From NCBI GenBank assembly GCA_002087915.1, contig LWDP01000004.1:1-64000 (forward strand): a DNA stretch of 64,000 nucleotides, read 5' to 3'. This DNA comes from Enterospora canceri (lineage: Eukaryota > Microsporidia > Enterocytozoonidae). Both the position numbers and the translations under genes were made by a program. Positions 1-64,000 of this stretch are shown here, piece after piece; within the stretch, counting starts at the first letter, position 1, and the number at the start of each line of letters is the position of its first letter. The notes under the pieces are model-generated. The model ran no database searches. It saw only the letters and a list, made by a program, of their open reading frames with translations, and was not told the origin of the DNA.

Positions 1-274
1 TCTTTGTTGTTGGAACTGCTTTGATTGCAGCAGATCTCTTTGTTCTTGGTTGAAGAATGTATTCTTCCGATTGTACCACAGTTGACTGTTTTCTACTTCT
101 AACTGTTGTTGGTACAGCAGTTGCCAATGTGATATTCACATTGGATGCAATTGGTAATGTGTATTGATAGCCTAGTGGTGAATTATAGACAGGTGCCTTG
201 AATACGTAGGATGGTTGATACTTTCTAGGTCTCCCTCTTCCTCTTTGCTCTTCTTCAGGATTGTTGTTGGTCAT
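1..274 (-). CDS. AT-hook protein, N-terminal part (runs off window)
   Basis: This is the first 91 codons of a minus-strand gene that continues beyond the left edge. The ATG at 274 is preceded by ACCCAT, the usual start context here. An acidic stretch (residues 6-9) is followed by GRGRPRK at 12-18, a textbook AT-hook minor-groove DNA-binding motif. The rest is rich in T, V, P and Q with basic patches. A nuclear or chromatin role is inferred from the AT-hook alone. The family cannot be named without the missing part. Confidence 0.6.
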   Translation of the reverse strand, partial: MTNNNPEEEQRGRGRPRKYQPSYVFKAPVYNSPLGYQYTLPIASNVNITLATAVPTTVRSRKQSTVVQSEEYILQPRTKRSAAIKAVPTTK

Positions 275-297
275 ATGGGTTAAAAATATTATTTAGT

Positions 298-1829
298 TTA
301 CTTATTCAGGAGATTCACTAGGATACTTCTACTGATACTCATCACATTCTGATTCATCAAATAAAATGCTATATTAATTTCCATTCTCCTATCACCTGAT
401 TTCAACAGAAATGGATTCTCTGCAAATGTTTTAAATTCCTCTAGAAATGTTCTGAATATTTCTGATTCTCTTCTACCTGTTAACAGTGTTAGAATGAGCT
501 TATCATCATCAAATCTGTCATTGAATAATTCATACAGGGATAATGCCTTTTCATAATCACCATTCTTAATCAGTTCTTTTGCCAGGTATTCATATACAAT
601 TGACTCTATCATTGTATCTGGTTTGTTACAGTTGCTGACATCAATACCATCAGTGTTACCTTGCTTGATTTCATACACCATCTTGAATAATTCATTGTCT
701 GTTTCAACTATCTTGTTCTGCTTGAAGTATTTTACATAGAGTATTTCATCTTGTAAATCATACATCTCAAATAACTCANCAAATAAAATGCTATATTAAT
801 TTCCATTCTCCTATCACCTGATTTCAACAGAAATGGATTCTCTGCAAATGTTTTAAATTCCTCTAGAAATGTTCTGAATATTTCTGATTCTCTTCTACCT
901 GTTAACAGTGTTAGAATGAGCTTATCATCATCAAATCTGTCATTGAATAATTCATACAGGGATAATGCCTTTTCATAATCACCATTCTTAATCAGTTCTT
1001 TTGCCAGGTATTCATATACAATTGACTCTATCATTGTATCTGGTTTGTTACAGTTACTGACATCAATACCATCTGTGTTACCTTGCTTGATTTCATACAC
1101 CATCTTGAATAATTCATTGTCTGTTTCAACTATCTTGTTCTGCTTGAAGTATTTTACATAGAGTATTTCATCTTGTAAATCATACATCTCAAATAACTCA
1201 AGTAATTCATCACAGTAATCATCACACTGAATAAACTTCTGAATATACTTCCTAATATTCTTCTTGATGTATTCTGCTTTGTTGCACTTGAATGTTTTCA
1301 CTCTTTTTAGAATATTGATCATCTTACCATATTCATTGTTTGTTGCATAGATGTTATAGAGTGGTAATAACGTCTCTATATTATCTATTCTCTCTTCTAT
1401 CAATGTTCTTTTTTCTAATTCATCTTCTAAATCAAGTATTTCTGATAAGGTAAGTTCTTTTGGTTTGATCTCTACTTTTCGACTGATTTCATGTGTTTCT
1501 TCCTCAACTGTTTTTAACGAATTGTTGAATTCATCAATGAGTTTGATTGATTGTTTGCTACTTGCCTTGTTGAATACTTCCTGTACTATATCAGGCAATG
1601 CACTTCCTTTGTTCACGTATTTCTTTAGATCTTGAATGAATTTTCTGAAATCTTTCTCAAATTGTTTGGCATTGGTCATTTCAATCAAACTCTTTGCTTT
1701 CTGTTCAATTTCTCTTAATTTTCTATCTTGTTTACTAAGAATCTCTTGAGTTTCTTTCTCTTCAATGTGTTTCTCAGTCTTCTTGTTTTCTTCTGATGCA
1801 TTTCCATTTACATGAAAAAATCTTGACAT
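298..1829 (-). CDS. Putative eIF3 subunit C (Nip1-like), short; broken by an assembly duplication
   Basis: The start at 1829 lies four bases after a CCC block and opens with MSRFF, the characteristic N-terminus of eIF3c. A charged linker follows, then a helical region (FEKDFRKFIQDLKKYV) resembling the eIF3c N-terminal domain. A 421-base segment occurs twice around an N at 779. Collapsing it restores one frame of 369 residues ending at 298, far shorter than the roughly 800 of yeast Nip1, so the C-terminal PCI part would be missing. As deposited, the frame is lost at the N. eIF3c scaffolds the 43S preinitiation complex. The name rests on the N-terminus and weak similarity. Confidence 0.5.
358..1200. 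repeat. Direct 421-base duplication flanking a single N
   Basis: Bases 358-778 recur at 780-1200 (offset 422) with one N at 779 between them. I see only two differences: G/A at 634/1056 and A/T at 652/1074. Both are synonymous in the eIF3c-like frame. The simplest reading is an unmerged contig overlap, with the two differences being alleles, rather than a real tandem duplication. Confidence 0.85.
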
Positions 1830-2072
1830 TTTAGGGTTCAATAATTTGTTAAACGTAATGTTCAAAGCATGAAGGTGGTAACCTGATGCATATTTATAAT
1901 TTATACACCATTTAAATAATATGTACCTACCCACTGTTCCTCATTTTCACTTTTCTTATACGGTTTTGTAAAATCTAACCTGAATAACCCATACATTTAC
2001 AAATATTCAAAATATTTACTCGTGTTATGCACATTAATAACGTATTACTTAATCTTTATTATATATTACCCT

Positions 2073-3008
2073 ATGAGACGTGTTCTAGGAATACAGAAAG
2101 AAGTTAACTACAGAGTTGAATGGCATAGGTGGGCTCTTATCTTCAAGAACGCAATGCTATTCGCTATTAGGTTGTGCTTGGGAAAAGATTTAACACCTGA
2201 AGAACGACTTTTCTTAGCTTTCGGACTTGAAAGGCTGCTAGTACTCAATGGTGTATTGTTTCTTTGTCTTTCATATACGCTGCTCAAGAAAGATGTTGAT
2301 GTGTTTAGGAACACAATAGTTATATTGATGCTGTTTCTTACTGCAACGATAGTACTATCCATACAGACAATGTTTGAATTGCTAAAAGCAGATCACGTAG
2401 GGTGTCTAGTATTCTACATACTTCTATTTGTAGCAGTTGCATCAGAATCAGTATTTCTACTAACTTTCTACAAAAGAATTGGATTTGTATCAACTGGCTA
2501 CATCTCAACACTAACAAGAAATCAAAAACTAACGGATGCATACCGAAAGAGGAATAGACTCACAGCACTGTGTCTCGGATACCTGATTCTTCTTTCAAAC
2601 ACAATTATTCGAGTTTTTACCCAGTATTTTGTTGGAATACCACAAGACGCAATTGAATCATTGCTAGTTGGTACATCTATCATTGGATACATTGGATACC
2701 AAATATCCTTATGGATTAACTTGGTATTGGAAGTTGTATTAATAGTTGCCATCGCATACAGGATCAATGAAGAATCAAAAACACAAAGAAAGGTGACTAT
2801 TGCTTTGATACTCATTCTTGAAGCACTCTTAGTACTGGAATTCATAGCAATAGGCTCAGCTTATACCAGATTTAATATTGGATTAGTTACTGAAATCATA
2901 TACAATACGTATGCAGCGTATGTAGTGTGGCAAGAATATCGCACACTGGATTTGGGTTTGAAGGATCTGCTTACAAAGAAGAACAAAAAGAAACGTCGTA
3001 AGTTGTAA
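2073..3008 (+). CDS. Multi-pass membrane protein, unknown
   Basis: The start at 2073 (MRRVLG) is chosen because ACCCT directly precedes it; the frame is open further upstream. The 311-residue product has about seven hydrophobic segments separated by short charged loops and a very basic C-terminus (KKNKKKRRKL), which suggests a cytosolic tail. It is divergent from the eIF3c-like gene. I recognise no family; the topology fits a transporter or an ER/Golgi membrane protein, but no motif decides this. Confidence 0.75.
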   Translation: MRRVLGIQKEVNYRVEWHRWALIFKNAMLFAIRLCLGKDLTPEERLFLAFGLERLLVLNGVLFLCLSYTLLKKDVDVFRNTIVILMLFLTATIVLSIQTMFELLKADHVGCLVFYILLFVAVASESVFLLTFYKRIGFVSTGYISTLTRNQKLTDAYRKRNRLTALCLGYLILLSNTIIRVFTQYFVGIPQDAIESLLVGTSIIGYIGYQISLWINLVLEVVLIVAIAYRINEESKTQRKVTIALILILEALLVLEFIAIGSAYTRFNIGLVTEIIYNTYAAYVVWQEYRTLDLGLKDLLTKKNKKKRRKL

Positions 3009-3114
3009 ATAAACCGCTCTAAAGAATCACTTTTCCTTCTTTCCACCCCAGACTGAATATCCTCAACAACTTCCATCAATGAGTATTCTCCTAATAAACC
3101 ATTCTTTTATTCTT

Positions 3115-3678
3115 TCAGCAGACCTTTACGCCTCTCTCTACGACAAATATGCCATCTAGGAATATTCTTGGATCATACAACTTCTCCTTCTTAGTCCAAT
3201 TCTCCAAATTGCATATTGTCTGTGAGACATGTTCCAAATTGATTCCCTCTACAATCAACGAACACTTATCCTCTCCAATTTCAACTGTTGTCTCGCCTAT
3301 AATTGGGAAATGCTTTCCTTGCTTCTTTCCATAGTAGTTCTTGATGATGATTTCCTTTGCACTCTTATCAACAATTAGCTGAATTGAGAAGTGCTTATAA
3401 AGTGCCTTTGCCACGTACCTGAACCCAGTCACCACCCCATTTGCGTTATTCCTCAAATGACTTGCAACCGTATTCACGTAGTTGTTCTTCCTCCTGTTTC
3501 CATGCCAACTCTGTATCTCAATCACGTCTCCATCCAATATGAACGTGAACTTGAATGCTGATGCATCGTAAGTCTGCTTTCCCAATGGGCCCTTGAACGT
3601 AAACACCTTTCCCTTCTGAGTCACCTCGCACTCCTTAGGAATCTTCACCAATTCCTTCTTCAACAGCAACTTAACCAT
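3115..3678 (-). CDS. RPL9: 60S ribosomal protein L9 (uL6)
   Basis: The 187-residue product matches eukaryotic L9 along its whole length, including the GKVFTFKGPLGK segment near the N-terminus and the GFRYVAKALYKHF segment in the middle. uL6 sits near the sarcin-ricin loop and GTPase centre of the large subunit. TATCCC directly abuts the ATG at 3678. Length is normal for the family. It is transcribed divergently from the gene at 3793. Confidence 0.97.
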   Translation of the reverse strand: MVKLLLKKELVKIPKECEVTQKGKVFTFKGPLGKQTYDASAFKFTFILDGDVIEIQSWHGNRRKNNYVNTVASHLRNNANGVVTGFRYVAKALYKHFSIQLIVDKSAKEIIIKNYYGKKQGKHFPIIGETTVEIGEDKCSLIVEGINLEHVSQTICNLENWTKKEKLYDPRIFLDGIFVVERGVKVC

Positions 3679-3792
3679 GGGATAAAATTTGTAAAAATGT
3701 TAAATTTGTTGCAATAACTCACCTTTGCTTCATCTATTTATTCAGCCTACGTCATTCTCATCAGTCAAATTGCTGAATTGTTAGGCCATCGA

Positions 3793-4422
3793 ATGAAAAT
3801 TTTGTCAAACGAAAGGCCACTGCACCAGGAGCTGCTTCTTTCTCTCATGGCACAGCAGAATGTGCGAGAAGAAGATCAGTCGCATGTTTTCAGAACATTT
3901 GACAAACTGGTCCAATTCATGAGGGAGTCTAGGGCCACCTGTGAGCATATTGCAAAAAGATGGCCTAAATTTGAGGATGTCGAATGCTACTTGGCTGTTA
4001 GGCTGATTTGTGCAGTTGATTTGTGCATTTATCCATCAAAGGAGTTCTCAGAAGAGGAAGTTGAGTGGATTCTACAGGTGAATGAGGTGACGTACCTGAA
4101 TTTGGGAAGCAGTGGAATCAGCGTATTCGTCGACAAGAATGGCGTAGTCACGGCCTACAGGAAACTGGTTGACTTCAAAACAGGCTTCAGCAACTCAAAG
4201 AGGCGTCTTAAGGAAATCAAGCCAATGAGGCTGGTGACCATTGACGATGAGACAACGAACCACGACCTGAGAATTGAGGAGATTCTGGAAGGATACGAAA
4301 AGAAGAAGACGACAAACAAGAAGGAGAGACACATCAAACTGTACGAGACTGATCACAGGATGTACAAGAAGGAGAAGAGGCCACGAAGCATTGAGCTGAA
4401 TAAGATTGAAAAGAAGGACTAA
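3793..4422 (+). CDS. Hypothetical protein, weak Nse1-like N-terminus
   Basis: The first ATG in the open frame is at 3793 and gives 209 residues. The opening 30 residues (HQELLLSLMAQQNV) and a following EVTYLNLGSSG segment recall the winged-helix part of Nse1, the SMC5/6 subunit, but there is no C-terminal RING. The last 60 residues are Lys/Glu-rich and probably disordered. Only GGCC, not CCC, precedes the start. The Nse1 idea is a weak inference; otherwise the gene is unrecognised. Confidence 0.6.
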   Translation: MKILSNERPLHQELLLSLMAQQNVREEDQSHVFRTFDKLVQFMRESRATCEHIAKRWPKFEDVECYLAVRLICAVDLCIYPSKEFSEEEVEWILQVNEVTYLNLGSSGISVFVDKNGVVTAYRKLVDFKTGFSNSKRRLKEIKPMRLVTIDDETTNHDLRIEEILEGYEKKKTTNKKERHIKLYETDHRMYKKEKRPRSIELNKIEKKD

Positions 4423-4444
4423 AACCATAATGGGCTGAAATGAG

Positions 4445-5392
4445 TTAGAAATTTGCCTTTACTATTTCATCAACCGTCTTATTGATGTGTGACCTCGATT
4501 CAGATGCGTACTTCTTCTCCAAATTCACGTACTTCTTCTGTTTCAGTGCCCTGATTGTGTCGTGGTAGCAGTCTACGATCTCGTGTCTCTCTGTGCCGCA
4601 ATAGAGCCAGAACAGATTTCTGTTTGTGTCCTGGCTGCAGAATCTCCTGGCAATGAATACGGCTGTGGCTGCCTTGATTCTGTTGCTGTACCCATACGTG
4701 TTAGAATGCATGTGCATTGTCTCAAGAATGTATTTGGCCATGTTTCGTGTCTTTGACTCGTATCCATTCGCCTTGTTTGCCTTTCGTAAGAAATAGAGTG
4801 GATTCACAAACTCAATTTCGTAGTTCAGACTGATCAGAATCTGCTTCTCCGCATCCATCACATCCTTCTCAGTCATCTGCGTCTCTTCCTCCTCCATCCT
4901 GTTCAGAATGCATCGAATGTCTGGCCAATCCACTTCCTCGTACTTCTGTGCTATCACCAGTGCAGCCACTGCCACCTTCTTGTAGTCTTTATTCATGCAC
5001 CTGTGTTTCTGAATGAATTTGTCTAGGATGTTCATGAACACGTAAATCGTATCATCACAAATATTCAGGTCATCCTGAACCCCCAAAATAAAGTCTACCA
5101 ATTTGCACCTTGTTCTAAAAGGCGTCTTGCTCTCGTCGTATCCCCCTTCCCTGTCTATTTTGGTGTTGTGGTTCTCAATGCTCCTCTGATACTTGTAGAC
5201 TGTTCTTATTTCCCTCTCCTCTATGCTCATGTGTCTCCTCTTTATTCTTTCTTCATTGATACTCAATTTGCTCATGAATGAGGATACTCCACTTCCACTT
5301 CCCTTGTTACGCTTATTCTCTACCTCATAGTTCTCCTTGTTCTCTGTTCCACTCATTTCTATTTGTTTCCTGGTGTTAAATTTGTTAGTCAT
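4445..5392 (-). CDS. B-type mitotic cyclin
   Basis: An N-terminal charged region of about 95 residues precedes a cyclin box: RTRCKLVDFILGVQDDL, then KKVAVAALVIAQKYEEV, and a second fold containing LNYEIEFVNPLYFLRKA. The MRxxLVDW-like element is RCKLVDF. This arrangement is that of A/B cyclins that activate Cdk1. The start at 5392 is preferred over one 17 codons upstream because ACCCAGAG precedes it, giving 315 residues. I see no clear RxxL destruction box. It ends close to, and convergent with, the gene at 3793-4422. Confidence 0.85.
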   Translation of the reverse strand: MTNKFNTRKQIEMSGTENKENYEVENKRNKGSGSGVSSFMSKLSINEERIKRRHMSIEEREIRTVYKYQRSIENHNTKIDREGGYDESKTPFRTRCKLVDFILGVQDDLNICDDTIYVFMNILDKFIQKHRCMNKDYKKVAVAALVIAQKYEEVDWPDIRCILNRMEEEETQMTEKDVMDAEKQILISLNYEIEFVNPLYFLRKANKANGYESKTRNMAKYILETMHMHSNTYGYSNRIKAATAVFIARRFCSQDTNRNLFWLYCGTERHEIVDCYHDTIRALKQKKYVNLEKKYASESRSHINKTVDEIVKANF

Positions 5393-5522
5393 CTCTGGGT
5401 ATTTCAAGCCAATTGATTTCTTAGACAGGTTTGTAACTATCATAATACTACTATAATATTACTACCATACTACCATAATAATACCATATTAATACTACTC
5501 TAATTAAATATAAATACCTAAT

Positions 5523-7004
5523 TCATTCCTTTATTGGCTTTCCAGCAAGTATCATCTCATCACACATCAATAAGTTGATTGCGGTGTAAACAGCATTTGT
5601 AAATACGTTCCCTAACACCGTTGCATTCTCAATGACCTCCTCTTCGTCTCCAACTGCCAGTAACTTGGCATACTCCTCCTGTGGATTCCCACCACTGTTT
5701 TTGATCAGTGTCTTACAGAGTGCCTCATACGTCCTGATCAATATCTCGTATCCAACTGAATCAGCTGGATTCACATTCCTGTTCCTGAGCATCTTGATCA
5801 ATGAGACGTAGAGGTGTCTTCCACCCCTGATACAGCACTTGTCTCTCACAGCCAGCATCACTGCAACCAGAGTCCCCTTGATACTCTGCCTGATTCTGCC
5901 GTAATCCACGTTGCCACGAATCAGAATGGTACAGGCTCCCTTCATTGGAACACCCTCAATGAACGTGTAGACTTCTTCACCAACTCGCTCCACCCTCATC
6001 GTCTTGGCGTATCCCAGTGAATCGAGACTCAGCTTGTTCTCATCTGTGACTATTCTGCCCCCACACATTCCAACCAGTCTCTCCAGGTTCTTCCTCTTTG
6101 CCCTTCTCACTGCCGTAATCCCATTTGACCCAAGCAGCCCGAGACTCGTCAAATCGATTCCCTTCTCATTCACCACCAGTAGCTCATTTCCCTTCTTCCT
6201 GCACTCCTTGGCCAATTCGACTATTTTGTTCACCTTGTTCAAAATGAAGTCGTTTTCTCTCCTGGCAAACTCCTCTCGCTCTCCAATCGTCGAATAGACG
6301 AATTCAGTCTCCGTTTCTGGCTTCTCGTACTCCATCGACATGTTTGTCACCAGAATGCATACGTCATTCAGCTCATCCGGCATATCCTGGTGCCTTGGAC
6401 CGTGGTCCAGAACAAGCCCAGCCACAAACCGCGAGTCTCTCACGTCTCCTCCTTCCATCTTCAGTGTCTCAATCAGCTTCACGTCTGCCGTGTGCTTCAG
6501 TGCCTCCAGAACAATCTCAGTCAAACAGCCTGAATTCCTCGACTTGGTCGAAAGAGTCGCTCTCACCAATGCCCTCAGGTTCGAGTCATCCAGTGGAAGC
6601 AGACTGTTCTTCAGGTGCTGTGACACGTCATCGGCTGCCAGCTGCAGCGAATTCGCAATCTGGGCCACCTTTGACCCGTCTGAGTAGTACGAAAATGCAC
6701 CTGTGAATATCTCGCATATGCTGAGGATGTAGGTGACAATTCCGTCACCAACACGCTGGTGGATGCTGTTGGCCGACCTAGTTATCACAATTGACGTGGG
6801 ATGGCTGTACTTTATTTCCCTACAAAGTGCTATCCCATCCTTCGTCAAACTAAGCTTGTTTCCGCCACTAACTAAGGCCTTGTACGTTCCATTCGGCCCA
6901 AGACACGGGGCAAAGAGCTCCCTGAGCTGCGCACACGTCAAGTTGTTGTACGCCATGGCCTGCCCCTCCTGCGTGTACTGCGCCTCTGATTTGGTCGAAT
7001 TCAT
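5523..7004 (-). CDS. CCT6: CCT chaperonin zeta subunit
   Basis: This is a group II chaperonin subunit. The N-terminus has the LGPNGTYKALVSGG nucleotide-binding region and LTKDG, followed by HPTSIVITRSA, close to the HPTASLIAK signature of CCT6. GIDLTSLGLLGSNGITAVRRAKRKNLERL also matches zeta. It folds actin, tubulin and WD40 proteins in the cytosolic TRiC ring. GDGIVTYIL stands where GDGT is usual, so the catalytic-loop Thr is Ile, an oddity for an ATPase. The start at 7004 follows CCCA; 493 residues against about 540 is typical shortening. Confidence 0.88.
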   Translation of the reverse strand: MNSTKSEAQYTQEGQAMAYNNLTCAQLRELFAPCLGPNGTYKALVSGGNKLSLTKDGIALCREIKYSHPTSIVITRSANSIHQRVGDGIVTYILSICEIFTGAFSYYSDGSKVAQIANSLQLAADDVSQHLKNSLLPLDDSNLRALVRATLSTKSRNSGCLTEIVLEALKHTADVKLIETLKMEGGDVRDSRFVAGLVLDHGPRHQDMPDELNDVCILVTNMSMEYEKPETETEFVYSTIGEREEFARRENDFILNKVNKIVELAKECRKKGNELLVVNEKGIDLTSLGLLGSNGITAVRRAKRKNLERLVGMCGGRIVTDENKLSLDSLGYAKTMRVERVGEEVYTFIEGVPMKGACTILIRGNVDYGRIRQSIKGTLVAVMLAVRDKCCIRGGRHLYVSLIKMLRNRNVNPADSVGYEILIRTYEALCKTLIKNSGGNPQEEYAKLLAVGDEEEVIENATVLGNVFTNAVYTAINLLMCDEMILAGKPIKE

Positions 7005-7032
7005 TGGGATAAAAATGGCATTTTTCACATAT

Positions 7033-7935
7033 TTACTTGTAGCTCTTGAAGTCGTCATTGGAGCCATTATGCGCCTGGTTGCTCACCACTGCCTTGTCTC
7101 CCTTTATTTCGAGCACAATTCTGCTTCCCACGTCTGAGACCTTCCTTGCTGTTTTCCTGGCTGTCTTCTTCCCACGTGTCTTCAGAACGTAGTAGACTTT
7201 GACTGCTGGATCGTACAGGAAGACCTGGAAGAGCATCGAGACCGCCACAAAGAGGAGGAATACGCCGAATTTGAGGGTGAAGAAGTCGAAGTCGAGGAGA
7301 CAGCGGGTCAGTGACTCGACTGACGCCTCCTTGTTGTCGATGAGACCGATGTTCTTGTCCAGGAACCACCAGATCAGGTACGTGCTGCCTGATGCGTTGA
7401 TGAATGCGCTGAATATGAAGTCGACAAAGGTGTAGATCAGAAAGAGGGCGACTACTGGGAGTGTGACTGCCAGAAAGAAGAATGCCGTCCCAACGTGGAT
7501 GTCACTGAAGTTGTTGGTGTAGGATGAGCAGAATGAGACGTACCAGCTGAAGAGCATCAGACTCACGAATGCCCCAGCCGCCTTGGCTGCGAATATTCCA
7601 AGCAGAATGGCCGCTGTCAGTGCTCCCAGCTTGTAGGAGACAATCGACACGACCGATTGGACGATCTTGTTGAAGATGGTCTTCTCAGTCAGGCTGTTCA
7701 GGTAGTCGCTGTACTGGGATCCACTTTTGAACAGATTTGAAATCAGCAGATACTGCGTCATTATTGATGAGAAGTATTGGGTGCTGCTTCCCAGGACGTA
7801 GGTCAGTCCCAGGATGGTTCCAACAACCAGGAAGTCAAGCATTCCAATCAGGTCGTAGAAGAGTGTCAGGTAGCAGTCAGGTGAAGGGCGCTCCATCTGC
7901 TCTAACAGGAAGTCAACTGTCGTCTTCGAAGCCAT
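7033..7935 (-). CDS. Multi-pass membrane protein, unknown
   Basis: The 300-residue product begins at 7935 right after ACCCC. Several long hydrophobic segments lie between residues 30 and 240, including GALTAAILLGIFAAKAAGAF and GTAFFFLAVTLPVVALFLIY. A basic stretch (KTRGKKTARKTARK) follows, then a short hydrophilic tail. I recognise no family. The DNA is GC-rich relative to most of the window, like the adjacent CCT6 gene. It is oriented head-to-tail with CCT6 with a 28-base gap, and divergent from the PP2A subunit gene. Confidence 0.8.
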   Translation of the reverse strand: MASKTTVDFLLEQMERPSPDCYLTLFYDLIGMLDFLVVGTILGLTYVLGSSTQYFSSIMTQYLLISNLFKSGSQYSDYLNSLTEKTIFNKIVQSVVSIVSYKLGALTAAILLGIFAAKAAGAFVSLMLFSWYVSFCSSYTNNFSDIHVGTAFFFLAVTLPVVALFLIYTFVDFIFSAFINASGSTYLIWWFLDKNIGLIDNKEASVESLTRCLLDFDFFTLKFGVFLLFVAVSMLFQVFLYDPAVKVYYVLKTRGKKTARKTARKVSDVGSRIVLEIKGDKAVVSNQAHNGSNDDFKSYK

Positions 7936-8117
7936 GGGGTTTGTTTGTTGTTTGTTTTTAAGAGAAGTGATTGATTTTTGTTAGGGTGTATTCTGTAGGA
8001 GAAATATTGGTATCAGTGGCACCATGATGAGTGTTACACTAATGTTTCGTGATTTATAAAATTATGATTTGTTTGGCTCAATATTGGTTAGATAGCAGAA
8101 TTTTATGGCTGACGAAA

Positions 8118-9215
8118 ATGGGCTTGAGGATGAATCAGATTGAGGTTCAGGTGGGAGTGAAGTACCAGGATAAGATAACGAGTTTGAGTGGGAATGTGTT
8201 GGTTGGAAGAGAGGATGGGAAGGTGGAGAAGTGTGACAGTAGGGGAATTAGACTTAAAGTGGACTGTTTTGAGGAGGAGTTGGATTTGTTGGAGAATGAG
8301 ACAATTAAGGAGGGAATAGCAGCAATGGAGAGGCTATCAAGCAGAACAGTTGAAGAGAGAGTATTCGTGGCAAATGAAAGGAGTATAAAGTTGGTTAGGA
8401 TGAAAGAGAGGGAGAGAATTAGGACAGTGGTAGGAAACAGGGGCAATGAGAGGAAACAGGGTGGATATTCTGAGACAAATAGCAGGGTGGAATTGGTGTT
8501 GAAGAATGTTCACAGGTACCTGATAAATGGGCTGAGTCTGAATTCATGTGATGAGTACATGATCAGCAGTGACTTGCTACGAGTGAATCTGTGGAAGGTG
8601 GATCGTATGGAGCACTGCTACAACCTGGTTGACATCAAGAATGACCTGGAACTGGGAAACATCTACGTGATTAACAGTGCCAAATTCAGCAAGTGGTCTG
8701 ATACACTTTTTGGGTACTGTTCATCAAGAGGCGTAGTTGGAGTCCATGACACGAAAATAAGACCAGAATCAGCTGAAATAGTCAGGCTGAACAGTACAAG
8801 AAGCACGCAGCTGAGGAGTTTGAGTGACTTTGAGTTTGTGGATGAGTACAAGGTGGCAACCAGGTCACTAAACAAGGTGGCAATCTACGACTTGAGGAGT
8901 CCAAACAGTCTGTTTGGAGACTACGAAATAGCAAGAGATGCTGACCTGTCAAACAGTGACTTAATTTATGAGAAGTTTAAGGTTGTTTCTGTAGGTGGCA
9001 AAATATTCACTGGAACGACACAGGGGGAGATTTGTGTAGTGGATGCAACTGAAAACAAAATGGGCAAAATGACGGTGTTAGAAGGAGACCATCGTGAAAT
9101 GACCAAGGAGAACAGCATCAGGCTGATTAGCGAGGGAGATGGGATACTGAATTGCGTCAATGGTGGCGTGATTTATCAGTATGAAATTGATCGATTGGTG
9201 GAATCTATCTTCTGA
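8118..9215 (+). CDS. CDC55: PP2A regulatory subunit B (B55/Cdc55-type WD40)
   Basis: The central part matches the B55 family closely: HRYLINGLSLNSCDEYMI, then LLRVNLWKVDRMEHCYNLVDIK, then NSAKFSKWSDTLFGYCSSRG. B55 is a seven-bladed propeller that directs PP2A to mitotic Cdk substrates. The product is about 365 residues from the ATG at 8118 (447-526 in human and yeast), so loops are trimmed. The start is uncertain: no CCC block is near, and an ATG at 8064 in the same frame is possible. Its 3' end overlaps the SNARE gene by 11 bases, tail to tail. Confidence 0.85.
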   Translation: MGLRMNQIEVQVGVKYQDKITSLSGNVLVGREDGKVEKCDSRGIRLKVDCFEEELDLLENETIKEGIAAMERLSSRTVEERVFVANERSIKLVRMKERERIRTVVGNRGNERKQGGYSETNSRVELVLKNVHRYLINGLSLNSCDEYMISSDLLRVNLWKVDRMEHCYNLVDIKNDLELGNIYVINSAKFSKWSDTLFGYCSSRGVVGVHDTKIRPESAEIVRLNSTRSTQLRSLSDFEFVDEYKVATRSLNKVAIYDLRSPNSLFGDYEIARDADLSNSDLIYEKFKVVSVGGKIFTGTTQGEICVVDATENKMGKMTVLEGDHREMTKENSIRLISEGDGILNCVNGGVIYQYEIDRLVESIF

Positions 9216-9924
9216 TGACATAAAACAGTAGAATCACCACAATCCAGACTAAGAAATACTTCACCATTCTCTTTCTCTTGGCACTGAGCATCTCCCAGGT
9301 CTCCTTTAGGTCATTTATCGTCTTCTTTCCAAAATACTCTGTTTTGCCCATGATGTCATCGATTCTCTTCAGTTCCATCTCCTGCAGTGTCGTATGCATG
9401 TGAATGTCTTCCACAATCTGCCCCATTTCGTCAATTCTGCTTACAATTCGCCTACGCTGCTCAATCTTCTCATTTTGTACATTTTGCTGCACTTCTTCCT
9501 GTAGCACCTGGTTGCCCGAATTGTCTCTACTTCTAGAAAGCGAGTTTTCACTCACGTGACTCATTTCACCTGGCTTCTTCTTCTCTCTCTTGCTCTTTGT
9601 CTCCTTTCGCAGCAGATTCTTCATTTTTATCGTAAATTTCAGTGCATTCGTCTTTATCATGTCATTTATGTTTCCATACGCCTCTTTTTGGTCTTCAGTT
9701 CCAGTCTCATCCATCTTGTACTCTTCTATCAGGCTGGATGCCCTCTCCAGCAGTGTATTCATCCTATAACTCTCATACGGTGTTAGTTGGTCTATTTCTG
9801 TTAGTGTCTCCCTTATTTCACACTCTTTATTGGATATTTCTACACAGAATGGTCTCTGTTTGTGGCTATTCTGCCTTATTTCAGTGGACTGGACCAGTTT
9901 GTTGAATTCGTATGTTCTGTCCAT
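9205..9924 (-). CDS. Syntaxin-like Qa-SNARE
   Basis: The 239-residue tail-anchored protein has an N-terminal helical region, a Lys/Ser linker at 105-140, a SNARE coiled coil at about 155-218 and a C-terminal membrane anchor at 222-237. The putative zero-layer glutamine is Q181, in TLQEMELKRID. This order is that of syntaxins on plasma-membrane, ER or Golgi fusion machines. The specific partner (Sso1, Sed5 or Ufe1) cannot be resolved. The start at 9924 follows GCCC directly. Confidence 0.8.
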   Translation of the reverse strand: MDRTYEFNKLVQSTEIRQNSHKQRPFCVEISNKECEIRETLTEIDQLTPYESYRMNTLLERASSLIEEYKMDETGTEDQKEAYGNINDMIKTNALKFTIKMKNLLRKETKSKREKKKPGEMSHVSENSLSRSRDNSGNQVLQEEVQQNVQNEKIEQRRRIVSRIDEMGQIVEDIHMHTTLQEMELKRIDDIMGKTEYFGKKTINDLKETWEMLSAKRKRMVKYFLVWIVVILLFYVIRR

Positions 9925-10030
9925 GGGCTGTAAGAAGACTGTTTTAAAAGATGCAACTGGTCAAACTGGTAGTGACAATAAACAGGTTGACTGAAAATTA
10001 TTGATCATTTTTACGCCTCTACAGAATACC

Positions 10031-10903
10031 ATGACAAACTACTGTATTAAACCAAATAAAGAAGAAATCAAGTTGGATGACTGTCTGGCGTGTTCAGGAT
10101 GCATCACAGATGACGAATATGACAAGTTTGCTGCTGATAAGAATAGTCTCAATCAGTTTGATACCAGTACAGTATTCATTATATCATCTTATGTAAAGTA
10201 TAACTTATTTCGTGCTTCTGAGTACGAGGAATTTGATGAGTTTGAGAAGTACTTGATCAGTTGGATTAAGATGAAGTACAGTGTGAAGAAGGTCTTTGAT
10301 ACGAGTTATTTTGATAAGAATGAAAATAATCTGATTGAATCAGAGTGTCCGGCCGTGGTACTTTATGTGGAACGAGTCTATCCAGATTTGATCAAATACC
10401 TATCAACAGAAAAGAGTAGGTTACAGAAGTGTATTGAGTACGTCAGGTCAAAGAGTAGTGATAGAATTATTGTAGTGAGTCAGTGTTATGATAAGAATGA
10501 TGAAGTAATACGAGAGAAGTATGAGAGTGTCCATTTGGTTGGATCAAAAGACCTGTATAACGTGATGAAAGAGTGTAAAATGATTGTGAAAGTGGGAAAT
10601 ATTGAAAAACATGAAAAATCGTATAGAATTGAGAACAAAAATGAGATAAATGGGTTGGAAAATGTACTCAGGGCGTTGAATAGGTTCAAGAAACAGAAAA
10701 AGGAGGAGAGATTGACATTGTTTATATGCAAGAATGGGTGCATGGGTGGACCAGCACTGATTAAAACAAATGTAGATGGAAATAATATTGAATCAGGTGA
10801 AATACCAGATAGAAATAGTGGAAAAGATGAGTTATTTAAGTATTCAACTGGTCAAAGGGTATTCAACAAGCAGAAGAAGACAACATTTGATATAAAATGG
10901 TAA
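10031..10903 (+). CDS. NAR1: Cytosolic Fe-S assembly protein Nar1 (hydrogenase-like)
   Basis: All eight cluster cysteines of Nar1 can be placed: C5, C18, C21 and C24 (DDCLACSGC) for the N-terminal [4Fe-4S], and C106 (ECPAVV), C152 (QCYDK), C233 and C237 (CKNGCMGG) for the hydrogenase-like cluster. Nar1 works late in the cytosolic iron-sulphur assembly pathway, passing clusters to nuclear and cytosolic apoproteins. At 290 residues it is much shorter than yeast Nar1 (491), yet the ligands are kept. A TTTTTACGCC element lies about 20 bases upstream of the ATG. It leads a same-strand run of four genes. Confidence 0.92.
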   Translation: MTNYCIKPNKEEIKLDDCLACSGCITDDEYDKFAADKNSLNQFDTSTVFIISSYVKYNLFRASEYEEFDEFEKYLISWIKMKYSVKKVFDTSYFDKNENNLIESECPAVVLYVERVYPDLIKYLSTEKSRLQKCIEYVRSKSSDRIIVVSQCYDKNDEVIREKYESVHLVGSKDLYNVMKECKMIVKVGNIEKHEKSYRIENKNEINGLENVLRALNRFKKQKKEERLTLFICKNGCMGGPALIKTNVDGNNIESGEIPDRNSGKDELFKYSTGQRVFNKQKKTTFDIKW

Positions 10904-10941
10904 GAAATATTCACATAAGTTATTTTACGCCTTAACAATCC

Positions 10942-11787
10942 ATGGTAAGACAAAATATGCTGAATGCATTCAGTGTTGCTGACAATAAGAAGATATATGG
11001 GAGAAAGAGTGAGTTAGAAGCAATTAGACAGTTCATTCTAGGCACCAAACACATTCTACACATTAGTGGCAGACCTGGAACAGGAAAGACCTGCACAACC
11101 TTATCGCTGCTTGATAAAAAATTTGCTAAAAGACACTGCTACATAAATTATTATTACACACCAGACGTAGCAGAATGCATTCAGGAAATAATTAGTGAGA
11201 AGTATAGAATCAATATTGTGGTAATAGACGAGTTTGACAAATATTACGAAGAAAATAAGAAGGAGTGCATTGGGTTGATTGTGAGTTTGAGAAAGAAGCA
11301 GATCAAACTCATCACAATATCAAACAACCTGATAATAAATCAGCGAAACTACAAAAATAATGAGAATGCGACAGTGATAAATTATATGCCGTATAAGAAG
11401 GAGGAGATTTGTGAAATAGTACAAGAGATAAGTAGCAAAACAAGTGGATTGGAGATAGATAAAGAGGCCATAGAATTCATTAGCAGAAGACATGAGAAAA
11501 ATGGGGATTTACGCGAAGTATTCAAGCATATTACAGAGGTAATAGGCAAAAAAGACTGCAACAAGAGCATTAGAATAAAAATAGATGACTTAAATAGAAT
11601 AGTGACACAGAAGGAGACTGAATATGAACCAATACACCATAAGATCATCAAGAATGAGATAGAGAAGGAGAATACGAGAAATGAGGTGTTTAGGGCGTAT
11701 ATCAAGGAATGCAAGAAGATTAAGATAAAGAGCTACGACAAGGGTGAATTCAGCACAATTTATGAGGAAATCAACGAAAGACTGTAA
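10942..11787 (+). CDS. Orc1/Cdc6-type AAA+ ATPase
   Basis: Walker A is GRPGTGKT at 43-50, and Walker B is VVIDEFD at 93-99. Sensor 1 is ITISNN, and a lid domain follows (KKEEICEIVQE and after). The pattern is that of the initiator AAA+ clade that loads MCM at origins. At 281 residues it lacks the usual C-terminal winged helix and the N-terminal BAH region, so Orc1 and Cdc6 cannot be told apart. The start at 10942 follows a TTTTACGCC element and CC. Confidence 0.78.
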   Translation: MVRQNMLNAFSVADNKKIYGRKSELEAIRQFILGTKHILHISGRPGTGKTCTTLSLLDKKFAKRHCYINYYYTPDVAECIQEIISEKYRINIVVIDEFDKYYEENKKECIGLIVSLRKKQIKLITISNNLIINQRNYKNNENATVINYMPYKKEEICEIVQEISSKTSGLEIDKEAIEFISRRHEKNGDLREVFKHITEVIGKKDCNKSIRIKIDDLNRIVTQKETEYEPIHHKIIKNEIEKENTRNEVFRAYIKECKKIKIKSYDKGEFSTIYEEINERL

Positions 11788-11818
11788 CAATTCAGAATTG
11801 AGAGAATTCCTGACCCCA

Positions 11819-12205
11819 ATGGAATTTGAGGTGAGTTCGTATAAACGAGGATACGGAATAAAAGAGATGCTGTCCAATGACATGAAAGACTACTGGTGCA
11901 GTGACGACAATCTACCACACCACATCACAATACGATTCAACAGGTACAGATATGTTTACGCCATAAATATGTTTCTGTCCTATTTGCAAGATGAGTCCTA
12001 TACGCCTGAACACATCAAGTACTTCTTCAATGAAAGAGAGAATGAGAAGCACCTGGTGGAGCCAGAAGGAACCATTTCACTACCAGTTGACGCATACATC
12101 CAGGAGATTACGATTGTTGTTGTTTCAAACCACACAGATGGCAAGGATTCGCATATCAGGAATATGAAGGTGATGAAGTGCTTTACAACAGACTACAAGA
12201 TGTAA
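11819..12205 (+). CDS. APC10: Anaphase-promoting complex subunit 10 (Doc1)
   Basis: The 128 residues are essentially one DOC domain: YKRGYGIKEML, DYWCSDDNLPHHITIRF, DESYTPEHI, HLVEPEGTISLPV and NHTDGKDSHIRNM all match APC10. With the coactivator, APC10 helps form the degron (D-box) receptor of the APC/C. The start at 11819 is chosen because ACCCCA abuts it; the frame is open upstream into the preceding gene. The usual C-terminal IR tail that docks on APC3 is not present, since the protein ends TTDYKM. Confidence 0.9.
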   Translation: MEFEVSSYKRGYGIKEMLSNDMKDYWCSDDNLPHHITIRFNRYRYVYAINMFLSYLQDESYTPEHIKYFFNERENEKHLVEPEGTISLPVDAYIQEITIVVVSNHTDGKDSHIRNMKVMKCFTTDYKM

Positions 12206-12249
12206 TTAGAATGATCAGCCCAATATTAATTAATAATTCCATTTTACCC

Positions 12250-12714
12250 ATGCATTTTGAATTCTCAGAAACACTACAAACTGCAAATATCACATTTTAC
12301 AAGAAGCCAGAAGATGGAGGACACTATGAGATTCATCAGAATGGGAAATCGATTACAGTAAGCAGAAATGAGATACAGGTGGAGAAGATTATGCTGTATA
12401 GAGAAGCACGAATTTTCGCAGTGAATTCCGATGATCATAAAATAGCAGTTGTGTTGCACAAGGAGGAGGCATCAAGATGGCATGGAATAAATGGACCAGC
12501 TGAAATACAACAGATCAAACAAACAGATTACACGGAAGAGACGGATGCGATGAAAGACGAGAAGCCTAAGGATCTGTTTGAGGTGCTTGAGAATGTCTAC
12601 TTCAAGGGGGATGAGGAAACAAAGAAGGCCATGATGAAGAGCTTTAGAGAAAGCAATGGATCGGTGCTATCCACAAATTGGAAGCACGTCAAAGATGAGA
12701 AGTACGAGGAATAA
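12250..12714 (+). CDS. SGT1: SGT1 homologue (CS plus SGS, no TPR)
   Basis: Residues 1-80 look like a CS (p23-like) domain. The C-terminus (LFEVLENVYFKGDEETKKAM, SFRESNGSVLSTNWKHV) is the SGS motif of SGT1, the Hsp90 co-chaperone for Skp1/SCF and kinetochore assembly. The TPR domain of yeast SGT1 is absent, and the total is only 154 residues. The start at 12250 follows TTTTACCC directly. It lies 44 bases after APC10, another ubiquitin/cell-cycle factor, on the same strand. Confidence 0.85.
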   Translation: MHFEFSETLQTANITFYKKPEDGGHYEIHQNGKSITVSRNEIQVEKIMLYREARIFAVNSDDHKIAVVLHKEEASRWHGINGPAEIQQIKQTDYTEETDAMKDEKPKDLFEVLENVYFKGDEETKKAMMKSFRESNGSVLSTNWKHVKDEKYEE

Positions 12715-12731
12715 ACACATTCTAGAACTAT

Positions 12732-13202
12732 TTAATACCTGTAACTATTCATATGGATGTTTCTGGGTTTGTTCCTATTGCGCTTGTTAGTGAACCAGTT
12801 GTTGACTTGTTTAGTTGAAATCATGCAAATGTTGGCTATTTTTAGTTTCTCTTCATCAGATGGATACTTATTGCTCCTATAGCTCTCTTCCAAAGTATCA
12901 ATAATTTTACGACTGAATCGCTTAACCTTTTTGTCACAGGTTTGGACTTCTAAACTGGCTTGGCACGTGCTATCACGTAGTTCAATTAGCATTTGGTTGA
13001 CGAGGGAGCGTCTATAGCTTTCTAAAATTTTTTGCAGCTCAGCTTTGGTGGTAAATGAAACCTGTGGTTTGAAATTGAAATTGCATGTCATTGTATATTG
13101 TTCCTCAATTTTCTCAATGTTGCTTAGGATGTTCTGAACATTGTGTGTATATGTTTCTCGTATTTTCACTAGTTTACGACTTAAATCTGTTCTATCGGTC
13201 AT
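12732..13202 (-). CDS. Homeodomain protein, typical 60-residue class (HD2-like)
   Basis: The homeodomain occupies about residues 89-148 and ends with QVNNWFTNKRNR, giving W48, F49, N51 and R53. Counting back gives L16, Y20, Y25 and P26 with no extra loop residues, so it is a typical, non-TALE homeodomain. The N-terminal 88 residues are helical and charged. ACCCC lies five bases before the ATG at 13202. It is divergent, across 134 bases, from a TALE homeobox gene. It is probably a transcription factor, and a mating-type-like role is inferred from the pairing. Confidence 0.88.
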   Translation of the reverse strand: MTDRTDLSRKLVKIRETYTHNVQNILSNIEKIEEQYTMTCNFNFKPQVSFTTKAELQKILESYRRSLVNQMLIELRDSTCQASLEVQTCDKKVKRFSRKIIDTLEESYRSNKYPSDEEKLKIANICMISTKQVNNWFTNKRNRNKPRNIHMNSYRY

Positions 13203-13336
13203 CCTTAGGGGTTTTAACGGAACTCAAATACAAATAGTCTAAAGTATTAAACTGGACCAATATGCTACTGATGACTACATGTCAAACTGGTTAAAATTTC
13301 ATAAATCACATGTCAAACACATCAAATAACCCCAAA

Positions 13337-13924
13337 ATGAAAACAGTAGAATTGGAAAACATTACAAAGCTGCTAAGGAAGTATGAAGAGGATTACATCT
13401 ACAAGAATGTCACCAAAGAAGAGCTCTATGCAAAACTAAATGGATACTACGACAAGTTTAAGGAGATTAACAAGGAAGAAACAAAATCAGGTAAGGAAGT
13501 CATTATTGACTTGTATCTGTGTCTCTTTAGAATTCAAGCTCTTTTTGAATTTGAAACTAAGTTAACTACGGCATTATATACTAGTCAAATCAATGAAAGA
13601 GAAACCATGCCAGCCAAAACAATAGAAGAAAACAACAAAAGTATTGAAAATTCATATGATGGTGAAAAATCCCACAAAGACATGCTTTCTTATGAGAATC
13701 ATAAATTTCGGAAGCCTAAACGTGCTAATTACAGTAATCAAGTAAGCAAAGCCCTTAAATCATGGCTACGAGAAAACATGAATAACCCGTATCCTAATGA
13801 TGATGAAAAGAATGAACTGATTAGACAAACAGGATTAGACTCAACACAAATCAATAACTGGTTCATAAATGCACGACGGCGGATTTTACCTTACATGAAA
13901 AGCAAATACATGAAATATGAGTGA
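13337..13924 (+). CDS. TALE-class homeodomain protein (HD1-like)
   Basis: The 195-residue product carries a C-terminal homeodomain (about 125-187) with PYP at 151-153 and [12 protein letters not shown] at 172-183. The spacing between helices 1 and 2 contains the three extra residues that define the TALE superclass (PBX, MEIS, fungal HD1). Residues 1-120 are mostly helical and could be a dimerisation region. The start at 13337 follows ACCCCAAA; an in-frame ATG at 13310 has no such context. It forms a divergent pair with the typical homeobox gene to its left. Confidence 0.88.
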
Positions 13925-14091
13925 TATGGAATTCGTCAACAATAGAAAACTCCAAAATCCGATATTTATTTCGAATTTTTAGTCTTTGTGTTGGTAACAC
14001 AAGACCATCATTACTATTGGTATTCAGGTAAACGTAACAACAAAACCATTTCTATAATGGAATTCAATTTGAATATATTTTAGACCCTTTA

Positions 14092-14370
14092 ATGGGCATT
14101 GACGAGCTACTTTCATTCAAAAAAATCGTGAAAGAAATGTACTGTAAAGCGCTTGAGATAGAAACAGATACAGATTTTAATGCTCTTGTTAAAAGCCACC
14201 TGGAGAAAATGAAAGAAGAAGAGAAGCATAACTTAGCCAAAAAATTTGCATCCAAACTCTATAGTGATTTCCGAAATGATTTGCTAGACAACACCAAACC
14301 AGTTAACCTCCCCCAAGAAGTCGATGACCTCACCTGTGCCCTTGATAAAATCCTCTCTCCCAATCAATAA
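14092..14370 (+). CDS. Small helical protein, unknown
   Basis: This encodes 92 residues, preceded by GACCCTTTA immediately before the ATG, which supports a real gene. The sequence is acidic and predicted helical throughout (FNALVKSHLEKMKEEEKHN), with a proline-containing C-terminal third. There is no signal peptide or membrane segment. It lies between the homeobox pair and Nup155 on the same strand. I recognise no family. Confidence 0.65.
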   Translation: MGIDELLSFKKIVKEMYCKALEIETDTDFNALVKSHLEKMKEEEKHNLAKKFASKLYSDFRNDLLDNTKPVNLPQEVDDLTCALDKILSPNQ

Positions 14371-14406
14371 ACCTGGTCCCATTCCTCTTCTTCTTTTTCA
14401 CCCCAT

Positions 14407-17136
14407 ATGCGAAATCCCAAAATTACTGAAGCATTCCTAGAAGTCAACAAATTGCATCCCACACTCTTTGAAATCTACAACAGATCATCTGACTCATACT
14501 CCAACTACAAGACACTCCATCTGAAACAGGAGTACGCCATAAACCTATCCAATTTCACCACTTGTGGAATACTACCAGAAATATCCACAATCTGGTACAC
14601 GAAAGAGAACAACCTCTACTTCTACAACTACAAGAGCACCTCGTACGAAGAACTGCTCAACTTCAGCACGCCTGTGCTACAGGTTGCTCTCTTCAGACCC
14701 AAACCAGGGGTATTCAACGAGACAATCAGGTACGCCCTATTTGTGGGGACTCAGAGGGACGGAATGATCTACGCAGTGGAGGCAGACACAAACACGCTGA
14801 TCAGCACTGAATTCAGCTGCAAACTGAGCAGCAGCCCAACCTGCGTGGGCGTATCAGGCTCAAGAGTCTTCGTAGGGTGCGTAGATGGAAATGTGTACGA
14901 AATCCACTACAAATTTATGGGAATTCTGAACTACAAGAGCATGTCTGTCTATACGCCAACCAACTTCATCAGCAGGGCCATCAGTGGCCTACTCAGACGA
15001 AAGGGAGACAGAGTCGTCTCCATTTCAGTTGGAACGGCCTACCTGGCTCTCCTAAGCAACGTACTTGAATTATATAGCATAAAGGACGGAATGAGTCGAA
15101 TCAGACGATTTGACTGCAGAAAGAAGTACCTGAGTGTCCAGGTGGCCGAGGAGACGCCCCTGCTGGTCTCGGCCGTCTCAGCCTGCGGAAACAGGGACTT
15201 CTTCACCCTCGAGGGCCGTGCCTTCACCAGGGACCACTTCGAGCGCCTCGCTGACGCAGACGCCCTCGTTGTTGCCTCCTGTTCCGACCGAACTGCCTTT
15301 CTGAAGAAGTCGAACGGAATCGCCTTCATTTCACTGGTTGGGCTGAACGAGGACCAGTTGCTCAATTTCAAGGCGGATGGCTTCAGCGAGAACTTCGAGC
15401 AAATCAACGTCGATAAAGGCGTGAGGGAGATTGTGGTTGGAAGGAGGCTGCTGGTGCTCTCCACGACACGCGTGAGGGAGTACGAGATTCTGTCGGCGAA
15501 GAAGCTGCTGCTGAACTGCAGGACGGAGGAGATCTACTCGATCTACCGAAACTACGGCGAGCTGAACTTCGTGGTGAAGTACTTTGAGCTGCTTTCTGAG
15601 AACGAGAACGTGTATCGAATTGAGTCATTTTGTAAGAACCAGAATATCAAGCAATTTGCATTCTACGTTTATGCAGCCAAACAGCTCCAGCCATTTTGGA
15701 GGAGGCCTCTCAGTGGCCTGTTTGGAGGCAACGAGGGGCAGCTGGGGCTGAATCAGTCGATCAAGCGAATCAGAAACCTGTCTCGGAAGCTGGGGAAGGA
15801 GATTGGAGACGGCGGTGGATTCGTTGACGAATTGGCCCAGACCAACTGCTACTGCGAGTACCTGGCTGAAAATGGAATTGGTTACAAGGAGACCCTTGAG
15901 GAAGTCATGACCAGGGAGAATGGGCCATTTCGAAAGAGGACGCTTGAGCAGCTTCTGAGGGTGTTCAGCAAGAACAACTCAGTCGACTCGTTTCTGAAGA
16001 GGCTGAACAACTCGTGTCCAATTTACCTACCAGTTGAGAAAATAAACAACATGATGGGAATTGAACTCCTGAAAACTGGTAGCCCGCATTCAATGAGGGA
16101 GTCACTGAAGTACTTCACCAACTGCAGTGAGGACGTCGTGGAGCAGTTCAATGCCGCCCACTTCCACTACGGTGCCATCTACGTCCTGAGACAGAGCATA
16201 GCCACTGGGAGAATGAAGTACGACAAACTGTGCAGGCTGATGAGGAGGAGTATTCGGTGCCACGGGGCACTGGAACTCGGTCTCGCTGATTCACGCGAGA
16301 TGCTCCTCTTTCCCCTCTTTGAGGCACTGCTCTCTGCCGATCTGAGTGGATCGTGCACCTGTTGCACCCCTACGCCATCACAGCCATTTTCACTGCTTCA
16401 GATCACAAATGGCCTCTTTGAGAGGTTTCTGAGGGAGAGGAAGTCGGCTGATCCAGCCGTGTACAACCTGATTTGGAAGTATCAGCTCCATCAGGGTAGA
16501 AAGAGTGATGCAGTTGAGTCACTGGTTCAGTTGAGTCAGAGAAGTGACCTATCAGTCGAAACAAAGGCGGAATTCCTGGAGACAGCCCTATCAATCACAA
16601 ATGACCAGAATGTGAGGAGGATGATTGATTTGTACAGGATTCAGCAGGAGATGTGTGCCAGAAAGGGGATTCTGGTGAACAGGCTTCTTACGGCAGATTC
16701 ACTACTGAATGACTACCTCTATGATCAGTACGATTTGGTACTGGTTCTATTTGATTTACTGAATTACAGGGATCAGAAGAAGATGAAGCAGTTCTACACG
16801 AATTTCATTATCAAAACACACCACATTGATGTGATATACGAGTTATTGGGCAAATTGACCAGGAAGACAAATCGAGTTGGACTATTTATAGGCGCATTGG
16901 TGGACAGGGAAGTTGGTGGTGGATCAGCAGGAATGTGTAGGAGGCTGATTGGTGCTGGATACGACCAGAATGAGGTATTGATCAGTGTCAAGGACATTCT
17001 GATGAACAATAATCATCCAAGGGTGAAGGAGTATTTGCTAGTGGAATTGGAGCAGATTGCAAAGAAGGAGGAATACGAGGACGTAAGGGCGTACTGTGAG
17101 AGAGTATATGGAGTAGTAGGAAGTGGAAAGATATAA
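14407..17136 (+). CDS. Nucleoporin Nup155/Nup170-like
   Basis: The 909-residue product has an N-terminal beta-propeller-like half (SGSRVFVGCVDGNVYEIHYK at about 150-170 is the Nup155 blade signature) followed by an alpha-solenoid rich in Leu/Arg helices. Nup155/Nup170 is an inner-ring scaffold nucleoporin. Family members have 1,300-1,500 residues, so this is strongly reduced. The start at 14407 follows CACCCCAT. GC content rises sharply around 15,100-15,550 and then falls, without loss of frame. Confidence 0.75.
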   Translation: MRNPKITEAFLEVNKLHPTLFEIYNRSSDSYSNYKTLHLKQEYAINLSNFTTCGILPEISTIWYTKENNLYFYNYKSTSYEELLNFSTPVLQVALFRPKPGVFNETIRYALFVGTQRDGMIYAVEADTNTLISTEFSCKLSSSPTCVGVSGSRVFVGCVDGNVYEIHYKFMGILNYKSMSVYTPTNFISRAISGLLRRKGDRVVSISVGTAYLALLSNVLELYSIKDGMSRIRRFDCRKKYLSVQVAEETPLLVSAVSACGNRDFFTLEGRAFTRDHFERLADADALVVASCSDRTAFLKKSNGIAFISLVGLNEDQLLNFKADGFSENFEQINVDKGVREIVVGRRLLVLSTTRVREYEILSAKKLLLNCRTEEIYSIYRNYGELNFVVKYFELLSENENVYRIESFCKNQNIKQFAFYVYAAKQLQPFWRRPLSGLFGGNEGQLGLNQSIKRIRNLSRKLGKEIGDGGGFVDELAQTNCYCEYLAENGIGYKETLEEVMTRENGPFRKRTLEQLLRVFSKNNSVDSFLKRLNNSCPIYLPVEKINNMMGIELLKTGSPHSMRESLKYFTNCSEDVVEQFNAAHFHYGAIYVLRQSIATGRMKYDKLCRLMRRSIRCHGALELGLADSREMLLFPLFEALLSADLSGSCTCCTPTPSQPFSLLQITNGLFERFLRERKSADPAVYNLIWKYQLHQGRKSDAVESLVQLSQRSDLSVETKAEFLETALSITNDQNVRRMIDLYRIQQEMCARKGILVNRLLTADSLLNDYLYDQYDLVLVLFDLLNYRDQKKMKQFYTNFIIKTHHIDVIYELLGKLTRKTNRVGLFIGALVDREVGGGSAGMCRRLIGAGYDQNEVLISVKDILMNNNHPRVKEYLLVELEQIAKKEEYEDVRAYCERVYGVVGSGKI

Positions 17137-17150
17137 TGACAACTACCGTA

Positions 17151-18920
17151 TTATGCCCTATGTTTACTCTTTCTCTTGAATCCCATTCTTCCTTTTTTAC
17201 TCTCTTTGATGTGCTTTAGGGCACACACCCTTCTTCTGCTTTCTGATACGGTCTTATCAACTGTTTCGTGTACCACTTTCTGATCAACTTGATCAGTTTC
17301 TAACATCTCCTCTATTTCATCCAATCTGCTCTTCTTCTCCTTCTCCTTCACCTGTTCAGCCTTCTTCTTCAATCTGCTCAGGTAGCTGTCACCTGTGTTG
17401 ATTCTGGTGCATTCTATTTTACTGTCTCCTTCATTCTTCTGATTGATCTCCTCTTCTACTCCTGTCACCCTCTCTTTCACTCCTAATAGTATTATATCAC
17501 TCTCCAGAATATTCCCCTCAAACTTAGCCTTGAATTCTCCACCCTGTCCAATGGCTCCCTTTGCTATTCCTCGTATTCCACTGCTCGTAACCAACTTAGC
17601 CCCTATGAATTTGGTGCATTCTGCCTTATTCTTGAACATTCTCGTTACCACAACGTGGTTGATGCCAATCTGCCTAGGATACCCAACTAGGTTGTATGAA
17701 TGATATAGATCACCATCATTCTTGGTGAATCTGCCACTAAACAGTATTCTGAAGTGATCAGGTGATTTGGTGTACGCGAAGTAGTTTGCATCGTGTAACT
17801 GGTACTCAGTTGATAGGTTGATGCTCGTATCGTATTTGGTGATGGTATCAGTTAGAATGCCATTGTTGGACAATCTCATTCCACTTGATCTGATTTTATA
17901 CCAACCAATATTGATCACTATGTCACTATTGATCAAGTTATTGAGTTGTTTCATACTGGGGTGGTAGTGCTTATTTGGTGTAACTGTACCAGAATACTGT
18001 CCAATCTTCATTCTACCAGTATCCAGTGCATATATCAGTGACTGATCCATATCACCCACTACCTCCACTTCTATCAGGTCTCCTGGTATCAAGTAGCCCC
18101 TCTCTTTCAGTATCTCATTTTTGATCTCAAAATTAGCCTGATTCTCCCTCTTTGATTCCATAAGGAAGTTCTCACCAATTTCATCAGTCTCTGATTTCTG
18201 CCTGGCTGCTTCTTTGTACCTGATTCCACCATCAACTTTCTCAATTCTGCTGATTTGTAGCATTTTACCCGATTCAACTGCCAGAATTCCGTCTCCTGTC
18301 TCACAAAGCAGTGGTTTCCCCCTCAATTGCCCACGTATCACGTTCTTATCAACTGATTCGGCTATCAAGTACGATCTACTGCACTTGAACTCAACTGGGC
18401 GTATTTTGAATCGACTCAACTGGGTGATCAGCTGTCCCATGCTCAGAATTCTACACCTTCTTCCCGTATCACTCTTTATCTTTTTTATTGTATTCCTATT
18501 TTTACCAGTTTCAAGTGAGCTGTAAAAGACCCTGACAGATCCAATTGCGTTTACCATCGAATGCACTTCAAGCACCTCGATATCCAGTTCGTCTTTCACG
18601 TCAATCACCACTCCATCTGCCACCTTAACGTAGTCTGCTATTCTATCAATGTCACTCTCAATTGCAAATATCGTATCATGGTATTTTGTACCCAATTTTA
18701 CCCTGAATAGACCTGAATCAGACTGGTTTGTCTCACACTTGTACTTACTCAACTGATTCATGTACTCCATGACTGAATCACTGTTCTTACAGACTACCAG
18801 GATACATGCTGGTGAATTGTCCTTGTAGAACATGTTTTCTATCACCGTCTTGGAGTGGTCCTCGTTGTATGAGGATATTTTGGCTATCTTCTTTGCTTCC
18901 TTTTTGTTGACTTTTTTCAT
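17151..18920 (-). CDS. TSR1: Ribosome biogenesis factor Tsr1 (Bms1/Tsr1 family)
   Basis: The product (589 residues) has the Tsr1/Bms1 order: a degenerate GTPase-like domain with no P-loop, then IRGQLRGKPLL, INIGWYKIRSSGM, LVGYPRQI and SGIRGIAKGAIGQGGEFKA. The missing P-loop points to Tsr1 rather than Bms1. Tsr1 occupies the decoding side of late pre-40S particles and blocks premature initiation. The start at 18920 is set by CCC immediately upstream. Only nine bases separate it from the divergent start of the next gene. Confidence 0.87.
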   Translation of the reverse strand: MKKVNKKEAKKIAKISSYNEDHSKTVIENMFYKDNSPACILVVCKNSDSVMEYMNQLSKYKCETNQSDSGLFRVKLGTKYHDTIFAIESDIDRIADYVKVADGVVIDVKDELDIEVLEVHSMVNAIGSVRVFYSSLETGKNRNTIKKIKSDTGRRCRILSMGQLITQLSRFKIRPVEFKCSRSYLIAESVDKNVIRGQLRGKPLLCETGDGILAVESGKMLQISRIEKVDGGIRYKEAARQKSETDEIGENFLMESKRENQANFEIKNEILKERGYLIPGDLIEVEVVGDMDQSLIYALDTGRMKIGQYSGTVTPNKHYHPSMKQLNNLINSDIVINIGWYKIRSSGMRLSNNGILTDTITKYDTSINLSTEYQLHDANYFAYTKSPDHFRILFSGRFTKNDGDLYHSYNLVGYPRQIGINHVVVTRMFKNKAECTKFIGAKLVTSSGIRGIAKGAIGQGGEFKAKFEGNILESDIILLGVKERVTGVEEEINQKNEGDSKIECTRINTGDSYLSRLKKKAEQVKEKEKKSRLDEIEEMLETDQVDQKVVHETVDKTVSESRRRVCALKHIKESKKGRMGFKRKSKHRA

Positions 18921-18929
18921 GGGAATCCC
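18921..18929. promoter_or_regulatory. Nine-base spacer between two divergent start codons, GGGAATCCC
   Basis: The string between the two start codons is CAT GGGAATCCC ATG, an odd palindrome centred on one A. Each half supplies the CCC block expected immediately before a start codon, one per strand. All other promoter information for both genes must therefore lie inside the opposite coding sequence or in this block. Confidence 0.75.
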
Positions 18930-19427
18930 ATGATAAATTTTACTGAATTTATGCTGAATACATATGGCATAAACTATCACGATAGAGAGAGTAGTAGTAC
19001 AATTAGGATATTAAACGATGAAACAGTCCTAGTAATCAGCAACTACACCAGAATGGTGATACGTGTTGCATCAGGGAAAAAATTGAGTATTTTCTGCAAC
19101 AGGAAGATGGATGTTCTAATTGGAATTGTTCATAGCACATTCTACGGCATGAGATTCCAGTACAATATTGATATCATAATATTGGATGCCACTGATCAGT
19201 ATTCACACGTTGATGTCTACTTGGCTAAGGAAGTTACAGCAGCAATATCAGTCTTAATGAACTTGAACCTGACTACATCACTACGTGTCCAATACAATAA
19301 CAAAGTTGTAGATGGAGCAACACCATTGGAAGTATCTGACTTGAATAACTACCAGTACACGGTAGAGAAGAATGCACTACTGTACGTAGAATCATTCAAC
19401 TGGGATACTCAGCTACAATTGGAGTAG
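18930..19427 (+). CDS. Hypothetical protein, divergent partner of Tsr1
   Basis: This encodes 165 residues with the ATG immediately after CCC. The sequence is mostly beta-strand-like with alternating hydrophobic residues and no signal peptide or long membrane segment. NNKVVDGATPLEVSD near the C-terminus resembles a ubiquitin-like or OB-fold loop only loosely. It is not recognised. Since its start is fused to that of Tsr1, co-expression with a ribosome-biogenesis gene is plausible. Confidence 0.75.
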   Translation: MINFTEFMLNTYGINYHDRESSSTIRILNDETVLVISNYTRMVIRVASGKKLSIFCNRKMDVLIGIVHSTFYGMRFQYNIDIIILDATDQYSHVDVYLAKEVTAAISVLMNLNLTTSLRVQYNNKVVDGATPLEVSDLNNYQYTVEKNALLYVESFNWDTQLQLE

Positions 19428-19456
19428 TTTGTATGAAACGTGTTACATAATCAAAA

Positions 19457-20377
19457 ATGAACTTTATTGTGATGATGATGCTCGGATTGGGATTGGGGCT
19501 GATTGGAGCGTACTACTTCAGGATGGATGAGGAGTCACGTGATATTGATGTAAATAGGGATGTGTGTGAGTTAGTTAGGCAGAATGTGGAGAAGACTGAG
19601 AGTGGAAAGGAGATTTGGGAGGATGAGGAGTTCTACATTTTGGTGAAGAAGATCAACGACTACGTGAATGGGAGATACACCGGGAGAGGAGCACGTGATT
19701 TGGATGGGTTTTATAAACCAATGGATTTTCTAAAGAACAAGTATCATGATCAGAGGTATGCAGAATTGGTTAAGAAGCTATTTTGTAAGAGAGATTGTAA
19801 TAAAAGGGTGAAGAAGAGAAAGAAGAGGCATTACAGTAGTAGCAGTAGTAAAGAAGGGGATGAGTCAGATTATAGTGAAGTTCATGATAGGAAGAAGAGG
19901 CACAGTAAGGATGAACATGAGAAGAAAGAGAAACCTGATAAAAAAGAAGTGAAGGAGAAGAAAGAGACACACGTGACTGATAAGAAGTCTCATGAAAGCA
20001 CTAAAACCAATACTAGTGGAGTTCATAACAATACCGAAATTCATAACAATACTACAAGGCCTATTAATAGTAATAACACCACTAAACCAGTAGTAACACC
20101 ACATCCAATACAAATGGTACAAAATATAAAGCAACAAATTAGAACAAGACCAACCAAACCATTCAAGGATGAAACAAGTGATCAATATCACAAGTGGGCA
20201 ACCAAGTACCTGAGAGAAGATGGTGAAGAGAGTCATCAACACAGACACGTAACCAATTCAGATGGAGAACCGTGTTCCAACCTGATAATCAAATCACCCT
20301 ATGCAGATGAATCAGAAATATCCCAATTCATAGACCAATTTGAGAAGAAAATAGCACAGAAAATAAAAATTGACTGA
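19457..20377 (+). CDS. Signal-anchored Lys/Glu-rich protein, unknown
   Basis: Residues 3-20 (MMMLGLGLGLIGAYY) form a signal peptide or N-terminal anchor. A folded-looking stretch to about residue 110 ends in a Cys pair (CKRDC). A very basic/acidic low-complexity region follows (KKRKKRHYSSSSSK, KKEKPDKKEVKEKKE), then an Asn/Thr-rich part with several potential N-glycosylation sites. No CCC block is close to the ATG. It could be an ER-membrane or exported protein; no family is recognised. Confidence 0.75.
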   Translation: MNFIVMMMLGLGLGLIGAYYFRMDEESRDIDVNRDVCELVRQNVEKTESGKEIWEDEEFYILVKKINDYVNGRYTGRGARDLDGFYKPMDFLKNKYHDQRYAELVKKLFCKRDCNKRVKKRKKRHYSSSSSKEGDESDYSEVHDRKKRHSKDEHEKKEKPDKKEVKEKKETHVTDKKSHESTKTNTSGVHNNTEIHNNTTRPINSNNTTKPVVTPHPIQMVQNIKQQIRTRPTKPFKDETSDQYHKWATKYLREDGEESHQHRHVTNSDGEPCSNLIIKSPYADESEISQFIDQFEKKIAQKIKID

Positions 20378-20391
20378 AAACTTTTGACCCA

Positions 20392-21480
20392 ATGGCAGAA
20401 AAGAAGGAAAGTGAAAACGCAAACAACGTGATCAAAGCAAAACTAGGCGAAATCAATCTGGACAAATTGACACAGAAAAAGGTTGACTTGATTGAGAGAA
20501 ACTTGGATGAAATCACAGATGGAGACAGGCTGATACTGCGCAAAATAGTCCAACAAAGAGCACTGAAAATCTACTGGGGAACAGCTATCACCGGTAGACC
20601 GCATATTGCGTACTTTCTGCCCATTTTGAAACTACGAGACTTCCTTGAGGCCGGCTGTGAGGTGACTGTGATGTTTGCTGACATCCATGGGTTCCTGGAC
20701 AACCTCAAGGCACCCATTTCCAAGATTGAGTCACGATACACCTACTACAAGAAGCTTATTACGACTATGCTGGGAAGAAGCCTGAGAAATGGAACTGGTT
20801 TGGGTGGAATCAGGTTCATCAAGGGCTCTGACTTTGAGCTGACTCCAAAATACACGTTTGACGTGTACAGGATGGCATCGTATACGACAGAAAGAGACTG
20901 TAAGAGAGCAGGGGCCGATGTGGTGAAACAGAGCGAGAATGCCCTTCTTTCAAGCATGCTTTACCCAAATATGCAGGCACTGGATGAGGAGTACCTTGGG
21001 GTGGATGCCCAATTTGGTGGATCAGACCAGCGTAAGATATTTATGCATGCTAAGACATTTCTACCCAAATTGGGATACAAAAAGAGGATTCACCTGATGA
21101 ATCCGATGATGCCTGGGCTGAATTCAGAGAAGATGAGTTCATCTGACGAAATGAGCAAAATAGACATGCTGGATACGAAGCAGCAGATAAGTAAGAAGAT
21201 AGGAAAGTGCTTCTGTGAGGAAGGAAACACTGATACTGGTGTACTAACAATATTCGAATACATCTTGTTCAACTACTTTGGTAGTGTTAAGGTGAGTGGG
21301 GTAGAATACAGCACATTTGAGATGCTGAAGGATGAGTTTGGGAAGAAGGTGATTCATCCTGGTGACTTGAAGAGTGCCTGTTCGTACTACGTGAATGAGA
21401 TGGTGGCACCAGTGAGGGATGTGATGATGGAAGAGACTGAGATGATTGAAGCAGCGTATGGGAAGATAAGTAGGCAATAA
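20392..21480 (+). CDS. Tyrosyl-tRNA synthetase, cytosolic
   Basis: This is a class I synthetase with the HIGH element as GRPHIAYF (68-75) and KMSSS at 247-251. LDEEYLGVDAQFGGSDQRK is the tyrosine-binding signature of archaeal/eukaryotic TyrRS. The length of 362 residues corresponds to the catalytic and anticodon-binding core without the C-terminal EMAP-like domain. It charges tRNA-Tyr. The start is set by GACCCA immediately before the ATG, 14 bases after the preceding stop codon. Confidence 0.97.
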   Translation: MAEKKESENANNVIKAKLGEINLDKLTQKKVDLIERNLDEITDGDRLILRKIVQQRALKIYWGTAITGRPHIAYFLPILKLRDFLEAGCEVTVMFADIHGFLDNLKAPISKIESRYTYYKKLITTMLGRSLRNGTGLGGIRFIKGSDFELTPKYTFDVYRMASYTTERDCKRAGADVVKQSENALLSSMLYPNMQALDEEYLGVDAQFGGSDQRKIFMHAKTFLPKLGYKKRIHLMNPMMPGLNSEKMSSSDEMSKIDMLDTKQQISKKIGKCFCEEGNTDTGVLTIFEYILFNYFGSVKVSGVEYSTFEMLKDEFGKKVIHPGDLKSACSYYVNEMVAPVRDVMMEETEMIEAAYGKISRQ

Positions 21481-21531
21481 ATGCAATATTTATTAAGGTG
21501 AGTAGTGTAACAGTAAGTTATTTCACCCTGA

Positions 21532-21897
21532 ATGAAAGAGGAAGAACTGTACTTCAAAAGCATAGACCAGAGCAACTTTAGTAAAACGAACGTATTCCAA
21601 AAGAAAGAGACTGAAGAATGCGACTACAGGGAGCTGTACAGGGAGTTGAAGAAGGAAGTGGCTGAGAAGAACAGAATAATAGCCAGGTTGGAGATGGAGT
21701 TACATGAAAAGAAAGATGGGAAAAAAGAGGCAGGAAAATCAAGAAGAATAGCAAGGGCAATGGAAATAGTAAAAAGACTACAGTCACATTCTGAGTCAAC
21801 CAGAAGTCAGTCAGATGCTGTTACGGAACTAAAGAGCGAATTGGCTAAATATAAGAACATGATACAATTGTTGCTGAATAAAACAAACATGAAGTAG
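21532..21897 (+). CDS. Coiled-coil protein, unknown
   Basis: This encodes 121 residues, with CACCCTGA preceding the ATG. Residues 35-115 form a long amphipathic helix with heptad spacing (EKNRIIARLEMELHEKK), interrupted by a basic patch (KSRRIARAMEIVKR). It has no signal peptide. It sits between TyrRS and RIO1 on the same strand, with only 24 bases before the RIO1 start codon. No family is recognised. Confidence 0.72.
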   Translation: MKEEELYFKSIDQSNFSKTNVFQKKETEECDYRELYRELKKEVAEKNRIIARLEMELHEKKDGKKEAGKSRRIARAMEIVKRLQSHSESTRSQSDAVTELKSELAKYKNMIQLLLNKTNMK

Positions 21898-21921
21898 AAT
21901 TTGCAGAATTTACCCGAGAAA

Positions 21922-23115
21922 ATGAAGGACAAAAAGAGAAGTTGGGATCCATCGCAACACGCCACAACGAGGAAGGCGCTGGACCACGGGTCGATCAAAG
22001 TGATCAATTCGCTCGTGTTGCGTGGGAAGCTGGTTGGATTGACGAGTGAGATATCGACTGGGAAGGAGGCCGTGATATTCACTGGTGAATGCACTGGTGA
22101 CATTGTGACTAAGTTTGTGGGAGAAAGAGAGGGGCCATTTGAGACTGAAATGGTTCCATGTGTGATAAAGGTCTTTAAAATAAGCACAATGTGCTTCAAG
22201 GACAGGGACAAGTACATTCAGAACGAGAAGAGATTTGGATCATTCTGCAAATCAAATAGCAGGAAACTGATCAAAATGTGGGCTGAGAAGGAGACAAGGA
22301 ACCTGAGGAGACTCAACAATGCTGGCATTCTGAGTCCTAGGCCTCTCTACCTAAAGAAGAATGTGCTGATTATGGAAATGATATTGTACGATAGAGATGG
22401 AATCAGAATCAAATCGAATACTCCTACTGTAATTGAGAAGCAGCCAATTCCAACTGATAAACTGATCAATATTGGACCAAATAAGACGGCATTTGAGGTG
22501 GTGGCACCCACGTTGCAACAGTCTCGTGAGATCACGGCTGATGTCTATGATCAAACTATTTCAATGATGAATTCGATGTATAAGGATGCTGGATTAGTCC
22601 ATGCTGATTTTAGTGCATATAATATATTGATCAATAAGGTAGGAGAGCTGTTTGTGATAGACGTAGGACAAGCAGTGGATACGACCCATGAGAATGCGCA
22701 CTGCTTTCTGATAGCAGACATCACCAACATAAACGGCTTCTTTCGTAGCAGAGGCATCCAAGTCAGAGACGAGGCTGAAATATTCGAAGAAGTCACAGGG
22801 CTAAGGATTCCAAAATGCATCAGGGGAATACGATTGAACAAGAACAGTTTCATTCCAACTGGTCTCTCTGAGATAGCAAACTACGAAGACAGAGAGCTCT
22901 TCATGCGTGAGGGAGAGCAGAATGAGATTGAGACGGCTGATCTGAATCCAATCAGTCGCAATTTCAATCACAAATTGGGCAACTTGAAAATAGCAGCAAA
23001 ATCACTCGATTTGAAGAGGGAGCAACGAAGGGAGAACAAGAAGAAGGTGAAGGAGGAGAACAAGGAGCGGAGAATGAAGAGGGTGTTGAGGAAGGAGGAG
23101 CACAAGAAGAGTTGA
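21922..23115 (+). CDS. RIO1: RIO1 atypical protein kinase
   Basis: The 397-residue product shows the RIO fold: the SEISTGKEAVIF flexible nucleotide loop, IKVFK with the ATP-binding lysine, a catalytic loop LVHADFSAYNIL and a metal loop VIDVGQAVD. RIO1 acts late in 40S maturation and recycles assembly factors. The C-terminus is extremely Lys/Glu-rich, as usual. The start is taken at the ATG at 21922, after TTACCCGAGAAA. Its stop codon abuts the stop codon of the convergent CAP-Gly gene with no spacer. Confidence 0.92.
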   Translation: MKDKKRSWDPSQHATTRKALDHGSIKVINSLVLRGKLVGLTSEISTGKEAVIFTGECTGDIVTKFVGEREGPFETEMVPCVIKVFKISTMCFKDRDKYIQNEKRFGSFCKSNSRKLIKMWAEKETRNLRRLNNAGILSPRPLYLKKNVLIMEMILYDRDGIRIKSNTPTVIEKQPIPTDKLINIGPNKTAFEVVAPTLQQSREITADVYDQTISMMNSMYKDAGLVHADFSAYNILINKVGELFVIDVGQAVDTTHENAHCFLIADITNINGFFRSRGIQVRDEAEIFEEVTGLRIPKCIRGIRLNKNSFIPTGLSEIANYEDRELFMREGEQNEIETADLNPISRNFNHKLGNLKIAAKSLDLKREQRRENKKKVKEENKERRMKRVLRKEEHKKS

Positions 23116-23697
23116 TCACACTTTAATCCCATACTCAGCCATCACCCTGACGTATTCATCATACTTGTTATTGAGTTCATCAGTGTTGTCTATCATGTAA
23201 CTGGTGTAGATTGATTCAATCAAATTGATGATATGGGCGTGATTAGTATGAATTAGTAAATTGCTACGTGCACTAACACTCTTACTATTATCATTATCAT
23301 TATTATTCTTATCTTCTGTCACACCCTTATAATTACTGTATTTGTTAATGATTTCTTCTGTGCTAAGCATTGTTGAGTCAATTTTGCTTAGATCAATTCT
23401 ACTCCTATTGTTTCGTATATTGAACACATTCTCATCCCTGCTTGTCTCTGATTTGCTCCTTCCTTCTCTCTCTTCGATGCATTCTTCTATCTTATTCTCC
23501 TTCACAAAGAGGCCTCTTTTGTTCCTGCACTCAAAGTATCTTATTCCACCGTATGTTCCGTCATTCTTTCCAATTGGCTCATCCAGCTCAACTCCAACCC
23601 ATCGGCCACTCTTTCCTTCTATTTCACCAATGTACTTGATTATTCCGTAGTATTTGCTGTTTATCACGACTGAGTCACCTGTTGAAATGTGCACCAT
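23116..23697 (-). CDS. CAP-Gly domain protein
   Basis: Residues 1-70 form a CAP-Gly domain with GKNDG at 43-47, in the context GRWVGVELDEPIGKNDG. This module binds the EEY/F tail of alpha-tubulin and EB1. The remainder is polar (NNNDNDNSKS) and ends with a helical segment (HAHIINLIESIYTSYMI). Candidates are a p150-dynactin-like or tubulin-cofactor-like protein, but length (193) and lack of other domains do not decide. The start at 23697 follows TCCCCA. Confidence 0.85.
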   Translation of the reverse strand: MVHISTGDSVVINSKYYGIIKYIGEIEGKSGRWVGVELDEPIGKNDGTYGGIRYFECRNKRGLFVKENKIEECIEEREGRSKSETSRDENVFNIRNNRSRIDLSKIDSTMLSTEEIINKYSNYKGVTEDKNNNDNDNSKSVSARSNLLIHTNHAHIINLIESIYTSYMIDNTDELNNKYDEYVRVMAEYGIKV

Positions 23698-23745
23698 TGG
23701 GGAGTACAAACAAAATTATTCAGAACAAACAAAATAGATAAATTG

Positions 23746-23868
23746 ATGCACATGAGTGATAGTGGATTCATTACGTATTGGCAGGTAGTGATGAGTATTA
23801 TATTCGTAGTATTTACATTGAACATAATACTAGTATTGGAGAGGAATGCAGTATTGTACGTGGTATAA
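23746..23868 (+). CDS. Possible 40-residue single-pass membrane micropeptide
   Basis: A short frame from ATG 23746 to TAA 23868 encodes 40 residues, with a hydrophilic start (MHMSDSGF) and a strong hydrophobic segment (QVVMSIIFVVFTLNIILVL). The architecture resembles tiny subunits such as Ost4, but the sequence match is not convincing. No CCC block precedes it. It fills an otherwise empty 230-base gap and may be a chance frame. Confidence 0.35.
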   Translation: MHMSDSGFITYWQVVMSIIFVVFTLNIILVLERNAVLYVV

Positions 23869-23931
23869 CACGATAAAATGCAAAACAGTGTATCAGAAAG
23901 AGTTAAACAAAAATTAATGGGATTATGAGAC

Positions 23932-24228
23932 ATGCCTGAAGACACAGAGAACAATACGGAACAAAACAAGAAGAAGACGACCAGAATGCTATTTGTGCTA
24001 CTGATCATTGTGGTGGCAGCGAGTATACTAGTGCTAATTGGATACGGGGTGAAAAGTAAGATGAGTTTAAAGGGTAATTCAAGTCAAATTAAGTCACCTG
24101 TGAATTTGGAGAAGTTCAAGAGACACGATGGGGATGGAACCAATCTTGATACACACAACACAGAGGACTATAAGAACATGATAAACAGGAATTATGACGA
24201 GAACAAGACCAGTATGATATTCAAATAG
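23932..24228 (+). CDS. Small single-pass membrane protein, unknown
   Basis: This encodes 98 residues: an acidic/basic N-terminal 18 residues, a transmembrane helix at about 19-42 (LFVLLIIVVAASILVLIGYG), then a hydrophilic tail rich in Asn, Asp and Lys. The distribution fits a type II or tail-exposed membrane protein. The start context has no clear CCC. It precedes the POT1-like gene on the same strand. No family is recognised. Confidence 0.62.
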   Translation: MPEDTENNTEQNKKKTTRMLFVLLIIVVAASILVLIGYGVKSKMSLKGNSSQIKSPVNLEKFKRHDGDGTNLDTHNTEDYKNMINRNYDENKTSMIFK

Positions 24229-24274
24229 GAGTAATACATAAATAGTAACTGATGAATATTCTTCATTTTAACCC

Positions 24275-25408
24275 ATGTATGAAGTACTAATAAAAAGACT
24301 AAGAATAGTGGGAGAGAGTGAGAGTGAGTACAGGATGATTGACGTATTGGAGGATACACAGTACAACTTCGAGCGATTTGCAACAGACCTGAATAGATCA
24401 AGGAACTATCTGGTTGAATTTAGGTATAGTGGAGATGGAATGGTAAAGAAGGATGATGTGATAAACTATGGGGAGGATAGGTATGTGTGGATTGATAGTT
24501 TGCATTATAACAGTTATTCAACGGTATTAGCAGTGGTAAAGGGTGTATTACCACCAATCAGAAGCAGGGGGACTGATCATGTTCTGACATTGGAGCTGTT
24601 TGATACGACTCAAATGGTGAAATTGAAGGTGTTTCATGCTGAGATGGAATTTAGGCAGTTTTACGTTGATAAAATATACCAATTTAAGAATATTAAGCTG
24701 AATGATAAGGCAGATGGGGCAATAATAAGTCGGATAGGAGACATAACAGAATTCACAAATAGTGGGGATATGAAATACAGGTATTTAGCAAGTGAATACC
24801 AATTGGGGCTATTTGACAGTAACGAATTGGCCGATTTGACTGGAATAGTGTGTTACGTGGAGAATGGGGCTGGGCATAGTATGGTGCATTTATCAGGTGA
24901 AACAGCAAAGTATACGATTAAAATGAGTAGGCAGAATACAATTAGGAAGTTGGAGAGATACAGAATAACCAACTTGAGGCATTTGAGAATGAATGAGTAT
25001 GAAAGTAGCAAGAATACAGAGGTGATCAAGGAGGCAGGAAGAAAGAAGGAGGAGAAAGAAAACAGTGGGAAAATGTTCAGAAAGACTGAGGAGGTTGTGA
25101 CTGGTGAAATGGAAAATGAGAAGGGAGATGAGATTCGGTGTTACAGGGTGAAATTGGTTGATTTTGAGGCACGTAATGAAAATAGGGCAATAAAATATTA
25201 TGGTACGGTTTTATTGCAGGATGGAAGCAAGCATATGGTGGTAGTACGAAATGAGTATAGGATGAAATTGGAAGAGTATAATTTCATAAATGGAAGCAGA
25301 GGGATGGTTGATTCATCAGAATACATCACTGTGACACTTTCAGGAGAAATGGATGAAATAACAGGAATATTGGTCAATAACGAAATGATACGAAGGAAGA
25401 TACACTAA
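24275..25408 (+). CDS. POT1-like single-strand telomere-binding protein (OB fold)
   Basis: Residues about 75-165 (TVLAVVKGVLPPIRSRGTDH, LTLELFDTTQMVKLKVF, YQFKNIKLN) match the first OB fold of POT1/Cdc13-type telomere proteins, including the GTDx motif that contacts the G-rich strand. POT1 caps the 3' telomeric overhang. The rest (377 residues in all) contains a Lys/Glu-rich linker and a second beta-rich region. The start follows AACCC directly. The assignment rests on the OB motif alone. Confidence 0.68.
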   Translation: MYEVLIKRLRIVGESESEYRMIDVLEDTQYNFERFATDLNRSRNYLVEFRYSGDGMVKKDDVINYGEDRYVWIDSLHYNSYSTVLAVVKGVLPPIRSRGTDHVLTLELFDTTQMVKLKVFHAEMEFRQFYVDKIYQFKNIKLNDKADGAIISRIGDITEFTNSGDMKYRYLASEYQLGLFDSNELADLTGIVCYVENGAGHSMVHLSGETAKYTIKMSRQNTIRKLERYRITNLRHLRMNEYESSKNTEVIKEAGRKKEEKENSGKMFRKTEEVVTGEMENEKGDEIRCYRVKLVDFEARNENRAIKYYGTVLLQDGSKHMVVVRNEYRMKLEEYNFINGSRGMVDSSEYITVTLSGEMDEITGILVNNEMIRRKIH

Positions 25409-25531
25409 AAGGACCACATATGGAATAAACACGTATTCAGCACCCAATAGCCTATTTTTAGCATATATTTTGATAATGATCGTAAATCATGATTAGAAAT
25501 CATAAATTAAAAGATGCCATATCATCCCTTT

Positions 25532-26878
25532 ATGAAAGAGGGGCGTAGAAAATTATCTGTTACAGAACAATTGATCATATTATGCATCACATTGCTAGTC
25601 ATAGCATCAATTGGTATAGCTGTGATTCTAATGGTTAAGAAACACAAAGCAAAAAAGCACGCTATCAAACCAGCTGAATACAGAAAAACACATGGTGATT
25701 CATCACCTAACGCATCTGACTCAGGATCCAACCCAACTCAGTCTACACCTGAAACAGTTGTTGAATTGGAGGTAAAGGCTTCAGAAGTTGACAGATTCAT
25801 ATTTCCTAAGAAGTTCCTGGGTGATCAGAAGAGTCTATTGAAAGCGAGTGTAGTTAGTGACTTGCTTGAAAGTGAACAATTAACTGATTCATACAATATC
25901 ATGATTGAGTACGTTAATGATACTGGATTTGATTTGACCTTAAAAAGTAAGTCTGAAAGCACTGTAGATGCACCACCAGGCTTTTACACCATTGATAGTT
26001 GGAATGCGTACTACGTACAGGGTTTGCTCAAAGTAAATATCCAAATGGCTACAAGAATCCATACTGATATCGTAGACAAATCATTGATGAGTATTGTTGA
26101 TAGAATCATGGAATTGAAACACCCAAATATTGTGGAATTGGTGGATGAACACAAGAATGTAGAGGTAGAATACACATACGGTGATAACACAGTCTATAAG
26201 GATGAGTTTGTGATAGTGATTCCAGCGGGACTGAAAATTGATCTGAAATCGAAATCATATAAGAAACTGGATTTGGAACACGATGGTGTTGTTGATTATC
26301 CAAAAGTGGAGAGACTGTTGAGAACGTACATTAGTGACATTCTGAAGGGATTGAAAGCAGTGCATAAGAAGAAGATTGCACTATTGAGTCTAAGAAACGA
26401 TGATATCGGAGGATACAAGGAGAATGAAACGATAACATTCGTAATCAGGGACCTAACACATGCAATCAATATGGAATACACCAAAAAGGGTATTCATAGT
26501 GATTTAGACACAAGTGACCTGAAATATGCTCCTAAGGCGGAGAGACAAGCTGGAATAGTTGGATACTTTACGGATGTGTTTATGGTGGGAATGATGTTGG
26601 CTGAATTGGGAGTAATGGAAAATAGTAAGCAGTGTTTTGAGAAGTATCCAAAGAAGAGTTCTAATGTCTCTGACCATGATGACTTCTACAAGCAGTACAA
26701 ATACAATACGATGTTTTCGTATGCGATCAGGGACTTTGTATCTCTCTGTTTGATGGATGACTACAAAAAGAGGCCAAGTTTGAAGAACCTCATGCAACAC
26801 CAATTCTTACGAGGAGGAAAGTTGAAACTAACCACAAAGAGACAGGATGAGTTGAATGGATTTGTTGGTGGTAAATAA
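25532..26878 (+). CDS. Membrane-anchored pseudokinase
   Basis: From the ATG at 25532 (after CCCTTT; another ATG lies six codons upstream) the protein has 448 residues. An N-terminal anchor lies at about 14-36, then a Ser/Pro/Thr linker, then a kinase fold. Recognisable parts are HPNIV at 197-201, a catalytic-loop position reading ALLSLRNDD at 283-291 instead of HRDLKxxN, a metal-loop position reading RDLTHA at 306-311 instead of DFG, the helix-F aspartate at 348 (TDVFMVGMMLAEL), and KKRPS with its arginine at 414. The catalytic and metal-binding residues are missing, so catalysis is unlikely. The fold side (lumen or cytosol) is undecided. Confidence 0.8.
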   Translation: MKEGRRKLSVTEQLIILCITLLVIASIGIAVILMVKKHKAKKHAIKPAEYRKTHGDSSPNASDSGSNPTQSTPETVVELEVKASEVDRFIFPKKFLGDQKSLLKASVVSDLLESEQLTDSYNIMIEYVNDTGFDLTLKSKSESTVDAPPGFYTIDSWNAYYVQGLLKVNIQMATRIHTDIVDKSLMSIVDRIMELKHPNIVELVDEHKNVEVEYTYGDNTVYKDEFVIVIPAGLKIDLKSKSYKKLDLEHDGVVDYPKVERLLRTYISDILKGLKAVHKKKIALLSLRNDDIGGYKENETITFVIRDLTHAINMEYTKKGIHSDLDTSDLKYAPKAERQAGIVGYFTDVFMVGMMLAELGVMENSKQCFEKYPKKSSNVSDHDDFYKQYKYNTMFSYAIRDFVSLCLMDDYKKRPSLKNLMQHQFLRGGKLKLTTKRQDELNGFVGGK

Positions 26879-26992
26879 ACCAAGATGGAAGAATATTGAT
26901 ATATTAAATGGGATCATGTACATTTTATAGTATTTTTGATAACTGATAGTGTCACCGTAACCTATAAAATAGGCAAATTATTACCCCTGTTT

Positions 26993-27535
26993 ATGACAAA
27001 TATAAACAGCTTCAACTGCCCATTGAAGGGATACAAAGCAATCAAAATAGCATATGGAACACAGGCTACGCTCAATCCAAACGAGGAAGAGCGTGCAAGC
27101 GGATTGACTCACGCATGGAAGATATACGTAAAGGCCCCACCAGGATTCATAAAAATAACCACATATAAGTTACATGAGTCATTTCTGAACAATAACGTTG
27201 TTGTGAATGCAACTGAAAGCAATCCGAACTTCGAACTGCACCAGAAAGGATGGGGTGAGTTCACAATCCAAATAAAAATAGCTCTCTTCAATAATGACAG
27301 AATCCACTTCAGCCACTACCTAAAGCTACACGAGAACAAGAAGTTGATGATAAACGATACGCCAACGAAGGTGGTGACGAGTGAGAAGAAGGATACGCTC
27401 TTTTTCAAGGGGAAGTTTTCAGGTAAAATAGATCCCAAAACGTACGAATGCAAATTCACTAATGAAAACGATGAGTACAAGAAAATAGACAAATGCATCG
27501 ACTACGTACTGGATGAGATTGAGAAGATGGCGTAA
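26993..27535 (+). CDS. YAF9: YEATS-domain protein (Yaf9/GAS41-like)
   Basis: The YEATS signature is clear: LTHAWKIYVKAPPG, then ITTYKLHESF, then HQKGWGEFTIQIKIALFNN. YEATS domains read acylated histone lysines; Yaf9 is shared by the SWR1 and NuA4 complexes. The 180-residue product ends with a short helix, as in Yaf9. The start at 26993 follows TTACCCCTGTTT. The neighbours PCNA and the POT1-like gene also concern chromatin and chromosomes, but this may be chance. Confidence 0.83.
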   Translation: MTNINSFNCPLKGYKAIKIAYGTQATLNPNEEERASGLTHAWKIYVKAPPGFIKITTYKLHESFLNNNVVVNATESNPNFELHQKGWGEFTIQIKIALFNNDRIHFSHYLKLHENKKLMINDTPTKVVTSEKKDTLFFKGKFSGKIDPKTYECKFTNENDEYKKIDKCIDYVLDEIEKMA

Positions 27536-27583
27536 TTTCGTAATAGTTGAATTTGCCTATATTTTTGCTATTTTTCATCCCTT

Positions 27584-28447
27584 ATGCTTGAAATTGGAAT
27601 AAGCTTCTCAAAGAAGAACACGGTGGAATCTTCGTATACGATGAATGTTCTGAAACAGACGTTCTCAGCACTGGAAGACCTGGTTGAGAATGCCGTGATC
27701 AAGATATCGCACGATGGAATAAGCGCACAGGTCATCGACTCGATGCACGTCTGTCTGTGTGACGTACGCTTATCAAGTGAGCTATTTACGCATTTTAGGT
27801 GTGACACGGATGTGCTGCTGACTGTGCCACTAAAGAGCTTCAATCTCCTCTTTAAGAACATGACAGTGGCTAAGGATGGAGACAGCCTGATGATAAGCGC
27901 AGTAGAAGTGTTTAGGAAGAAGAAAAAGGACGAAAATACTCAGACACAAAATGACTCTCAGAATAAGGCAACGAGACTGGCACGTGCTAATTCATTAACT
28001 CTGACTAATACGACTGAATCTGCCTTTCTGAAGACGTCAATTGCCCTTCTTGATTCAGAGGCACCTGAGTTTATGCTTCCTGATACAAATTTCCAAAATG
28101 AAATTGAGATTTCAGCTGAATCTTTCAGGCAAATGAAGAACTTGGGTGGGCTATTTGGAAATAAGGTCGTATTCAAAGTTCAAAAGGACGAATTTGTGGT
28201 GATGCAGAAGGGAGAGGGGACTGAGTCGTGTTTGATACTGAAGAACAACGAGAATAAGAGCATCGTAGTGAACAGTACGATGCCAACCCAGCTTGAAATA
28301 AACAAGCAGTATTTGGATACGGTACAGAAGATTCTGGGTCTCTGTGACAAGATGAGGGTGAGCATGTCCCCTGAGACGCCAATTCTGTTCGAAATGGGCC
28401 TGAATGAATACGGATACATCCACTTCTTCATTGCCCCACAGGCATAA
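27584..28447 (+). CDS. POL30: PCNA, DNA polymerase sliding clamp
   Basis: This is a homotrimeric clamp subunit of 287 residues, against about 258 usual. Matches include the N-terminal SALEDLVENAVIKISHDGISAQVIDSMHV region (in two blades), VPLKSFNLLFKNM and the C-terminal FFIAPQA. The extra length is mainly an insertion at about 108-140 (KKKKDENTQTQNDSQNK and following), a charged Asn/Gln-rich loop near the interdomain region. The start follows CATCCCTT. It coordinates polymerase delta, ligase and repair factors. Confidence 0.93.
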   Translation: MLEIGISFSKKNTVESSYTMNVLKQTFSALEDLVENAVIKISHDGISAQVIDSMHVCLCDVRLSSELFTHFRCDTDVLLTVPLKSFNLLFKNMTVAKDGDSLMISAVEVFRKKKKDENTQTQNDSQNKATRLARANSLTLTNTTESAFLKTSIALLDSEAPEFMLPDTNFQNEIEISAESFRQMKNLGGLFGNKVVFKVQKDEFVVMQKGEGTESCLILKNNENKSIVVNSTMPTQLEINKQYLDTVQKILGLCDKMRVSMSPETPILFEMGLNEYGYIHFFIAPQA

Positions 28448-28491
28448 TAAAATATTAGTTTATAACAGCAATATTTGTCATTTATGTGAAA

Positions 28492-28947
28492 TTAGGGTTT
28501 GTTTTTATTAACCACGGTTTCAATGTTGAGCAATAGCGTCTTTTGGTGTAACAATATGTTTGTGGGGTGCTTTTGTTCTTTTAAGTCATTGCACATTTCA
28601 GTAAACCTATTTTTCATATCTTCTATTTTTTGTTGAATTTGATTGTACTTTTCTGATTTCTCCCAGGATAATCTGTTAAATTCATCTTTGGGCATCTCAT
28701 CCTCCGGTTTAACACTTAATTCGTAATATTCCTCGCATTTTTGCTTTAATTCACAGTATTCACCATACATTTTCTCTAACGCAACGAGTTCATCTTTGAA
28801 TTCTTTCTTGTATAATAGTGCTAGAGAATCCTCTTTTGATTCATCTGTGAGGGGTTATGTGTATCTTCTTATACTCTGACTAGAGCCAGAGTCATCTTCG
28901 CTACTCTGTGTTGCAATATTGATCAATAACAGTGGTATCAGTAGCAT
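28492..28947 (-). pseudogene. Secreted coiled-coil protein interrupted by one in-frame stop
   Basis: CGCCCTA precedes an ATG at 28947 that encodes a signal peptide (MLLIPLLLINIATQS). After 30 codons a TAA occurs at 28857-28855, then the same frame continues for 120 codons to 28492. The downstream part is helical (YYELSVKPEDEMPKDEFN) and shares YYELS and a KYN motif with the secreted protein at 31638-32054. Alternatives to a pseudogene are a sequencing error, readthrough, or a 30-base intron (a GT-AG pair exists and would keep frame). I favour a recent nonsense mutation. Confidence 0.6.
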
Positions 28948-29202
28948 TAGGGCGTGGTCTTGTTTTGTTTACACTGTCAAACAAATGATGATCAATCATA
29001 GGTTGTGATAAATTTGGGTTTAAATACCATATTTAAAACAAAATAGTGAATTTGTATTTTAAATATGGTCAAAATTATTGGATTTATTTACAGCAAACTT
29101 GTTTCATAAACAACATTTACTTGTATTTAAATGATTAAAATATTTATAATCACATTAGAGATTAATTTGAACACGTTTATTTCTAAATCAACCATACTCA
29201 AT

Positions 29203-29583
29203 TTATTCCATTCCTTCTTCCATACCAATGATCAATTGTGTTTCAAGCTCTACAATCTTGCTGCTTAGCTGTGTCAGTAGGTTCTGTGCTTCTTCATTGC
29301 CATCATACTCCTTAACCCCTCTCTCAATATGTTCTTTTGCCTGATTTAATATCACGTGATAGCTCTTCATTCCCTCTGTGGTTAATGAAGACTTCTTTCC
29401 TGATTGTTCTAAATCACCCTTCCGTTCTTTTGGTATGTTATATATCAATTTTAATCCTGATTCTAATCCCAATACCAGGTTTTTTAAACTATCCAGGCAC
29501 ACCTTTGAACAAGATAATGGTTCAGGACTGTAATTTGATGCTGCTGAGAATATCAATGAATTAAAGATCACTATTAAACGCAT
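29203..29583 (-). CDS. Small secreted helical protein, unknown
   Basis: This encodes 126 residues, with AACCCTA before the ATG at 29583. A signal peptide is evident (MRLIVIFNSLIFSAASN). The mature part has a Cys pair (SCSKVC) and two amphipathic helices, ending with acidic residues. It lies in an AT-rich island with other signal-peptide proteins. No family is recognised; export to the host-facing side is inferred. Confidence 0.72.
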   Translation of the reverse strand: MRLIVIFNSLIFSAASNYSPEPLSCSKVCLDSLKNLVLGLESGLKLIYNIPKERKGDLEQSGKKSSLTTEGMKSYHVILNQAKEHIERGVKEYDGNEEAQNLLTQLSSKIVELETQLIIGMEEGME

Positions 29584-30437
29584 TAGGGTTTAGTATTGTT
29601 TATTTATTAAACAAATGTCATGTATATGCTTGATATTTGATCATTGTTTAGAAGCACAATACTTAGTCTTCTAATGTTTAATGTGACCTTATTGTGTTAT
29701 TAACTAAAGAATGCGGAATTGCATCAAATCATTTGTTTAATCTAGAGGTGGCTAATCTGCCCTATACTTTTTAAGACATTTTCCATGAAAAGTGAAAGTG
29801 CCCTATAAGGCATTTGATCATTTTATCACAAAACCTTTATGATATACTTTTAAACCTTAAACAACAACAAATGACGTGATATGAAGTCTGTATTAAAAAG
29901 GATGTTTTCTGTATCAAATATACGACCAGTAGCCTAATTCAACTGAATTGAAACTTGTTGAAATAGAAACAACAAGAGAATTTCAGGTTGTTGAGAGTAT
30001 CTCTGAATCAATTGCTTAAAAATTGACGAAATTTAACTATGAGAATGTATTCTGACAAATCCTTCTATTTACACTTACTGTTTGTTACAAACAATCAACA
30101 TATCGATCACATATTGATTCGATCTTTGACAGGTTGATGTGATGGTGTCAATATATTGGGCTCACATAACATAGTTAATTCGTCTTTGATAGTTATTTAT
30201 ATGTAACCAACTCATACCTGAAAACAATTTTGCTTCAATCACTAAACAAACGTATTCATCTTGTCTGCTGATGGAAGACCATCAGCAACGTGTTTTTATC
30301 AGTTGATTAGTTTTTACTGCTGGTTTCCAATTGTCTAAAACGTACCTTATTATTCCATCCTCTACATTAATGGTTCTTTTTATGCTGTTTGTTAGTGATC
30401 AGTTGTTGACTATAAAAACAGTGATTTTAACAACCAC
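29584..30437. other. 854-base AT-rich gap with no recognised gene
   Basis: No frame with a signal, domain or CCC start context was found on either strand, and no tRNA-like cloverleaf was seen. A short open stretch at about 29,939-30,017 (plus strand, 25 codons between stops) reads like coding sequence and may be a decayed gene fragment. By the density of the rest of the window this is an unusually empty region. Confidence 0.55.
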
Positions 30438-31358
30438 ATGTTGTTTGTTTGGATGACGGTTGGAATAACATCTGCATTAGATGTACATCCTGAAATAACA
30501 GATGCTATGGGCATCCTTGGTGCAGCAGGTATAAAAGGGAAAGTGGAAGGTGAAATTCAGTCACATACAAAAACAACTAAGGGTGGGAGAAACACTGCAG
30601 CAAACATCAAATTCAGTGCTGATTTCCAGGCAGGTACAAAATCAAATCCATCAGTAACAAGCGTGAATGCTGATGATGGAGTTTCAACTTCCCAAAAAGG
30701 ACACTATGTAGATGACATCCTCAAGGATAAGTCAGAGAAAGATAAGGAACTGGAAGCAAAGTTGTACTATGTCAGCAAACCAATCAGAAAAGATGGCAAC
30801 ATGGTTGTCACTCTTGGTGTTCATGTGGATGATTTGTCTGAGTTTACAAAACAATTCGATATTGGGATGTTGTTCATCGATGAAGCAAGAAAGACGTTTT
30901 CTTTTTCGGTGAATTCGCCTGATGAATACAAGTCGGACCCAACTATGTTTGAGGTTACGATTCCAATACCAGCAAATGCACGATTTGTTAGATTTGTAGC
31001 AATGCTTAAAGACACCATAAATTCAGAAGGTGAATTCATAGCAGAAAAGTTCTCAATTGATAGTGAAACTGGTGAGTTTACTGAGGTAGAAGAAGATAGT
31101 AAGGATAATAAGGGCAGTAAGGATGATAAGAGCAATAAGGGCAATAAGGATGGTAAAGACGGTAAGGATGGTAAAGATGATAAGGGCAGTAAAGATGGTA
31201 AGGATACGGATGTTGATGGCAAAGGCAATGGAAAGAGTACTGATGATAAGGATAAGACCGAGAGTACCACACCAGACAGTGGAGTACAGGAAACAGAAGT
31301 TGGTGAAAATACCGGAAAAGGCAACAAGGATAATGGTACTGAAACGTCTAAGAATTAA
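30438..31358 (+). CDS. Secreted protein with Lys/Asp/Gly repeat tail
   Basis: A signal peptide (MLFVWMTVGITSALD) is followed by a probably folded region to about residue 215 containing beta-rich segments (FEVTIPIPANARFVRFVAML). A low-complexity K/D/G/S tail covers 219-275, with repeated KDG and KGSKD units, and a Thr/Asn-rich end follows. The repeat is imperfect at DNA level (31,088-31,240). No CCC block precedes the ATG, only AACCAC. It is a candidate spore-wall or host-exposed protein; no family is recognised. Confidence 0.8.
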   Translation: MLFVWMTVGITSALDVHPEITDAMGILGAAGIKGKVEGEIQSHTKTTKGGRNTAANIKFSADFQAGTKSNPSVTSVNADDGVSTSQKGHYVDDILKDKSEKDKELEAKLYYVSKPIRKDGNMVVTLGVHVDDLSEFTKQFDIGMLFIDEARKTFSFSVNSPDEYKSDPTMFEVTIPIPANARFVRFVAMLKDTINSEGEFIAEKFSIDSETGEFTEVEEDSKDNKGSKDDKSNKGNKDGKDGKDGKDDKGSKDGKDTDVDGKGNGKSTDDKDKTESTTPDSGVQETEVGENTGKGNKDNGTETSKN

Positions 31359-31637
31359 GACTAGTTCTTAGAAATGAATAAATGTGAAAATATGACTACC
31401 TTTTCAGGTTCAATGAATTAAACAAACTCGTATTTTATAGCAATAATCGTGGACGAATTGAATCACCACGCAGTAAAAGGATTCGTGGTCTGGAGATAAC
31501 GGCTAATAAAGATGATCAGGTTTTTGATTGTTTCCTGATATAGCGAAGAAACATCGTGATTCCTTGCGCAAAACGTCATTTTTTGAGTTTACCAATTGCG
31601 CACAAATTTCTGGTCAGTCCTGTTTAATATCCGTTTC

Positions 31638-32054
31638 TTATTCAGAGTCGTGTCTCACTTCTTTCGTGAATTCTTCTCTGATCTTAGTCATTTCCCCCTT
31701 TAGTTGTACAAGCTGTTCAGTAATGCCTTCTTCATCTTTTGCTTCTATTTCCAGTTTCTTTTCTTCATCAATTCTTTTATCTATTTCTGCCATTTTCATC
31801 CATATATTGTATTGTTTTTTCAACTTCTCGTTTGTTAAATCTGATATGCATTCCGTGTCAGCCTCTTTTGTCTGGCTCAACTCATAATAATCCATCTCAT
31901 TCTTTTTGACCTCTTTATACTTCACTATTTCTTGCTCTAATTGGCATATTTCCTTTTCAATAGCTTTAAGCGTTGACTCACATTTCTTTTCAACATTAAA
32001 TTCAATATCACTTGCTGCAGATGCTATTTTTGATACAAACAATGCCACCAACAT
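31638..32054 (-). CDS. Secreted coiled-coil protein
   Basis: The 138-residue product has a signal peptide (MLVALFVSKIASAAS) and a nearly continuous heptad helix rich in Lys and Glu. The start at 32054 follows ACCCCAATA. The segment YYELSQTKEADTE, followed by EKLKKQYN, aligns with the interrupted gene at 28492-28947, so the two are probably paralogues. No other domain is seen. Confidence 0.75.
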   Translation of the reverse strand: MLVALFVSKIASAASDIEFNVEKKCESTLKAIEKEICQLEQEIVKYKEVKKNEMDYYELSQTKEADTECISDLTNEKLKKQYNIWMKMAEIDKRIDEEKKLEIEAKDEEGITEQLVQLKGEMTKIREEFTKEVRHDSE

Positions 32055-32068
32055 TATTGGGGTTCATA

Positions 32069-32203
32069 TTAACAAATCATTTTTATTTTTGATTTAAAAA
32101 TCAATTCTTTTATTTTGTCTTCGATGATTTTTGTTTCAATTCCAGCACTGAAAACACCTTCCTTTTCCATCGATAATTTAAATTCATCCTTATAACGTTT
32201 AAT
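32069..32203 (-). pseudogene. Possible gene relic, 44 codons
   Basis: An open minus-strand stretch reads as a charged, plausible protein (KDEFKLSMEKEGVFSAG, IIEDKIKELIFKS) but has no CCC-flanked start. An in-frame TGA lies just upstream. It sits immediately before the promoter of the secreted gene at 32054, within the fast-evolving island. It may be the tail of a lost paralogue, or chance. Confidence 0.25.
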
Positions 32204-32319
32204 TCATCCTGAGTTCTTTATAAAAAATGATAATATTATGATCTTTTTGTAGTTATTTCACTGTTATGTGTTACCTTCATCATCCAATATATCCCATGAA
32301 TGAGCTAATATTGATCAAT

Positions 32320-32844
32320 TTATTTATTCTTCTCCAACAGCATACATAAAGTTCCACACATGTCGTTGATTCCATCAATCTTCTTACTTATTATATCTGC
32401 ATACACTTCATATTCCACTAAGATATATTCAAAGGTCCTTAATGAATCTAATTCAATCACATGTTCAGAATACTCCTGATGTTTTTTCGTTGTAATTTCC
32501 CTAAACAATGCTACTATCCCTTTCAACTCATCCCAGTGCCTAATTAATTCTTCCAACTGTTCAAGTAAACCATCAAATTCATCCACGATCTCATTCTGAT
32601 TCATTCCCAACACTTTGAATACCTTTGGATTTCTAATTACTGCAATTAGTTCACTGTACTTTTGAATATTTCTTACAATTGATATGTGTTTCCTTAATTG
32701 CGTCACATGCAATACTTCATACTCTGCTCTCATTGATTGAACTTCTGCTTCAAGTTGCTTGATTACCACTGCATCTGGATCACTTTGATCAACCTGTTCG
32801 TTATAACGAGTAAACAGGTTCATAACACTACCAAACCAATTCAT
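32320..32844 (-). CDS. Helical protein of the island, unknown
   Basis: The start at 32844 follows ACCCT; the frame is open 18 codons further upstream without that context. The 174 residues are almost all helical (EVQSMRAEYEVLHVTQLRKH, LLEQLEELIRHWDELKG) with a Cys pair near the end. The first residues (MNWFGSVMNLF) are only weakly hydrophobic, so secretion is doubtful. It resembles the neighbouring coiled-coil proteins in composition, but no direct paralogy is visible. Confidence 0.7.
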   Translation of the reverse strand: MNWFGSVMNLFTRYNEQVDQSDPDAVVIKQLEAEVQSMRAEYEVLHVTQLRKHISIVRNIQKYSELIAVIRNPKVFKVLGMNQNEIVDEFDGLLEQLEELIRHWDELKGIVALFREITTKKHQEYSEHVIELDSLRTFEYILVEYEVYADIISKKIDGINDMCGTLCMLLEKNK

Positions 32845-32924
32845 AGGGTTGCAATTTTCAGGTATTAAATATTTGATACAAGAATACTCAAAGTTCAATC
32901 TGGTGTTTCTTTAATCTATTCAAT

Positions 32925-33986
32925 TCAACCATTTTTAACAGTCTTCTTCTCCAACAATTCCCCATTTTCCTCACTATATATTTCATAGTCCACCATAATA
33001 CCCCAGCATTTTGGATACGTTCCTTCTTCCATAATAACTCGCTTTGGCTTGCATACAAATCCCTTAATCATGTTCTGGATATCGTTACCACATACCACAG
33101 GTGTTCCAATTGCAACTGCCTCTCCCTTTGATGTCATCATCACCACATCATCATTCGTATCAATGGTCTCATCGTACATCCATACACCTTGAACTGATAG
33201 ACTCGATCCAGCACATATTGAGCCAACTGCAGAGTCCTTCAATACAATTCGCTTGTAGTTGATCAACAAAGACTCAAGTGGCTTGATCAATTTTCTGAGA
33301 TATTTTTCATCTCCAGTTTTCTTGTAAACGTATTGAGCATCCAGTAAATCATGAAGGGTAACACATTCTTCCTCTGTGACGTGTCCTGATTTGATTCTTC
33401 TTAGTTCATCCATCTCAGCTGGTACTCCAACATAAAGCCCAATATGCGTACAAAGTGTTCTGATGTACGATCCGGCTTCACAACTCACTTCGAATAGGGC
33501 CCTATCTTTCGCAAATTCAATGATTTTAATCTCGTAGATCCATCTCAATCTGAGTTCTCGTTTCACGGCACAAAGAAGAGGCGGTCTCTGTAGCAGATGC
33601 CCAGTCAGAAACTCACAGGCTTTTCTGAACTTCTTTTCTGACACCTCTTCTTCGAATTTTATTTCGCAAATATACGTTTTACCAGCACTTTGTTGTGCTT
33701 TGGTTAGTCGAGTACTCTTGTTCAGACACACACTCAATACACCAGTTACCTTTGGATCGAGTGTACCAGAATGACCACTCTTTTCACAGTTTAAGATATC
33801 CTTTACCCAAGTCACCACTTCATGAGATGATGGATTTGGTGGCTTATCAATTGTGACTACGCCGTATTTCAGATAATCTAGGAGTGGTCTATTCTGTGGC
33901 ATGCATCCACTAGCAGTTGGTGAGTATTCTGCATCCCTTATACGCAGTTTATCAATGTCTTTCAACAAATATGAATTATCCTTCAT
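32925..33986 (-). CDS. CBF5: Cbf5/dyskerin, H/ACA snoRNP pseudouridine synthase
   Basis: The DKCLD-like N-terminus, TruB catalytic domain and PUA domain follow in order. The catalytic aspartate is D77 in GHSGTLDPKVTG. GSYIRTLCTHIG and the PUA segment (EAVAIGTPVV) are clear. Cbf5 isomerises uridines in rRNA guided by H/ACA snoRNAs and helps pre-rRNA processing. At 353 residues it has lost the Lys-rich tail of yeast Cbf5 (483). The start at 33986 follows ACCCAAA. Confidence 0.96.
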   Translation of the reverse strand: MKDNSYLLKDIDKLRIRDAEYSPTASGCMPQNRPLLDYLKYGVVTIDKPPNPSSHEVVTWVKDILNCEKSGHSGTLDPKVTGVLSVCLNKSTRLTKAQQSAGKTYICEIKFEEEVSEKKFRKACEFLTGHLLQRPPLLCAVKRELRLRWIYEIKIIEFAKDRALFEVSCEAGSYIRTLCTHIGLYVGVPAEMDELRRIKSGHVTEEECVTLHDLLDAQYVYKKTGDEKYLRKLIKPLESLLINYKRIVLKDSAVGSICAGSSLSVQGVWMYDETIDTNDDVVMMTSKGEAVAIGTPVVCGNDIQNMIKGFVCKPKRVIMEEGTYPKCWGIMVDYEIYSEENGELLEKKTVKNG

Positions 33987-34088
33987 TTTGGGTGAAATTT
34001 TTTATACTTCTTAGGCGAACTAAAATGGCTTATTTTGCCTACTGAAATTGTTCTACCTGAATTTATTTTGAAATCACCCAACCTAAAG

Positions 34089-35360
34089 ATGCAACAAAAT
34101 ACAAAAATAGAGGATATGAAAGATAGGATAGGACTGGAGGATACACCCAGTATTATAGCTGAATTGAGAGAATACGATACAGAATACCACGTAGATGTGC
34201 TATATCTCCTGATATTGGATGACATGAAGACAACTATGGAATACATTCATAAAGCAAAGTATAACATAGCATTCTACATAAAACTAATCAAAGCAGTCTG
34301 TTTCAGCAGCTACACACCGCACAAGATGGCAGCATTGGAAATTATTGATCAGATTCTAGAGAAACAAAATGAGGCAAATCAATACGTGCCTTATTTGAGA
34401 AATAAGCTATCATATTATTTCAATGACAAAGAAGTTAAAATACAGGTAGAAACTGTAAGAATCATTGCCAAATACTCGATATTTGACGAAAACAAGACGA
34501 TATTAATGGGAATAGAATTGTATGGTTCGAAATACGAATCACTGAAGTGCATGGCTATAGATTTGTTTCTAAAGGTGGATTTGAAGAAAATTGAGTATTT
34601 GATTGATGAAATGATGAACAGTATAAGCTACAGGGTAAGATATAATCTGGTGATGAAGGTGTGTAGATTTAAAGAAAGCCAAGAGAACAGTCAAATAGAT
34701 AACTTGCTTAGTAAAATAATGAGGAAGCTCCATCGTGATGACGTAGAATGTATAAGGGAGTTTATTTACAAGAGAGAGGAGTTCTATAGGATACACAATG
34801 GGACAACCCTATTTCAAATACTGGATATTATGGTAAAGAAGAAGGTGACGTCTTCATTAAGAAGCGTATTCATTAAGAATTGTATAAAATATACAAAACT
34901 GTTTGAGAATCTGACAATGGTAGAGAAGTACATTTTGCCTGAAGATTGGGAGATAAAACAGCATATATTCAGTCTGAATACTGCTGGAATCAATCTATCA
35001 GGTGTAATAGAAGATTTGGTTGGAAAGAACATCAAGGACTACAACAAAATAGTTACTATTCTGGACAAGATTGATGATACCAGTATAACAAATGGTACCA
35101 TTTCACTGTTAATCAGCCTATTATCACACAAAGTAAGCATTGTTAGAAAAAAGGCCTGTGAAATTCTGCTCAGGAAGTTAAGTCTAAAAACAAACAAAGT
35201 CTACTTATTGAGTACCAGAAAACGAACCAAAACGACTTCTGAAGAATGTCTTGTTGAAAACATAGGAGAACAGAACTATTTGGATATTATCAAGCTGAAT
35301 ACACATACGAAATATCAGGTGCGAGAAGATTGCAAGGAATTGCTTAAATTATTTTTATAG
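34089..35360 (+). CDS. HEAT-repeat-like helical protein, unknown
   Basis: From the ATG at 34089 (with CACCC upstream) the product has 423 residues, almost wholly helical, with repeating hydrophobic helix pairs (KMAALEIIDQILEKQ, VETVRIIAKYSIF, IVRKKACEILLRKLSL). This is typical of HEAT/ARM solenoids such as adaptins, importins or condensin-associated subunits. No diagnostic motif places it. It is divergent from Cbf5, about 100 bases apart. Confidence 0.72.
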   Translation: MQQNTKIEDMKDRIGLEDTPSIIAELREYDTEYHVDVLYLLILDDMKTTMEYIHKAKYNIAFYIKLIKAVCFSSYTPHKMAALEIIDQILEKQNEANQYVPYLRNKLSYYFNDKEVKIQVETVRIIAKYSIFDENKTILMGIELYGSKYESLKCMAIDLFLKVDLKKIEYLIDEMMNSISYRVRYNLVMKVCRFKESQENSQIDNLLSKIMRKLHRDDVECIREFIYKREEFYRIHNGTTLFQILDIMVKKKVTSSLRSVFIKNCIKYTKLFENLTMVEKYILPEDWEIKQHIFSLNTAGINLSGVIEDLVGKNIKDYNKIVTILDKIDDTSITNGTISLLISLLSHKVSIVRKKACEILLRKLSLKTNKVYLLSTRKRTKTTSEECLVENIGEQNYLDIIKLNTHTKYQVREDCKELLKLFL

Positions 35361-35478
35361 TACGTTACACTGGTTCATATTGTACCTGTTAAATGATTTC
35401 AGGTACAATTTCACCTTCTACACCTTAAATTTGATCTTTTTAACTTACCCCTTTATAATTTATGTTATCATCACCCCA

Positions 35479-35991
35479 ATGACAAACAATGATGATTCTC
35501 TGACGAATACAAATAACTACTTTCTAAACAGGGAGTGTTACAACTGTATCAACTGCAGCAGCTGCTTATACTGTATCAATTGCAAGAATTGTACCGGTTG
35601 CATTGGACTGATCAATTGCGTAGGATGTCTTGCATGTGCATTCTCTGCTAATATGGCTGGTGTAGTTGGCACATTTGGATCCATCAACATCTGTGGTACT
35701 ATTGCTGCATTCATGTGTGCTAATGTGTGTGGTGCTACCACCATTGCACTAACAGTTAACGCGTTTCTGATTGCATTTGTTATACTTGGATTTGGGATTA
35801 GTGGATCTGTCTATACCCTCTACTCCAAACACGTTCTATTTAGTATGTTCCTATTCAAAGCAGTTGGAATACTTGGATGCATGGGAATATGGGGCCGTAA
35901 GCACATTTCAGGGTATATTAGACCAGGAATGTTCACAGTCTATTACGGATCAGGACTATTTTGGGGTGGTCCAGTAATGGGTAACTACTAA
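35479..35991 (+). CDS. CxxC-ladder membrane protein, unknown
   Basis: The start at 35479 follows TCACCCCA, giving 170 residues. A short Asn/Asp-rich N-terminus precedes eight cysteines at strict three-residue spacing (C20, 23, 26, 29, 32, 35, 38, 41), continued by C47, C50 and C53. Several hydrophobic, Gly-rich membrane segments follow with more cysteines. No family is recognised. The ladder could be multiply palmitoylated, bind metal, or stack as a regular helix. The reading frame is intact, and codon use resembles that of neighbours. Confidence 0.75.
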   Translation: MTNNDDSLTNTNNYFLNRECYNCINCSSCLYCINCKNCTGCIGLINCVGCLACAFSANMAGVVGTFGSINICGTIAAFMCANVCGATTIALTVNAFLIAFVILGFGISGSVYTLYSKHVLFSMFLFKAVGILGCMGIWGRKHISGYIRPGMFTVYYGSGLFWGGPVMGNY

Positions 35992-36026
35992 TTCATAGGT
36001 AAATATAAATATTTGAACCCTGTTTT

Positions 36027-37112
36027 ATGACAAAGTTGAGTTTTGAGGATGGCTCAGATACTGAATCAGTTAAGTCTATTTTACATAAAAATAATGATAA
36101 ACGCATAAACATGGGTAAGAAAACAAACAATATAGACGAACAAGGTAAGAGATGCAACATGAGTGACAATAGGGAGCAAGAAGCCAAGATACAGCCAACA
36201 ATGGTACAGGGACCAGACTGTACCAGAATATACGATATGTCAGTATTTAAGGAAGTGAAAGAGAACCAGTCTGAATCACCCTACAGGTGCAATGCAATTA
36301 GAAGAAGAGAAATGAGTAGAACTATGGCAGACTTACAGGAAATGGCAACAAAACAGTCTAATATTGAGCTAAGCAAAGAAGACCTATCTGAATCATCCTG
36401 TATTATTTTGAGTTCTGAAGAAAGCAGTGAAATAGAAATCAAAGAAGTCAAAATGATCAAAATACCAAGAAATGAATTTAATCTGAGAGATGCCATCAAT
36501 AGGGTGGATATTCTGAATGTGAATGGAATCAGAATCACAAAGAATGATTTGTGTAGATTGTTGCCTGGAGTATGGCTCAATGACAAACTGATCAATGCGT
36601 ATATGACACTTCTGGCTACCAAATTCAGCCGTGTTAAATTCTATAACACGTATTTCTTGGAGTCAGCCACCCTGGGAGGCCAAACTGACTCAAACAAAAC
36701 ACGCTGTAATGTTGATTACGCTAAAGAAAGAAGAGACCTAAGAAAGTACGAAATGGCCGTCTTTCCAATCCACTCTAACGCACATTGGATCATGGCCAGG
36801 TTTCAGAGAAATGTCCTCTACGTCTACGACTCACTCGATACAAACTGCTATAGGGAAATATACACATTAAGGCGCATTCTGGAGAATATCACAGGTAATA
36901 AAATCAATACAGCCAGTCCAGCTGCTTTCAAGGAAACTGGGCCAATTCCAAAACAGTTCAATGGCAGTGATTGTGGCGTATTCCTGTGCATGTACAGCAA
37001 GAAGATTGCAGGAGACTACGCCTTCTATAATGGAGACATGAATGAATACAGAAAGAGAATATGCCATGAATTGGTTGAATGTCGCATATTATACAGTCAC
37101 AAGAAAAAATAG
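36027..37112 (+). CDS. ULP1: Ulp1/SENP-type SUMO protease
   Basis: A C48 cysteine peptidase: catalytic H253 (SNAHWIM), D268 (YVYDSL), oxyanion Q310 and nucleophile C316 (PKQFNGSDCGVF). GVWLNDKLINAYM, the Ulp1 WL(N/D)D element, is at 181-193. The N-terminal 140 residues are disordered and include CIIL at 125-128 followed by Ser/Glu, a plausible SUMO-interacting motif. It processes SUMO and removes it from targets. The start follows AACCCTGTTTT. Confidence 0.94.
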   Translation: MTKLSFEDGSDTESVKSILHKNNDKRINMGKKTNNIDEQGKRCNMSDNREQEAKIQPTMVQGPDCTRIYDMSVFKEVKENQSESPYRCNAIRRREMSRTMADLQEMATKQSNIELSKEDLSESSCIILSSEESSEIEIKEVKMIKIPRNEFNLRDAINRVDILNVNGIRITKNDLCRLLPGVWLNDKLINAYMTLLATKFSRVKFYNTYFLESATLGGQTDSNKTRCNVDYAKERRDLRKYEMAVFPIHSNAHWIMARFQRNVLYVYDSLDTNCYREIYTLRRILENITGNKINTASPAAFKETGPIPKQFNGSDCGVFLCMYSKKIAGDYAFYNGDMNEYRKRICHELVECRILYSHKKK

Positions 37113-37133
37113 ATCAAATAATTAGTTCACTAG

Positions 37134-38588
37134 TCAGTTCCTAGCAAGACACTCTCTCAAATATCCAATCCACTCCTTCCTCATTTTTTCAACATTTTCG
37201 TTATCATAGTCCTCACTTTCTGATTCACCAATATCCTGGAACTCCTTCATTGCATCTGCCTCATTCTCCCTGCTAATTGGTTCATATTCCCTCCAAATGA
37301 ATCTGGTTAGTCCAGGAAGAAGACTCTTGTAAATCAACTTTCCATCTACATTGAATATTTGCACCATTCCACCAGACTGATTCACATTACATGAATACAC
37401 GCACAAATAGAGGCCACTTTGAGACCAGCACATTCCAGTTGCACCCTTCTGAGAGTATTTCCTGATTAAATCACCCCTATGATACATTTCAACTGTCTCA
37501 TTCATTTTGTCGTAGATTTGGTAGAACCTGAAATGAGGGTGGATTTGTGCAATTGATTTCCCAAGCAAATTGATCTGCTTGACCAGAACGTAACTGAATT
37601 TGACTCTTTCGTAGAATAGAACTGAATTATTTGATGTGGTGATCACAAACCCATTATCAGCAAATTCAGTCGAAACCAGGCTACCAGTTATAGCAGGAGT
37701 CACCGATACAATCTCAGTACCAGTGAAGCAGTCTATTGAATACTGATCAATGTTATTGATTCTCTTTCTGATCACAGCATACATTCTTGATCTACTGAAG
37801 TGGAAATCAACTTCTGATACATTCAAGTAGTTCTTTGATCTATCTGCTGTCACAATTCTGTTATTGATGAATGCAGCGTATTTGGTTCCATTCGTTCTGA
37901 ATGTGACTCCCTCATTGAAGTTGATTCCATTGATTTCGCCTTTCTTTCTTCCTGTCTCCAGTTCGACTACCCCATTGTTGTAGTAAAAGTAACTCACATT
38001 TTCATCCACAAATATTCCGTAATGTTTTTGTGTATTGGTGTTACGCAATATCTCCCTACACTTTCTGAACTCATAAACTACCACTTCTTCAACTGTTTCT
38101 ACTACCAAATAGACATCATCACTACTAAATGTGCATCTTAGTATGGTTGAATCAAAGTGTAAGTCGTAATACGCCTGTAACTCGTCTCCAACCATAAATC
38201 TGACTTCTTTGTCTCTTATGAATCCAAATATGTTTCCACAGTGTGTTGTGACGAAGTTGTTGATGTTATCGAGTGTAGAACAGTTCTCTACGTCCTTCTT
38301 GTGGACTGTATACGTCTCAAGGATGCTTCTGTGTAGCACGAAAAACTGTTCATTTTTAACCCAATCGTAGTTGAATGTAACTGGATTCAGATTTCTATGG
38401 CGTATTTTCTTATTTATGAGGGTGTTTAGGCTGTGTCTAGAAACGACTTCGTAATCGTCACTTCTGTCTAGTTCAACATCGCCCTCCACTACGAATACGT
38501 CACTATCACACTCATACTCGTGGTTGCTTAGTTTATTGCGTAATTCTGGTGCACACTTCTTGTTTTTTATGTAGATTATTGTGGTCAT
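37134..38588 (-). CDS. Putative eIF3 subunit B (Prt1-like)
   Basis: The 484-residue product is beta-rich with repeated propeller-like strands. Its C-terminal part (GATGMCWSQSGLYLCVYSC, MVQIFNVDGKLIYKSLLPG, LTRFIWREYEP) matches the last blade and tail of eIF3b, including the post-propeller W-R-x-x-P pattern. The N-terminal RRM seems absent or unrecognisable. eIF3b is the core scaffold of eIF3. The start at 38588 follows TCCCTAATCT. eIF2A, which is similar in fold, is the main alternative. Confidence 0.55.
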   Translation of the reverse strand: MTTIIYIKNKKCAPELRNKLSNHEYECDSDVFVVEGDVELDRSDDYEVVSRHSLNTLINKKIRHRNLNPVTFNYDWVKNEQFFVLHRSILETYTVHKKDVENCSTLDNINNFVTTHCGNIFGFIRDKEVRFMVGDELQAYYDLHFDSTILRCTFSSDDVYLVVETVEEVVVYEFRKCREILRNTNTQKHYGIFVDENVSYFYYNNGVVELETGRKKGEINGINFNEGVTFRTNGTKYAAFINNRIVTADRSKNYLNVSEVDFHFSRSRMYAVIRKRINNIDQYSIDCFTGTEIVSVTPAITGSLVSTEFADNGFVITTSNNSVLFYERVKFSYVLVKQINLLGKSIAQIHPHFRFYQIYDKMNETVEMYHRGDLIRKYSQKGATGMCWSQSGLYLCVYSCNVNQSGGMVQIFNVDGKLIYKSLLPGLTRFIWREYEPISRENEADAMKEFQDIGESESEDYDNENVEKMRKEWIGYLRECLARN

Positions 38589-38867
38589 AGATTAGGGATG
38601 TAAAAATGATAAAAATACTCAGGTGGATTAGTGTAATAAAATGGGTAGGAGAACTATGAGGAATATTGTTTTGGGAATAATTTACCCCTAACTTATTCAA
38701 TTGAAAAAGACCAGTGAAATACAACAAGAATCTTGATAAAGAGGAACAGATACAGAATAAGGAATAAAAGAATGCAGACACCTGACGGACCTGAATGTAA
38801 CAAGAAGTAATTAGCTACTGGTAACTAGTTTAACAGAGAGTAAGAAGTCAATGATCAATATTTATTC

Positions 38868-39728
38868 CTAATTATCGTATATCATTGTAATTCCATACTC
38901 AAAATCAACCAAATTGTACTCTCCTGAGACACCAACGCGTATTTTGTTGGATATCTCCTCGTCCCAACTGAAATTCATCAGGAACCCACTGTTTATATTC
39001 CACTTTATTTCAGACCTGTTTCTTTTTAGCCTCATTCCTGCCAGAAATGTTCTAGTTCTCTCTCTGATGTTACTCTGGACTTCTACACCTGCATCCAGAA
39101 TGCTACTCAGTCTCCTATAGTAATTCACCCTTAATAGATTGAACTTCTGCATGTTCACGCATGTCACACTATTTGCTGTCGCATACCTTCCAGATACTCC
39201 CAATCCAAGTCTATTGTTCACCGATACCACTTCCATCCCACAGCCCACTCTTCCAAACTCCTTCCAGTAGTTGAAAATGTAGACCAAATTGCTCATTTCA
39301 AAGACTGGTTTAATTGCCTTTAAGCTTAAATTATATGTAAGTCTATTTAGAGTCAGATTGATTGTACTGAATACTTCTCTCCTATCACTTACTACACCAT
39401 GGTATGATATTGCTCCATTACTACACATTCTACTGAATACCTTACGTAGTTTGAGTTGATAGCTTCCATTTGGTTCAAATCCAACCTGTAGAATTGTGCT
39501 TGGATTCAAGGAGTCATGTGTTGTGAAGAATGTCATAAAATACTGCTTGGAGTACTTTGTGATGCTACTTGTTAGTTGCATGCAGTTACCAAGTGTCTTG
39601 GATACTTCTAGCTTGTTTCCCAGATTCACTATACAGCTGGTTGTGTCCTTGAATTCCCTATCAAAAGAATCAAAAGTTGTTGAAGTTGGTTTCGGTGTTC
39701 TATTTTTGGAAGTAAGAAAATTGAACAT
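38868..39728 (-). CDS. Tom40-like beta-barrel, mitosomal outer membrane
   Basis: From 39728 (after CCCCAGA) the 286-residue protein has the alternating pattern of a porin: long runs of amphipathic strands such as RLGLGVSGRYATANS and SSILDAGVEVQSNIRER. It has a polar N-terminal helix and a C-terminal barrel strand. Size and strand content fit Tom40, the import pore retained in microsporidian mitosomes; VDAC is the alternative but is generally lost. The call is structural inference rather than a motif match. Confidence 0.6.
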   Translation of the reverse strand: MFNFLTSKNRTPKPTSTTFDSFDREFKDTTSCIVNLGNKLEVSKTLGNCMQLTSSITKYSKQYFMTFFTTHDSLNPSTILQVGFEPNGSYQLKLRKVFSRMCSNGAISYHGVVSDRREVFSTINLTLNRLTYNLSLKAIKPVFEMSNLVYIFNYWKEFGRVGCGMEVVSVNNRLGLGVSGRYATANSVTCVNMQKFNLLRVNYYRRLSSILDAGVEVQSNIRERTRTFLAGMRLKRNRSEIKWNINSGFLMNFSWDEEISNKIRVGVSGEYNLVDFEYGITMIYDN

Positions 39729-39897
39729 TCTGGGGCAGAAAATATGCAAATATCAAGGCAGATTTTATAGTTTAATACGGGTAGAATATACTGGATTGAT
39801 TGATTATTATTTAAATATGTGGAGGTTAAATTAGTTAGAATGATAACCAAGGTGCGCTGTAATGCAAACAACCTGATACATCATATATGGATATTGG

Positions 39898-39942
39898 TTT
39901 TTTGATAACACGTAATATATAAAAAAGATGTTATCTTAGCCC
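39898..39942 (+). promoter_or_regulatory. Promoter block shared with the paralogue at 41161
   Basis: A 25-base core (six T followed by GATAACACGTAATATATAA) at 39898-39922 is identical to 41118-41142. In both cases the core ends 18-20 bases before the ATG, with TTAGCCC or TTAACCC immediately upstream of the start. It may be the promoter of this secreted family. Confidence 0.55.
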
Positions 39943-40701
39943 ATGTTACTGATATTTATGATCAAAGTATTGTGTGCTGTGGGTGGATGTGAATCTGGGA
40001 AGGATGTTATGAATGAACTGGAACAGTTACGTGAAAGTGCACAGGAAAACTTCGAGGATATCAAAAATAACGTAACTGACTATGAAGAGACACTTAAAAT
40101 CGAAAGGATAGCAGACACAAACTTACCAATCAAGCAACAGGAAGAGATAATCAAACAAGGTTACCCTGAATTTACTAATATTGATTTCAATAAGGATTTC
40201 AATGAAATATTGGAGTCACTCAGAAATTATGCCAATACAACACGAGAACCATATAATGACGTTGATGAATATTATGAAATGCAGGTGGATAGCTTAAATA
40301 AGATATATGTGGTGCAACATTTGTTCTTTGTAAAGAAAAAGATACATTTGAAGCATATGTCACTTTACCTGAGAGCAGTTAATTATGATATGCAACTTAA
40401 CAATCAACAAAATAGACAAGATGGAAGTGAACAATGTGTTTATAACTGTTTTGTGAGTGAAACAGTTGCATGCAACTCAGTATCAGGAATAAAAGAAATT
40501 ACAGATGCAATTTTCAATAAGAACAGTGAACTTATAAAAATGACAAAAATGTTTAGAAAGCTTGAAGAAACGATTCTTCGCTTGTTGGACATAAAAAAGG
40601 GATTTCTCGATGCGTTTTATAACAAGTTGTATGAAAATGCCATTTATGAAATAGAAATTACCGGGGCAGCGATACCAACAGATGAACATATCCAACAGTA
40701 A
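39943..40701 (+). CDS. Secreted coiled-coil protein, paralogue A
   Basis: This encodes 252 residues with a signal peptide (MLLIFMIKVLCAVGG) and a mainly helical mature region with several cysteines. It is clearly paralogous to the gene at 41161: MNELEQLRES, then LPIKQQEEIIKQGYPEFTN are shared. Secretion and a role at the host interface are inferred; no family beyond this pair is recognised. Confidence 0.8.
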   Translation: MLLIFMIKVLCAVGGCESGKDVMNELEQLRESAQENFEDIKNNVTDYEETLKIERIADTNLPIKQQEEIIKQGYPEFTNIDFNKDFNEILESLRNYANTTREPYNDVDEYYEMQVDSLNKIYVVQHLFFVKKKIHLKHMSLYLRAVNYDMQLNNQQNRQDGSEQCVYNCFVSETVACNSVSGIKEITDAIFNKNSELIKMTKMFRKLEETILRLLDIKKGFLDAFYNKLYENAIYEIEITGAAIPTDEHIQQ

Positions 40702-40915
40702 ACTAAAAATATGAACATTTTTGCTTTACGTATTTTTCATACAGTCAATCAGGTCGCTAATAAGGTTTAAAGCATCTGATTTAATGATACCTGATAATAG
40801 GAAAGGTAGTTGTATATAGTGTGTCTCTAGATGAGTAGTACAAGCATATGCCTCGTTTATGGTATCGACATGGAAATTGATTGATTTTGAAATTATTCAG
40901 AGGATACTTCAATAA

Positions 40916-41077
40916 ATGAGTAAAACTAAAAGTTTAAAACTCTTAAGACTTGTAAATGCTACTGCCAGGTACAATACACATTGTCGGATAGTTGAATTGA
41001 TATTAGAAAAAATGCCAAACTTATTAAACGGACTATATAGGAAACAGTTTCCTACAAACCATAAGTTTCGACAATGA
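40916..41077 (+). pseudogene. Gene relic A (53 codons), half of an inverted repeat pair
   Basis: An ATG frame of 53 residues contains CRIVELILEKMPNLLNGLYR. The same motif recurs on the opposite strand at 41828-42100 (CRIAELISGKVSNLSKGLYK). The DNA similarity spans 40982-41050 and 41957-42025, inverted. There is no CCC start context. Two decayed copies of one gene, or of a mobile sequence, flanking a secreted gene is the simplest reading. Confidence 0.45.
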
Positions 41078-41117
41078 ATCAACGTTAAATGCCACATCCA
41101 ACAATATCGATAATCAT

Positions 41118-41160
41118 TTTTTTGATAACACGTAATATATAAGAAAAATATTATTAACCC
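41118..41160 (+). promoter_or_regulatory. Promoter block shared with the paralogue at 39943
   Basis: The second copy of the 25-base core lies at 41118-41142, followed by AT-rich sequence and TTAACCC right before the ATG at 41161. Beyond this core the upstream sequences differ, which suggests that the element is constrained or was copied with the gene. Confidence 0.55.
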
Positions 41161-41874
41161 ATGCTATTGATATTTATAATTGAGACACTGTGTGCCATGT
41201 GTGAATGTGAATATGCGAAGGATATAATGAATGAACTGGAGCAGTTACGTGAAAGTACACATAAAAACTTCGAAGGTATCAAAAGTAAGATCGCTGACTA
41301 CAAGAAGGACCTGAAGATTGAAAGAGAAGATGATTCAAAGTTACCAATTAAGCAACAGGAAGAAATAATCAAACAAGGTTACCCTGAATTTACCAATAGT
41401 GATCTTACTGGGGATTTTAAGAGCCTACATGACTCTTTATGTGATTACCGATCTGAATTAGTAATTCAATCACCAATTCAATCACCAATTCAATCACCAA
41501 CTCAATCACCAACTCAAAGAATGACTGCTGATCAATATCATAACTTGCAGAAGACAAGTTTAGAGAAGATGCTGGTTGTACAAAAAAAGTTCCTTGAAAT
41601 GAAAAAGGTTCACTTGAAACATAGGTCATTCTACCTGAAAGTAGCAAATTGGATTGATAGCCGCAAGAAACAACAAAGTGACACGTCCTCATGCCCAGAA
41701 ACACAAGCTGAATTAGAGGGGGAAATGGATACGATTGTAAGTGAAGTGCGTGATAATAAGGAAAGCTTGGACAATACAAAGACTAAATTGAAGAAATATG
41801 AGACAACAATTGCAAATTTGCTTATTGTCAAGAAAAATATGCATGGTGATTTGCAAAGTTTATTACGAAGGTGA
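41161..41874 (+). CDS. Secreted coiled-coil protein, paralogue B, with QSP repeats
   Basis: The 237-residue product has a signal peptide (MLLIFIIETLCAMCE) and shares LEQLREST and LPIKQQEEIIKQGYPEFTN with paralogue A. Unlike A, it carries a tetrapeptide repeat (IQSP/TQSP, five units) in the middle, encoded by a 12-base tandem repeat. The mature part is helical with repeated Lys/Glu. The insertion probably arose after the duplication. Confidence 0.8.
   Translation: MLLIFIIETLCAMCECEYAKDIMNELEQLRESTHKNFEGIKSKIADYKKDLKIEREDDSKLPIKQQEEIIKQGYPEFTNSDLTGDFKSLHDSLCDYRSELVIQSPIQSPIQSPTQSPTQRMTADQYHNLQKTSLEKMLVVQKKFLEMKKVHLKHRSFYLKVANWIDSRKKQQSDTSSCPETQAELEGEMDTIVSEVRDNKESLDNTKTKLKKYETTIANLLIVKKNMHGDLQSLLRR
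41464..41517 (+). repeat. 12-base tandem repeat encoding IQSP/TQSP
   Basis: About four and a half copies of AATTCAATCACC (later AACTCAATCACC) lie in frame within paralogue B. Paralogue A has no equivalent at the same place, so the array is likely to vary in length between strains. Confidence 0.8.
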
Positions 41875-42100
41875 AGCTACAGATTGATAGAATGCTATCA
41901 TAGTAGATGCATTTAATGGTAAAGTGTTGGGTACAGCATTTATTGAGGTTCAAGGTAAACCGTTTCTTATATAGTCCTTTTGATAAGTTTGACACTTTTC
42001 CTGATATCAATTCAGCTATCCGACATAAAGGATATTTCTTGTCTATGTCATAACAAACACCTTTATCATGTTTTTGACCATTTGATACTACTAATATCAA
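41828..42100 (-). pseudogene. Gene relic B, inverted partner of relic A
   Basis: An open minus-strand frame without an ATG overlaps the end of paralogue B and contains CRIAELISGKVSNLSKGLYK, matching relic A. Sequence upstream is closed by a TAA. It is not an intact gene; the conserved motif is the evidence that this was once coding sequence. Confidence 0.4.
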
Positions 42101-42271
42101 TTTAACTTATCATTGTCCATGTCATATATTTTTGATCTATTAACTTTCTAATATGATATTTCTGATTTCTTGAATTGTACTGAAATGCAGTGAAATGTAA
42201 GATATATAACACAATATACAGATATCAAAATATAAATAACGGGTATTTAAATGTAATATTGTTATTAGCCC

Positions 42272-42994
42272 ATGTTATTACTCTCTATTGGATTCGTGTT
42301 TAGCGCATCTCACAGGGAAACGTCTGTTGTAGGTAGTTTGATAGATATATGCTCTCAATCTATACAGCTGGCACAAACTAAAATTGGCCAAGATGAGGAA
42401 ATTAGTGAACTCCTTACCACCCTGAATTCTCAATTCAGTGATTTTGCCAATGTGGGATTTGATGATAAGGAAAAAATGGTAAGAGAACAATATGATGAAT
42501 TCATTACTAGGATAAATCAAATGGATGTAAACCAAGTGAATGATGCCATTAGTGAGTATGAAAACAGTATGTTACTAATTAGTATAAATTACTCATCACT
42601 AGATGATGTTGAAGCGAAACACAGCGAGTTGTCTAGTAGTATAGACAAGTTAAAGGAAGTATGCGAGTTGTATGAGAACCAAAAAAAGGAATTATTGAAG
42701 TGCTGTCTCTACTGTAAAATGGTGAAGCTTTACCACGAACTGCATCAACAGAAAAGTGAATCTGGACGTAGTGATGTTGGTATACTAGATGATAACTCTC
42801 ATTTGTTGGAAGTAGAACACTTCTATTTTGATGATAGTGGATTATCATCTGATACTGATATGATTGGTATTTGCAAGGTTGTTAATGAGAATGTATGTAA
42901 ACTCGTTGATATGAGAAAAGAACTGCAGGTTCTCAGAGCGAAAAGAAACGCACTGATCCAAGACTGTGTTTTATCAACCAAGACGCTCAATTAA
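42272..42994 (+). CDS. Secreted helical protein of the second island
   Basis: The 240-residue product has a signal peptide (MLLLSIGFVFSASHR), TTAGCCC directly before the ATG, and a mainly helical body with cysteines (LKCCLYCKMV, ICKVVNENVC). Size, architecture and position match the two paralogues upstream, but sequence similarity is faint. Its stop codon abuts the stop codon of the convergent Mak21-like gene. Confidence 0.78.
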   Translation: MLLLSIGFVFSASHRETSVVGSLIDICSQSIQLAQTKIGQDEEISELLTTLNSQFSDFANVGFDDKEKMVREQYDEFITRINQMDVNQVNDAISEYENSMLLISINYSSLDDVEAKHSELSSSIDKLKEVCELYENQKKELLKCCLYCKMVKLYHELHQQKSESGRSDVGILDDNSHLLEVEHFYFDDSGLSSDTDMIGICKVVNENVCKLVDMRKELQVLRAKRNALIQDCVLSTKTLN

Positions 42995-44425
42995 TTAATT
43001 CATTCGCAACTCTAATTCCACTACATCAAATGTATCAAATACTTCTACTTTCTCCTTCCTAATCATTCTAGCACATATTTCCCTGACATTTTCATCATAA
43101 TGATCCCTGTATATCCATATGCTATATGGAATAGACTCGTATCTGTTGCACAACATTAGCATTCCCATTATCAATGATGATCCATACATGTACACATTAT
43201 TCATCACTTTCTCCAGTAAACTGATATTACTTGGATTCTTCCTGACGTATTCTTCTACTTCCGTAATCAAAATGACCTCTGATCCAGTAAATCTGGTGAT
43301 GTTTCTCATTAAAAACGTCTCAAACTGCGAGTCATTGATTCTATTCAGCATCTTCAGAATCAATGGCACTACTCTACTTCCTCCCACTGCCCTATAGTTG
43401 CGCATGTACTCCAATAGCCCCTTATTGATATCATCAATCTTCTCTTCCTTCATATTCAAAACCATTCCACCAATTATGCTTTCATAAAGCAGCTCTCTCT
43501 CATTCGCCTTGTATTCTTCATCAACCGTGACCGTGTTGTAGAATTCAACTAGGCCACTCCCCTCCTTCTTCCTCAACAACTTCAGTGCATTGTGCTGTGC
43601 CCTGAATGTGTCATTTTTGAAGAAGAAATCCTCCAAATTACTCAAAATCAGCTTCCTATGAATTGAGAAGTTCTCACTGAGATATTTGCTGCTGTAATTA
43701 TTTAAGTTGCTGATTATTATGGAAATCATATCATCAACTAATACACCTGCCCTAGCTAACTCTTCTGCCAGCACCAGTGTCTTTTCTCCTATGTACTTGT
43801 TCCTGCTATTTATTTCGTACGACTTCACTACTCTTCCTATGATATACCCATCTGTAATCATCTTATCGTTTTTCTGTAGCTCAATCATCAAATCCCTGAT
43901 ATTCTTTAGAACGTAGTAAATCGTATCATTTCTCTGGTTCTCTACAAATTGTAACAGATTCTTCATGTTCAGATTGGATGGATCAGTTGTACAGACAAGT
44001 GTAGCCATGTTTATTCTATCCAATAGGGCACCATGTTGTAGCATATGCTTCTCATCTTGGGTGAGTATCTTCTTAGTCTTGTTTGATTTGGTGATTCTGA
44101 ATTTGCTGGTATTATTTGGGATTTCATTTTCACTATCAGTGAATTTCTTATTCTTGTTGTTTCTAATACTCTTATTGTTTCTACTATTCTCACTTCTCTT
44201 ATTGCTCCTACTGTTTTCATTTCTCTTATTGCTCCTACTATTCTCACTCCTCTCACTTCCATGATTTATCTTAATCTTACTTTTTTCAATATTTTCAGTG
44301 CATCTCTTAGCATAATCATTTGCTCTATAACTCACTGTCATCACACCATCTACCTTCTTAATCATCACTTCGTTACTCTTCTTCACTCTCTTCTTCATAT
44401 CAATCTCAGAATATTTCTTAACCAT
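42995..44425 (-). CDS. Mak21/Noc1-like ribosome biogenesis protein
   Basis: Beyond an N-terminal Ser/Asn/Lys-Arg repeat (about 55-95), the 476-residue protein contains the CBF/Mak21 pattern: NLEDFFFKNDTFRAQHNALKLL, followed by a helical solenoid (ESIIGGMVLNMKEEK). Mak21/Noc1 accompanies pre-60S particles in the nucleolus. Yeast Mak21 has about 1,025 residues, so this is a core version. The start at 44425 follows ATCCCAAA and is 18 bases from the divergent neighbour. Confidence 0.6.
   Translation of the reverse strand: MVKKYSEIDMKKRVKKSNEVMIKKVDGVMTVSYRANDYAKRCTENIEKSKIKINHGSERSENSRSNKRNENSRSNKRSENSRNNKSIRNNKNKKFTDSENEIPNNTSKFRITKSNKTKKILTQDEKHMLQHGALLDRINMATLVCTTDPSNLNMKNLLQFVENQRNDTIYYVLKNIRDLMIELQKNDKMITDGYIIGRVVKSYEINSRNKYIGEKTLVLAEELARAGVLVDDMISIIISNLNNYSSKYLSENFSIHRKLILSNLEDFFFKNDTFRAQHNALKLLRKKEGSGLVEFYNTVTVDEEYKANERELLYESIIGGMVLNMKEEKIDDINKGLLEYMRNYRAVGGSRVVPLILKMLNRINDSQFETFLMRNITRFTGSEVILITEVEEYVRKNPSNISLLEKVMNNVYMYGSSLIMGMLMLCNRYESIPYSIWIYRDHYDENVREICARMIRKEKVEVFDTFDVVELELRMN
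44160..44262 (-). repeat. 27-base tandem repeats in the Mak21-like gene
   Basis: Imperfect repeats coding for SENSRSNKR/NENSRSNKR-type units produce a basic, Asn/Ser-rich segment. This is a low-complexity insertion with likely length polymorphism and is outside the conserved domain. Confidence 0.7.
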
Positions 44426-44443
44426 TTTGGGATAAAAATTCCC
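44426..44443. promoter_or_regulatory. 18-base divergent spacer with GGG and CCC blocks
   Basis: The spacer reads TTTGGGATAAAAATTCCC between the reverse start CAT and the forward ATG. Both genes have the start block on their own strand. The full promoters must overlap coding sequence. Confidence 0.7.
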
Positions 44444-44851
44444 ATGAATAAAAATATTCAGAGACTCTACAGCACATTTGGAATCCCATTGAAGTACGAC
44501 ATAGACCTAGGTGTGCTGAAGAAGAACTACTATAGACTGGCAAAGGATAGCCAGAACAACGACTACGTCAATGATGGATACAAGAGACTCAAAGACGACT
44601 ATCTTCGAGCCAAGGCATTTCTACCAGATGAAATAGATTTAGATCAATTCAACAAGTTCAAGAACAACTTTCTGGACACGTGTCTTGATTTGGAGACCAA
44701 AATAGCAGAGAATAAACAAAATAGAACTAAACTGAATAAAATAGCAGAAGAATTAGATAGGAAGATTGATGAATGCAAAGAGCACTATAATGAAATAGAA
44801 TACTTGAACAAATGGAGCTATTATAGGAGACTAAGGAATATGATAGAGTGA
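44444..44851 (+). CDS. Jac1/HscB-like J-protein, HPD motif absent
   Basis: This encodes 135 residues from the ATG after TTCCC. LYSTFGIPLKYDIDLGVLKKNYYRLAK followed by YVNDGYKRLKDDYLRAKAFL is the HscB/Jac1 J-domain layout, and the C-terminal helical bundle (FLDTCLDLETKIAEN) fits its scaffold-binding domain. The J-domain loop that should hold HPD is shortened to KDSQNND, with no HPD. Jac1 hands the Fe-S scaffold Isu1 to the mitosomal Hsp70. Loss of HPD would remove ATPase stimulation. Confidence 0.65.
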   Translation: MNKNIQRLYSTFGIPLKYDIDLGVLKKNYYRLAKDSQNNDYVNDGYKRLKDDYLRAKAFLPDEIDLDQFNKFKNNFLDTCLDLETKIAENKQNRTKLNKIAEELDRKIDECKEHYNEIEYLNKWSYYRRLRNMIE

Positions 44852-44909
44852 ATAGATTAAATAGTAGATAGTCAATTAGTTTGTTAAGGTGATAGCTAAC
44901 AGCAGTAAC

Positions 44910-46460
44910 TTACCTTGTTCGAGCATGCTTGTTTGAGATGCCCCTAAACAAGTGACGTGGCTTATTGTCCACAACTCTCTTCTCACTCTCCTGTTTCACT
45001 TTCTTGTTGTGTTTGACACTGCCTGCATTTGGCCTCGTGCTCTGCTCATTGGCCACGGTGGCTTCCTCCACTTCGTGTCCCTTCACAACCAGTCCCCTCT
45101 TTCTGAATATGTTCTGCTGTACTGCCTTTCTCCTACAGTCATTAATCTGGTCGTACAACTCGTATTCTTCCTTATTCAATACATCGTACTCCTCCGCATT
45201 CCTGCATGCTACGTCAATCTGCCTCACTGCTTCCAGAATATTCCCATGGCCATAGAAATCCATGATATTCTTCCCATTCATTATTTCTGGAATTGTATCG
45301 TACTTCTCACTAGTCAAATACGCCTCATTCTCCATCCTTATTCCACTTAGACTGTTTGTTCCAAGATGGCTTCCTTGATAAATTGGCAGCTTCTGCCTGC
45401 TTTCAACTACTCTTATTCGGTGCATAAACCCATCCACCTTCTCCTGTTTCATCTCCACCTTCTCATCCAATATTGTCTCACAAGCCAAACTGGTTAGTCT
45501 TGAGAATGATTCCTTATCCATTCTTGAAATGGTAACTACCACCTTATTCTCTAGAAACTCATTCAATTCAACTGGCACCTCTTTCACCAAATCGCCCTTT
45601 GCCAGAACAATAATGAACTTGGAGTTCAATAGGACACTTATGGAATTGAAGAGGGCAACCTGTTCGGCCAAACTGTGGCCACATGTCCCACTTGCATCAA
45701 TGAAGAAGAGAACTACGCTCTTTAGATGGGCCATTGCTCCAATTGTAAGCATCTCAACCCTGCTCCTTTCATCCAGGGCGTGATCCAGAATTCCAGGCGT
45801 ATCAAGAAACTGGTATTGGAGACTCTTGTGCTCAACGTGTCCAACAAAGATGTCCTTGGTCGTGAAGGCGTAGTCTGCGACCTCGCTCTTGCATTTGGTG
45901 ACTGCTGCAACGTAGGACGACTTCCCTACGTTTGGGAATCCAGCAACAATCGCAGTTCGACCAAGTGGATTTATGTGCGGAAGCCTATTAAAGTGCTGCC
46001 TGACTTCCTCAAGGTACTTCAGCTCGTTCTTCAATTTGCTTGCGAGACTGGCCATCTGCCCCAGTCCAGCACGTTTCAGACACTTGCACCTGTACATCGT
46101 ATCACCGTATTTGATCATTTTGATGGAATGCTTTGCAATTTGGCCTATTTTACCCCTGGTTGAGTTCAACTTGCCTAATGATATTTTGTAGGTGTCTTTA
46201 TCGTACAAAATTGTAATTAGCTCACTGAAGAATGGGTGAATGTCATCCAGAACAGGGAATTCAGCCAGAATGTGCTCAATTCGCTCTGAAAACTGCTCAG
46301 CACAGAAGCGGATCTTTCTGATGTAGAAGTTTCGTATTCTTGTGATCTCAAGGTGTCTATGGATGACTGTTGGTGTTCCTCTGTTCGTTTTACTGAGACA
46401 GATGTCGACTAGCTCATTTGCCTGTGGCACTGGTGCAATTTTATTGAATCTGATTGTCAT
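44910..46460 (-). CDS. NOG1: NOG1 GTPase, 60S biogenesis
   Basis: This is an Obg-type GTPase of 516 residues: G1 GFPNVGKSS at 174-182, G2 region FTTKDIFVG, G3 DTPG at 220-223. G4 reads AKGD at 287-290 instead of NKxD, so guanine specificity may be altered. The N-terminal helical NOG1 domain (KTNRGTPTVIHR) and C-terminal basic tail are present. It acts in nucleolar pre-60S maturation. The start at 46460 follows CCCCCAA. Confidence 0.95.
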   Translation of the reverse strand: MTIRFNKIAPVPQANELVDICLSKTNRGTPTVIHRHLEITRIRNFYIRKIRFCAEQFSERIEHILAEFPVLDDIHPFFSELITILYDKDTYKISLGKLNSTRGKIGQIAKHSIKMIKYGDTMYRCKCLKRAGLGQMASLASKLKNELKYLEEVRQHFNRLPHINPLGRTAIVAGFPNVGKSSYVAAVTKCKSEVADYAFTTKDIFVGHVEHKSLQYQFLDTPGILDHALDERSRVEMLTIGAMAHLKSVVLFFIDASGTCGHSLAEQVALFNSISVLLNSKFIIVLAKGDLVKEVPVELNEFLENKVVVTISRMDKESFSRLTSLACETILDEKVEMKQEKVDGFMHRIRVVESRQKLPIYQGSHLGTNSLSGIRMENEAYLTSEKYDTIPEIMNGKNIMDFYGHGNILEAVRQIDVACRNAEEYDVLNKEEYELYDQINDCRRKAVQQNIFRKRGLVVKGHEVEEATVANEQSTRPNAGSVKHNKKVKQESEKRVVDNKPRHLFRGISNKHARTR

Positions 46461-46492
46461 TTGGGGGAGATACGCAAATTTTTATACCCAGA

Positions 46493-47200
46493 ATGAAGAG
46501 CAGTCACCAAGAAAGACTGATTATCAGCAAGGAACCAAGTAGTCACCCAGTAAACGAGTTGATTCGGATTGGAGAGGAGTGTCTCAGAATAAAAGAGGAC
46601 TTTGACACGTTCAGCAACAGCGAGAGGGCAGTAAGAATGGCATTCAAGAAAAAGTGCACCAAAATAATCGGATTTGACTCAGAGAGGCTGGTTCTGAGCA
46701 CTCTCTGTGGAAATCAGCTGCTTTCAAGTTACAAATTCAGAATTACGTCATCAGTGAGTTACAAGGAGATCAATTTGGAAGAAAACAGGGAATTGAATGA
46801 GAATGAAACTGGTAGAATACTTCCACCTGAGAAGTACGCCAGGTACGCCGTACTGACACTTGGTTTGAATCAGACTGATGCAAAATTCATGTACCACTTT
46901 TGGAATAGCAAAATAGCCAAAATTGATTTGGATGCCATTGAGTACGCCCTGGTTGTTGAGGCAGTTGAAGACTCTTTCGTACTGAAGTACGTCAGAATTG
47001 CTTCAGGAAGGGTGGAAGTCTGTGGACCAGTGATTAGGATGGAGTTAGTTGAGAAGTACCACAATGATGAGTTGTACAGTTCATGCCTAGTTAAGAAGAA
47101 GACCACTAAAAACGTGACCAAGAATGCAACTAAGGATGTTGTAGGCAAAATATACCTAAATAAGCAGGATCTCAAGGACATCAAACTAAGGAAGAAATAG
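46493..47200 (+). CDS. Possible Brix-domain protein (ribosome biogenesis)
   Basis: From the ATG at 46493 (after ACCCAGA) the product has 235 residues. Its C-terminal part (SFVLKYVRIASGRVEVCGPV, IRMELVEKY) resembles the end of a Brix domain, where a beta-strand is followed by a GP-L pattern. The tail is Lys-rich. It is divergent from NOG1, 32 bases between starts, which would fit a shared ribosome-biogenesis role. The Brix family (Rpf1, Rpf2, Ssf1, Imp4, Brx1) cannot be resolved. Confidence 0.45.
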   Translation: MKSSHQERLIISKEPSSHPVNELIRIGEECLRIKEDFDTFSNSERAVRMAFKKKCTKIIGFDSERLVLSTLCGNQLLSSYKFRITSSVSYKEINLEENRELNENETGRILPPEKYARYAVLTLGLNQTDAKFMYHFWNSKIAKIDLDAIEYALVVEAVEDSFVLKYVRIASGRVEVCGPVIRMELVEKYHNDELYSSCLVKKKTTKNVTKNATKDVVGKIYLNKQDLKDIKLRKK

Positions 47201-47239
47201 GTGGGAAATGGGAGACAATTTGGCAACCACTCACCATAA

Positions 47240-48217
47240 CTAACTACTGCTTCTTCCAGTAATAAACGGGTGATGAAGTAGTTCCCTACAATTTGGTCTC
47301 TTTCTTGGATCATAATCTGTGCATATCCTCACAAAATCACAGTATTCCACTGATGAGAGTGGCTTGAATTCGTGCTGCGTCTCTCTCTTGTTGTACTTCT
47401 TCCTCCACTTTTTACACCACTCTTTATCACCCTTCTCCATGTACGAGAGTGCCCATGCTGTCATTCCTAACTGATAAATATCCGATTCAATCATCACCCT
47501 ATTTTTACGATATTCTGGATCAACATACCCCCTAGTGAACACCTGTCTACGATTCTTCACATTCTCAGGTACTAAATCCACAATTGTATCCAAATCAATC
47601 AGTTTATACGTTATACTCCCATTTTCACCCGTTTCACCCATGATATTATCAGGTTTAATATCAAGATGAACCAGTTTCTTACTATGCAAGTATTCCAGTC
47701 CCAGTAGTACTTGTTGTACAATTGATCTTATTCTGTTTTCATCATTATTTATCAGCCTACTATCAATAATGACATCACATAACTCATAGACTGATGCCAC
47801 CAAAATGAATTTCTTCTTCTTTTTCCTCCTACCAATCATTCTCTTTATCGCCCAACAATACACTTTCATAATATTTGGGTGATTTATCCTCTTTCTTGTG
47901 AATGCTGGTGAATCACTCTTAATAGTGGATAGTTTCACTGCATATGCACCTGAATTATCCCTATAAACCACACCATTTCCTCTTTCATAAACCACAGTCA
48001 AGTTGTGCTCTACCACAACCTGATTCCATTTTGCTAAACTCATAGATCCACACCTGTACTCCTCAAATTTATCCAAGAATGTCATCAACGTCTTCTTCAA
48101 CTTCATGTTCACCTGTTTGACTCTTTCTTCTGATGCTGCTCTCACTAACTGTAACAGTATACTGGTACACAGAATACTGTTACATAGAATACTGATACAT
48201 AGAATACCTGTATTCAT
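47240..48217 (-). CDS. Secreted protein kinase
   Basis: Residues 1-28 form a signal peptide whose core is ILCIS, ILCNS, ILCTS. The kinase domain follows: glycine-rich loop ERGNGVV (78-84), ATP-binding K95 (YAVKLS), HPNI at 113-116, catalytic loop HLDIKPDN at 184-191 with D186 and N191, metal loop DLD at 208-210 with D208, helix-F D246 and R307. All these catalytic residues are kept, so activity is likely, although the helix-C glutamate is unclear. An ER-directed active kinase is unusual; export to the host is inferred. The start at 48217 follows ATCCTA. Confidence 0.88.
   Translation of the reverse strand: MNTGILCISILCNSILCTSILLQLVRAASEERVKQVNMKLKKTLMTFLDKFEEYRCGSMSLAKWNQVVVEHNLTVVYERGNGVVYRDNSGAYAVKLSTIKSDSPAFTRKRINHPNIMKVYCWAIKRMIGRRKKKKKFILVASVYELCDVIIDSRLINNDENRIRSIVQQVLLGLEYLHSKKLVHLDIKPDNIMGETGENGSITYKLIDLDTIVDLVPENVKNRRQVFTRGYVDPEYRKNRVMIESDIYQLGMTAWALSYMEKGDKEWCKKWRKKYNKRETQHEFKPLSSVEYCDFVRICTDYDPRKRPNCRELLHHPFITGRSSS
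48156..48215 (-). repeat. 15-base tandem repeat forming the kinase signal peptide core
   Basis: Four 15-base units (about 48,156-48,215; plus-strand AGAATACTGATACAT type, the last one diverged) are in frame with the secreted kinase. They code for the repeating pentapeptide ILCxS in the hydrophobic core of its signal peptide. Confidence 0.8.
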
Positions 48218-48419
48218 TAGGATGGTAGTATAAAACAGTAATTGATCAGGCAGTAATATGTTGTAGTATATTGTAATGTATTGTAATACATTGTAGTGTA
48301 CTCCAATATATGTGACTGATCACTCTTTGTTTGTTTCCACTAATCATTACGTCATTACGTCATTATAGTTGTAGTTGTCATAGTTATTCAATAATACCTG
48401 AATAAATATCCAATACAGA

Positions 48420-48524
48420 ATAAGGCACATTAATTTACTACCATATTTACTACTACTACATTTATTACCATATTTACTATACTATATTTTCTACCATATT
48501 TATTTCTCTCATATTTTCCCACCC
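48420..48524 (+). promoter_or_regulatory. MCM6 upstream region with repeated TACCATATTTA
   Basis: The 105 bases before MCM6 contain about four copies of TACCATATTTA or close variants (TACTACTACATTTATTACC links two of them), and CCCACCC just before the ATG. A repeated ATTACGTC appears further left, at about 48,353-48,363. No other signal is seen in the 307-base spacer to the kinase. Confidence 0.45.
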
Positions 48525-50693
48525 ATGTCAAATGCAATTGATCTATTCCACGACTACCTGCATCACAGCAGTAGCATATCTGACCAAATAGATGGAATCA
48601 TCCTCCAGAATGGCCAGACATTCTACTGCGACCTCGATTCAGTGACTGAATTCAGCCCAGTCCTAGCACAGTCAATCCGCCTAAACTACTCCAAACTGGC
48701 CCAGTCTCTTCAGAAGACCTTCGACACCTTCTGCACCGCCCAATTTGACAAGACAGTGGCCCTCTCGTTCTGCAACAGCGGCGTCCGCCTGAGAATGCGA
48801 GACCTCAGAACCAGCGAGGTCGGCCGCCTGGTCTCGTTCACTGGAACCGTGACACGAACGAGCCAGGTGAAGCCTGAGCTCGTCCGTGCCACCTTCCGGT
48901 GCAGAATGTGCCAGACGGCCATCCCGTCCATCGAGCAGCACTGCCACTTCGCTGAGCCGCTCTTCTGCCCCAACAACCTGTGCACGAACAGAAGCCACTT
49001 CTCGCTTTTGGTGGAGCAGTGCGAATTCAGCAACTGGCAGAAAATAAGCGTACAGGAGCAGACGAACGAAATTCCAAAGGGGTCTCTTCCGCGAGGCATC
49101 GAAGTCGTCGTCAGGGACGAGCTGTGCGAGCAGATCAAGTCGGGGGCGCACGTCGAGTTCACCGGCCACGCCGTCTGCGTCCCAGAGGCGCCGAGGACGC
49201 AGCTCGGCCGAAGCGTGGCCCTCTCCGAGCTGGCCGGCGAGGGAGGCCGCTGCGGCCGAAAGAGCGCCGTCTCGCGGGAGCTCTGCTTCCGCCTCCTCTT
49301 CGTTGCCGTCGCCTTCCGCCCCTGCGAGCCGCAGGAGACGGCAGCCGACTCCGACGGCCTCCTGGCCAAAATGGCCCTGGTTCCCTCGCTCTACCAGAAA
49401 TTGGCCAACTCGCTCTACCCCACGGTCTGTGGCCACCAGAACATCAAAAGCGCCCTTCTTCTGATGCTCGTTGGTGGCTGCGCCAAGAAGGCAGACATCT
49501 CCCTCAGGGGAGACATCAACGTCCTCCTCGTTGGAGACCCAGGAACAGCGAAGTCGCAGTTTCTGAAGCAGACGAGTCGCCTTCTTGGACGAGGAAACTA
49601 CGCGAGTGGAAAGGGAAGCAGTGCGGCTGGTCTCACTGCTGCCGTGGTCAGGGACGAATCAGGCGACTACACGGTCGATGCAGGGGCACTGATGCTCAGT
49701 GACAGGGGTCTCTGTTGCATCGATGAGTTCGACAAAATGACCAGGAGAGACCAAGTTGCGATTCACGAGGCCATGGAGCAGCAGACGATCTCAATCAGCA
49801 AAGCAGGGATCAATGCCACTCTCAACGCACGTTGCTCGGTGCTGGCAGCAGCAAATCCAATTCGTGGGAGATACGACACCAGGAAGACACTCAGGGCCAA
49901 CGTGAATTTGAGTCCAGCAATTATGAGCAGATTTGATCTATATTTCGTACTGATTGATAAGATAGACAGGGCTGCTGATCAGGAGATAAGCAGGTACATT
50001 CTGGAGGTAAACAGTGGTGGTAGTAATGGTAGTAACAATAGTAATAATAACATTGCTAGTAATGGTAGTAGTAACAATATTACTAGTAATGGTGAAAATG
50101 GCAACACTACTACGCCCTTCACCTTCACCATTGGCGAGGCTGTTGCCTATATCAAACATGTCAAGAACAATAGGCCAAGAATAACTAGCAGTGCCAGAGA
50201 TGCATTGGAATCGAGGTATATCAGAATTAGACAGGAGTCACTGCTCAATACCAGCAACTACAGAATGACAGTCAGGCACCTTGAATCAATGATTAGGTTA
50301 AGTGAGGCATTGGCCAAGATCCACAACAGTGACGTCACAGTGGAGCACGTTGATGAGGCGTACAGACTCATCAAGAGCAGTCTGGTAGAAATCAAGGCAG
50401 AAGGAGTCTTGATAAGCAACAAGTTGAGCAAGATGCACCTGAGTCTGAGCAAGAAGGAGTACAGTAAGATAGTAAGCATGATAGTCTACTGTATCAAGAA
50501 TGAGGGTGGAATGAACAGGGGTGAGTTAGTGGTGGAGTATTTGAGGCAGATTGAGGAGAATGTGTCAAGCAGGGAGGAACTGGAAGAGGAGAGGCATCGA
50601 GCAGAGGAAGTGATTGAGTTCATGATGAGCAGTGAAGGAATACTCTATGAAATGGATGAGAAGATACACATTCATCCAAGTTGTGACATATGA
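48525..50693 (+). CDS. MCM6: MCM6, replicative helicase subunit
   Basis: The 722-residue product matches Mcm6: FTGTVTRTSQVKPELV, a zinc motif of C126, C129, C148 and C153, then IPKGSLPRGIEVVVRDEL. The AAA+ core has Walker A GDPGTAKS at 337-344, Walker B CCIDEFDKM at 397-405 and arginine finger SRFD at 468-471. An Asn/Ser/Gly-rich insertion at 497-530 comes from trinucleotide-like repeats. It is part of the Mcm2-7 ring loaded by Orc/Cdc6. The 5' half is much more GC-rich than the 3' half. Confidence 0.94.
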   Translation: MSNAIDLFHDYLHHSSSISDQIDGIILQNGQTFYCDLDSVTEFSPVLAQSIRLNYSKLAQSLQKTFDTFCTAQFDKTVALSFCNSGVRLRMRDLRTSEVGRLVSFTGTVTRTSQVKPELVRATFRCRMCQTAIPSIEQHCHFAEPLFCPNNLCTNRSHFSLLVEQCEFSNWQKISVQEQTNEIPKGSLPRGIEVVVRDELCEQIKSGAHVEFTGHAVCVPEAPRTQLGRSVALSELAGEGGRCGRKSAVSRELCFRLLFVAVAFRPCEPQETAADSDGLLAKMALVPSLYQKLANSLYPTVCGHQNIKSALLLMLVGGCAKKADISLRGDINVLLVGDPGTAKSQFLKQTSRLLGRGNYASGKGSSAAGLTAAVVRDESGDYTVDAGALMLSDRGLCCIDEFDKMTRRDQVAIHEAMEQQTISISKAGINATLNARCSVLAAANPIRGRYDTRKTLRANVNLSPAIMSRFDLYFVLIDKIDRAADQEISRYILEVNSGGSNGSNNSNNNIASNGSSNNITSNGENGNTTTPFTFTIGEAVAYIKHVKNNRPRITSSARDALESRYIRIRQESLLNTSNYRMTVRHLESMIRLSEALAKIHNSDVTVEHVDEAYRLIKSSLVEIKAEGVLISNKLSKMHLSLSKKEYSKIVSMIVYCIKNEGGMNRGELVVEYLRQIEENVSSREELEEERHRAEEVIEFMMSSEGILYEMDEKIHIHPSCDI

Positions 50694-50695
50694 CA

Positions 50696-50775
50696 GTGTT
50701 AGTTGTAGTAGTAATAATAATTATAGTAGTAATAATAATGGTAGTAGTAATGGTAGTGATAGTAGTAATAATTAC
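50696..50775. repeat. GTA/ATA trinucleotide microsatellite
   Basis: Runs of GTAGTAGTAATAATAAT type fill the space between the convergent MCM6 gene and the type I membrane protein gene. No coding frame is seen. Confidence 0.8.
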
Positions 50776-50829
50776 AGTAGCAACTTATAATTACAACTAC
50801 TACAACTTATAACTATTACAACCTATAAT

Positions 50830-51780
50830 TCACTCTATCTCTGCATCTGCCTCTCTTCTGTACGACACCCTTCTTCTTTTACACCCAAGTGCCAGTATCA
50901 GAAACACCAGAAATAACAGTGCAGTCGCCCCAAGCAGCAACCAGATGAACGTGTTACTACGAATGACCTTGATTGTCTTATTCTTAGTCGTATTCCTAGG
51001 TGCAGTACGGCTACCAGCAGAATCATCAACTGGTTTGGTTGGCGTAGGCTGATCAGGTGGATTCACCAGTTCAACCATGTCAATCTTACAGTAGTTCCCA
51101 CTCTTCCTCTGCTTCAACCCTTCTATCAGCCTCTTTTGGTCCAACAACTTCAACTCCCCCAGTTTGGTCTCCTCCATTTTGATGCTACCTACTTTATGAT
51201 CAATATTGAGGTGGATCTTAGTCAGTCGAACTCCATCCAATTCGATGAAGAAGAGTGTTCTATTTGCAGTAGTGAGTACGTACTCACCACTATCAGTCAC
51301 TATTTTGTAGCAGAATAACTGCTTCTCTACCTCTGATGGATTATTTCTATCTTTAACCTGGTTTACGCTGATTGTGTAGTAGAATCCAAGCCATCCTCCC
51401 CTAGAGAAGTTGTCATAGAGGCTGTTTTGGTAGTAGAATAGGCCAGTCACGTTCTGTCTCTGAATGTGACTGAATATGCGTAGCTGATTGTAGTGCATGG
51501 AACAGAGATCGATGGTATCGGGGTAGAGGGCAGCCACCTGGCCAGGAACAGCCATTTCAATGGCATTTTTGGTCAGTGACATCGTGAAATCGGAGAGTGA
51601 GCTGCTTTCGTGGTACTTCTGGTTGTGTGACTCGATATTCTGGTTGAGACGGCCGTACTCGCAGCATTGCTTGTTTTTGTAGGTGATGCCACTGTTTTTG
51701 TTGTGGAGAAGGCGTATTGTTCCAAGTGGCATGGAGAGAGAGGTGTCCAGTAGAATTAGGACAAACAAAACAATCTGCAT
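50830..51780 (-). CDS. Type I membrane protein, unknown
   Basis: The 316-residue product has a signal peptide (MQIVLFVLILLDTSLS) and a C-terminal transmembrane helix at about 276-299, then a basic cytosolic tail (CKRRRVSYRREADAEIE). The ectodomain has several cysteines and three or four N-glycosylation sequons. It has a mixed beta-like pattern and a Pro/Thr-rich stalk. The start at 51780 follows CCCCATTTTA. It may be a plasma-membrane or ER protein; no family is recognised. Confidence 0.8.
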   Translation of the reverse strand: MQIVLFVLILLDTSLSMPLGTIRLLHNKNSGITYKNKQCCEYGRLNQNIESHNQKYHESSSLSDFTMSLTKNAIEMAVPGQVAALYPDTIDLCSMHYNQLRIFSHIQRQNVTGLFYYQNSLYDNFSRGGWLGFYYTISVNQVKDRNNPSEVEKQLFCYKIVTDSGEYVLTTANRTLFFIELDGVRLTKIHLNIDHKVGSIKMEETKLGELKLLDQKRLIEGLKQRKSGNYCKIDMVELVNPPDQPTPTKPVDDSAGSRTAPRNTTKNKTIKVIRSNTFIWLLLGATALLFLVFLILALGCKRRRVSYRREADAEIE

Positions 51781-51827
51781 TAAAATGGGGCCATTAAAAT
51801 AATATTTATGGTAAGGGGAGAGTAAAT

Positions 51828-51892
51828 AGTTAGTTAGTTAGGTAGATAGATAAGTAGGTAGATGGATAGGTAGGTAGATAAGTAGATAGCCA
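51828..51892. repeat. Tetranucleotide microsatellite (TAGT/GTAG/ATAG mixture)
   Basis: AGTTAGTTAGTTAGGTAGATAG-type repeats lie between the type I membrane gene and the RhoGAP-like gene. They carry no gene and are probably polymorphic. Confidence 0.75.
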
Positions 51893-51967
51893 TGTAATAT
51901 ATTTGACTATACTACACTTACAACCCTTACAACACAATCAAATATACAGTTACAACACAATGCTATT

Positions 51968-52801
51968 CTACACCTTGCATATTTCAGTAAAGTGCCCATA
52001 GAAATATTTGCAGAACTCTACCAGTTGTAGAACTCGTTCAATCTCAATGTCCTTGTCCTTCTTCAGCAGCAGATTCGGCATCATCACAATTGAAATCCCA
52101 TCTAAGTCCATCTGCTTGTCATTCTCAATCATTTCACTACATCGAATGCAAATCATGTAGCACAAGTAGACATTTGATTCAAGAATGCACCTGTTATTCT
52201 TAGGCAGGGCGTAGTAGAGGGCTCGGCAGCAAATCAGCTTCTCTCCATCATCCTCTACTTCCTGTATCTTGATGATCATGTCTAGAAACATCTCAGGAAT
52301 GATTGGGCAATTGAATGACCGTAGCAGGTCCTTGTACAGCTCGCAGCAGTCAATCAGGTCGAAGTTCTTGTTGAACAGCTCTAGGCCTCTTTCCATGTTC
52401 ACTCGCTCCTCAACGATGTCCTGGAGCAGCGAGTTCGCCGTTCTCAGTCTCTGATGAGTCGTATTCACGCGAAACAGCCCATTCTGGTCAAACTTCTTGC
52501 TCAATATAATCTTACCAATCAAATTCAGCTGCTTCGAGGCAGCAATGTTGTTCTCTTCAAAACTAAACAGAGAGGGCTCCATGTTTCGGGCAGCAATCAC
52601 AATCTCCTCTACGCGGTAGAAGATCGTCCATACAAACTCCTGGTCCATTCTCCTGCTCTCCATAAAACTGATATTCTTCCGCAAATCAGCCTCGTGCTCC
52701 TTCAGGAACTTCTGCACATAGCGGCGCTGCTCATCGTTCCCAAGCCCGTTGAAGCCAGGCTGCTTCTTCGCTATTTTCTGCCTCAACTCATCTGGTTCCA
52801 T
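51968..52801 (-). CDS. RhoGAP-like domain protein
   Basis: The 277-residue protein ends in a region laid out as a RhoGAP domain: NGLFRVNTTHQRLRTANSLL (arginine finger R in LFRVN), LYKDLLRSFNCPIIPEMF and DLDGISIVMMPNLLLKK. These match the helices that stimulate Rho/Cdc42 GTP hydrolysis. The N-terminal half is helical and unassigned. No CCC block is next to the ATG at 52801, so the start is less certain. Confidence 0.65.
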   Translation of the reverse strand: MEPDELRQKIAKKQPGFNGLGNDEQRRYVQKFLKEHEADLRKNISFMESRRMDQEFVWTIFYRVEEIVIAARNMEPSLFSFEENNIAASKQLNLIGKIILSKKFDQNGLFRVNTTHQRLRTANSLLQDIVEERVNMERGLELFNKNFDLIDCCELYKDLLRSFNCPIIPEMFLDMIIKIQEVEDDGEKLICCRALYYALPKNNRCILESNVYLCYMICIRCSEMIENDKQMDLDGISIVMMPNLLLKKDKDIEIERVLQLVEFCKYFYGHFTEICKV

Positions 52802-52970
52802 GCTGTTCTGTTCTGTTTTGTTTATTTTTGAATAAATATTGGGATGATTGGCTGATTCAGTATCAAATAATCAGGGCTGTTTTACAGAATGAATAGGATA
52901 TACAGGCTGATCAGAATGATACGGGTGCGATTCAGGATGATCAAGGAGAAGTTTGAGTGAGTCAGCTGCT

Positions 52971-54509
52971 CTACAGCGATGAAAGTATTCTGTACAGAAT
53001 ATCACTCATGTCATTTTCACCGTAGATTGTGATACTTTGCTGTAGGTTGCTTAGGATTTCAACCAGTCTCCTTTTGCTGCTATTGCCGTGTCTCATTTCG
53101 TAGGCGTATTCAAACAGATTGGCCCAGTTCTCGAATACCTCTGAATTAGTCAGGTTGTAGCTGTTGAGGAGTCCCCTGATTTGGTTATTGAATTTGCTGT
53201 AGAAGTCGCCAATGTCGTCTGATGGGACTGGGCTGATTTCAATCTCCTTCAGTTTGAACAGAATGAGCTGAATTGCCCTGCAGATTGTGATCTGTGTTTT
53301 ATCAGGTGAATTTCTGTTTGATTCAAGAAGGGTGTCCATGAGGTGGGAGAGACCGTGGACTGTGACCAGAAACCGATTCAGAATTTTGAGTTCTGTGAAT
53401 GTTTTGGATGAAAAAAAGTATTTCAGCAGGTTCGAACACACGCTGAAGCAGATTCTCTCCAAAATGCAGGCTGCCTTCTTCTGGTTCGAATTGGCCTTGT
53501 TTTTGAGTAGTCGAAGAAGGTAGCTTGTGAAGGAGTCCTCTGTGCTACTGACTTTGATTGTGCTACTGTTTCTGATTTTGGTGTAGTTTGAGACTTCTTC
53601 TACGACTGAATCATCCAGGTCGAGTAACTTCTGCTGGAATTCATCAAATAGTTCATCGTAGAATTCAACTCGTCTGAATAGAATTATGTCGTACAAAATC
53701 TGCTTCTCTTTCTCTAAATCAGGTCTGATTATTTGGTGCACCTTTTTGAGTAGATTCATTTTATGGGTCTTGATTCCATCAGGTGTCAGCTCCACGCATT
53801 TGTCTCCACTAATTTCCATTTCATAGGCTGTTCTGATCAGATGAACCAGTTTGCCACATTCAAGAACATCTTCAGCTATTTTATCATCCTTAAAGAATGC
53901 AATATCCAGTTTGAAGGTGGTGTCCCAATATGATGAGTAGAATCCATCAATTTGATCAATTCTGATGATGTGGCCTGGAATACCCTTATTGATCCAATTC
54001 ATAACATCCTTACTGATACTATCCAGGTATTTGATCATGAAATACTCTTTGATTTCACTATGTGATGTTTTGCTTGTAAAGAACCTATAAAACACCTTTC
54101 TTTTATCGTATATCATGTCGTAGACCGTGTTCATATTGGCAGAATTCTCTTCATTATTCAAATTCAGTGAATTGTTAGCATATTCTTCAATGATTCTGCT
54201 GTTTTTGATTTCTTCCAATTCCTTGAAAATGGTCATGTCTTCTTGAAGAGCAACAAAGAGCTGTTCAACTGGAATTCCACTCTCTTTCAGATAAAGCAGC
54301 TTTTTGAAGAACTTTGCAATAAATGGCTCAAATTCACAAATATTCATGAATGAACGTACCTTGGTGATGAGAAATGCAAATGGTTCGACAAGGCTTCTTT
54401 CGATGTTTGATACGTGGAGTCTGTTGCTGAACTGGATGTTTACTGTCTCAAGACCGAGCAACGCGTGATAGAGCTCATCGAGTGCCAAGTCGTGTTTGAG
54501 TTGATGCAT
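52971..54509 (-). CDS. Possible gamma-tubulin complex protein (GCP/Spc97-98-like)
   Basis: The start at 54509 follows ACCCCAAG. The 512-residue protein is almost wholly helical. Its N-terminal segment (LALDELYHALLGLETVNIQF) and the following helical pairs recall the grip1 region of GCPs, and IILFRRVEFYDELFDEFQ is similar to a grip2 helix. GCPs nucleate spindle microtubules at the microsporidian spindle plaque. Similarity is weak, and Exo70- or Nup-like solenoids are alternatives. Confidence 0.42.
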   Translation of the reverse strand: MHQLKHDLALDELYHALLGLETVNIQFSNRLHVSNIERSLVEPFAFLITKVRSFMNICEFEPFIAKFFKKLLYLKESGIPVEQLFVALQEDMTIFKELEEIKNSRIIEEYANNSLNLNNEENSANMNTVYDMIYDKRKVFYRFFTSKTSHSEIKEYFMIKYLDSISKDVMNWINKGIPGHIIRIDQIDGFYSSYWDTTFKLDIAFFKDDKIAEDVLECGKLVHLIRTAYEMEISGDKCVELTPDGIKTHKMNLLKKVHQIIRPDLEKEKQILYDIILFRRVEFYDELFDEFQQKLLDLDDSVVEEVSNYTKIRNSSTIKVSSTEDSFTSYLLRLLKNKANSNQKKAACILERICFSVCSNLLKYFFSSKTFTELKILNRFLVTVHGLSHLMDTLLESNRNSPDKTQITICRAIQLILFKLKEIEISPVPSDDIGDFYSKFNNQIRGLLNSYNLTNSEVFENWANLFEYAYEMRHGNSSKRRLVEILSNLQQSITIYGENDMSDILYRILSSL

Positions 54510-54680
54510 CTTGGGGTCTAAAAATCTAATGCTTTTATGCAAAATAGACTTAAATCTGACATTTTGTTTGTTTTACATAAAAGCATGGTTTCTGTACTGG
54601 TTCTAGTCCATTTTGCCTGACTTTCAGCCCATCATTTACGTTCTTTCTCAAACAATTCGTCATTTCTAAGCCCATATCGC

Positions 54681-55409
54681 ATGCTGTTCTTGAAATTCAT
54701 CCATTTTGCCTATGCATTCTATCTGAACACAGTCGTCCTCGATCTGGATGAAACACTCATTTCATCCGTCCATCCCAGTCAAATCTGTCGCTGCTGCATG
54801 TACAATGCCCGTTTCATTCTCGATAACCAGCTTCTCATGCATCCCAGATCCCACCTCCAACACTTTCTAGAAGAACTCACTAGCCTAAATCTACACATAA
54901 TCGTCTATACTGCTGGAACACGGGACTATGCCATGGCAGTTACGAAAATAATTGACAAATCTAAGTTAATTAAGGAAATTTATTCTAGGGAAGACTGCGT
55001 ACTATCAAATAGGGGACCCAACAACATCAGATACAACTACCTGGTCTACAACAAGGACGTTGAGAAGCACTATAGCAGCACCAATGGCCACTGTGACATA
55101 TTTTTAGAAATGAATAAGAACCAAAATGGGTGCAAGGCCTGTCTCAAAAACGTCTTCATCAAGTACAACGACTACCTGATTCTTGATGACAATCTGGTCT
55201 ACTCTGGTAACCAAAACAGCCACGTCTTCAAAATTAAGCCAAATAACAGACACCACAAGATGGATAAGGAGCTTCTTCTCATTTTGGAGTGCATTAAGCT
55301 TGTTAAAAGAGGAGTTATTCGAAAGAAGGATGCCATAAACCTGTATAAAAACAGGCGCATTGGATCCAGAATGGCACTGTTGCGGTACTTACGGTATCCA
55401 CTGGTCTGA
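54681..55409 (+). CDS. NIF/FCP1-type HAD phosphatase
   Basis: DLDETL at 21-26 is the nucleophile motif DxDxT, HIIVYTAGTRDYA is HAD motif II, and DYLILDDN near residue 170 is motif III/IV. This fold dephosphorylates Ser/Thr, in Fcp1/SCP on RNA polymerase II and in Nem1/Dullard on lipin. The product has 242 residues. A hydrophobic N-terminus (MLFLKFIHFAYAFYL) runs directly into the core. A zinc-like CRCC segment at 36-39 is unusual. The start follows CCCATATCGC. Confidence 0.85.
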   Translation: MLFLKFIHFAYAFYLNTVVLDLDETLISSVHPSQICRCCMYNARFILDNQLLMHPRSHLQHFLEELTSLNLHIIVYTAGTRDYAMAVTKIIDKSKLIKEIYSREDCVLSNRGPNNIRYNYLVYNKDVEKHYSSTNGHCDIFLEMNKNQNGCKACLKNVFIKYNDYLILDDNLVYSGNQNSHVFKIKPNNRHHKMDKELLLILECIKLVKRGVIRKKDAINLYKNRRIGSRMALLRYLRYPLV

Positions 55410-55421
55410 ATCACCCTGAAT

Positions 55422-55577
55422 ATGAACAAGGACGATTTCAACGAGTGTGTTAGAAATCTGCAAGAAATCCAGCAGATTGTCTGTAGAACAATCGAGAGCA
55501 TCGATAGCCTCGACATGGCCACGGCCGAGGAATTCAGGGAGAAGATCCAGGAGCTGTTCACCAGAATAAACAGGTGA
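55422..55577 (+). CDS. Small 51-residue helical protein
   Basis: ATG 55422 to TGA 55577 encodes 51 residues, with CACCCTGAAT before the ATG. The sequence (FNECVRNLQEIQQIVCRTIE) is an amphipathic helix followed by a second charged helix. GC-rich codons resemble the downstream RPS6 gene. It fills the gap between the phosphatase and RPS6. The size and helical nature suggest a complex subunit (Mediator- or kinetochore-like), without proof. Confidence 0.65.
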   Translation: MNKDDFNECVRNLQEIQQIVCRTIESIDSLDMATAEEFREKIQELFTRINR

Positions 55578-55607
55578 GTCATTTTTCTTTTTTCAATTTT
55601 TACCCAC

Positions 55608-56240
55608 ATGAAGCTGAATATCGCTCATCCTGCTAATGGATCACAGAAGTGCGTAGAAATGTCGGCAAAAGAGGAACAGCGATTCTTTGGAAAGAAGATT
55701 GGAGAGCAGTTTGATGGTGCAATCATCAGCCCAGAATTCGAGGGAACTTTTCTCCAAATCCAGGGTGGAAACGACTACCAGGGCATTTGCATGGTCTCAA
55801 ACCAGGAGACCACTAAGAGACTTCGACTGCTTCTCAAAGAGGGTGACATCGGCTACAAGTGCAAGAGAAGGGGCGTAAGAAGGAGGAAGACCGTACGAGG
55901 CAGCATGGTGTCCAACGAGACACAGGTGCTGAATCTGATTATTGTGAAGGAGAACAAACCAATTGAGGGACTCACTGACGTAGTGAAGCCACAGTCGCAT
56001 CTGCCTAAGAAGGAGAGCAAGCTGTGTGCCCTACTGGGACTGGAAGCAGGCGCAAACATCAGGGAGCACCTCTCTAAGACGATGCCAGGGGAGAAGCTGC
56101 CTAACATTCGCATTGTTCGTAGAATAACGCAGAAGGAGCTGGAAAGAAGAGAGGCGAGGAAGACAGTCAGAGAGGCACGAAAGAAGAAGCTGGTTGAAGA
56201 CATGAAGAGATACGAGGGTGTTCACGGTGCATTGAATTAA
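55608..56240 (+). CDS. RPS6: 40S ribosomal protein S6 (eS6)
   Basis: The 210-residue product begins MKLNIAHPANGSQK, normal for S6, continues with GNDYQGICMV and RRGVRRRKTVRGSMVS, and ends with a basic helix. The serine-rich C-terminal tail phosphorylated by S6 kinase in animals is absent, as the protein ends VHGALN. The start is marked by TTTTTACCCAC. It lies 30 bases after the small gene upstream. Confidence 0.97.
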   Translation: MKLNIAHPANGSQKCVEMSAKEEQRFFGKKIGEQFDGAIISPEFEGTFLQIQGGNDYQGICMVSNQETTKRLRLLLKEGDIGYKCKRRGVRRRKTVRGSMVSNETQVLNLIIVKENKPIEGLTDVVKPQSHLPKKESKLCALLGLEAGANIREHLSKTMPGEKLPNIRIVRRITQKELERREARKTVREARKKKLVEDMKRYEGVHGALN

Positions 56241-56246
56241 AGTCAT

Positions 56247-57008
56247 TTATGCTTGACTAATATTAAGCTTAATCTCCTCTTCCTTCATTTCGTTATCCAA
56301 ATCAGTAGCAACTTCTTTCATTCCCTGTTCAAACTGGGTTGATGCCAAATCAAGTAGTTTTCCACCCGTGTTTTCAAGAATGTGTCCTATCAGCTCAGCC
56401 TTCTCTTCTGGAATCTCGTATTCGCCCATTTCAAGGTGTTTTGAAACCAAAGTGCTGTATTTCCCACTAAAGTAGTCGGAATAGAAGTTGTTCTTTGATT
56501 TCTGCCCAAATCTCTTCATTGTGCTGCAACCACAGCATTCGTGCCTGAAGTCTATTCCACCCTCCTTGTTTCTGTAACTGCATTTGCCACATACACCACA
56601 AAATATATATTTCTCATTCTTACTCATTTCTACGCATAGTCCATTACAGTCGCACTTGAATCCATGAATCCCGTTATATTTCTCCCTATTTCTCTTTTTA
56701 TGTAACTCGAATACAATGCACTTGCTTCTGCTATGAACTGCTGCTGGATCGTCATTTGTGTCCCAATTCTCCTTCTTGAAGTCGCAGTAGATGCATTTGG
56801 TCTTCTTGTTGCTGCAATACAGTCCACTCGATGCCATTTGGCCTATGAAGGCTGACTCAAACTTCCTAGGGAAATTAACAAATGTCTCGTATCGTGCCTG
56901 AAAGTCAAGCAACTCCTCAATCCCAGTCTCCTTCTTCCCCAGTCTCACCACAGGCTGTTTCTCTCCCTTTGGCTTTCTTCCTGTTTTGTTTTTCTTTTGA
57001 CCTGTCAT
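56247..57008 (-). CDS. BIR-domain protein (survivin/Bir1-like)
   Basis: Residues 35-100 form a BIR repeat: RYETFVNFP, then C72 and C75, W82, DDP at 86-88, H92 and C97. The spacing Cx2Cx16H matches BIR zinc ligands, although H-to-C has four residues between, not six. The second half has a Cys-rich segment (CDCNGLC, CGVCGKC, CCGC) that may be another zinc site. Single BIR plus long tail suggests a Bir1-like chromosomal passenger role rather than caspase inhibition. The start at 57008 follows CCCCCTCATTTT. Confidence 0.8.
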   Translation of the reverse strand: MTGQKKNKTGRKPKGEKQPVVRLGKKETGIEELLDFQARYETFVNFPRKFESAFIGQMASSGLYCSNKKTKCIYCDFKKENWDTNDDPAAVHSRSKCIVFELHKKRNREKYNGIHGFKCDCNGLCVEMSKNEKYIFCGVCGKCSYRNKEGGIDFRHECCGCSTMKRFGQKSKNNFYSDYFSGKYSTLVSKHLEMGEYEIPEEKAELIGHILENTGGKLLDLASTQFEQGMKEVATDLDNEMKEEEIKLNISQA

Positions 57009-57025
57009 AAAATGAGGGGGTTATT

Positions 57026-58726
57026 TCACCTGATGATCCACTTCTTTGAAACACCCTCAGAATTCTGTTCAATTTCAGTTGCCGCCTTTTTACCCAATTT
57101 CACTCCAAATTGATCAAATGAACAACAGCCCCAATACACGCCTTCTACGAATATTTTGTGCTCGTAGATTCCCAGAATGAAACCAAGCACCTCTGGTGAC
57201 AGCTTCGTGTACGCGATGGTTGTTGATGGCCTATTTCCCTTATGGTGCATTTTTGTTGCATTTGTGATGATTTCTCTAATTAGGTGATTTGGTGACTTCA
57301 CTATTTGAGACAGATCAATGCCAGTATTTGATGTGATTGATTCCTTCAGCAATTTGATATCCACGTGATCATCAATTGCCTTATTCTTAAATGACTTATT
57401 GAATTCATTGGTGATTACTTCAATGGTCTCATCTGCATTTGCACTGTTTCCAAACCAGTGTGTTTTGGTTTGAGCTAAGCAGTTTGATATCAGAATATCA
57501 TGGTGTTTTTTGATTGTATTGATCATATTTGGATATTTGTTGATATACTGGTTTTCTAGTGGAACAAGCATCTCCAAGTAGGATATGTTATCATTCTGGT
57601 GCAAGTACTGGAAGAAGGAGTGTTGTACGTCAGTTCCAATTCCACCCCAAACAATCTTCTGCCTTGAATACAATTTGCCATTTGATTCCATTTCAGCCTG
57701 TTGTAGATAAAATGGAAGCAAACTGAGATGCGAGTCATAGGATGCATAGCATTTGGTGGTGATTTTGTTGTAGTAGATTTCAACTACGGCTGCATGCACT
57801 GCTACACTCTCAATCTGATTTGTGAAGAAATCAATATCAGCCTGATGGGCTCCATTTAGAAGTCTGGTGAAGTTGTCGTATCCAATTCCTAGCACAATCG
57901 ATAGGCCAACAGCAGACCACAGTGAATATCTCCCACAAATGAAATCAGCCATTTTGAATGTTTTGATTCTTATTCCCTTTGATTCCCGGAAATCAATAAA
58001 TGCGTCTGTTTTCGATGTGACTGCTACAACCTGCTTTTCAATGACGTCATTGATATCAATTCCGACAGTCTGACACATTTCCAGAATCAGATTGATGTTA
58101 TTCAATGTCTCAGTCGTGGTCCAACTTTTGCTTACAACAATGAAGAATGACTGTTCCATGATTTCTTGGAGAGACTCTCCTGCTTCTAGCAATAAATCAA
58201 GTTGTAGAAACAGATTGGATGAGTCTACGTTTGAGAAGAAGTAGACCGTTCTCTTCTTGTAGCAATGGAGGGCCGAATTGATCAGTTTTGGACCTAGATC
58301 AGATCCACCAATTCCCAGGTTGAAAATGTACTTGAACTTTCTTCCTGTCGCTGATCTCAGGTTATCGAACTCTTCTTCAAATGACTTCATTTCGTCTAGA
58401 ACTCCTTCAACTTCTTTTCTAAATCCATCTGTATCAAATGAATCCGTTTTGCTTGAATCACTCTTAACAGCATCTTTATTAGGAGTCACTTTACCACGTA
58501 ACAAATAGTGTAATTCAGGCAACTGCTCTGTGAAATTGACATTTCTTCCTAGATGCATTTCCATTATTCTTTTGCATAAATCCAGCTCAATAAGCTTGTT
58601 CTTGATTTCACCAGTCTCAGACTCAGTCAAATGTGTCTTGGTGTAGTCGTAGAATACTCTGTCTTCCTTGTTCACCATGAAATCGAATTCTTTGGTTCTC
58701 AGGTTCTTCTTTTCTTCTTCTACCAT
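57026..58726 (-). CDS. PGI1: Glucose-6-phosphate isomerase
   Basis: The 566 residues match PGI at FNLGIGGSDLGPKLI, VVSKSWTTTETLNN, the GGIGTDVQHSFFQYLHQ region and LSPEVLGFILGIYEHK. It interconverts glucose-6-phosphate and fructose-6-phosphate in glycolysis, the main ATP pathway left in most microsporidia, and supports trehalose and chitin precursors. The SKSWTTTET element carries a W where most PGIs have T/F; otherwise motifs are standard. The start at 58726 follows CCCATATT. Confidence 0.98.
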   Translation of the reverse strand: MVEEEKKNLRTKEFDFMVNKEDRVFYDYTKTHLTESETGEIKNKLIELDLCKRIMEMHLGRNVNFTEQLPELHYLLRGKVTPNKDAVKSDSSKTDSFDTDGFRKEVEGVLDEMKSFEEEFDNLRSATGRKFKYIFNLGIGGSDLGPKLINSALHCYKKRTVYFFSNVDSSNLFLQLDLLLEAGESLQEIMEQSFFIVVSKSWTTTETLNNINLILEMCQTVGIDINDVIEKQVVAVTSKTDAFIDFRESKGIRIKTFKMADFICGRYSLWSAVGLSIVLGIGYDNFTRLLNGAHQADIDFFTNQIESVAVHAAVVEIYYNKITTKCYASYDSHLSLLPFYLQQAEMESNGKLYSRQKIVWGGIGTDVQHSFFQYLHQNDNISYLEMLVPLENQYINKYPNMINTIKKHHDILISNCLAQTKTHWFGNSANADETIEVITNEFNKSFKNKAIDDHVDIKLLKESITSNTGIDLSQIVKSPNHLIREIITNATKMHHKGNRPSTTIAYTKLSPEVLGFILGIYEHKIFVEGVYWGCCSFDQFGVKLGKKAATEIEQNSEGVSKKWIIR

Positions 58727-58787
58727 AATATGGGTTGTTTATTACGCATATATTTATGCAATATATCATAATAAGCATATTCACAAT

Positions 58788-59807
58788 TTAGTGAGTAAAT
58801 TTATACAAGTCATCCATTGATAATACTGCTGTATATGTTGTATCCGACTTGTAATTGATGTATGTTTCTAGTTTTAGCGCATCTCTTGCTCTCTTCTTCA
58901 TTTTCAGAAAGTATACGGCCAATCCAAAGTGGTTTGACATCATTAGGTGGTTCCTGAATAGCTCAAAGTAGTTCTTCTTCACACCGTTGTCTATATTATC
59001 GTACTCCATTTGATTCAATTGCTCTACCATTCGTGAATTGTACTCTATTTTTGAAACTGTCTGTATTTCTCTTGGTAATACTATTTTAACCAGATTGATA
59101 TTTGCCATATAGATCTGAACCACGTTGTCTTTGATTCCACCAGTGAGCCAGATAGCATCTGCAGTAAGCGATAGCTTTTGACTTGTCAAGAAGTTGAACA
59201 AGGTGTTGTTCTGTACAAACCTGTACATTTTAGTATTGAATGGAGTCGAAAGCCACACATTTTTCCTATTGGCCATGAATCGAACCTCTACTGGTGAGAA
59301 AATGTAGTAGGCGAGATCATTCAGAAACTGCTTGAATGACCCGATCTTCTTTGCTTGCACATTCAGTAGCTCCTTCGCGAGTATCTCCATCTTCTCGGCC
59401 TTGAATGTCTCAGCTGAAATGTTCCTATTTGCTGGATATACGAAGGTTGGGCCTGTTTTCAGTTTCACAGTGATGGAGCCTTCTTGCGGGTCGTACAGGA
59501 TTCCCTGGTAGAAATAGCCACCAAAGTTGCGCTTACCCTTAGTCATAGAGTGCGTGAACACCTTGAATAGTGGCAGATCGTCCTTGTCTAGTATGTTGAT
59601 CTCACCTACATTGTTGAATGTGAATAGCTTACCTTTGGCATTCTTATTTTTATAGTACACTCTTCTCATTCCTCTTCCTGTAAACGGCCCTTCATTCTGT
59701 ACGTGGAATACCGGTGTCTTTATGTATAGAATTATGAATGCCAATACGCATGCACCAAAGACGATATACAGAATTCCCATTGAATTTTTATCGAAATTTT
59801 TCTTCAT
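58788..59807 (-). CDS. Signal-anchored protein, unknown
   Basis: The start at 59807 (after GCCCTTT) gives 339 residues with an N-terminal membrane helix at about 9-30 (GILYIVFGACVLAFIILYIK). A large, mixed alpha/beta region follows without cysteine pairs (RRVYYKNKNAKGKLFTFNN). The frame is open further upstream, but without start context. It may face the ER lumen or cell surface. No family is recognised. Confidence 0.75.
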   Translation of the reverse strand: MKKNFDKNSMGILYIVFGACVLAFIILYIKTPVFHVQNEGPFTGRGMRRVYYKNKNAKGKLFTFNNVGEINILDKDDLPLFKVFTHSMTKGKRNFGGYFYQGILYDPQEGSITVKLKTGPTFVYPANRNISAETFKAEKMEILAKELLNVQAKKIGSFKQFLNDLAYYIFSPVEVRFMANRKNVWLSTPFNTKMYRFVQNNTLFNFLTSQKLSLTADAIWLTGGIKDNVVQIYMANINLVKIVLPREIQTVSKIEYNSRMVEQLNQMEYDNIDNGVKKNYFELFRNHLMMSNHFGLAVYFLKMKKRARDALKLETYINYKSDTTYTAVLSMDDLYKFTH

Positions 59808-59884
59808 AAAGGGCTGATAAAGGATCGTACAAATCATGATTTGATATTTTGACACGGAGTGATTCATGGCATGGTTATCGATCA

Positions 59885-60106
59885 CTACTCCTGTTTCTCA
59901 ATCAGAATGTATTTGTACATGATTTTAGTGCATTTGGTTGTTTCCTTCTCATTTTTATTAATGCTACACATACTGGCAGCGGATTCACTCTTTTCTATCA
60001 CATAAGTCTTCTCACCAATCTTAAACTCCTTTCCAATTTCTATTTCACCAGTCAGTTCTTTTATATCCATTCCTTTCGGTATCTGAATCACACTTTCATT
60101 TTTCAT
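59885..60106 (-). CDS. Small protein, possibly RNA polymerase I A34.5-like
   Basis: This encodes 73 residues, with CACCC immediately before the ATG at 60106. The pattern VIQIPKGMDIKELTGEIEIG, GKEFKIGEKTYVIEKSE recalls the N-terminal beta-rich part of the Pol I subunit Rpa34/PAF49. That family diverges rapidly, so the resemblance is weak. The C-terminal 25 residues are hydrophilic, then strand-like (IMYKYILIEK). Confidence 0.6.
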   Translation of the reverse strand: MKNESVIQIPKGMDIKELTGEIEIGKEFKIGEKTYVIEKSESAASMCSINKNEKETTKCTKIMYKYILIEKQE

Positions 60107-60121
60107 GGGTGATTGTTTTCA

Positions 60122-60763
60122 CTATTTCAAGAGATCACTTACAATAAGTCTGTCGTTTTTGATTCGAATTATCCCACAATACAGCAAACTTCGTATTGCT
60201 GCTTCTGTTTCTTTACTGGTTATAGCTTCTACAACATCCCCTATCACCTTATATCTTCCATCTGAGATACCCTGAAATATTCTAGAAGCAATGCATTCTT
60301 CACTCAAGTATGCCTGTGGATTGGATAGGGATGTCTTAATTGATGCATAGATGTCAGGACATAAAGTTGTTTGTAGTCTTCTTTCTACATCTGTCTCTTC
60401 TGACTCTTTCTTGTCAAATTTCCTTCTTATTTTTTCTTCATATTTCAGATAGTTCTTGCCTCGTTTAAAATCGTTATTGTGTTCTTTCACAGTGTATTCA
60501 TCTTTAATCACATACTGTAGGTTTCTAAAGTGCTTCATTTTGTACAAGAAGTGTTCCATATTTTTCACTATAAAAATGACCTTCTTTCTTGCCAGTCTGC
60601 CCTTATCCATGGTATAGATTTCCTTAAATGCCTTCAATGTCACTGTTCCCGTTGTAAAGACTAATGCGTATTCAGTATTCTCCTCTATACTTCTGTACAT
60701 CCTGTCATCCGATATTACTTCTCTTTGAGTTTCATTCAAACTGCTACAAATTACAATTTTCAT
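60122..60763 (-). CDS. Hypothetical protein with winged-helix-like C-terminus
   Basis: The start at 60763 follows ACCCTATAAA, giving 213 residues. An N-terminal alpha/beta half (KKVIFIVKNMEHFLYKMKHF) is followed by a Lys/Glu-rich middle. The C-terminal 60 residues (VIGDVVEAITSKETEAAIRS, LLYCGIIRIKNDRLIVSDLL) have the layout of a small winged helix. No family is recognised; a role in transcription or proteasome/PCI-type assembly is possible. Confidence 0.65.
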   Translation of the reverse strand: MKIVICSSLNETQREVISDDRMYRSIEENTEYALVFTTGTVTLKAFKEIYTMDKGRLARKKVIFIVKNMEHFLYKMKHFRNLQYVIKDEYTVKEHNNDFKRGKNYLKYEEKIRRKFDKKESEETDVERRLQTTLCPDIYASIKTSLSNPQAYLSEECIASRIFQGISDGRYKVIGDVVEAITSKETEAAIRSLLYCGIIRIKNDRLIVSDLLK

Positions 60764-60833
60764 TTTATAGGGTCTTAAAGAGTGTTTTAAGGAATGAACC
60801 AAAAATACGATAGACAGTCTCTAATTTACGCCC

Positions 60834-61103
<270 letters not shown>

Positions 61104-61248
61104 TTATAAGGAGTAAGAGAAAACAAATAAAGAGATTGTATTGATTTGTTTTGACGTGTCTATTACGGATCTGATCACTTGTGGTCTCTAATGCTCTGGC
61201 TATAACTTGAATTCCTTAGGTCAAATACTTTTCTCAATTTTTACCCCA

Positions 61249-61863
61249 ATGACTCTTGGACTGAAAAAGAAAGTTGTGAAAGTGATCAAGCTGACTGAGG
61301 AGCAGAAGATTGCTCGAAAGAAGGCTATTGAAAAGAAGATCAACAAGCTGAAGAATGCGGTGAAGATTCCTGGACCAATCAACCAGTTCAAGACCTTTTT
61401 GGATAAAGAGGATGAGAAGACCGTTTTGGACTTCCTAGGCAAATTCAAGCCAGAGACCAAGAAGGAAAAGAAGGAGCGTCTTTCTAAGAAGAATCCAAAT
61501 GAGGGCCCTAAGCCAACTTTGCTCAAATTTGGTTTGAAGCATATCATAAGCTTAATTGAGCAGAAGAGACTCAAGTTCCTTATGATTGCTGCTGACGTAA
61601 CACCAATCACCACAGTCTGCTTTCTGCCTACGCTATGCAAGAAGTTTGGTTGCTCTTACGCCTTCATTGACATGCAGTCACGATTGGGTGAATTGGTTCA
61701 TCTGAAGAGATCTGCTGCAGTTGGCCTCGAAGACGTCGATTCAGAGCATCAGGCTGCCCTTGAGAACGTGTTTCGCATTGCTAACGCAAAGTACGCTGAT
61801 TTGTATGAGACTCATATGACTACAATTGGTGGAAATGTCAAGAAGGTGAACACCCTTGAATAA
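61249..61863 (+). CDS. RPL8: 60S ribosomal protein L7a/L8 (eL8)
   Basis: The start is fixed by TTTTTACCCCA before the ATG at 61249; the open frame extends 14 codons upstream without context. The 204 residues match eL8: basic N-terminus, LKFGLKHIISLIEQKRLKF, then MIAADVTPITTVCFLPTLCK and the L7Ae-type RNA-binding core. It binds kink-turns in 25S rRNA. It is shorter than the usual 256-266, trimmed at the N-terminus. Confidence 0.95.
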   Translation: MTLGLKKKVVKVIKLTEEQKIARKKAIEKKINKLKNAVKIPGPINQFKTFLDKEDEKTVLDFLGKFKPETKKEKKERLSKKNPNEGPKPTLLKFGLKHIISLIEQKRLKFLMIAADVTPITTVCFLPTLCKKFGCSYAFIDMQSRLGELVHLKRSAAVGLEDVDSEHQAALENVFRIANAKYADLYETHMTTIGGNVKKVNTLE

Positions 61864-61924
61864 GTGAAATGAATAAAGCATTTTAACTGTTGGATGGTAG
61901 GTTAAGAATGTGCACAAAATGGAT

Positions 61925-62620
61925 TTATTTGGTTATTTGTTGCAGATGTGCTACTATCTGCTTTCGTTGTTCCTTTGTAATGTGATTGAATGTGTATATT
62001 GCATCAATTAATGCATTTGTCTCTACACTTTCACTACATTTCTCCTTGAATTCTTCATATGCCATTTCCTGATTCATTTCTGTCGTAAAAATCAATACTG
62101 CTAGGAGCAAATGTGTTGAATTGTTGATTTGAAGGCCACTGTTGATGAAATCAGTCACTGTTTCCACGTCCTTGAAGCCTGTTCTGATATTGCACAAATC
62201 CTCTTTTTCAACTTTTTCTCCATTTTTTGTTTCCAGAATCGCCAACTTGTATTCTGTGAGACTCTTCAACTCCTTCACACTCAATTTGATCAACTTATCA
62301 TCAACTTGTATCAAATGGTTCTTTTTAGCAAAATCATCAGGTAATCCAGGAATATGATTGTAGTTGATTTGATTCAGTGTCGAATCATCCAAATGCTTTA
62401 TCACATCATATGAATCAAATTCAACCAACTCAAACTGCTTTGAAATGTTCTGAATTCCTTTTTCTTCCTTTTCATTCTGTACTATTTTTATTGCATTTGT
62501 AATCATCACATCACGCATCTTCCAAAGCTTGTTCTCTGCCAATGCATGCATCTTGCCATTTATCTCTACCATTTCTGTCACATTCTGTTTCCCTCTGATT
62601 ATAAAATACGATTCAGTCAT
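61925..62620 (-). CDS. Hypothetical protein
   Basis: The start at 62620 follows GACCTAAA. The 231-residue product is acidic and mainly helical in its C-terminal half (HLLLAVLIFTTEMNQEMAYEE), with a mixed N-terminal half (SYFIIRGKQNVTEMVEING). It has no signal peptide, metal motif or repeats. The two tightly spaced neighbours to its right run in the same direction. I do not recognise the family. Confidence 0.7.
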   Translation of the reverse strand: MTESYFIIRGKQNVTEMVEINGKMHALAENKLWKMRDVMITNAIKIVQNEKEEKGIQNISKQFELVEFDSYDVIKHLDDSTLNQINYNHIPGLPDDFAKKNHLIQVDDKLIKLSVKELKSLTEYKLAILETKNGEKVEKEDLCNIRTGFKDVETVTDFINSGLQINNSTHLLLAVLIFTTEMNQEMAYEEFKEKCSESVETNALIDAIYTFNHITKEQRKQIVAHLQQITK

Positions 62621-62650
62621 TTTAGGTCAATTTGCTACTGTAGTTATTTA

Positions 62651-63184
62651 TTACTGTAAATCATTCTTGTTGTATATCAGCCCAATATAGAAGTGTTCTG
62701 CACTGGTTTCAAGCAGAATGTTACCAGCCAGAAAGTCAATGCCGACTGTCATGGCATATGCTGCATCAAGAAGCATTCCATTAGTGAATTTGCCATCAAA
62801 TAATTCTGATACGTTTTCTATAGACGCCAATCCCTTGAAATTCAGCTGATTGTTGGTCACGAAGACGAATGGAACTGGAACATGGAGCAAGGTCTCATAG
62901 AATGCGTCGTAATCTGTGTTAGAATTGCTCTGTTTGATAGCAATATTCTTCTTAACACTTGATAGTGGCAATACACCGCAATAGAATCCATTTGATTCAT
63001 TTACGGTAGCAGCAATTTTATTTGAAAGTGGCGTCTTTGAGTATAATCCATAGACGTACAGCTCATGATTCTGCTTATAATAGTTCAATACAGTCTGATC
63101 CTGCTCCTTGAATCGCGCATACAGCTCTGGAAACACTGAATTTGAGACTGTTCTGCCTTCGAATAATTTTCGAACATTCACCAT
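62651..63184 (-). CDS. Hypothetical protein, possible MPN-like fold
   Basis: The start at 63184 follows CCCCCAATAAA. The 177 residues have alternating strands and helices (ELYVYGLYSKTPLSNKI, FYCGVLPLSS, VPFVFVTNNQLNFKG) that loosely fit an MPN fold, as in eIF3f, eIF3h or Rpn8, but the JAMM residues are not evident. The function is left open. Confidence 0.65.
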   Translation of the reverse strand: MVNVRKLFEGRTVSNSVFPELYARFKEQDQTVLNYYKQNHELYVYGLYSKTPLSNKIAATVNESNGFYCGVLPLSSVKKNIAIKQSNSNTDYDAFYETLLHVPVPFVFVTNNQLNFKGLASIENVSELFDGKFTNGMLLDAAYAMTVGIDFLAGNILLETSAEHFYIGLIYNKNDLQ

Positions 63185-63241
63185 TTTATTGGGGGATATT
63201 CTGGTTGAATTGAATTAGGCAACAATAAAGTGGTGAATATT

Positions 63242-63766
63242 TTACTCTCTGGATCCAAAATAGTACAATGCTGTACAAATTAGAATCAATTCCCTCATAA
63301 ATGGAATAGAACTGATCCAAATTGTTGGCATTCCAAAGAAGGGCACGTATCCCAGTACAGTCGTCTCCATGTCCTCTGGATTCAGAACCTTCTGTCCAGG
63401 CCTATAGAGAGAGACGTCATCACCTGCGTTATTGTCACCTTTGGTGAGACACTGGTTTGTGGTCATGTCTTCTTTTATGACCCTATGCACAATTGGAATG
63501 GATCCACGCCTGATTGAATAGACGGAGGTGTCTCCAACATGAAATGGTCTGCTTCCATCTCTCGACCTGTGTCCTAGAAGCAAAATGTCTCCTCTTTTGA
63601 ATCCTGGCTCCATTGACTGCGTCAACACACAGACAATTGGAGAGTCGTTCCTATAGACGCAACAGAATGCTTTCCACGTGAAATAGGACCCAATCACAGA
63701 GTAAGAGGCGCTGATAGACTGCTTGATGCTCTGTCTCAAGTTCAAGTTTCTAAGACCAAACAGCAT
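63242..63766 (-). CDS. SEC11: Signal peptidase complex catalytic subunit Sec11
   Basis: The 174-residue enzyme has serine S51 in TQSMEPGFKRGD, histidine H94 in PIVHRVI and the aspartates of KGDNNAGDD, the Ser-His-Asp centre of ER signal peptidase. An N-terminal hydrophobic region (about 20-40) and a C-terminal one (LILICTALYYFG) anchor it. It removes signal peptides from proteins such as those in the two secreted islands. The start at 63766 follows AACCCTGA. Confidence 0.94.
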   Translation of the reverse strand: MLFGLRNLNLRQSIKQSISASYSVIGSYFTWKAFCCVYRNDSPIVCVLTQSMEPGFKRGDILLLGHRSRDGSRPFHVGDTSVYSIRRGSIPIVHRVIKEDMTTNQCLTKGDNNAGDDVSLYRPGQKVLNPEDMETTVLGYVPFFGMPTIWISSIPFMRELILICTALYYFGSRE

Positions 63767-63799
63767 TCAGGGTTAAATAAGCTTAAATCACCCAATTTA

Positions 63800-64000
63800 T
63801 TAGTAGTAGGTTGCATCTTCTGCTGCAACATAGTTGCCCATGATTCCGTAGTCCTGGAGCATTCTCAGTGTTATTGGATCCACGTCCATCTTGTCTACGT
63901 CCATTACGCCCTCTGATGGGATGAATGACTCTTTTCGCTCCTTTTCCTCCTCATGCGCCTTAATGTGCACGTTCTTCACCTCTCCCTTCTGAATGCGCTT
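63800..64000 (-). CDS. RPS17: 40S ribosomal protein S17 (eS17), C-terminal part
   Basis: The last 66 codons of a gene that continues beyond the right edge are visible. QKGEVKNVHIKAHEEEKERK and the VDPITLRMLQDYG segment match eS17. The stop TAA is at 63802-63800. The N-terminus and start are not in the window. eS17 lies at the head of the small subunit. Confidence 0.85.
   Translation of the reverse strand, partial: KRIQKGEVKNVHIKAHEEEKERKESFIPSEGVMDVDKMDVDPITLRMLQDYGIMGNYVAAEDATYY

What the first reader, a model, noticed from the sequence alone, without database searches (positions are those of the whole stretch)
12732..13924. Divergent typical and TALE homeobox genes, like a fungal HD1/HD2 mating-type locus
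The two starts are 134 bases apart in opposite directions. Counting the homeodomains shows that the left gene is the typical 60-residue class (L16, Y20, Y25, P26, W48, N51, R53), while the right gene has the three extra residues of the TALE class with WFINARRR. This heterologous HD2/HD1 pairing in divergent orientation is the arrangement of basidiomycete mating-type loci. From memory, a linked homeobox pair was proposed as a putative mating-type locus in Encephalitozoon cuniculi. The N-terminal helical regions could carry heterodimerisation specificity.
Basis: partly seen in the sequence, partly recalled or inferred. Interest (0 to 1): 0.75.

Follow-up and report, generated by a model that had tools for sequence, protein, structure and literature searches.

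The report
Microsporidian paired homeobox mating-type-like locus
Two head-to-head homeobox genes in a tiny parasite genome match the layout of fungal mating-type loci, and relatives of one of them come in allele-like versions that differ only in the part expected to choose a mating partner, so whether these parasites have mating types can now be tested directly.

Summary
Window 12732-13202(-) encodes a 156-aa typical-class homeodomain protein; 13337-13924(+) a 195-aa TALE protein with the three-residue insert. The starts are 134 bases apart, each preceded by CCCC. They are the only two matches above the Homeobox_KN cut-off in this 2.24-Mb genome with ten homeobox matches. Every homologue tested (64 typical, 65 TALE) scores the matching window gene best among those ten. 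The two classes share eight contig lengths, five of them at most 40 kb, so the genes probably travel together. A homeobox mating-type locus was proposed for E. cuniculi in 2003, but no idiomorphs were seen there.

New here: the typical gene occurs as allele-like variants in Hepatospora and one unnamed lineage. Their C-terminal ~90 residues differ at 0-1 positions, their N-terminal 66-67 at up to 41, all within residues 7-69, inside two long predicted helices. That is the pattern of multiallelic basidiomycete HD genes. Allelism versus paralogy is unproven, the TALE gene shows no such pair, and no DNA or biochemical test was possible. Best reading: a heterodimeric HD regulator with self/non-self specificity.

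The parts
12732..13202 (-). typical (HD2-class) homeobox gene, 156 aa; called HD1/HD-1 in some microsporidian annotations
   Evidence: homologues; 64 of 64 of them score it best among ten homeobox proteins of the genome
12759..12938 (-). homeodomain of the left gene, residues 89-148
   Evidence: position count; Pfam match residues 94-145
13002..13157 (-). residues 16-67 of the left protein: far part of helix 1, the turn and first part of helix 2; corresponds to the segment that is hypervariable between allele-like relatives
   Evidence: AlphaFold helices 2-39 and 50-92; positions of differences in P0115/P0120 and P0104/P0110/P0116
13203..13336 (.). 134-base divergent intergenic region with CCCC upstream of each start (13208-13211 on the minus strand; 13330-13333 on the plus strand)
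13277..13287 (+). first copy of the direct repeat ACATGTCAAAC, holding TGTCA, a TALE-type core (recalled); possible autoregulatory site
   Evidence: 32 of 5000 shuffles have an exact repeat of 11 or more
13308..13318 (+). second copy of the direct repeat ACATGTCAAAC
13337..13924 (+). TALE (HD1-class) homeobox gene, 195 aa (204 aa if started at 13310); called HD2/HD-2 in some microsporidian annotations
   Evidence: 65 of 65 homologues tested score it best among ten homeobox proteins of the genome
13715..13882 (+). TALE homeodomain stretch (Pfam Homeodomain residues 127-182 of the 195-aa protein; Homeobox_KN residues 143-182)

Best explanation
The two genes encode the two subunits of a heterodimeric homeodomain transcription factor of the fungal HD1/HD2 type. 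Each protein has an N-terminal helical dimerisation module and a C-terminal DNA-binding homeodomain. In the typical protein the module is two long helices, probably a hairpin, whose far half (about residues 16-67) varies between alleles and decides which partner is accepted. In a cell or nucleus pair carrying two different alleles, TALE and typical subunits from different alleles pair and switch on (or repress) the post-fusion, sexual or diplokaryotic programme; subunits of one allele pair poorly. The shared 134-base promoter allows co-expression and perhaps autoregulation. Shown here: the two classes, divergent arrangement, family membership of both genes, recurrent co-location on contigs of the same length, confidently predicted N-terminal helices, and sharply bounded hypervariability in two relatives. 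Inferred: that those variants are alleles, the hairpin packing, heterodimerisation, self/non-self discrimination, the mating role, and that it holds in the window's species.
For: Classes and geometry. Only two matches above the Homeobox_KN cut-off genome-wide, and they are neighbours. 64 of 64 typical and 65 of 65 TALE homologues tested score the matching window gene best among ten. Eight contig lengths recur between the TALE list and the typical list, seven of them at 5 kb or more where 0.01 matches are expected by chance. Allele-like variants: Hepatospora P0115/P0120 differ at 32 residues, all within 17-67, and at 0 of 91 from residue 68 on; P0104/P0110 at 22 of 66 N-block and 0 of 88 C-block positions; P0104/P0116 at 37 of 66 and 1 of 88. 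Other pairs of like N-block divergence differ in the C block by at least 9.1% (N 0.15-0.35, only 4 pairs), 8.2% (0.35-0.55, 34 pairs) or 25% (0.55-0.65, 22 pairs). Among the 30 other pairs with C-block divergence up to 0.25 the N/C ratio never exceeds 5.5; for the P0116 pairs it is about 49 to 55. P0106 and P0110 differ at residue 32 and otherwise only within 41-64, a mosaic as expected from recombination. N-terminal parts are modelled as helices with high pLDDT. MATa1 is among the tied top structural matches of the typical homeodomain. Spo11- and Mnd1-family sequences are in the genome.
Against: E. cuniculi isolates in PMC2866331 show no distinct alleles at three HD clusters (passage). PMC5701793 says the Paramicrosporidium HD pair organisation is not conserved in other Microsporidia and that allelic divergence is absent there (passage). 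Among 66 of the 89 TALE proteins no pair shows an identical C block beside a divergent N block. Contig lengths of the four ENA typical variants and of P0115 and P0120 do not recur in the TALE list, so linkage is not shown for the variants themselves. The three Encephalitozoon matches are chromosome-sized contigs (230-279 kb) and show only the same chromosome. The genome of the window has one copy of each gene, and its Spo11-family matches lie in two frames. The N block is more divergent than the C block in 1467 of 1478 other pairs, so unequal constraint explains part of the pattern. The variants' DNA and sample origin could not be seen; paralogy or assembly effects remain possible.
Confidence: 0.55

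Rival explanations
1. A conserved heterodimeric or co-regulated pair of developmental transcription factors (for example for sporogony) inherited from the fungal ancestor, with no mating-type function now. The N-terminal region diverges quickly because it is weakly constrained, and the allele-like sets are species-level or neutral variation.
For: No alleles in E. cuniculi isolates. A TALE homologue is present in Vavraia culicis, in which meiosis has not been observed (PMC4435813, passage). The N block is more divergent than the C block in 1467 of 1478 other typical pairs.
Against: Weak constraint alone does not readily give 32 changes in 51 residues beside complete identity in the flanking 16 and 91 residues, including linker and tail, which in the comparable other pairs diverge by at least 9%. 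The variable segment ends near the same place (residues 64-69) in both lineages.
Confidence: 0.25
2. The allele-like variants are paralogues within a genome, homogenised by gene conversion in their homeodomain parts, or products of misassembly; they say nothing about alleles.
For: Hepatospora entries include three typical (P0115, P0120, P0126) and two TALE proteins (P0004, P0018). P0004, P0018 and P0126 share the contig length 39834, so more than one pair seems to exist. The variants lie on short contigs of 0.7-2.3 kb.
Against: The variable segments are co-linear and of equal length, and the pattern appears independently in a named species and in an unnamed ENA group with three main forms. Short contigs are also what an assembler may leave at a heterozygous locus (inference). 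Multiple HD pairs are themselves typical of some basidiomycete loci (recalled).
Confidence: 0.2
3. Mating type, if any, is set by the HMG-box sex-related locus, and this HD pair is an ordinary regulatory pair.
For: The HMG locus is the candidate mating-type locus in PMC2866331 and, for Edhazardia and Vavraia, in PMC4435813 (passages). This genome has an HMG gene on C26.
Against: PMC2866331 says the limited base changes at its sex-related locus do not support idiomorphs (passage). The HMG gene found here is a 180-aa open frame with two HMG-box matches, more like a general HMGB protein (inference). Its neighbours were not examined.
Confidence: 0.1

Closest known systems
Encephalitozoon cuniculi linked HD genes proposed as a putative mating-type locus (Bürglin 2003, known here from its citation in PMC2866331)
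   Same: Linked homeobox genes in a microsporidian. E. cuniculi, E. romaleae, E. hellem and E. intestinalis TALE proteins are homologues of the right gene; the last three species also have typical homologues of the left gene on chromosome-sized contigs of the same length as their TALE genes.
   Different: No alleles seen among E. cuniculi isolates. That ECU10_1470/1480 is the counterpart of this pair is recalled, not shown by a call; no hit named as an E. cuniculi typical protein was in the list. Orientation and spacing there were not checked; the 2003 paper is not held.
Basidiomycete HD (b or A) mating-type locus: Ustilago maydis bE/bW, Coprinopsis A, Sporidiobolus HD1/HD2
   Same: Divergently transcribed HD1/HD2 pair; variable N-terminal recognition region beside a conserved homeodomain (features as in PMC2916851 and PMC10977897, passages).
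   Different: Proteins here are short (156 and 195 aa) with little beyond the homeodomain at the C-terminus. No basidiomycete N-terminal mating domain appears in the Pfam results shown. Function untested.
Paramicrosporidium saccamoebae HD1/HD2 pair (PSACC_01945/01946)
   Same: Neighbouring HD1/HD2 genes in a rozellomycete relative of Microsporidia, organised like basidiomycete loci (passage).
   Different: That paper reports no allelic divergence there and says the organisation is not conserved in Microsporidia. The present window contradicts the second point.
Saccharomyces MATa1/MATalpha2
   Different: In yeast the two genes are on alternative idiomorphs, not head to head in one haploid genome (recalled).

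Membership tests
fungal HD1/HD2 mating-type locus | one TALE (HD1) and one typical (HD2) homeobox gene side by side | tested here: met
   no other match above the Homeobox_KN cut-off in the genome
fungal HD1/HD2 mating-type locus | divergent transcription from a short shared intergenic region | tested here: met
   134 bases between starts if the TALE gene begins at 13337, 107 if at 13310
fungal HD1/HD2 mating-type locus | several alleles per species with a hypervariable N-terminal recognition region and conserved homeodomain | tested here: inconclusive
   allele-like variants of the typical gene in Hepatospora and one unnamed lineage; none seen for the TALE gene in 66 of 89 proteins; not testable in the window's species (one copy); negative in E. 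cuniculi isolates
fungal HD1/HD2 mating-type locus | heterodimerisation only between products of different alleles | not testable with these tools
   helical N-terminal parts predicted for single chains only
fungal HD1/HD2 mating-type locus | control of the post-fusion sexual programme | not testable with these tools
   Spo11- and Mnd1-family sequences show only that some meiotic genes are kept
fungal HD1/HD2 mating-type locus | Pfam Mating_N/Mating_C domains of basidiomycete HD1 proteins (recalled as PF12731/PF12737) | tested here: inconclusive
   not among families listed for the two window proteins or among the 25 shown for 54 and 61 sequences; the full lists of 91 and 90 families were not shown
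microsporidian HD pair | both members belong to the same families as Encephalitozoon TALE and typical proteins | tested here: met
   64 of 64 typical and 65 of 65 TALE homologues, Encephalitozoon proteins included, score the window gene best among ten homeobox proteins of the genome
microsporidian HD pair | both genes on one contig in other species | tested here: met
   eight shared contig lengths, 0.53 expected in all and 0.01 expected at 5 kb or more; inferred from lengths, contigs not read; three of the eight are chromosome-sized
microsporidian HD pair | the two genes adjacent and divergent in other species | not testable with these tools
   no relative's DNA could be fetched
microsporidian HMG sex-related locus | HMG-box gene flanked by a triose phosphate transporter and an RNA helicase | not tested
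   HMG gene located on C26; neighbours not annotated

The most novel reading that the evidence does not exclude
Microsporidia have a multiallelic self/non-self homeodomain mating-type locus. The HD1/HD2 compatibility system known from basidiomycetes also operates in these reduced intracellular parasites, with a compact N-terminal helical module as specificity determinant and recombination within it creating new specificities; Hepatospora carries more than one such pair.
Probability: 0.4. Interest if true: 0.9.

Novelty: new member of a known kind. Interest (0 to 1): 0.7.

Why it matters
Whether and how Microsporidia mate is a long-standing question. For both candidate loci (the HMG sex-related locus and the HD clusters) no idiomorphs were found in E. 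cuniculi. If the hypervariable segment found here is allelic, the HD pair becomes the mating-type locus to type in field populations. It would give a marker for outcrossing, a possible reason for the paired nuclei of many species, and evidence that HD-type mating compatibility is older than the Dikarya. It also shows where to look: residues ~16-67 of the typical protein.

Tried and rejected
Contig-level synteny: relatives of the pair were sought in viral contigs and genome contigs; none encoded a relative. Linkage elsewhere is therefore inferred only from equal contig lengths.

A second allele in the own genome: none found.

Target sites: the 11-base repeat occurs four times in the genome against nine for the reversed-pattern control, so it is not enriched; with one mismatch it is not enriched in the window either (4 found, 2.57 expected). 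Only its pairing in the 134-base gap is notable, and mildly so (32 of 5000 mononucleotide shuffles).

Trans-specific classes in Encephalitozoon: E. intestinalis against E. romaleae differs at 25 of 66 N-block and 7 of 85 C-block positions, while E. romaleae against E. hellem differs at 7 of 66 and 13 of 85. Fisher p = 0.003, picked after looking and without correction; the TALE gene does not show the same discordance. A hint only.

TALE homologues P0055, P0056, P0057, P0060 and P0062 looked allele-like at first, but their linkers differ and the contrast is ordinary.

Both genes being the same class was considered because the KN profile also matches the left gene (44.3 bits). Rejected for lack of the three-residue insert, though the left domain is TALE-like in helices 2-3.

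The Bürglin 2003 paper is not held. Ironside 2007 (PMC1853083) holds no occurrence of homeobox or homeodomain. PMC5415576 was looked at in passages and gave nothing on this pair.

Mended after a check against the calls: 'reciprocal best' was too strong; N-block divergence exceeds C-block divergence in nearly all, not all, pairs; the hairpin is inferred from two helices; three of eight shared contig lengths are chromosome-sized.

Full report
WHAT IS THERE. The window lies in a 2,242,678-base, 75-contig genome (contig C36). Around 13 kb two homeobox genes stand head to head. The left gene (12732-13202, minus) encodes 156 aa and the right gene (13337-13924, plus) 195 aa, or 204 aa if started at 13310. 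The left homeodomain has the typical 60-residue spacing. The right one carries three extra residues before PYP and the WFINARRR helix. Pfam agrees: left Homeodomain 48.9 bits and Homeobox_KN 44.3; right Homeobox_KN 74.7 and Homeodomain 31.1. The left domain thus lacks the TALE insert but resembles TALE domains in helices 2-3, and its best PDB sequence matches are Extradenticle and PBX, aligned with a three-residue gap. The right domain is closest to PKNOX1, Meis and TGIF.

NEIGHBOURS AND GENOME. Flanking genes look like ordinary housekeeping genes by Pfam: an iron-hydrogenase-like protein, an AAA-ATPase-like protein (below the cut-offs), APC10, an SGS-domain protein, a Nup133-like nucleoporin and a Tsr1/Bms1-like protein. 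The genome has ten homeobox matches above cut-off. Only the two window genes pass the Homeobox_KN cut-off, and neither has a close second copy. Spo11-family and Mnd1-family sequences are present, so some meiotic machinery is kept, though the two Spo11-family matches lie in different frames.

RELATIVES. A search with the TALE protein gave 89 proteins at E <= 0.001 among 181 candidates, the first being the window's own. A search with the typical protein gave 8 among 18 candidates, and one with their alignment gave 64 among 1217. Hits with an organism name are mostly Microsporidia, Encephalitozoon, Hepatospora, Vittaforma, Nucleospora and Spraguea among them; the tail of the TALE list also reaches an insect, a nematode and a plant. 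The two named hits are Vittaforma and Pancytospora, which suggests, without proving it, a parasite near the Enterocytozoonida (grouping recalled); the species was not identified. All 64 typical homologues (P0090-P0153) and all 65 TALE homologues tested (P0002-P0066; 24 of the 89, the window's own among them, not given) score the corresponding window gene best among the ten homeobox proteins of this genome. In Hepatospora and some other annotations the typical gene is called HD1 or HD-1 and the TALE gene HD2 or HD-2. This is the reverse of the basidiomycete class names, where HD1 is the TALE class (recalled).

LINKAGE ELSEWHERE. Contigs could not be read, but eight exact contig lengths recur between the two lists: 1288, 5921, 19498, 31389, 39834 (Hepatospora), 230122 (E. 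romaleae), 277983 (E. intestinalis) and 278853 (E. hellem). With lengths jittered by 10%, 0.53 matches are expected overall and 0.01 at 5 kb or more. The three Encephalitozoon lengths are chromosome-sized and say only that both genes are on one chromosome; the other five point to closer linkage, the 1288-base one being the least certain statistically. PMC2866331 (passages) lists six genes in three E. cuniculi HD clusters, ECU10_1470 and ECU10_1480 among them, that had been proposed as candidate mating-type loci (citing Bürglin 2003, not held). PMC5701793 (passages) says that the Paramicrosporidium HD1/HD2 organisation is not conserved in Microsporidia; the present window shows that it occurs in at least one.

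ALLELE-LIKE VARIANTS. Among 55 of 65 typical sequences (those of 145-200 aa; ten shorter or longer ones left out) all 1485 pairs were compared on either side of window residue 68. Seven pairs, from two groups, are the seven with the least C-block divergence. In Hepatospora, P0115 and P0120 share residues 1-16 and everything from 68 on (0 of 91 differences), yet differ at 32 residues, all between 17 and 67. In an unnamed ENA group, P0104 and P0106 are near-identical (4 of 66); P0110 matches P0106 except at residue 32 and within 41-64; P0116 differs from P0104, P0106 and P0110 at 37, 37 and 41 of 66 N-block positions and at 1 of 88 C-block positions. Other pairs with N-block divergence 0.15-0.35 (only 4 pairs) differ in the C block by at least 8 of 88; those at 0.35-0.55 (34 pairs) by at least 7 of 85, median 29%; those at 0.55-0.65 (22 pairs) by at least 22 of 88. 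Linker plus tail, which in those three classes diverge by at least 14%, 9% and 43%, are identical or differ by one residue. The N block is the more divergent one in 1467 of 1478 other pairs, but among the 30 with C-block divergence up to 0.25 the ratio never exceeds 5.5. Taking the lowest C-block rate seen in other pairs, the chance of 0 of 91 is 4e-4 and of at most 1 of 88 is 3e-10; pairs are not independent, so these are guides only. The segment lies in two long predicted helices (2-39 and 50-92, mean pLDDT 88.5, pTM 0.53), probably a hairpin. [quoted passage not shown]

WHAT SPEAKS AGAINST. E. cuniculi isolates showed no distinct alleles. The TALE gene shows no comparable pair in the 66 of 89 proteins compared. 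Hepatospora entries include three typical and two TALE proteins, some apparently on one contig, so paralogy is a live alternative. TALE P0004 and P0018 differ at 90 of 114 N-block but only 14 of 94 C-block positions; the other pairs of similar C-block divergence (0.14-0.16) have N-block divergence of 0.33-0.46. DNA, sample origin and species of the ENA group are unknown.

PROMOTER. The 134 bases hold an exact 11-base direct repeat, ACATGTCAAAC, 31 bases apart, which occurs only four times in the genome, no more than its control. It contains TGTCA, a core bound by TGIF/Meis-type TALE proteins (recalled). Autoregulation is a guess.

VERDICT. The locus is best filed as another member of the proposed microsporidian HD pair that works like, and is probably homologous in parts to, the fungal HD mating-type locus. 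The allele-like hypervariability is the new point. I did not see it in print in nine searches of the open-access library that combined Microsporidia, Encephalitozoon or Hepatospora with homeobox, homeodomain, HD1/HD2 or mating terms. Of these I saw listings, some of them capped, and passages from four of the papers listed; subscription journals are not covered. It makes the question of microsporidian mating types testable from existing reads.

Noticed in passing
G000:C66:6121-6860 (minus), L023 and L025: The Spo11-family gene is split over two reading frames: the N-terminal match (6693-6860) and the Toprim match (6121-6513) are in different frames, so it is either an assembly error or a broken or frameshifted gene. 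Described only.
   Followed up: partly
Hepatospora eriocheir proteins P0004, P0018, P0126, P0115, P0120: Apparently more than one HD pair: two TALE proteins and one typical protein share a contig length of 39834, with two further typical variants on short contigs; reminiscent of multi-pair A loci of mushrooms (recalled).
   Followed up: partly
G000:C75:28468-28629 and 36042-36164: Two more homeobox matches lie about 7.4 kb apart on contig C75 in opposite orientation, perhaps a counterpart of other E. cuniculi homeobox clusters.
   Followed up: no
G000:C26:29384-29827 (minus), L015: The only HMG-box locus found is a 180-aa open frame with two HMG-box matches; whether it is the microsporidian sex-related HMG gene was not checked.
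   Followed up: no
P0111, P0112, P0113, P0114 (Encephalitozoon and an unnamed relative): N-terminal divergence of the typical gene does not follow that of the C block: E. intestinalis stands apart in the N block while E. romaleae, E. hellem and an unnamed relative share nearly the same one.
   Followed up: partly
window 14092-14370: A 92-aa ORF just downstream of the TALE gene without a Pfam match above its cut-off.
   Followed up: no
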